A DNA stretch of 22,200 nt, taken from positions 1 to 22,200 of the forward strand of contig JAGBBE010000027.1 in NCBI GenBank assembly GCA_017938645.1. The letters are read 5' to 3'. Both the position numbers and the translations under genes were made by a program. This DNA is from Clostridia bacterium (GTDB lineage Bacteria > Bacillota_A > Clostridia > Christensenellales > Aristaeellaceae). This document shows positions 1-22,200 of this stretch, piece by piece (within the stretch, counting starts at the first letter, position 1; each line of letters starts with the position of its first letter). Below the pieces are notes generated by a model. It worked only from the letters and a program-made list of their open reading frames with translations, was not told where the DNA came from and made no database searches.

Positions 1-1613
<1,613 letters not shown>

Positions 1614-1626
1614 CTTCCACCCTTGT

Positions 1627-1635
1627 ATTATACCA
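1627..1635 (-). promoter_or_regulatory. Extended -10 promoter for gyrB
   Basis: The minus strand reads TGGTATAAT: a perfect -10 hexamer at 1627-1632 with the TGn extension at 1633-1635. The -35 region 17 bp upstream (TTTTCT) is weak, as is common for extended -10 promoters. The predicted start is near 1620, which places the terminator-like hairpin at the very 5' end of the transcript. Confidence 0.6.
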
Positions 1636-1708
1636 TTTTTTCCGGATAAAGAAAAGGGGTTTCTACCTTATTATATGTACCCGCGGAGAAAACAGCCCCA
1701 TAAGCGAC

Positions 1709-1739
1709 AAAAAAGCCTGCAATTTGCATTGCAGGCTTT
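1709..1739 (-). terminator. Intrinsic terminator of the peptidoglycan-binding gene
   Basis: A perfect 12-bp stem AAAGCCTGCAAT/ATTGCAGGCTTT (1712-1723 and 1728-1739, 4-nt loop) lies 13 nt downstream of the stop codon at 1753. It is followed on the minus strand by a T run ending at about 1709. Confidence 0.85.
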
Positions 1740-1752
1740 GGAAAAATCGGAA

Positions 1753-2544
1753 TCAGTCGAGGCCGAGAACGTACTTGTTGTACTGGTTTTCGGTAACGGC
1801 ACCGGTCTGGTTCATGCCCTTGTGGCCCTGCCAGCGCTTGACAACAGCGGCAAGCTCCTCGGTGTAGATGTTGCCGTCCTCCAGAGGCACGCCCACGTAG
1901 CCGGCCTTGGCCAGATAACGCTGAAGTTCGCCGACCTCCGGACCGGTGCTGCCCACGTCGAGAATCATCGCATTGCCGACCTTTTCGCCGGTCTTCTTGT
2001 ACAGGCTGTTGAGGGTCTTGATGCCGGCAAGGCCGTCCGCGCGCAGACCAACCTTGTACTGGTACTTCTTAACGGCAGCCAGAGTCAGATCGCCGAACAC
2101 ACCGTCGATGGATCCCTTGTACACGCCGGCCTTGTAGAGGGCGCGCTGCAGGTTCTTTACGCGGGTGCCGGTCTGGCCGTAGTGCAGGGTGCGGGGGTTG
2201 GTAGCGGTGATGGAGTTCTTCAGTTCGGTGTTGTAGGTGCTGTTGAGAGCGCTGCGGCCTTCATACAGAGCGGTCAGGGTCTTGTTGCCGGGCTTGCCGT
2301 CGGCGGTGATGCCCAGATACTTCTGGTACTTGATCACAGCGGACTTGGTGGAAGGACCGAACTTGCCGTCCACGGCGCCGGCGTAGAAGCCCTTCTTCTT
2401 CAGAGCGTTCTGCATCTTGCGGACTTCGTTGCTCTGCTCGCCGTAGGGGATGGTGCCATAGGCAGCCAGAGCGGTAGCGGCCACGGAAAGGACGAGAATC
2501 ATCGCCATGACAAAAGCGACGAGACGCTTGGTCAGATTGCGCAT
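1753..2544 (-). CDS. Secreted protein with three peptidoglycan-binding (PG_binding_1) repeats
   Basis: 263 residues. Residues 1-27 form a signal peptide (RNLTKR, hydrophobic core, ATALA|A), so the product is exported. The mature protein is three PG_binding_1-type repeats at about 33-92, 118-176 and 195-258. Each carries the family hallmarks: V(R/K)xLQ-type helix start, GxYxGxxDGxFGxxTxxAVxxYQ and GLxxDGxxGxxTL. The third copy is divergent (GNIYTEELAAVVKRW). No amidase, NlpC/P60, LD-transpeptidase or other catalytic domain is present, so it is either a structural/anchoring wall protein or works with a separate enzyme; the substrate is inferred from the family only. AGGAGG lies 8 nt before the ATG. 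It is monocistronic, with a clear promoter (2605-2633) and terminator (1709-1739). Confidence 0.85.
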   Translation of the reverse strand: MRNLTKRLVAFVMAMILVLSVAATALAAYGTIPYGEQSNEVRKMQNALKKKGFYAGAVDGKFGPSTKSAVIKYQKYLGITADGKPGNKTLTALYEGRSALNSTYNTELKNSITATNPRTLHYGQTGTRVKNLQRALYKAGVYKGSIDGVFGDLTLAAVKKYQYKVGLRADGLAGIKTLNSLYKKTGEKVGNAMILDVGSTGPEVGELQRYLAKAGYVGVPLEDGNIYTEELAAVVKRWQGHKGMNQTGAVTENQYNKYVLGLD

Positions 2545-2604
2545 AAGGGTACCTCCTCATTGAAAACAATGGTCTTGAAAACCACTGCACGTTTTCGTAG
2601 CCAT

Positions 2605-2633
2605 AGTATAGCCCACGCTTCTGCCCTTGCCAA
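2605..2633 (-). promoter_or_regulatory. SigA-type promoter for the PG-binding gene
   Basis: The minus strand shows TTGGCA (2628-2633), a 17-bp spacer and TATACT (2605-2610). The start is predicted near 2598, leaving a leader of about 54 nt. Confidence 0.75.
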
Positions 2634-2766
2634 GAAAATAGCGGGATGTGTTAGGCTTTTGTTAGAGTAGGAGCGAAAATGACTTAGTTTGCCATGAGTT
2701 CGAAATAAAGATTTCACAAAGATCACAGCATTTTTGGCGAAAAATGTGTGTATAAGACCAAAGGAT

Positions 2767-2795
2767 TTGACCGTATGGAGAAGTTGTGCTATAAT
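2767..2795 (+). promoter_or_regulatory. SigA-type promoter for yebC
   Basis: TTGACC (2767-2772), a 17-bp spacer and a perfect TATAAT (2790-2795). Transcription should begin near 2802, giving a leader of about 79 nt before the ATG at 2881. Confidence 0.85.
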
Positions 2796-2819
2796 ATTTA
2801 GTTGTAAAATAAAGCATCT

Positions 2820-2856
2820 GGGCGTTTGATCACGCCCGCCGGAGTCAAGGCTCCGG
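2820..2856 (+). promoter_or_regulatory. Paired stem-loops in the yebC leader
   Basis: Two adjacent perfect 6-bp stems lie in the 5' leader: GGGCGT/ACGCCC (2820-2825, 2832-2837) and CCGGAG/CTCCGG (2839-2844, 2851-2856), each with a 6-nt loop and one base between them. No T run follows, so they are not terminators; mRNA stability or translational control are possible roles. The ribosome site (GAGAAAGG) is weak. Confidence 0.5.
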
Positions 2857-2880
2857 TTGATAGAGAAAGGCTGATTCATC

Positions 2881-3627
2881 ATGTCCGGACATAGCAAATG
2901 GCATAACATTCAGGCAAAGAAGGGCAAGACCGACGCTGCCCGCGGCAAGATCTTTACCAAGATTGGCCGTGAAATCGCCATCGCCGTGCGCGAAGGCGGC
3001 TCCAATCCCGAGAGCAACTCCAAGCTGCGCGATATCATCGCCAAGGCCAAGAGCAACAACATGCCCAACGATAACATCAAGCGTTCCATCATGAAGGCTT
3101 CCGGCGAGCTGGGCAACGTTGATTACGAAGAAATTACCTACGAAGGCTATGCCCCCGGCGGCGTTGCCGTAATCGTGGAAACCATCACCGACAGCCGCAA
3201 CCGCACCGCCAGCGACATCCGTCACTGCTTCGCCAAGAACGACGGTTCCCTGGGCGTAACCGGCAGCGTGGGCTTCAAGTTCGACAAGAAGGGCGTGCTC
3301 GTCATCGAGCGCACCGCCGACATGGACGAGGACGAAATGATGATGACCGTGCTGGACGCCGGCGCCGAAGACATGGAAGTCATGGACGACGCGTTCGAAG
3401 TCACCACCGCTCCCAATGATTTCTCCGTTGTGCGTGAAGCGCTGGAAAATCAGGGCATCTCCTTCCTCAGCGCCGAAGTGCAGATGGTGCCTCAGAACAC
3501 CGTGAAGCCCGCTGACGAGGACACCCTCGCCAAGATTCTCAAGATGCTGGATATGCTCGAGGAAAACGACGACGTGCAGAATGTGTGGCACAACGCCGAG
3601 CTTCCCGAGGAAGAGGAAGAAGAATAA
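2881..3627 (+). CDS. YebC/PmpR/TACO1 family protein
   Basis: 248 residues, full family length, opening with the signature [18 protein letters not shown] and continuing IFTKIGREI, then YEGYAPGG and NRTASDIRH in the central domain. Cytosolic. Bacterial members were long annotated as transcriptional regulators; the mitochondrial homologue TACO1 and more recent bacterial work point to a role in translation, so the label 'regulator' should be used with caution. The protein ends in an acidic tail of six Glu residues. It is the first gene after a strong promoter, with a structured leader upstream and an intrinsic terminator 13 nt past the stop. The comF gene follows 60 nt downstream without a visible promoter of its own, so some read-through is likely. 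Confidence 0.93.
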
Positions 3628-3640
3628 GCGTTTTTCAAAG

Positions 3641-3670
3641 CAGCGCGTCCCAAACGGGCGCGCTGTTTTT
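3641..3670 (+). terminator. Intrinsic terminator after yebC
   Basis: Stem CAGCGCG/CGCGCTG (3641-3647, 3659-3665) with inner CCC/GGG pairs around an AAAC loop, followed by TTTTT (3666-3670). Confidence 0.85.
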
Positions 3671-3687
3671 GCATACAGGGAGAGAGA

Positions 3688-4353
3688 ATGATGCATCCGC
3701 TGCTGGAGTCTGCGCTGAACTTGCTGTTTCCGCAGGAAAACGTCTGCCATCTGTGCGGAAGATGGCCTGAAAGCGGGATTCTGTGTGAAGCCTGCATGAA
3801 AAGGCTTCATGCGCAGCGGCTGGCACATCCCTCGCTTCATTTCCGAACCGGCGTCCTCACGGTGGTTTCCCGCTGGAAGCACCGTTCTGTGCCCAGAAAC
3901 CTTGTGCATCTGCTCAAGTATCATTCTGATCCGCAGGCTGCGGCGCTGCTGGCGGAAGGCATGACTGCCGCGCTGGCTGAAGAGGAAGAGGTGCTCAGAC
4001 AGGCGAAGCTGATCATTCCCATTCCGCTGCATCCGCTGCGCGAGCAGGAGCGCGGATACAATCAGGCGGAGCTGCTGGCGCGGGAGATCAGCAGAACCAC
4101 CGGACTGCCCATGCGCACAGATCTGCTCTGCCGGACGCGACAGACCGGAATGCTGGCCAAAATGAACCGCGACGAGCGTCTGGCTGCGATGCGCGGTGCA
4201 TTTGCCGTGGCAAGCTCCAAGGATGTGTATGGCAGGAGCATCCTGCTGGTGGACGATGTATTTACCACCGGCGCAACAGCGCAGGCCTGCGCGGATGCAC
4301 TGTATCAGGCCGGTGCAAGCGCCGTGCGGCTGATCACAGCCTGCAGAGCATAA
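3688..4353 (+). CDS. comF: ComF-family phosphoribosyltransferase-like protein
   Basis: 221 residues. An N-terminal zinc-binding element has two CxxC pairs at Cys20/Cys23 and Cys33/Cys36 (CHLC, CEAC). A type I phosphoribosyltransferase domain ends with the PRPP-binding loop VDDVFTTGAT (188-197); IIPIPLHPLREQERGYNQA at about 110-128 is the other family signature. In naturally competent bacteria ComF is needed for DNA uptake or handling during transformation, but many non-competent species keep homologues and the biochemical substrate is not known. Here no comE/comG genes are adjacent, so competence cannot be inferred. A GGGAGAGAG ribosome site precedes tandem ATGs (3688 and 3691). The gene sits directly behind the yebC terminator. 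Confidence 0.9.
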   Translation: MMHPLLESALNLLFPQENVCHLCGRWPESGILCEACMKRLHAQRLAHPSLHFRTGVLTVVSRWKHRSVPRNLVHLLKYHSDPQAAALLAEGMTAALAEEEEVLRQAKLIIPIPLHPLREQERGYNQAELLAREISRTTGLPMRTDLLCRTRQTGMLAKMNRDERLAAMRGAFAVASSKDVYGRSILLVDDVFTTGATAQACADALYQAGASAVRLITACRA

Positions 4354-4354
4354 A

Positions 4355-4392
4355 GCGTGTCTCCTCAATTGTGAAGGAGACACGCATTTTTT
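4355..4392. terminator. Bidirectional terminator between convergent comF and the anti-sigma gene
   Basis: A perfect 11-bp stem GCGTGTCTCCT/AGGAGACACGC (4355-4365, 4375-4385, 9-nt loop) is followed by ATTTTTT on the plus strand. The T tract on the minus strand is much weaker, so it mainly serves comF. It overlaps the stop codon of the minus-strand gene. Confidence 0.85.
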
Positions 4393-5623
4393 ATTTCAGA
4401 ATCATGTCTTCCTGCGGATGTTCGCCGGAATGGAAATAGACCGGACGAAGCACAAGGGGCGCATCGCTTTGCGGCAGATCGAACCGCAGGGTCAGTTCCA
4501 GTTCGCCGGGGCGATGAACCAGCAGGGTTACGTCGAGATTGCGCAGGGCTTGTCCGTCGGCGATGAGCACATAGTGCTCCAGATAATCCGCTCCGTTTCT
4601 GTACTGGACCGAATCGGTCCATTCTTCGGGACAATGTACAAGCACCCTGCCGGAAATGTCCACATCCGAAATCAAAACGGATGCATCGGCGGTATAGCAT
4701 TCGCCGGTGAAATGGCCGGAGAGCTGCTTTGCCTCCGCAGTCTGCCTGATTTCAACGGGAATGTGTACAATGCCGCGATTTTCCGGCGGTCTTACATGAG
4801 CAAAATACACGCCGCTGTCGTCCTGATAGTAAAGCGATGCTCCGTAGAGAACGCTCAGCTCAATGTGGATGCCGTCCTCTGATGACAGGCCTTCGGGCAG
4901 GATCATTTCCTGATAGCCCTGAATCGTATTTTTGTCGATGCGATGTGTTTCGCTGCCGGTGATCTGGCAGTATTCACCGTCTGGAGTACGGGCGCCGTCG
5001 CCCAGATCCCAGGTTTCATGCGCGATCCATCCTGCGTCGTGACTGTCAAGCCATGCGATGATTTCCTGATCGCGCTGCGCATCGACGTTTGTCCAGATTT
5101 CCTGGTATCGCCTGCCGGGTTCTTCAATGGTCCATTCCGAAAAACCGCTCGGCATGCCTTCGCCGCAGAAGCTCTGTACGTCGCTTGTTTTGAGCGTGTA
5201 GCTCAGATAAAGGCGGTTTCCGTCGCAGTAGGTCTGATGGACGGTCAGGTCGAAGCTGCGTCCGTACTGACGGGACAGGAGCTGTTCATACACGTTTTCG
5301 GGTTCCTGTGTCTGTTTATGATCTGGTACAGAAATGACGGCATTCAGGTTTACGGTATCGGCGGCTTCGTCCAGCTTCTGCATGCGGCTGGAGGTAAAGC
5401 TGTCTCCGAAGCTTCCGAACATTCCCAGCGCCGCCGCCAGCACGGTGCCGGCCATGAGCAGTGTGAGCAGCAGCGCGCATACAAGCGCAAAAGAAATTCT
5501 GGTTGGTTTCATTGGCGTTTCTCCTTTGATGGCATTCATTACCGCCCGCTGCCTCTGGGCAGAGAATTCTGCGCCGGAAAGACCATTTTTGAGTGCCTGC
5601 CGAAGCTTGTCTTCATTCATCAT
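4391..5623 (-). CDS. Single-pass membrane anti-sigma-factor-like protein with large extracytoplasmic domain
   Basis: 410 residues. A short cytoplasmic region (1 to about 42: MMNEDKLRQALKNGLSG) is followed by one membrane helix at about 43-65 (FALVCALLLTLLMAGTVLAA) and an extracytoplasmic domain of about 345 residues, resembling the DUF4179-type output/sensor regions that often accompany ECF sigma genes; that family assignment is from memory of pattern, not a search. Its start overlaps the sigma gene's end by 11 nt, and GGAAGGAG lies within the sigma gene, so the two are translationally coupled. That arrangement is the main argument for an anti-sigma role. The reading frame stays open upstream to about 5986, but that part is antisense-frame overlap with the sigma gene and is not coding. 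The signal sensed is unknown. Confidence 0.75.
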   Translation of the reverse strand: MMNEDKLRQALKNGLSGAEFSAQRQRAVMNAIKGETPMKPTRISFALVCALLLTLLMAGTVLAAALGMFGSFGDSFTSSRMQKLDEAADTVNLNAVISVPDHKQTQEPENVYEQLLSRQYGRSFDLTVHQTYCDGNRLYLSYTLKTSDVQSFCGEGMPSGFSEWTIEEPGRRYQEIWTNVDAQRDQEIIAWLDSHDAGWIAHETWDLGDGARTPDGEYCQITGSETHRIDKNTIQGYQEMILPEGLSSEDGIHIELSVLYGASLYYQDDSGVYFAHVRPPENRGIVHIPVEIRQTAEAKQLSGHFTGECYTADASVLISDVDISGRVLVHCPEEWTDSVQYRNGADYLEHYVLIADGQALRNLDVTLLVHRPGELELTLRFDLPQSDAPLVLRPVYFHSGEHPQEDMILK

Positions 5624-6128
5624 CTTCCGCTCCTTCCAGCAGCAATTTGAGTTTTTCGCGCGCCCTGCGCAGCCGGCGGTATACAGCAGATACGGAAATG
5701 CCCAGCGATCCGGCCATTTCCTCCGCGTCCATATCCTGATAATAGTGAAGCAGAATGACCTCGCGCATCCGCACCGGAAGCAGACCAACGGCTTCCAGCA
5801 CATCGGATACGGTTTCGTCGGCAGGAACGCTCCATTGAGCCAGCGCGCTTTCGTCCCTGTCCACCAGCCGGAACCAGCGGGTGCGCTGCTGGTCGCGGCA
5901 GAGGTTGACGGCAATGCGGCACAGCCATGCCTTTTCGCTCTTCTCTCCTCCGCGCAGCGTGTCCAGTTTGCGCCATGCGCGTACAAAGGTTTCCTGCACG
6001 ATGTCCTGTGCCAGAGCGTAATCGCGCACGAGCATCGTGCACATGCCTGTAAGCAAGCCTCCGTACGTCTGCATCAGTCTTTCCAGTTCCGCCTCCCGGA
6101 CTTCGCCCGGTACCTGGGCTTTGTCCAT
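5613..6128 (-). CDS. ECF (sigma-70 family group 4) RNA polymerase sigma factor
   Basis: 171 residues, the typical length of a minimal ECF sigma. Region 2 spans about 15-82 with DIVQETFVRAWRKL (42-55), and region 4 spans about 111-164 with the helix-turn-helix MAGSLGISVSAVYRRLRRAREKL. It would direct RNA polymerase to a small regulon, held in check by the membrane protein encoded next. The ATG at 6128 is preceded by an exceptionally long Shine-Dalgarno sequence (6132-6144). I could not find a convincing ECF-type autoregulatory promoter (AAC / CGT pair) in 6129-6240, so autoregulation is not supported by the sequence. Confidence 0.92.
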   Translation of the reverse strand: MDKAQVPGEVREAELERLMQTYGGLLTGMCTMLVRDYALAQDIVQETFVRAWRKLDTLRGGEKSEKAWLCRIAVNLCRDQQRTRWFRLVDRDESALAQWSVPADETVSDVLEAVGLLPVRMREVILLHYYQDMDAEEMAGSLGISVSAVYRRLRRAREKLKLLLEGAEDDE

Positions 6129-6131
6129 TGA

Positions 6132-6144
6132 GGATCACCTCCTT
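6132..6144 (-). promoter_or_regulatory. Thirteen-base perfect Shine-Dalgarno of the ECF sigma gene
   Basis: The minus strand reads AAGGAGGTGATCC, complementary to the whole 3' tail of bacterial 16S rRNA (GGATCACCTCCTT), ending 3 nt before the ATG; the AGGAGG core is 9 nt from the start. This is far longer than the usual 5-7 pairs. Confidence 0.85.
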
Positions 6145-6198
6145 CATCCACTAAGACGAATCAAACCGGGAAAAAGTGGCGCGCACGGGAAAATTTTT

Positions 6199-6227
6199 TT
6201 GCCAAACACAGGCATGTATGGTATCAT
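6199..6227 (+). promoter_or_regulatory. Promoter for the glycosyltransferase-oxidoreductase operon
   Basis: TTGCCA (6199-6204), a 17-bp spacer and TATCAT (6222-6227) with a TGn extension. The start is predicted near 6234, so the AGAGGTG ribosome site lies at the extreme 5' end of the transcript and the leader is only about 11 nt. Confidence 0.7.
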
Positions 6228-6244
6228 CGCATAAGAGGTGTTTG

Positions 6245-7822
6245 ATGATGAAATTTGCTGTTCCGCGCTGGGCGGTCGCGCTGTTTTTTGCCGCCTTTCT
6301 GCTGCTGGGGCTTCTGACGGCTTCGGACTATGGCCCGACATGGGATGAGATGGACGAGATGGACATCCTGCGCATGAATCTGTGGGAGTATGCGCGGATT
6401 TTCGGCATGGATGAAAGCGCGTTTGAAAAGCGCGCCATGGCGGAGGAGAAGCTTACCATCAGCACGCTCACGCCGATTTCGGAAAGCATCGAGCAGGATC
6501 ATGGCATTGCGATGTTCTATCCGCTGGGCGGAGCGGTCATGAGCGAAAACATCTCCGGAGAAAGGCTCTCCGAATTGTGGCATATGGGCTGCTGGACGGT
6601 GTTTACGCTGGGCGCGTTTGCGCTGTACGGCGTGTGCCGTCAGCTGGGACTGAGCCGTGGAGCGTCGCTGCTGGGGCCGGTGTTTCTGCTTCTGTCGCCG
6701 CGCTTTTTTGCGCAGGGTCATGTGAATAACAAGGATATTGCGCTGATGGCGCTGGCCGTGTGTGTGCTTTGGCAGGGACTCAGACTGCTCAAAAAGCCGG
6801 ATTTCTGGACGGGCCTGTGTTTCTCCTTTTTCGGCGCGCTGGCGGCCAATGCCAAGGTGGCGGGCGCGGCGCTGTGGGGCTTGTGCGCGGTGATCGTGTT
6901 TGCGGCGCAAATTGCAGGAAAGCGCATGAAGGGCCGCACATGGGCGGCTGCAGGCGTAACGTTTGCTTCCTTTTTTCTGTTCTATGCGCTTTTCACGCCT
7001 GCCCTGTGGGCCAGTCCGGCGGCGTTTGTGCGCTATCTGGTGGACAATGCGATGTCCTTCCAGCGCTGGCAGAACGATCTGCTCTTCCGCGGCACGGTGT
7101 TCCATCTGGTGCGCGAAAGCCTGCCGGTTTACTATCTGCCGTACATGATTGTGGTCACCACGCCCATCTGGGCGCTTGTGCTGATTGCATCAGGCTCGGT
7201 GATGGCTGTGCTCAGGCTTTTCAGAGCAAAGAGCGATGAAATGCTGCAGCTTCTGATGGTTCTTCTGATGTGGGCGCTTCCGCTGGGCTTTGCGGTGCTT
7301 ACGCGCACGCATGTGTATAATGGCTGGCGGCACTTCTACTTTGTCTATGGGCCGATGCTCGCGCTGGCGGCATGGGCAGCTTCAAAGCTGTGTCAAAAGC
7401 GCGTGATGGCGGCGGTGCTTGCGGTGTGTCTGGGCGTAAGCGCGGCGGGAATCATCGCGCAGCATCCTTATCAGTATGCATATTATCAGCCGGCTGCGCA
7501 GCTGTGCGGCACGAATTTCAACGAGCTGGATTACTGGAACATCTCCGCAAGGGATGCCATGGAACAATTGGCTTCTCAGGTGGAGGGCGATATCGTCATC
7601 GCTCCGGCGGATCTGTGGAGCGAGCATGCCATCCTCAAGGCGCTGGCGGCCATGGACGAGGCGACAGCCGCGCGCTTTACGATGAACGGCGAAGCCATGT
7701 ATGTGCTCAGTAACCCCACCTACGCGGCCATCGGCGGCTTTGAGCCCGATGGACTGGAAGCGGTGGTCACGCTGTCGTCCTACGGTCAGCCGATTATGGT
7801 GATTTATCAGAAAGGGGCGTAA
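6245..7822 (+). CDS. Polytopic membrane glycosyltransferase, GT-C/PMT-like (copy 1)
   Basis: 525 residues from the tandem ATG at 6245/6248, preceded by AGAGGTG. It begins with one membrane helix and then DYGPTWDE (28-35). An Asp-Glu pair in the first extracytoplasmic loop is the catalytic hallmark of GT-C enzymes of the protein-mannosyltransferase/ArnT kind, which move a sugar from a polyprenyl-phosphate carrier. Other motifs shared with the next gene are FFAxGHxNNKD, ANxKV and YNGWRHFYF. About ten further hydrophobic segments and a C-terminal extracytoplasmic part of about 100 residues follow. Donor and acceptor cannot be read from the sequence; wall polymer, protein and lipid are all possible. 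The next gene starts 6 nt after the stop. The frame is open upstream to 6176, but that stretch covers the promoter and is not coding. Confidence 0.8.
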   Translation: MMKFAVPRWAVALFFAAFLLLGLLTASDYGPTWDEMDEMDILRMNLWEYARIFGMDESAFEKRAMAEEKLTISTLTPISESIEQDHGIAMFYPLGGAVMSENISGERLSELWHMGCWTVFTLGAFALYGVCRQLGLSRGASLLGPVFLLLSPRFFAQGHVNNKDIALMALAVCVLWQGLRLLKKPDFWTGLCFSFFGALAANAKVAGAALWGLCAVIVFAAQIAGKRMKGRTWAAAGVTFASFFLFYALFTPALWASPAAFVRYLVDNAMSFQRWQNDLLFRGTVFHLVRESLPVYYLPYMIVVTTPIWALVLIASGSVMAVLRLFRAKSDEMLQLLMVLLMWALPLGFAVLTRTHVYNGWRHFYFVYGPMLALAAWAASKLCQKRVMAAVLAVCLGVSAAGIIAQHPYQYAYYQPAAQLCGTNFNELDYWNISARDAMEQLASQVEGDIVIAPADLWSEHAILKALAAMDEATAARFTMNGEAMYVLSNPTYAAIGGFEPDGLEAVVTLSSYGQPIMVIYQKGA

Positions 7823-7828
7823 TGCGCC

Positions 7829-9448
7829 GTGAAAATCAAACGAGCAGCCGTTAGCCTGTTTTTTGTGGTGCTTCTGATGGCGGGACTTCTGACCTGTGCG
7901 GATTATGGTCTGCCGTGCGATGAACCCGCCGAGCAGATCATTCTGCAGGAAAACATGCATGAGTATGCGATCCGTCTGCTGGGCGAGGACAGCCCGGCGG
8001 CCAAATGGTATGCCTCGCGCGGCATCAACCGCATTTCCCTGAGCATCGAAAAGGACCACGGCCAGTGCGGTTACTATGCCTTCACGCCGGTTCTGGCGCG
8101 GCTGATAGATCAGCCGGATGTGCTTACAGTGTGGTGGCATGCCTATACATGGCTGTGGTTTATGGCCGGCGTCATTGCTATCTACGGCTTCTGCCGTGAA
8201 ACGGGACTTACGCGCCCGGTCAGCTGCATGGGTTCGCTGCTTTTGTACCTGTGTCCGCGCTTTTTCGCCGAGGGACATTACAATAACAAGGACATGGTGC
8301 TCCTGTCGCTGGTGCTTCTGACGCTGTGGATGGGCGTTCGTTTCCTGCACAAGCCCGGTTTCCGGCGCGGAGCCATCTTTTCGCTCTTCGGCGCGATGGC
8401 GGCCAATACCAAGGTGGTCGGCATTTTCCCGTGGGGCGTTATCGGCCTGTGCGCGGTCGTGATGGTGAGCGCACAGAGAAAATGGAGCCGCCGTATGGGT
8501 TTTGTGGCAGGCTGCACGGTTGCGCTGTTTGCAGCGTTCTATCTGCTTCTGACTCCGGCGGCATGGGCGGATCCGCTGGGTTATCTGGAATACCTGCTCA
8601 TCAACGCTTCCGGTTTCACCCGCTGGACAGGCGTGGTGGTGTTCAGGGGTATGGTGTTTGATCATGCGGTCAACCCGCTGCCGCGCTACTATCTGATCTG
8701 GATGATGATCGTGACCCTGCCGGTGTACGTGGTTCCGCTGGCGGCGTGCGGTCAGCTGGAGGCGCTTTCACGCGTCTGGAAGCAGAAGACCAGAGCGCTT
8801 GCAGATCCCGACTGTCTTGCACTGGGAGCCATCAGCCTCTGCTGGTTTGTGCCGCTGTTTGCGGCGGCTCTGATGAGACCGCTGGTGTACAATGGCTGGC
8901 GGCACTTCTACTTCACCTATGCGGGCGTGGTTTTGCTGGCGGCGCACGGCATCGGTGCGAGCATGCGGTTCCTGCGCCACCGCTGTTCGGACTGCGGCAT
9001 GCACCGCGTGTTTGCGGCGGGTTTGTGCCTGTGCTTTGTATGGATGGCATGGGGCATTGCAGCCAACCATCCCAACCAATATGGCTATTACAACCGGCTG
9101 GGTCGTGCCAATTCCGAAACGGACATGGAGCTGGATTACTGGGATGTAAGCACCGTGGGCGCGATGGAGGCGCTGCTGGAACATGAACGCGACGAAGGCC
9201 TGCCGCTGGTGCTGGGCGCAAGGGACGATATGAGCTGGTTTGGCGTATATCACGGCTATGATGTGCTGTCGCCGGAAAAGAAGGCCGTCCTCACGATTGA
9301 GGAACAGGAAGATGCGCCGTATCTGTTCTACAACACCACCTACGCGCGCATCTACGGCGTTGATGCGCCGGAGGGGTATCACGAACTCTTAACCATCCGC
9401 AGCTATGGCCAGCGGCTGTGTACCATTTACGAAAAAGATGATCAGTAA
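7829..9448 (+). CDS. Polytopic membrane glycosyltransferase, GT-C/PMT-like (copy 2)
   Basis: 539 residues from a GTG start at 7829, with AAAGGGG about 11 nt upstream, overlapping the end of the previous gene. It is a clear paralogue of copy 1: DYGLPCDE (25-32) matches DYGPTWDE, FFAEGHYNNKD matches FFAQGHVNNKD, and YNGWRHFYF is identical. The C-terminal soluble parts share the N-x-TYA-x-IxG and SYGQ pattern. The topology (about 11 hydrophobic segments) is the same. The tandem pair probably arose by duplication; sequence divergence suggests the two now have different acceptors or work as partners, which is inference. Intergenic spacing of 6 nt upstream and 12 nt downstream supports one operon. 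Confidence 0.8.
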   Translation: MKIKRAAVSLFFVVLLMAGLLTCADYGLPCDEPAEQIILQENMHEYAIRLLGEDSPAAKWYASRGINRISLSIEKDHGQCGYYAFTPVLARLIDQPDVLTVWWHAYTWLWFMAGVIAIYGFCRETGLTRPVSCMGSLLLYLCPRFFAEGHYNNKDMVLLSLVLLTLWMGVRFLHKPGFRRGAIFSLFGAMAANTKVVGIFPWGVIGLCAVVMVSAQRKWSRRMGFVAGCTVALFAAFYLLLTPAAWADPLGYLEYLLINASGFTRWTGVVVFRGMVFDHAVNPLPRYYLIWMMIVTLPVYVVPLAACGQLEALSRVWKQKTRALADPDCLALGAISLCWFVPLFAAALMRPLVYNGWRHFYFTYAGVVLLAAHGIGASMRFLRHRCSDCGMHRVFAAGLCLCFVWMAWGIAANHPNQYGYYNRLGRANSETDMELDYWDVSTVGAMEALLEHERDEGLPLVLGARDDMSWFGVYHGYDVLSPEKKAVLTIEEQEDAPYLFYNTTYARIYGVDAPEGYHELLTIRSYGQRLCTIYEKDDQ

Positions 9449-9460
9449 GGAATGAGAAAT

Positions 9461-10969
9461 ATGAGAAATATTCAGGCGGATATTGCCATCATCGGCGGAA
9501 GCCTCGGCGGCGTACAGGCTGCGCGTGCAGCATGCGCGCGCGGACACAGCGTATATCTGTACGAGGAAACGGACTGGATCGGCGGACAGATGACCGCGCA
9601 GGCGGTTCCGCCGGACGAGCATCAGTGGATCGAGCAGCAGGGCGCGACGAAAAGCTACATGGACTATCGCCGCAAGGTGCGCGAAACCTACCTCGCCATG
9701 CCGGATGCCTCGGAGGAAATGAAGGCGCAGAAGGAGCTTTGTCCCGGTCAGTGCTGGGTTAGCCGCGTGTCGCATGATCCGCGAATCGGCGTCCGGCTGC
9801 TCACGGAGTCCCTTCAGCCGTATCTGGATTCCGGCCTTCTGACGCTCGAACTGCGCACGGTATGCGTGGATGCGCAGGTGGAGGGCGACTGTGTGAAGCA
9901 GGTCACGGTGCGCAGCGTTGAAACCGGCGAAGAGTGCACGGTGACGGCAAAGTACTTTCTGGACGGAACCGACTGCGGCGATCTGCTCCCGCTGACCGGC
10001 ACAGAATATGCGCTTGGCGCGGAAAGCCGCGCAGAAACCGGCGAACCTGACGCGCCTGAGACGGGTGACGGCGAGGATATGCAGCCTATCACCTGGGTGG
10101 CTGCGCTGGAATTGACGCCTGAGCGCATCCCCATGGAAAAGCCTGCTCTGTATGACGAGTTTGCAGCCATGGGTGTGGCCTATGCCGATAACAAGCTGCT
10201 CAGCTGGTATGGGCCGGAGGCAGCCACCGGTACCAAGCGGCTGTTTACGATGTACAGCGAGCCCGGCGTTCTGGGTCTTTGGGACTACCGCCGCATCCAG
10301 TATCCGCCGTACTTCACCACGCCGAAAAACGAAATCACGCTGCTCAACTGGCCGCAGAACGATTTCACCGAATCCGGCGTAATCGACGTGCCCGACCGCG
10401 AGGAGAAGCTCTACCGCGCAAGGCAGCAGACGCTGTCTCTGGCGTACTGGCTGTGGGAGCAGGGCTACAACATCCGCCTGTGTCCCGAAGTGACGGATAC
10501 GCCGGACGGACTGGCCAAAGCGCCGTACATCCGCGAATCGCGCCGCATCAAGGCCCGCCGCACCATCCGCGAGCAGGATGTGATCAAGGCCTGTCAGCCT
10601 GAGCCCAAACGCTGGCACGACAGCGTGGGCGTGGGTCATTACAACATGGACCTGCATCAGACCATCAAGACGCATTCGTTCTTCTTTGCGCCGGTGACGC
10701 CGTTTGAGATTCCTCTGGGCGCGCTGATTCCCATCCGCATGAAGAACCTGCTGCCATCCTGCAAGAACATCGGAACCACGCATCTGACCGGCGGCTGCTA
10801 CCGTCTGCATCCGGTGGAGTGGAACATCGGCGAGTCGGCAGGCACGCTGGCAGCCTACTGTGTGGAACATGGCGTAACGCCTGCGGAAGTCTGGGAAAAC
10901 GAAGAGCACCTGCATGCCTATCAGCAGGTGCTGGAAGATCAGGGCGTGCAATTGCACTGGGATCTGTGA
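9461..10969 (+). CDS. FAD-dependent oxidoreductase (FAD_oxidored / 'xanthan lyase'-annotated family)
   Basis: About 502 residues. The N-terminal dinucleotide-binding fold ADIAIIGGSLGGVQAA (6-21) is followed by an acidic strand end (YLYEE) and WIGGQ. The block CWVSRVSHDP and the later YFLDGTDCGDLLPLTG and LTGGCYRLHPVEWNIGESAG are typical of the PF12831-type flavoproteins that are often misnamed xanthan lyases. The C-terminal GES(A)G stretch closes the FAD site. Substrate unknown; no signal peptide, so cytosolic. I prefer the ATG at 9461 to the one at 9452: the AAGGA site (9447-9451), which overlaps the upstream stop codon, is 9 nt from 9461 but touches 9452. It is the last gene of the operon with the two glycosyltransferases, and a terminator follows 5 nt after the stop. 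Confidence 0.85.
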   Translation: MRNIQADIAIIGGSLGGVQAARAACARGHSVYLYEETDWIGGQMTAQAVPPDEHQWIEQQGATKSYMDYRRKVRETYLAMPDASEEMKAQKELCPGQCWVSRVSHDPRIGVRLLTESLQPYLDSGLLTLELRTVCVDAQVEGDCVKQVTVRSVETGEECTVTAKYFLDGTDCGDLLPLTGTEYALGAESRAETGEPDAPETGDGEDMQPITWVAALELTPERIPMEKPALYDEFAAMGVAYADNKLLSWYGPEAATGTKRLFTMYSEPGVLGLWDYRRIQYPPYFTTPKNEITLLNWPQNDFTESGVIDVPDREEKLYRARQQTLSLAYWLWEQGYNIRLCPEVTDTPDGLAKAPYIRESRRIKARRTIREQDVIKACQPEPKRWHDSVGVGHYNMDLHQTIKTHSFFFAPVTPFEIPLGALIPIRMKNLLPSCKNIGTTHLTGGCYRLHPVEWNIGESAGTLAAYCVEHGVTPAEVWENEEHLHAYQQVLEDQGVQLHWDL

Positions 10970-10974
10970 TCTGG

Positions 10975-11010
10975 ACAAAAAAGCCTCCTGCAAAAACAGG
11001 AGGCTTTTCG
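10975..11010. terminator. Bidirectional terminator between the oxidoreductase and rlmD-type genes
   Basis: A 10-bp stem AAGCCTCCTG/CAGGAGGCTT (10981-10990, 10997-11006, loop CAAAAA) has an A run on its left and a T run on its right, so it works for both convergent genes. Confidence 0.85.
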
Positions 11011-11014
11011 TATG

Positions 11015-12376
11015 TCATTCATCCAGAATCATGCTCACAACGTTCTCCACGCCGCCTGCGTAGCAGAACATGTCCACCGGCTGACAGCTTTCCAGCCGGT
11101 AGCCGCCCTCGGCAAGCATTTTGAGGTCGCGCGCCTGCGTAGGCACGTGACAGCTGACGTAGACCACACGGCGCGGACGGGCCTGAAGGACCGCCTCCAC
11201 GACCTGCGGTTCCACGCCTTTGCGTGGAGGATCAAGCACCACCACGTCGGGACGCAGCCCGTCTTTGACCAGCTTGGGCAGCAGATCCTCCACGGCGGCC
11301 ACGTGGAACTCGGCGTTTTCGATGCCGTTGCGTTTGGCGTTGCGCTTTGCTCCCTCGATGGCCTGCGGCACGATTTCAATGCCGATCACATGAGCGCAGC
11401 TTCGCGCCATGCACAGGGAAATTGTGCCTGCGCCGGCATAGGCGTCTACTACAGTATCGTCAGGCTTGAGCTGTGCAAAGTCGATGGCCTTCTGGTAAAG
11501 CCTCTCCGTCTGCGCAGGATTGACCTGAAAAAACGACAGGGGAGGCATTTCGAAGGTAAGGCCAAGCAGGTTTTCGTAAATGGCGTCCTCGCCGTACAGC
11601 TTCCGGCTGGTACGTCCGAGGATCACGTTGTTGCGCGCGCTGTTGACGCTCAGATGCAGCGAACAGAAGCCGGGCACGCGGTCCTTGAGCAGGGCAATCA
11701 GGCCCTCGGGATTGGGCAGCTTGTCTTTGGTGGCGACGAGCGTGACCATCAGCGAACCCGTGCGGCTTGTGCGCATCACAACATGGCGAAGAAGCCCCTT
11801 GCCGCTGAGCTCATTGTAGGGCTGGACACGGTTTTGTTTCATCCACTCACGCACCGCCGAAAGCACCTCGCCAAGACCCGGCATGGATACGGGGCAGTCC
11901 TCAATGGGCACGATGGCATGGCTGCGGCGGCGGTAGAAGCCGAGCTGCGGATCATCCGCCGTGCCGCCAACAGGAATGGCGGTTTTGTTGCGGCAGTGCC
12001 AGGGATCGTCCGCGCCGATCACGGGCGGAACATCCGCCTCGGAAACGTCCAGACCGCCGATGCGCGTTAAGCAGTCCACCACCTGCATGCGCTTGGCTGC
12101 AAGCGTGGCTTCGTAGGTCATGTGCTGACCGCTGCAGCCGCCGCATTTGTCATACACGGGACAGCGCGGCTTGGCGCGGTCAGGGCTGGCGGCAAGCACG
12201 TTCATCATCTTGCCGAATGCATAGCGGGGCTGCACCTTTACAATCAGGGTTTCCGCGTCCTCGCCCGGCAGGATGCCCGGCACGAACACGGCCATGCCCT
12301 CATGGATGCACACGCCCTCCAGCTCGCTGCCGAGACGGTCGCAGTGCAGTGTTATTTGCTGGTTTTTCTGGATCAT
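11015..12376 (-). CDS. rlmD: 23S rRNA (uracil-5-)-methyltransferase, TrmA/RlmD family
   Basis: 453 residues. An N-terminal TRAM domain (about 1-58) is followed by an iron-sulfur cysteine set at Cys72, Cys78 and Cys81 (CPVYDKCGGC) plus a fourth in IEDCPV. The SAM-dependent methyltransferase domain carries FFQVNPAQTERLY, DAYAGAGTISL, DPPRKG and the catalytic SCHVPTQARDL cysteine. The family makes 5-methyluridine in rRNA (or tRNA) using SAM; Firmicutes enzymes of this type often modify both positions served by RlmC and RlmD, so the exact target is uncertain. The start is ATG at 12376, preceded by GGAGG at 5 nt. The ATG overlaps the aroC stop as ATGA, so translation is coupled to the shikimate genes. 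The open frame continues upstream through aroC but is not coding there. Confidence 0.88.
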   Translation of the reverse strand: MIQKNQQITLHCDRLGSELEGVCIHEGMAVFVPGILPGEDAETLIVKVQPRYAFGKMMNVLAASPDRAKPRCPVYDKCGGCSGQHMTYEATLAAKRMQVVDCLTRIGGLDVSEADVPPVIGADDPWHCRNKTAIPVGGTADDPQLGFYRRRSHAIVPIEDCPVSMPGLGEVLSAVREWMKQNRVQPYNELSGKGLLRHVVMRTSRTGSLMVTLVATKDKLPNPEGLIALLKDRVPGFCSLHLSVNSARNNVILGRTSRKLYGEDAIYENLLGLTFEMPPLSFFQVNPAQTERLYQKAIDFAQLKPDDTVVDAYAGAGTISLCMARSCAHVIGIEIVPQAIEGAKRNAKRNGIENAEFHVAAVEDLLPKLVKDGLRPDVVVLDPPRKGVEPQVVEAVLQARPRRVVYVSCHVPTQARDLKMLAEGGYRLESCQPVDMFCYAGGVENVVSMILDE

Positions 12377-13491
12377 AGGTCCTCCAAACGCTTTGAAACA
12401 GGATAGGTAGCGCGGCGTTCCAGCCACATCTCGGTCAGCGCCAGTGCAACAGCACTTTCCACCACGGGAACGGCGCGCACGACTACGCACGGATCGTGAC
12501 GGCCATGAACGGTGAGGGTGGTATCCGCCTTGTCATGCAGGGAAACGGTGTTCTGTTCGCGGCTCAGAGAAGGCGTAGGACGGAACGCAGCGCGGACGAT
12601 CACCGGCATACCGTTGGTGATGCCGCCCAGCAGTCCGCCGGCGTTGTTGCGCGTGGTGACGACCTTGCCGTCCTTCATGGCATAGGGATCGTTGTAGCCT
12701 TTGCCGCGCATGGATGCAGCAGTAAAGCCTGCGCCGAACTCAACGCCCTTGACTGCCGGAATACTGAAAAGGTAGTTGGCCATCACACTTTCCATGCCCT
12801 CAAAGAAAGGCGCGCCCAGTCCTGCAGGAACGCCCGCGGCCACGCATTCCACAATGCCGCCCACGGAGTCCTGCTCCTCTTTGGCGCGGAGAATCGCCGC
12901 CTGCATGCGTTCGCAGGCTTCAGGATTCAGGGTGGGAATGGGCTGCTTCTGACACTCGAACAGGCGCTGCATATCCGGCTCCGTCCAGCTGAGGAAGCCG
13001 TCGTCGTTTTCATTGCCGATCAGCTGTACATGCGCTGCAATGCGGATACCCTGTGTCTCCAAAAGCTGCATCGCCACGCCGCCTGCAAACACATAAGGCA
13101 GCGTGAGACGACCGGAGTGATGACCACTGCCGCGCAGATCGTCGTTGCCAAGGCTGCGCACGATGGCGGGATAATCCGCATGTCCGGGACGCGGACGGTC
13201 GGGCAGAAAACCATAGTCCGAGGAATGGGTGTCGCCGTTTTCAAAGACGGCGGTCAGCGGCTGACCGGTGGTGACGTCATCCCAGAGTCCGCTCAGCACA
13301 CGCGGGATATCGCTTTCGCGCCGTCCTGTGGAAATAGCGCTGCGGGCGGCGCGGCGCTGGACAAAGGCATTGAGCCTGTCCATGTCCAGCCGGAGGCCTG
13401 CAGGCAGGCCGTCCAGCGTTACGCCAACGGCTTTTCCGTGGCTCTCGCCAAAAATTTCGACGCTCAGCATGCGTCCGATGCGGCTGCTCAT
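12373..13491 (-). CDS. aroC: Chorismate synthase
   Basis: 372 residues. It converts 5-enolpyruvylshikimate-3-phosphate to chorismate, the last step of the shikimate pathway, and needs reduced FMN. Signatures seen: SVEIFGESHG near the N-terminus (9-18), RPGHADY, the GSGHHSGRLT segment, MRGKGYNDPY, NNAGGLLGGITNG and a C-terminal HDPCVVVRAVPVVE. The start is ATG at 13491, overlapping the aroA stop as ATGA, with GGAAGG upstream. A longer in-frame opening to 13587 lies within aroA and is rejected. It works directly after the neighbouring aroA product in the pathway. Confidence 0.95.
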   Translation of the reverse strand: MSSRIGRMLSVEIFGESHGKAVGVTLDGLPAGLRLDMDRLNAFVQRRAARSAISTGRRESDIPRVLSGLWDDVTTGQPLTAVFENGDTHSSDYGFLPDRPRPGHADYPAIVRSLGNDDLRGSGHHSGRLTLPYVFAGGVAMQLLETQGIRIAAHVQLIGNENDDGFLSWTEPDMQRLFECQKQPIPTLNPEACERMQAAILRAKEEQDSVGGIVECVAAGVPAGLGAPFFEGMESVMANYLFSIPAVKGVEFGAGFTAASMRGKGYNDPYAMKDGKVVTTRNNAGGLLGGITNGMPVIVRAAFRPTPSLSREQNTVSLHDKADTTLTVHGRHDPCVVVRAVPVVESAVALALTEMWLERRATYPVSKRLEDL

Positions 13492-14741
13492 TCGGCCTTC
13501 CCTCCCAGCTGACGATAGGTATCGAAGAATCCAGGCCACGACTTGCTGATGCATTCCACGCCGTGCACGGTGATGGGTTGATTGCATTTGAGCGCGGCAG
13601 CGGCGAGGAACATGACCAGCCGGTGGTCATTGCGCGCGTCGGCTTCAAAGCCGCCTGTAAGCTGCGCCGGTCCGTGGACGAGCAGCGTGTCGCCTTCATC
13701 CTGCACGTCGGAGGCAACGCCGAGTTTACCAAGCAGCTCCTGCGTGGCAGCAAGGCGGTCGCTTTCCTTGATGCGCAGCCTGCTCACACCGCGAAGCACG
13801 GAGGTGCCGCGAAGCTGCGAGGAAGTCAGGGCAAGAATGGGCGCGATGTCGGGAATATCGGTACAGTCAATGTCGACGGCCTCTCCTCTGGACATGCTTT
13901 GCAGCACATCCACCACGCGCGCATCGCCCTGCGTGCAGTTTTCATCGCGTGTCAGGTTTTCGACGTCAATTTTACCTCCCATGGCGTTGATGCACAGAAG
14001 CACTGCCGCCTGCGACCAGTCGCCGGATACGGCGGCTTCTTCAGGCGAAGGCTGCGAAGGCGCAGCCAGATCAAATACGCCTTCGGAGGCTTCTGTATAC
14101 GGCACATGGAAGCGGTCCATCAGCCTGAGCGTCATATCCAGATACGGACGGCTGACAATGGGGCCGGTTACGGTCAGTTTTTTGGGCTGACCGCCCTGCG
14201 CATGCGCCAGCGCAATCAGCATGCCGCTGGCAAACTGGCTGGAGCGCGAACCGTCGATTTCGTAGGACCCGGCGGGCATGAAGCCGCTGATCTCCACTGT
14301 GCACACATCGCCGGATGTGCGGATCATGGTTGCGCCAAGCTTTTCCATCAGCGGTTCAAAAGCGTCCAGCGGACGGCGGAACAGCGCAGGCTCCATGACA
14401 AAGCGAACAGCCTGACCGCGCACAAGAAACGCAGGAATCAGCATGCGAAGAGCAGCAGCGCATGCGTGCACGCAGCAGTCCACCATCGGCGCGTCCTTCA
14501 CAGGCGCGGGCGCAGGCGTTACCATCAGCATGCTGCCCTCATGGCGCACCTTTGCACCAAGCGCCGTGACGCCGTTGATCATGGCATGGGTATCGTCGCA
14601 AAGCGGCGGAGGAAAGCCGGTGAGACAGCATTCGCCGTCGCCCAGCGCAGCCAACAGCAGCGCGCGGTGCGCTTCGCTCTTGGCCGGAGGTACCATGGCG
14701 CGGCCCTGAAGATAAGATGGATAAAAAGTAACGGAAGCCAC
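13488..14741 (-). CDS. aroA: EPSP synthase (3-phosphoshikimate 1-carboxyvinyltransferase)
   Basis: 417 residues from a GTG at 14741 with AGGAGG 9 nt upstream; the longer frame to 14882 covers the promoter. It joins PEP and shikimate-3-phosphate. Catalytic and binding residues are in place: Lys21 and Arg26 (PPAKSEAHR), Gln in SRSSQFASGM, Asp in DIPDIAP, KESDR, NDHRLVM and Lys in CISKSWP. The PEP/glyphosate loop, usually GNAGTAMR or ESGSTLR, reads HACAAALR here (92-99), so the glycine equivalent to E. coli Gly96 is Ala95 and the preceding Asn/Glu is Ala93. In known enzymes Ala at this site gives glyphosate insensitivity; that it does so here is inference. First gene of a tightly overlapped aroA-aroC-rlmD operon with a promoter at 14785-14793. 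Confidence 0.95.
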   Translation of the reverse strand: MASVTFYPSYLQGRAMVPPAKSEAHRALLLAALGDGECCLTGFPPPLCDDTHAMINGVTALGAKVRHEGSMLMVTPAPAPVKDAPMVDCCVHACAAALRMLIPAFLVRGQAVRFVMEPALFRRPLDAFEPLMEKLGATMIRTSGDVCTVEISGFMPAGSYEIDGSRSSQFASGMLIALAHAQGGQPKKLTVTGPIVSRPYLDMTLRLMDRFHVPYTEASEGVFDLAAPSQPSPEEAAVSGDWSQAAVLLCINAMGGKIDVENLTRDENCTQGDARVVDVLQSMSRGEAVDIDCTDIPDIAPILALTSSQLRGTSVLRGVSRLRIKESDRLAATQELLGKLGVASDVQDEGDTLLVHGPAQLTGGFEADARNDHRLVMFLAAAALKCNQPITVHGVECISKSWPGFFDTYRQLGGKAE

Positions 14742-14784
14742 GGGAAAACGCCTCCTGCTTTGATAGTACAAAAGAACAGTATGT

Positions 14785-14793
14785 ATTATAACA
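14785..14793 (-). promoter_or_regulatory. Extended -10 promoter for the aroA operon
   Basis: The minus strand reads TGTTATAAT: TATAAT at 14785-14790 with a TGn extension. The -35 region is poor (TTTTGC). The predicted leader is about 37 nt. It is divergent from the permease promoter at 14849-14876, about 60 bp away. Confidence 0.6.
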
Positions 14794-14848
14794 TGGAGGC
14801 GCACAATGCAAAAGGGGAAAGATTTTGCCCTTTTCACGGAAAAGCCAT

Positions 14849-14876
14849 TTGCAAACCCCATCTTTGTGCGTATAAT
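14849..14876 (+). promoter_or_regulatory. SigA-type promoter for the DMT permease pair
   Basis: TTGCAA (14849-14854), a 16-bp spacer and a perfect TATAAT (14871-14876). The GAGGTG ribosome site follows at 14894-14899. Confidence 0.75.
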
Positions 14877-14906
14877 AGACAAAAGTCAACCAATGAGGTG
14901 TATGAT

Positions 14907-15818
14907 ATGAATTACGCATTGCAGTTTCTGCTGCTGGTGCTGGTGGCTGCCCTGGCAGGCGTTAAAGTAACCGTGCAGGGCCAGATGAGCCGCAGGCTGA
15001 TTCGCGGCTTTGCGGATACGCTGTGGTTTAACGTGCTGATGTTTGCAGCCATTGCGCTGATGTTCGTGCTGATCTTCCCCATGGGGCCGGTCAATGGTAC
15101 GATTATTGGTTTTGGCGTGCTGCTGGGCTGTACCACGGTATTGTCGCAGGCATTCTACGGGCTTGCGTTCAACATCGGTCCCGTGTCTCTTACGGTGCTG
15201 ATTGCCAACTTCAGCGTCCTGATCAACACGCTGTTTTCCGCTGTTGCGTTTGGCGAAAAGCTGCATCTGTCGCAGAGCATAGCCATTGTGTGTCTGGCGG
15301 CTTCCATGGTTTTGAGCCGCAAGCCGGACAAGGGCGGCCCCAAAGCGAATACACGCTGGTTTGTTTATTCACTGCTGGTGATGGCGGGCTTTGGCGTGGG
15401 CAACAGCGCGCAGAAGTTTTTCTGGCTCACGGAAGCGTCCAAAGCGCCTCACAGCGACGTGACGCTGCTGGCGGTGATGTATGCGTGCGCATCGCTGATT
15501 GCACTGCTCCTCTACGGCGTCATGGCTGGCAAGGGAAACAAGAGCGAGCTGCGGTTTCAGAAACCTGTGATCGGCTTTGTGCTGGCAATTGGCGCTTCTC
15601 TGTGCTTGTTCCAGAAAACCAGCATGTATGCGCTGGCTCATGTGGACGGAACCTTCTATTTCCCGACAGTTTCGGGTCTGCAGTCGCTGTGGATTACGGC
15701 TGCGGGCATTTTGCTGTTCAAGGATAAGCTGAGCCGCAATCAAAAAATTGGTCTGGTATTTGGCATCATCAGCGTGGCGCTGATGAACGTACGTGTCGGA
15801 CCGGCGATCCAGTTCTGA
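14907..15818 (+). CDS. DMT-superfamily permease (EamA-like), copy 1
   Basis: 303 residues, about ten membrane helices in two five-helix halves, typical of the drug/metabolite transporter superfamily; an inner-membrane protein. Features shared with the next gene are VKVTVQGQMSR near the N-terminus, GPVSLTVLI after helix 4, and a C-terminal FPTVSGLQSLW followed by FKDKLSR. Substrate not predictable; amino acids, nucleotides, sugars and drugs are all known for the superfamily. The ATG at 14907 follows GAGGTG by 7 nt. The open frame extends upstream antisense to aroA, but the promoter and ribosome site fix this start. The next gene begins 18 nt downstream, so they form a two-gene operon. Confidence 0.85.
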   Translation: MNYALQFLLLVLVAALAGVKVTVQGQMSRRLIRGFADTLWFNVLMFAAIALMFVLIFPMGPVNGTIIGFGVLLGCTTVLSQAFYGLAFNIGPVSLTVLIANFSVLINTLFSAVAFGEKLHLSQSIAIVCLAASMVLSRKPDKGGPKANTRWFVYSLLVMAGFGVGNSAQKFFWLTEASKAPHSDVTLLAVMYACASLIALLLYGVMAGKGNKSELRFQKPVIGFVLAIGASLCLFQKTSMYALAHVDGTFYFPTVSGLQSLWITAAGILLFKDKLSRNQKIGLVFGIISVALMNVRVGPAIQF

Positions 15819-15836
15819 CACGAAAGAGGGTAAAAA

Positions 15837-16742
15837 ATGTCATATGTTGTTCAGTTTCTGCTGGTGCTGCTTCTGGCGGTACTGGCCTGCACCAAGGTGA
15901 CCATTCAGGGCTTTGTGAGCCGAAAGCATATCGTGACCACTCAGGACACTGTATGGTTCAATGCGCTGGTGTTTACCGCCATTGCTGCGTTTCTGGCGCT
16001 GCTGTTTCCAATGGGAGAGATCAATGGCGTGCTGGTGTTCTACGCCCTCGTGGTGACGGTGACGACGGTTGTGTTTCAGGTATGCTACACCATCGCCCTG
16101 AAAACCGGCCCTGTTTCGCTTACGGTACTGATCGGCAACTTCCATGTGCTGATCACCACCAGCTTCGCCTGTCTGTTTTTCAAGGAGAAGCTCTATCTGA
16201 GCCAGATCGCGGGCGTTGTTCTTCTGATAGCTTCCATGTTTCTCAGCTCTCAGAGCAAACCTGACGAAAAGAAAGCGACCCGAAAGTGGCTCTTGCTTAC
16301 GCTGGCGAGCATGTCCTGCTCGGCTTTGTACGGCATTGGTCAAAAGCTGTTCCTGGCCACGCCCGAAAGCCAGCTGTCCAATGCACAGGCCACCGAATTG
16401 ATCGTGAGTTATGCGCTAGCGGCCATTGCCGGCTTTGCTGTCTACGGCGTTGGCAGGAAAAAAGGCGGCAAAACCACCATGGGTCTGAAAAAACCCGTGA
16501 TTCTTTATGCGCTGGCCATCGGCCTGGTTTTGTGCCTCTATCAGCGCCTCAATACCTACGCAATGAGCGTGGTCGAAGGAACCTTTCAGTTTCCGACCTA
16601 CGCTGGACTGCAATCGCTGATTATGACGCTGGTGGGCGTTGTGATGTTCAAAGATCAGCTCACGCGCAGACAGCAGCTGAGTGTGCTGTGCGGCATTGTC
16701 AGCGTGGTCCTGATGAATCTTCGGTTCGGGTTTGCTATCTAA
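15837..16742 (+). CDS. DMT-superfamily permease (EamA-like), copy 2
   Basis: 301 residues, about ten membrane helices. It is a paralogue of the preceding permease: TKVTIQGFVSR, KTGPVSLTVLIGNF, FPTYAGLQSL and FKDQLTRRQQ align one-for-one with copy 1. AGAGGG lies 6 nt before the ATG. Tandem permeases of this superfamily may act as two-component pairs (as in paired small multidrug transporters) or as separately specialised duplicates; the sequence does not decide. A bidirectional terminator follows directly. Confidence 0.85.
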   Translation: MSYVVQFLLVLLLAVLACTKVTIQGFVSRKHIVTTQDTVWFNALVFTAIAAFLALLFPMGEINGVLVFYALVVTVTTVVFQVCYTIALKTGPVSLTVLIGNFHVLITTSFACLFFKEKLYLSQIAGVVLLIASMFLSSQSKPDEKKATRKWLLLTLASMSCSALYGIGQKLFLATPESQLSNAQATELIVSYALAAIAGFAVYGVGRKKGGKTTMGLKKPVILYALAIGLVLCLYQRLNTYAMSVVEGTFQFPTYAGLQSLIMTLVGVVMFKDQLTRRQQLSVLCGIVSVVLMNLRFGFAI

Positions 16743-16744
16743 TT

Positions 16745-16782
16745 AAAGAAAAAACAGCGGAGTTTTGATCCACTGTTTTTTC
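16745..16782. terminator. Bidirectional terminator between permease copy 2 and the YhhN-type gene
   Basis: AAAAAACAG.GGA pairs with TCC.CTGTTTTTT (about 16749-16781) with one C-A mismatch, and A/T runs lie on both sides. It ends next to the stop codon of the convergent minus-strand gene. Confidence 0.75.
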
Positions 16783-16783
16783 T

Positions 16784-17440
16784 TTACGCAAACGCACTCA
16801 TTCCAAGCAGAAACTGCGCTGTATAATAAATGCCGATGTTTGTGAAATCAAACTGTATGCTGGGCTTTGCCAGGATGACATGGCAGGTGCCCATGTCGCT
16901 TAGCACAAACAGCATCGCGCCCAGAGCTGCAAGCACCGATCTGCGGGAAAACACCGCGAACGGCAGCGGTACGCTGAAAGCGAGCAGCGCGCCTAGTGCA
17001 CAACAATACACAAGCACGCCCAGATACATCAGCTTGCTGGGAAACAGATGCAGATATCTGCGGCAAAACAGCCACAATCCAAGGATGGAGAGCAGAAACA
17101 CCGGAATACTCCATACGCCGGGCTTCTGAAAACCGCCCAATGCGGTTAAGTAGAGCATATGTCCGGCGAAGAACAGCGCGCCGCCAACAATAAATTTGAC
17201 GCCAAGCAGATAGTCCGCCGCAGCGCACACGCACAGTCCCAGAAAGATGAACAGAGCATAACGGTCTGTTCCGCCGCTTTTGAGAAGCGCGGCCAGACCA
17301 AACAAAGCTGCCAGCACGGTCGGAATGGTTTTGACCGTCAGTTTCAGTGCCTGAGCGGCGCCATTCAAACGGAAGAATAGGGTGGGCATCGAAATAAACC
17401 ATGTGAACAGAAGCGCCAGCGCAGAAAACAGCCAGAGCAT
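16784..17440 (-). CDS. YhhN/TMEM86-family membrane protein (lysoplasmalogenase-like)
   Basis: 218 residues, about eight hydrophobic segments. The pattern KTIPTVLAAL, then FLGLCVCAAADYLL and FFAGHMLYL, and a C-terminal ALGAMLFVLSDM...YYTAQFLL matches the YhhN family, with conserved Lys and Asp residues inside the membrane. Animal TMEM86 proteins and some bacterial members hydrolyse the vinyl-ether bond of lysoplasmalogens; the bacterial function is otherwise little studied. GGAGG lies 6 nt before the ATG at 17440; the frame is open to 17503 but without a ribosome site. It follows the SCP2-type gene by 16 nt, which fits a lipid-related operon. Confidence 0.8.
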   Translation of the reverse strand: MLWLFSALALLFTWFISMPTLFFRLNGAAQALKLTVKTIPTVLAALFGLAALLKSGGTDRYALFIFLGLCVCAAADYLLGVKFIVGGALFFAGHMLYLTALGGFQKPGVWSIPVFLLSILGLWLFCRRYLHLFPSKLMYLGVLVYCCALGALLAFSVPLPFAVFSRRSVLAALGAMLFVLSDMGTCHVILAKPSIQFDFTNIGIYYTAQFLLGMSAFA

Positions 17441-17456
17441 ACAATTCCTCCAAATC

Positions 17457-17822
17457 TCAGAGAATCTGTGCAAAACGGGTAAGCAGTCCGATGCTGCCTT
17501 CAACCTTCAGCCTGCCGGTAAACATGGCCTTCATGGGCGTGAGCTCGCGGCGGATCATCGCCAGAAGATCACTCTCTGAGCCGGAAATAACCGCGTCCGC
17601 CTTTTCGGATGCATCAAGCATCCGGAAATGGTTTGCCGCCAGTTCGAAGGCAATCGAAAGCCCGGTGTCGGTGGTGTTGAGACGATAGCGTCCGCTGAGG
17701 GCACCCAAGGCTTCAGGATGATTTTTGAGCGCTTCGCAAAAGCGTTCCATCAGAACTGAAAAGGACAAATCTGTACCTGCCTTGGTCATGAGCTGATGGA
17801 TTTCATTTCTGAGCTCATCCAT
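17457..17822 (-). CDS. SCP2 sterol-carrier-fold lipid-binding protein
   Basis: 121 residues. The C-terminal half has the SCP2 pattern: ADAVISGSESDLLAMIRRELTP followed by FTGRLKVEGSIGLLTRF, with a strand-rich middle (GLSIAFELAANHF). The fold makes a hydrophobic tunnel that binds lipids or acyl-CoA; bacterial stand-alone SCP2 proteins have no settled function. Cytosolic, no signal peptide. Its ATG overlaps the end of the phosphatase gene by 8 nt; GGAGGG is about 9 nt upstream. It sits between a phosphatase and a putative lysoplasmalogenase. Confidence 0.8.
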   Translation of the reverse strand: MDELRNEIHQLMTKAGTDLSFSVLMERFCEALKNHPEALGALSGRYRLNTTDTGLSIAFELAANHFRMLDASEKADAVISGSESDLLAMIRRELTPMKAMFTGRLKVEGSIGLLTRFAQIL

Positions 17823-18294
17823 GTTTCTTGCCCTCCGAAATTTCCTTCTCCAGCCGCTTCAGAAGCGCTTCGCATCCGCGATTTACATCCTGCCACGTTG
17901 CTTCAAAATCGCCGGTGTACCACGGGTCGGCCACATCAGCGCTTTCGCCGCACAGATTGAGAAGCTTGAACAGCTTGCCTTCGGGATCTCCGCCAAGCAT
18001 CCGACGCATATCGCGCATGTTGCCGTCGTCCATGCCGATGATATAGTCATACTCCTGATAGTCGGCGCGCGTGAGTTGACGGGCGGTTTTTCCGGCACAG
18101 CTGATGCCATGCTCGTGAAGCTTGGCACGCGTGCCGCGATGAACGGGATTGCCCAGCTCATAGGTCGATGTGGCGGCGGAGGCAACTTCGACAGTGTGGT
18201 GGAGATGATGCTTTTTCAGCAGGTCTTTCATGACAAATTCGGCCATAGGACTGCGGCAGATATTGCCCAGGCAGACGAACAGGATATGAATCAT
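17815..18294 (-). CDS. Low-molecular-weight protein tyrosine phosphatase
   Basis: 159 residues. The P-loop VCLGNICRSPMAE (7-19) supplies the catalytic Cys8 and Arg14, and the general acid Asp is in DPWYTGDF near residue 123. In bacteria these cytosolic enzymes often reverse tyrosine phosphorylation tied to capsule or stress control; no tyrosine kinase gene is nearby. The catalytic P-loop makes arsenate reductase much less likely despite the shared fold. GAGG lies 9 nt before the ATG. It is first in the three-gene run ending with the YhhN-type gene. No convincing promoter was found in 18295-18450, so it may depend partly on read-through from the gene at 18451-19395. Confidence 0.92.
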   Translation of the reverse strand: MIHILFVCLGNICRSPMAEFVMKDLLKKHHLHHTVEVASAATSTYELGNPVHRGTRAKLHEHGISCAGKTARQLTRADYQEYDYIIGMDDGNMRDMRRMLGGDPEGKLFKLLNLCGESADVADPWYTGDFEATWQDVNRGCEALLKRLEKEISEGKKHG

Positions 18295-18450
18295 AGAGAA
18301 AAACCTCGCTTTAAAAACTGCTGGATCTATGGCAAGTGTGAATTACAGTGAGTTTTGTTTTTGATTCTCCTGTAATGATAGCTTATCGTGGCTGCCCGAA
18401 CATTCTGTCAGAGGCATGTACACTTGCTCTCTTCAGCGTTGCTTTGGCTA

Positions 18451-19395
18451 TTATTCTGCCTTCTCCCAATCCTGAGCAAAAAGGCCGCCGGCTCCTCCGG
18501 TATGAACGAACAAAACATGGTCGTCCGGCTTGTAGAAACCTTCCCGTGCCCGACGCACCAGCCCGGCAAAAGCCTTGCCCGTATAACAGGTATCCAGCAC
18601 AATGCCTTCCAGCTTCATCATCATTTGGATGGCTTCGTTTCCCTCTTCAGACGGAATGGAATACCCCGGGCCGCACATATCCAGCAGGTCGGGAACCGGG
18701 ATGTCCACCTGAATCTCCAGCAGATCGGCAGCTTCCTGCATCAACTGGGGGACGATGACATCAAAGGGATCATTGTCTACCATGGAGCACATGACCTGTG
18801 TCTGAGGAAGATGAATTTTGGCGCCCAGTACGCATCCTGCTGCGGTTCCGCCCGATCCGCAGGCACATACAAGGTGATTGAAGTGACAGCCGGAATCTGC
18901 GATCTCTTTCATGCAGTCAATGTAGCCAAGAGAGCCCAGCGCATTGGAGCCTCCGCACGGGATTTTGTATACCTTGCGACCGAGTTCCTGACCAATACGG
19001 TCCATTTCCTGATAAATGTCGTCGTAGTTGTCCGTATCCATGTAACGAACCTCCACACCCATCAGGTGGTTGAGAATCTGATTGCCTTTACGGGCAGTGA
19101 TTCCGCGCTTTTTCAGAACCAGAATACAGTCCATACCCAACCGAAGAGCACAAGCGGCAGTCAGCATGGCATGATTGCTTTGTGCCTGACCGGTTGTCAT
19201 GACAAGGTCACATCCCTGCATTTTAGCTTCATGAAGAAGGTATTCCAGCTTCCTGACTTTATTTCCGCCCAAGGCTACGCCGCACAGATCGTCCCTTTTG
19301 ATCCATACATTGGTTCCCAGTTCTCGGCTGATATTCGGCAGCCGATACATAGGTGTGGGAAACAGCCCCAGAGATTCTTTTTCAAAACTGCGCAT
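18451..19395 (-). CDS. D-cysteine desulfhydrase / ACC-deaminase-family PLP enzyme
   Basis: 314 residues, fold type II PLP enzyme. The cofactor lysine is expected at Lys46 in GGNKVRKLEYL, followed by TTGQAQSNHA and a phosphate-binding GSGGTAAG loop. The C-terminal VHTGGAGGLFA matches D-cysteine desulfhydrases, in which Thr takes the place of the Leu in the HLGG of true ACC deaminases. The likely reaction is D-cysteine to pyruvate, sulfide and ammonia, though related enzymes act on other D-amino acids. AGGAGG lies 8 nt before the ATG. No intrinsic terminator is visible in the 156 nt before the next minus-strand gene, only a loose ATTACAG/CTGTAAT repeat (18342-18376). It is the last intact host gene before the lysS junction. 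Confidence 0.87.
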   Translation of the reverse strand: MRSFEKESLGLFPTPMYRLPNISRELGTNVWIKRDDLCGVALGGNKVRKLEYLLHEAKMQGCDLVMTTGQAQSNHAMLTAACALRLGMDCILVLKKRGITARKGNQILNHLMGVEVRYMDTDNYDDIYQEMDRIGQELGRKVYKIPCGGSNALGSLGYIDCMKEIADSGCHFNHLVCACGSGGTAAGCVLGAKIHLPQTQVMCSMVDNDPFDVIVPQLMQEAADLLEIQVDIPVPDLLDMCGPGYSIPSEEGNEAIQMMMKLEGIVLDTCYTGKAFAGLVRRAREGFYKPDDHVLFVHTGGAGGLFAQDWEKAE

Positions 19396-19416
19396 TTACG
19401 TACCTCCTGTATATTC

Positions 19417-19443
19417 ATCCGGCTGCAAAAAAGCATGCCGGAT
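19417..19443 (-). promoter_or_regulatory. Leader stem-loop of the desulfhydrase gene
   Basis: ATCCGGC/GCCGGAT (19417-19423, 19437-19443) with an inner TGC/GCA pairing, ending about 8 nt before AGGAGG. It has no T run, so it is a leader structure rather than a terminator. Confidence 0.45.
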
Positions 19444-19471
19444 ATTTGAGATTTATAGAGACAATGTAGAT

Positions 19472-19500
19472 AGTATATCAAACTCTCTGATACAAAGCAA
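19472..19500 (-). promoter_or_regulatory. SigA-type promoter for the desulfhydrase gene
   Basis: The minus strand shows TTGCTT (19495-19500), a 17-bp spacer and TATACT (19472-19477). The leader is about 70 nt. Confidence 0.65.
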
Positions 19501-19650
19501 ATTGTGTCGGTAGGGGTAGAGTTTCGATATCAAAAGTAGCATCAAAAAAGTATACAAAGATATGCTGGAGATATTTTTAAGAGAAAGATCAGAAGGGATA
19601 TATGAATGATTTTCACCATCAAACGATCACTTTGTTCTCTTGCTTTATAC

Positions 19651-19684
19651 TAAAAATCAGCATTCTCGTAAGAGAATGCTGATT
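19651..19684 (-). terminator. Intrinsic terminator, probably the native lysS terminator
   Basis: A perfect 13-bp stem AATCAGCATTCTC/GAGAATGCTGATT (19655-19667, 19672-19684, 4-nt loop) is followed on the minus strand by TTTTTAG. It lies about 90 nt beyond the lysS stop codon, supporting the view that this flank is original chromosome. Confidence 0.8.
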
Positions 19685-19775
19685 CAGGTAGTTTTTAATC
19701 CTTTATGTTTTAAATTGGTGTAATTGATGTGCTTTTCAGAATCTGAGATCGCTCAAACCCTTATCCCACAACGCC

Positions 19776-19922
<147 letters not shown>

Positions 19923-19995
19923 TCATTCCTGCTACTTTTCCCTCTCTCGAGTCGCAGCTCAAACCGCTCATTTTTAAGGCTTTGAAAGACAAATT

Positions 19996-20024
19996 GGTGT
20001 ACTTTTGGTGTACCAGTGGTGTAC
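19996..20024. repeat. Three GGTGTAC direct repeats phased at 11 bp (integrase arm-type sites)
   Basis: GGTGTAC occurs at 19996-20002, 20007-20013 and 20018-20024, exactly 11 bp apart, so they fall on one face of the helix. They end 3 nt from the integrase stop codon and lie about 100 bp from the lysS junction. Tn916-type integrases bind short direct repeats near the element ends through their N-terminal domain; these fit in place and form. Binding itself is inferred. Confidence 0.75.
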
Positions 20025-20027
20025 CAC

Positions 20028-21251
20028 TCAAGACCAGAAAGCTTCAAAGTTCTTAAATTCGTTTGCCTTCAACTCTCTCGTTGCATCTGCATAGATGTTC
20101 AAGGTGGTCGATACATCCGCGTGTCCCAGCGCGTCTTGAATCACCTTGATATTTACGCCAGCTTCACACAGCCTTGTCGTGAAAGTGTGCCGCAGACTAT
20201 GGCAACTGAAATGCGGAAGCATTAGAGCATCCTTCTTTCCTTTCAGCATGATCTCATCATTGCAGTCACGGACGATCCTGCGCAGAGCTTTGTTGAGTGT
20301 TCCCTGATGCTGAGGCTGACCGAAACGGTTCACAAAGATGAAGTCGGTATAGCCATCAACAGTCGCTTCGCATCGAACTCCTTCTGTTGCCTGTCGCTGC
20401 TTTTCCTCTTGAAATGCTGCTTTTACAAATTCCAGCATCGGAACCTGTCGGATGCCATTGACTGTCTTAGGCGTATGAACATTGCAATAACATCCATTGA
20501 CCGCATGCCTGTAGTAGACAAGAGTGTGGTTAACATCAATCGTTCCGTTTTCAAGATCAATGTCACACCAGCGAAGCCCTACTGCTTCCCCCACTCTCAA
20601 GCCGGTTCCAATCATGATTGCAAAAACAGGATACCAGTGCTGATACTTTTCGGATCTCCGCAGATAATGCAGAAACAGATCCTGCTCTTGTTTTGTCAGA
20701 GCGCGACGCTTCTCATTTCTGGAAGCAAAAGACTGCTTCAACTCTTTCATGACATTATCAGATGGATTGCGTCGGATGTACATATCATCTACAGCCATAT
20801 CCAGAACCTGATGAAGAACAGTATGAACATTGTCTATTGTCGAAATGGACAACCACCGTTCATCAGCAAGCGTATTGTAGAACCGCTTCACATCTGATTT
20901 CAAAAGGGTTGAGATCCGTTTTTGACCAAAACTGGGTGCAACAAACTGATTGTACATGTATTGATAGTTCTGAAAGGTATTATCCTTCAGACCGCGCTTC
21001 AGCTGCTTCCAAAGGATGAACATGTCATTGACCGTGACATTACGCGCTTCTGCTTTTATCCTGTCGCGTTCATCCTGTTCAATTTCAGCTTCCTTCTGCC
21101 GCAGTTCTTCCAAGGTCTGCGCATAGACAGAATGTCGCTCACCAGCTTCATCCGTCCATCTGTACTGAAAAGTACCTTTGCTGTGTCGGGACTCCCCCTT
21201 CCGCAAAATCGGAGTATGTTTGGTGCTTGATGTATTCACTTTGCTTCTCAC
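20028..21251 (-). CDS. int: Tyrosine recombinase/integrase, Tn916 type
   Basis: 407 residues. An N-terminal arm-binding domain (about 15-60, GTFQYRWTDEAGERHSVYAQT) is followed by a SAM-like core-binding domain (about 70-175) and a catalytic domain with Arg219 (GTGLRVGEAVGL), Lys262 (PKT), His351 and Arg354 (HSLRHTF), His377 (LGHADVSTT) and nucleophile Tyr387 (NIYAD). The catalytic set is complete, so it should be active. It integrates and, with an excisionase, excises the element; no xis is visible in the window. The start is GTG at 21251 (with AAGGG about 7 nt upstream), partly covered by a hairpin (21251-21277). A possible promoter lies at 21438-21465. It reads toward the attachment site, with its stop next to the GGTGTAC repeats. 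Confidence 0.93.
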   Translation of the reverse strand: MRSKVNTSSTKHTPILRKGESRHSKGTFQYRWTDEAGERHSVYAQTLEELRQKEAEIEQDERDRIKAEARNVTVNDMFILWKQLKRGLKDNTFQNYQYMYNQFVAPSFGQKRISTLLKSDVKRFYNTLADERWLSISTIDNVHTVLHQVLDMAVDDMYIRRNPSDNVMKELKQSFASRNEKRRALTKQEQDLFLHYLRRSEKYQHWYPVFAIMIGTGLRVGEAVGLRWCDIDLENGTIDVNHTLVYYRHAVNGCYCNVHTPKTVNGIRQVPMLEFVKAAFQEEKQRQATEGVRCEATVDGYTDFIFVNRFGQPQHQGTLNKALRRIVRDCNDEIMLKGKKDALMLPHFSCHSLRHTFTTRLCEAGVNIKVIQDALGHADVSTTLNIYADATRELKANEFKNFEAFWS

Positions 21252-21277
21252 TTTAATCCCTTTCCAAAGGATTAAAG
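21251..21277 (-). promoter_or_regulatory. Hairpin over the integrase ribosome site and start codon
   Basis: CTTTAATCC/GGATTAAAG (21251-21259, 21269-21277, 9-nt loop) is a perfect 9-bp inverted repeat. On the integrase mRNA its loop and 3' arm contain the GGAAAGGGA ribosome site, and the G of the GTG start closes the stem. It could restrain integrase translation or serve as an operator. Confidence 0.6.
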
Positions 21278-21403
21278 AACAACCATTATCAGCTTAACAC
21301 ATGCACGTAGCGGAAGCAAGAAAAACGATACATGTTGGTTCATTATGTAAGCAAAAGCATCTTGGAAAGAACTCTTTACATCTCAGGTACAACTTTCTAC
21401 AAT

Positions 21404-21428
21404 GCGGCTTGAACTTACTTCAAGTCGC
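21404..21428. repeat. Inverted repeat, operator-like
   Basis: GCGGCTTGAA/TTCAAGTCGC (21404-21413, 21419-21428, 5-nt spacer), ten pairs with one G-T. It lies just downstream of the predicted integrase transcription start, a place where a repressor site or leader hairpin would act. Confidence 0.5.
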
Positions 21429-21437
21429 CTTCAACTA

Positions 21438-21465
21438 TCTATATCAAACAACAAAAGTGTGTCAA
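21438..21465 (-). promoter_or_regulatory. Possible integrase promoter
   Basis: The minus strand shows a perfect TTGACA (21460-21465), a 16-bp spacer and TATAGA (21438-21443). The -35 lies inside the long hairpin arm. The leader to the GTG would be about 180 nt. The weak -10 keeps this tentative. Confidence 0.4.
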
Positions 21466-21517
21466 AAAGCCTTGAGTAATATAGATTATTTACTCGAAGC
21501 ATTTTGACACACTTTTT
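21453..21517. terminator. Long bidirectional hairpin, probable terminator
   Basis: Arms AAAAGTGTGTCAAAA (21453-21467) and TTTTGACACACTTTT (21502-21516) are perfectly complementary over 15 bp. Pairing continues inward with two mismatches to a GAGTAA/TTACTC stem near the loop. T follows on the plus strand and TTTTG on the minus. It separates the leftward integrase from the rightward cargo genes. Confidence 0.65.
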
Positions 21518-21547
21518 ATTCTGGCAAATAGCAAAGTACCAGTTATA

Positions 21548-21610
21548 GGACAGCACCTAATATATAATACAGTCACAAGGTTGAGGGAAGCACAAACGAC
21601 CAAGACCTTG
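21548..21610 (+). promoter_or_regulatory. Cargo promoter/leader module, copy 1
   Basis: GGACAGCACCTAA (21548-21560), TATAAT (21563-21568), then ACAGTCACAAGGTTGAG and a downstream ACCTTG that can pair with CAAGGT (21576-21581 with 21605-21610). No consensus -35 exists at 17 bp; the conserved GGACArCACCTAA block occupies the place upstream of the -10, suggesting activator-dependent use. The same module precedes the next gene (22078-22130). Confidence 0.7.
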
Positions 21611-21637
21611 AAACAAAATGAAAGTGAGGAACACACC

Positions 21638-22048
21638 ATGAAGAAGTACGATATCGATTACATCAACGAGACCATCACCCTGACCGCCGCCTTCCTGCGC
21701 AAGGCCAGCACCCTTGGCACTCCTGAGTATAAGGAAATGATTGAGCTGCGCCGCAGCCTCCCTGACTTCCAGTTCGTGAAGGCCGAAGCCGCCAAGAAGA
21801 CCGCCAACAAGAATAAGAACCTGACCTACAAGCACATGCGCGAATACATCGCTAACAGCGCTGAAAGCAAGGAAGCTGCCGTCGCTCTGCTGGATGAGAT
21901 GAAGAAGGTCGAAGCCCTCTCTAAGATCCAGCCCAACCCCTACAAGTATGTTCAGGCTTGGTTCCTCAACCAGTTCCCTGAGTGCAAGCCGGTACATCTT
22001 GATAAGAACTCTGAAGAAAAGAATGCAACTGAAAAGGCTTCTGCCTGA
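21638..22048 (+). CDS. Small soluble protein of unrecognised family, tandem copy 1
   Basis: 136 residues, not recognised. It begins MKKYDIDYINETITLTAAFL and is predicted mostly helical: an Ala/Lys-rich middle (VKAEAAKKTANKNKNL), then YKHMREYIANSAESKEAA, a conserved-looking NPYKYVQAWFLNQFPE near 103-118, and a hydrophilic tail rich in Lys, Glu and Asn. No signal peptide, membrane helix, cysteine pair or catalytic motif is visible, so it is likely cytosolic, perhaps nucleic-acid or protein binding; that is only a guess. The ATG at 21638 follows GAGGA by about 7 nt; an earlier in-frame ATG at 21581 lies within the leader and is rejected. Codons are strongly biased to C/G-ending forms (AAC, AAG, CTG, ATC), unlike the nearby integrase, suggesting high expression. 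Confidence 0.8.
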   Translation: MKKYDIDYINETITLTAAFLRKASTLGTPEYKEMIELRRSLPDFQFVKAEAAKKTANKNKNLTYKHMREYIANSAESKEAAVALLDEMKKVEALSKIQPNPYKYVQAWFLNQFPECKPVHLDKNSEEKNATEKASA

Positions 22049-22077
22049 CAAAGGCAACTCATAAAGTCCGAAATAAC

Positions 22078-22130
22078 GGACAACACCTAAAGTATAATAC
22101 AGTCACAAGGTTGAGAGAGACACAACCTTG
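22078..22130 (+). promoter_or_regulatory. Cargo promoter/leader module, copy 2
   Basis: GGACAACACCTAA (22078-22090), TATAAT (22093-22098), the same ACAGTCACAAGGTTGAG stretch, and a perfect 8-bp leader hairpin CAAGGTTG/CAACCTTG (22106-22113, 22123-22130). Spacing between the conserved block and the -10 equals that in copy 1, and the -10 is 73 nt from the ATG versus 75. Confidence 0.7.
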
Positions 22131-22165
22131 AAACACCAAAAGAAATGAAAGCGAGGATACCCCAT

Positions 22166-22200
22166 ATGAAGAATTACGAAGTGGATTTCATCGAAAGCAA
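22166..22200 (+). CDS. Start of tandem copy 2 of the unrecognised small protein (cut by window end)
   Basis: Only 11 codons plus two bases are visible: MKNYEVDFIES, which aligns with MKKYDIDYINE of the preceding gene at every position with conservative changes. GCGAGGA lies about 8 nt before the ATG at 22166. An in-frame ATG at 22145 would add seven residues but lies in the conserved AAATGAAAGyGAGGA ribosome-site context, so 22166 is preferred. With its own copy of the promoter/leader module, this shows a tandem duplication of gene plus control region. Confidence 0.75.
   Translation, partial: MKNYEVDFIES

What the first reader, a model, noticed from the sequence alone, without database searches (positions are those of the whole stretch)
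21548..22200. Tandem copies of an unknown small protein, each with its own copied promoter and leader
Two paralogous starts (MKKYDIDYINE and MKNYEVDFIES) are each preceded by the same module: GGACArCACCTAA, TATAATACAGTCACAAGGTTGAG, an ACCTTG partner and AAATGAAAGyGAGGA. The module repeats every 530 bp, so gene plus control region was duplicated and the controls are retained. I recognise no family. Individually promoted, repeated, helical, lysine-rich cytosolic proteins at the edge of an integrative element could be a defence, counter-defence, immunity or chromatin-like function; the window does not say which.
Basis: partly seen in the sequence, partly recalled or inferred. Interest (0 to 1): 0.72.

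Follow-up and report, generated by a model that had tools for sequence, protein, structure and literature searches.

The report
Repeated-promoter gene array on gut-bacterial islands
DNA islands inserted in the chromosomes of gut Clostridia carry an ordered set of related small proteins of unknown function, here each preceded by the same predicted promoter whose messenger RNA should begin with a conserved hairpin; the set looks like a core part of the island, but what it does is not known.

Summary
Two copies of a promoter-leader module lie 530 bp apart (57 of 73 bases identical). The first precedes a 136-aa protein ("FAM"), the second the first 11 codons of another. FAM has no Pfam, NCBIfam or PADLOC match and one chance-level PHROG match.

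Relatives add three things. (1) The module is not just a copied gene-plus-control: elsewhere it also precedes unrelated small genes, and within four islands modules stay 70-93% identical while FAM paralogs are 25-42%. (2) FAM paralogs cluster in a tree by position in the array, not by island: ancient paralogs in a fixed order. (3) The mRNA start is a hairpin whose arms differ between islands yet stay complementary: 34 of 45 leaders against 6.7 in shuffles; 0 of 5000 arm-swaps as good.

The arrays sit on tyrosine-integrase islands with recurring partners (WYL and Cro-like regulators, resolvase, in some ArdC and restriction-modification genes). The window's island abuts a lysS 3'-end fragment.

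Best reading: FAM is the core, non-enzymatic, co-expressed protein set of an island family, acting in establishment or mobility. Architecture is well supported; function is inferred.

The parts
19776..19895 (-). 3' end fragment of a lysyl-tRNA synthetase gene (lysS), probably the left attachment junction of the island (right end of the fragment approximate)
   Evidence: translation; the 39 residues match lysine--tRNA ligases at their C-terminus, best E 6.5e-13. lysS 3' end is a known target of tyrosine-integrase ICEs in streptococci (PMC4701971, passages). The other end of the island is not in view.
20028..21251 (-). tyrosine integrase of the island, 407 aa
   Evidence: Phage_integrase 6.5e-32, Integrase_DNA (Tn916 type) 2.4e-12, Phage_int_SAM_3 2.8e-07.
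21453..21516 (.). long inverted repeat between integrase and array, T-run after it; most simply a terminator that insulates the array (oriT not excluded)
   Evidence: 27-nt arms, 89%; -29.6 kcal/mol, z -10.05; the same AAGTGTGTC..ACACACTT repeat lies before the arrays of L059 and L084.
21533..21552 (+). upstream box of module 1, overlapping the -35 region (AAAGTACCAGTTATAGGACA)
   Evidence: relatives have AAGTCC-N5-9-GGACA at the same distance from the -10.
21563..21568 (+). -10 hexamer TATAAT of module 1; predicted transcript start 21575
   Evidence: no mapped transcript.
21575..21610 (+). 5'-terminal mRNA hairpin of module 1 (outer stem 21576-21582 / 21604-21610)
   Evidence: conserved by covariation in relatives.
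21638..22048 (+). FAM gene 1 (clade A), 136 aa, unknown family
22064..22082 (+). upstream box of module 2, inverted repeat AAGTCC-GAAATAAC-GGACA
22093..22098 (+). -10 hexamer TATAAT of module 2; predicted transcript start 22105
22105..22130 (+). 5'-terminal mRNA hairpin of module 2 (8 bp, CAAGGTTG/CAACCTTG)
   Evidence: -10 kcal/mol, z -3.67.
22166..22200 (+). start of the second FAM gene (MKNYEVDFIES..., cut by the window end); resembles the second A-clade copy of L059 (QYEVDFINSK)
   Evidence: clade assignment inferred from 11 residues.

Best explanation
The window ends inside the first array of an integrative genomic island of Clostridia, probably inserted at the 3' end of lysS. The array encodes an ancient, order-conserved set of small paralogous proteins (FAM A, B, C; the window shows A1 and the start of what is probably A2). 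It is transcribed from near-identical modules: a box (often an inverted repeat) over the -35 region, a -10 hexamer, and an mRNA that begins within a few nucleotides with a stem-loop. The stem-loop most likely protects the 5' end or tunes translation. The module lets separate genes, FAM and unrelated small ones alike, be switched on together at similar strength, as an operon would. The FAM proteins show no conserved catalytic set and have a predicted bbaab domain, a basic linker and a three-helix domain. They most likely act together as a nucleic-acid- or protein-binding set when the island enters a cell or excises (establishment or mobility). Shown by computation: module, old paralogy with fixed order, hairpin covariation, recurring island partners. 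Inferred: promoter activity, co-regulation, hetero-complex, establishment/mobility role.
For: Module: 5 copies in the 3.1-Mb genome of L059, all in one array, reversed control 0; the 15-mer at 21 places in 11 of 300 genomes of that family, control 0; FAM on 9 of the 12 contigs and in 10 of the 11 genomes that bear it. Within four islands modules are 70-93% identical; FAM pairs there are 25-42% and pairs with unrelated proteins 18-28%, about background. Paralogs by position: 10 label changes against 36.7 shuffled, 0 of 200 as low. Hairpin: 34 of 45 leaders vs mean 6.7, max 13 in 200 dinucleotide shuffles; own vs swapped arms over 26 leaders, sum -232 vs -155 +/- 9.9, 0 of 5000. Island partners: integrase in the held sequence of 25 of 36 loci, same-strand WYL regulator downstream in 16 of 21 loci with at least 7 kb downstream (profiles seeded from 13 and 9 of these loci). 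ArdC confirmed by Pfam in L059. Few invariant residues: E30, M67, Y102, W108 over 49 rows, M67 and W108 over 104.
Against: 11 of 45 leaders fail the hairpin test (L007, L008, L010, L014 twice, L085, L144, L147 and one each in L089, L145, L150), and those of L084 pass but are weak (-4.0 to -4.8 kcal/mol). 9 of 26 leaders do not beat 90% of arm-swaps. No consensus -35 hexamer seen. The strict box occurs only ahead of modules, not at the WYL or HTH genes, so no autoregulated repressor is evident; ArdC is not under it. No MobA/VirD2 relaxase on a FAM contig in 18 genomes, though contigs may be incomplete, so how the island enters cells is open. 6 of 37 arrays show one FAM gene (one is the cut window, one a fragment). 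Structure models are middling (pLDDT 75.5 and 74.5, pTM about 0.4) and match no known fold. Nothing shows binding or complex formation.
Confidence: 0.5

Rival explanations
1. FAM and the co-promoted small proteins are counter-defence factors (anti-restriction, anti-phage-defence) made in a burst on entry, as in plasmid leading regions and pLS20/p576 establishment regulons.
For: Repeated regulatory module ahead of different small genes, among them acidic 160-aa proteins of pI 4.1; ArdC in 8 of 36 loci near the array; pLS20-family establishment regulons have a like design, and p576's ardC leader has short inverted repeats thought to lengthen mRNA life (PMC8708921).
Against: Establishment genes are described there as highly variable; FAM A/B/C keep a fixed order over divergent islands. 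ArdC itself is not under the module. 49 FAM members gave no shared PADLOC match: 9 models, one member each, best E 0.0011; that library holds defence, not counter-defence, models.
Confidence: 0.3
2. FAM proteins are transcriptional regulators of the island, perhaps of their own promoters, binding the AAGTCC..GGACA box.
For: Small, basic, predicted three-helix C-terminal domain; a weak profile match of that region to the NANOG homeodomain, E 0.038; the strict box lies only ahead of module genes.
Against: The homeodomain match is not significant; HTH_58 and Homez each match 1 of 49 members weakly (0.042, 0.0037). Two to four different regulators on one operator would be unusual.
Confidence: 0.12
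3. A recent tandem duplication of one gene with its control region, without further meaning.
For: Two alike starts and alike modules 530 bp apart. L059 has two A-clade copies.
Against: Position-wise clades across islands; the same module ahead of unrelated genes.
Confidence: 0.05
4. Integron-like cassette array, the module being a recombination site for the adjacent integrase.
For: Small genes in a row next to a tyrosine recombinase, each with a hairpin-bearing repeat.
Against: The integrase is Tn916-like and scores 69.8 bits against a 265 cutoff for the integron integrase model; gene order is fixed; the stem sequence varies while its place after the -10 is constant, as for an mRNA 5' end.
Confidence: 0.02

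Closest known systems
Establishment regulons of pLS20-family Bacillus plasmids (p576 EGeRS2; pLS20 EGeRS1)
   Same: One regulatory sequence repeated ahead of several small genes or operons of mostly unknown function; ArdC on the element; in p576 an operator by the promoter and short inverted repeats in the leader thought to stabilise the RNA (PMC8708921: abstract, passages, section 4.1).
   Different: Here on integrase islands without a detected MobA/VirD2 relaxase; ArdC is not under the module; the controlled core genes are ordered paralogs; no repressor identified. FAM has no match in the plasmid records searched.
Plasmid leading regions with single-stranded promoters and anti-defence genes
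   Same: Promoters with inverted repeats ahead of early genes (PMC8708921 section 4.1; PMC11541004 seen in search listing only).
   Different: As single strands the window's modules fold with TATAAT unpaired; no transfer origin shown.
5'-hairpin mRNA stabilisers such as the B. subtilis aprE leader
   Same: Stem-loop at the transcript's 5' end before a ribosome-binding site.
   Different: Sequences not compared; no half-life data here (PMC7509114: passages and reference list).
Tyrosine-integrase islands and ICEs inserted at housekeeping-gene 3' ends (Tn916-type integrases; lysS site in streptococci)
   Same: Integrase type, 3'-end target (PMC4701971 passages).
   Different: No conjugation genes noticed by eye in the ~17-kb island of L059; FAM array, WYL regulator.

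Membership tests
p576/pLS20-type establishment regulon | one conserved regulatory sequence upstream of several different genes or operons of the element | tested here: met
p576/pLS20-type establishment regulon | anti-restriction gene under the shared regulatory sequence | tested here: not met
   ArdC lies near the array on the opposite strand in 7 of the 8 loci that have it and on the same strand in L146; the strict box was found only ahead of modules in the 11 loci searched.
p576/pLS20-type establishment regulon | repressor with operators at these promoters and at its own | tested here: inconclusive
   An inverted-repeat box overlaps the -35 region, but no copy lies at the WYL or HTH genes.
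p576/pLS20-type establishment regulon | carried by a conjugative element | tested here: inconclusive
   No PF03432 relaxase on a FAM contig in 18 genomes; other relaxase families not searched.
p576/pLS20-type establishment regulon | rapid transient expression in the recipient | not testable with these tools
   No expression data.
single-stranded (Frpo-type) promoter | promoter elements paired within a hairpin of the transferred strand | tested here: not met
   TATAAT unpaired in all four folds (two modules, both strands).
integron cassette array | integron-type integrase | tested here: not met
   integrase_gron 69.8 bits, cutoff 265; Tn916-type DNA-binding domain.
known protein family for FAM | a Pfam, NCBIfam, PHROG or PADLOC match | tested here: not met
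   Window protein: 0 families in Pfam and NCBIfam at E<=1, one PHROG at 0.24, 0 PADLOC at 0.1. 49 members: scattered weak matches, none shared by more than 6 in Pfam or 3 in PHROGs (lists capped at 25 families) or 1 in PADLOC.
known fold for FAM | significant structural match | tested here: inconclusive
tyrosine-integrase genomic island | integrase plus insertion at a gene 3' end with target-end repeats | tested here: met
   Met in L059: rubrerythrin 3'-end sequence (identity of the gene) repeated left of the integrase and at the far end (45-, 23- and 22-bp matches). Window: lysS 3' fragment on the left only.

The most novel reading that the evidence does not exclude
FAM-A, FAM-B and FAM-C are subunits of an undescribed hetero-oligomeric machine that defines a family of integrative islands of gut Clostridia and is needed for them to enter, excise or replicate. 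When its genes are not one operon, stoichiometry is kept by homogenised promoter-hairpin modules, a way of holding genes in step that also recruits new small genes into the regulon.
Probability: 0.28. Interest if true: 0.78.

Novelty: new variant of a known kind. Interest (0 to 1): 0.6.

Why it matters
If right, it names a core module of a family of islands in Oscillospiraceae and other gut Clostridia, some of them carrying restriction-modification, whose spread is unexplained. It gives a sequence handle (module core plus FAM profile) to find them, and offers a natural case of co-regulation by repeated promoter-leader modules in place of an operon. Cultured carriers (for example Flavonifractor plautii ATCC 29863, L003) make it testable.

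Tried and rejected
Tried without result: the window's own genome is not held. FAM by tblastn in 50,697 phage and 72,556 plasmid records: none (a distant FAM). FAM alignment in IMG/VR: 28 stretches matched a pattern, none a relative. First genome-contig scan with the single protein: 72 stretches, none a relative; with the alignment, 14 of 66. Rfam on the window's end: only chance-level matches; nine loci gave two tRNAs. Structure: two AlphaFold2 jobs, both middling; no fold match; the VIA list is a second look, not a search. The 49-row Pfam scan gave scattered hits (best Alpha_kinase 0.00015, in 4 of 49) that I take for chance. MAFFT on the leaders is not structure-aware and was not used for counting; the arm-swap test replaced it. 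Closest relative of the window's chromosome: only 63-71% DNA matches for the longer hits, so no empty site was sought.

Considered and rejected: plain recent duplication; integron cassettes; ssDNA promoter; oriT for the 21453-21516 repeat (several islands have terminator-like hairpins at this place by eye, so terminator is simpler); CsrA-type leader (recalled, fits only some stems).

Rows dropped: the leader test began with 87 FAM ORFs; four duplicate loci (L155, L156, L160, L161) were left out, and 49 ORFs had a -10 of at least 5/6 within 130 nt. Four picks judged to be internal or false (L009 and L012 second genes, L144 second gene, L143 first) were removed, leaving 45. With all 49 the result is 36 vs mean 7.1, max 15; with 41 distinct leaders 30 vs 6.4, max 11. 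The -10 of L089's first gene was probably picked 5 bases too far and that of L145 is also mis-set; both count as failures. The tree left out the four duplicates and L090; long branches (L084_3of4, L142_1of3, L153, L147_1of2) are unsure, and near-copies help the position signal. The island count used home-made profiles seeded from the same loci (13 integrase seeds, 9 WYL seeds).

Papers searched for a description of such islands; none seen in those listings, in a library that lacks most subscription journals.

Full report
The window and the repeat. The window is Clostridia-like chromosome up to about 19.4 kb, then a fragment that matches the C-terminus of lysyl-tRNA synthetases on the minus strand (best E 6.5e-13), then a Tn916-type tyrosine integrase, a long inverted repeat, and the array. 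The FAM protein (136 aa, pI 9.0, 19 lysines) has no Pfam or NCBIfam match at E<=1, one PHROG match at 0.24 and no PADLOC match at 0.1.

Relatives. The 5.8-billion protein set gave 72 relatives of 102 candidates and, with a 49-row alignment, 177 of 3036 (120 listed), mostly on short contigs and without names. None was found in phage or plasmid records. Genome contigs gave 14 loci, among them Oscillospiraceae, Butyricicoccaceae and Anaerovoracaceae (origins as printed). A search of 396 genomes of the order of L001 found FAM in 9, each with at least two matches.

The module is a shared signal, not only a duplicated gene. In the genome of L001/L059 the 23-base pattern, with up to 3 mismatches allowed, occurs five times in 3.1 Mb, all in one array, the reversed control none. 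The five precede an 83-aa protein, an 88-aa protein followed by FAM, an acidic 160-aa protein, and two more FAM genes. In 300 genomes of the family the 15-mer occurs at 21 places in 11 genomes, control 0. FAM lies on 9 of the 12 contigs that bear it. Of the other three, one contig ends 34 bases after the 15-mer (G151), one genome has FAM on another contig (G236), and one contig (G137:C3) carries two modules but no FAM, which that genome has elsewhere. Within four islands the modules are 70-93% identical pairwise; FAM pairs are 25-42% identical, and pairs with other proteins 18-28%, about background.

The leader is an RNA structure. The base seven after the -10 is A in 39 of 41 distinct leaders, and a helix of at least 5 bp starts within 6 nt of it in 34 of 45 leaders, against a mean of 6.7 and a maximum of 13 in 200 dinucleotide shuffles (the 11 failures are listed). 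Stems differ between islands (CAAGGTTG/CAACCTTG, GTGAGG/CCTCAC, GAAGG/CCTTC, CAGGATGAGG/CCTCACCTG, AGAGG/CCTCT). Own arms pair better than swapped arms: 26 leaders with distinct starts, sum -232 kcal/mol against -155 +/- 9.9, none of 5000 permutations as low; 17 of 26 beat 90% of their swaps and 9 do not. The three FAM leaders tested in L084 are weak (-4.0 to -4.8 kcal/mol).

The box. AAGTCC-N5-9-GGACA lies 29 bases before the -10 (start to start) and overlaps the -35 region. In the 11 loci searched this strict form occurred only ahead of modules, apart from the same palindrome read on the other strand in L009 and L012; it misses decayed forms, such as those of L083 and window module 1. Other islands have another box there (e.g. 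TATAACGACTGG). As single-stranded DNA the window's modules leave TATAAT unpaired, against an Frpo-type promoter.

The paralogs are old and ordered. In a tree of 79 FAM proteins the position labels (first, mid, last, single) need 10 changes against 36.7 when shuffled (0 of 200 as low). Ten middle copies form one starred clade and ten last copies of the three- and four-gene arrays another. The window's FAM pairs with the first copy of L059 (67%), in a starred clade of 13 rows of which 10 are first copies, two lone copies and one the second copy of L059. That second copy starts QYEVDFINSK, much like the window's cut second frame (MKNYEVDFIES). So the arrays hold distinct old paralogs in a fixed order, sometimes as one operon, sometimes with a promoter each. 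Last copies of two-gene arrays fall into more than one clade, so the labels are not single groups (first 6, last 4, mid 3 changes). Of 37 arrays 21 have two FAM genes, 8 three, 2 four and 6 one (the window counts as one because its second is cut, and L090 is a fragment). Seven have two or more FAM genes with their own -10 (L014, L059, L083, L084, L089, L150, L157); the window is the eighth by its second module.

The islands. Home-made profiles find an integrase in the held sequence of 25 of 36 loci and a same-strand WYL regulator downstream in 16 of 21 loci with at least 7 kb downstream. Resolvase is seen in 12, ArdC in 8, a Cro-like HTH in 15 and an 89-aa protein in 15 of 36; contig ends limit these counts. 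Two layouts recur. In one, FAM, cargo, resolvase, ArdC and the 89-aa gene on the other strand, HTH, WYL (L059, L084, L148, L152; L083 without resolvase). In the other, FAM, HTH, the 89-aa gene, resolvase, cargo, WYL, with no ArdC found (L007, L009, L013; L003, L004, L006, L011 without a resolvase hit). L143, L145, L149, L002 and L157 lack the downstream WYL in what is held. ArdC in L059 is confirmed by Pfam (1.6e-26 and 6e-38). PADLOC scans of likely cargo in nine loci gave restriction-modification proteins in five: type I in L157 and L142, type II in L009, a methylase and a IIG-like protein in L001, a type III methyltransferase in L083 that lies beyond WYL and may be outside the island. L013 matched a protease-type model, and L003, L007 and L010 nothing. 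The L059 island lies at a rubrerythrin 3' end (gene identity): 45-, 23- and 22-bp matches of that end lie left of the integrase. No MobA/VirD2 relaxase lies on a FAM contig in the 18 genomes tested.

What the protein may do. Both models give bbaab, a linker and three helices, middling confidence, no fold match. Invariant residues over 104 rows are M67 and W108, which speaks for a binding rather than a catalytic protein (inference). With the fixed order and the recurring place on islands I favour a co-expressed binding set used in establishment or mobility (0.5 for the whole statement, about 0.85 for the architecture alone), with counter-defence next (0.3).

Comparison. The design is nearest to the establishment regulons of pLS20-family plasmids (PMC8708921: abstract, passages, section 4.1). 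It shares the repeated regulatory sequence and the presence of ArdC but fails or leaves open other defining features, so I say it works like one and do not file it as one. The 5' hairpin recalls RNA stabilisers such as the aprE leader (PMC7509114, passages). Novelty: a new variant of a known kind, with a protein family unnamed in the libraries searched.

Noticed in passing
L044, L045, L052, L054, L056, L058 (IMG/VR contigs): The same start TATAATnnAGTCACAAGGTTGAG lies on viral contigs, in 5 of these 6 with a TTGACA-like -35. FAM was not looked for in these loci beyond the scan.
   Followed up: partly
L059:100-1280 and 19555: Three copies of the rubrerythrin 3' end left of the integrase: signs of repeated insertion at one site.
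   Followed up: no
L143 (G083:C24): Three ArdC genes within about 32 kb and repeated backbone genes suggest islands stacked in tandem.
   Followed up: no
L090:2270-2380: Iterated TTACATCTTTTGA-like repeats before the array; other islands have ACAACTTT/ACATCTTT repeats at this place, perhaps integrase arm sites or iterons.
   Followed up: no
P0029, P0052, P0068: FAM proteins whose two halves belong to different groups, one with a TetR-type start (PF00440); recombination between array copies or assembly error.
   Followed up: no
L059:4154-4633 and L084:8125-8607: Acidic 160-aa proteins (pI 4.1) under the module; the L059 one has 10 relatives and no Pfam, phage or plasmid match: candidates for DNA mimics.
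   Followed up: partly
window 21388-21429: TACAACTTTCTACAA followed by a small hairpin, shared with L059:2699 although the two integrases point opposite ways.
   Followed up: no
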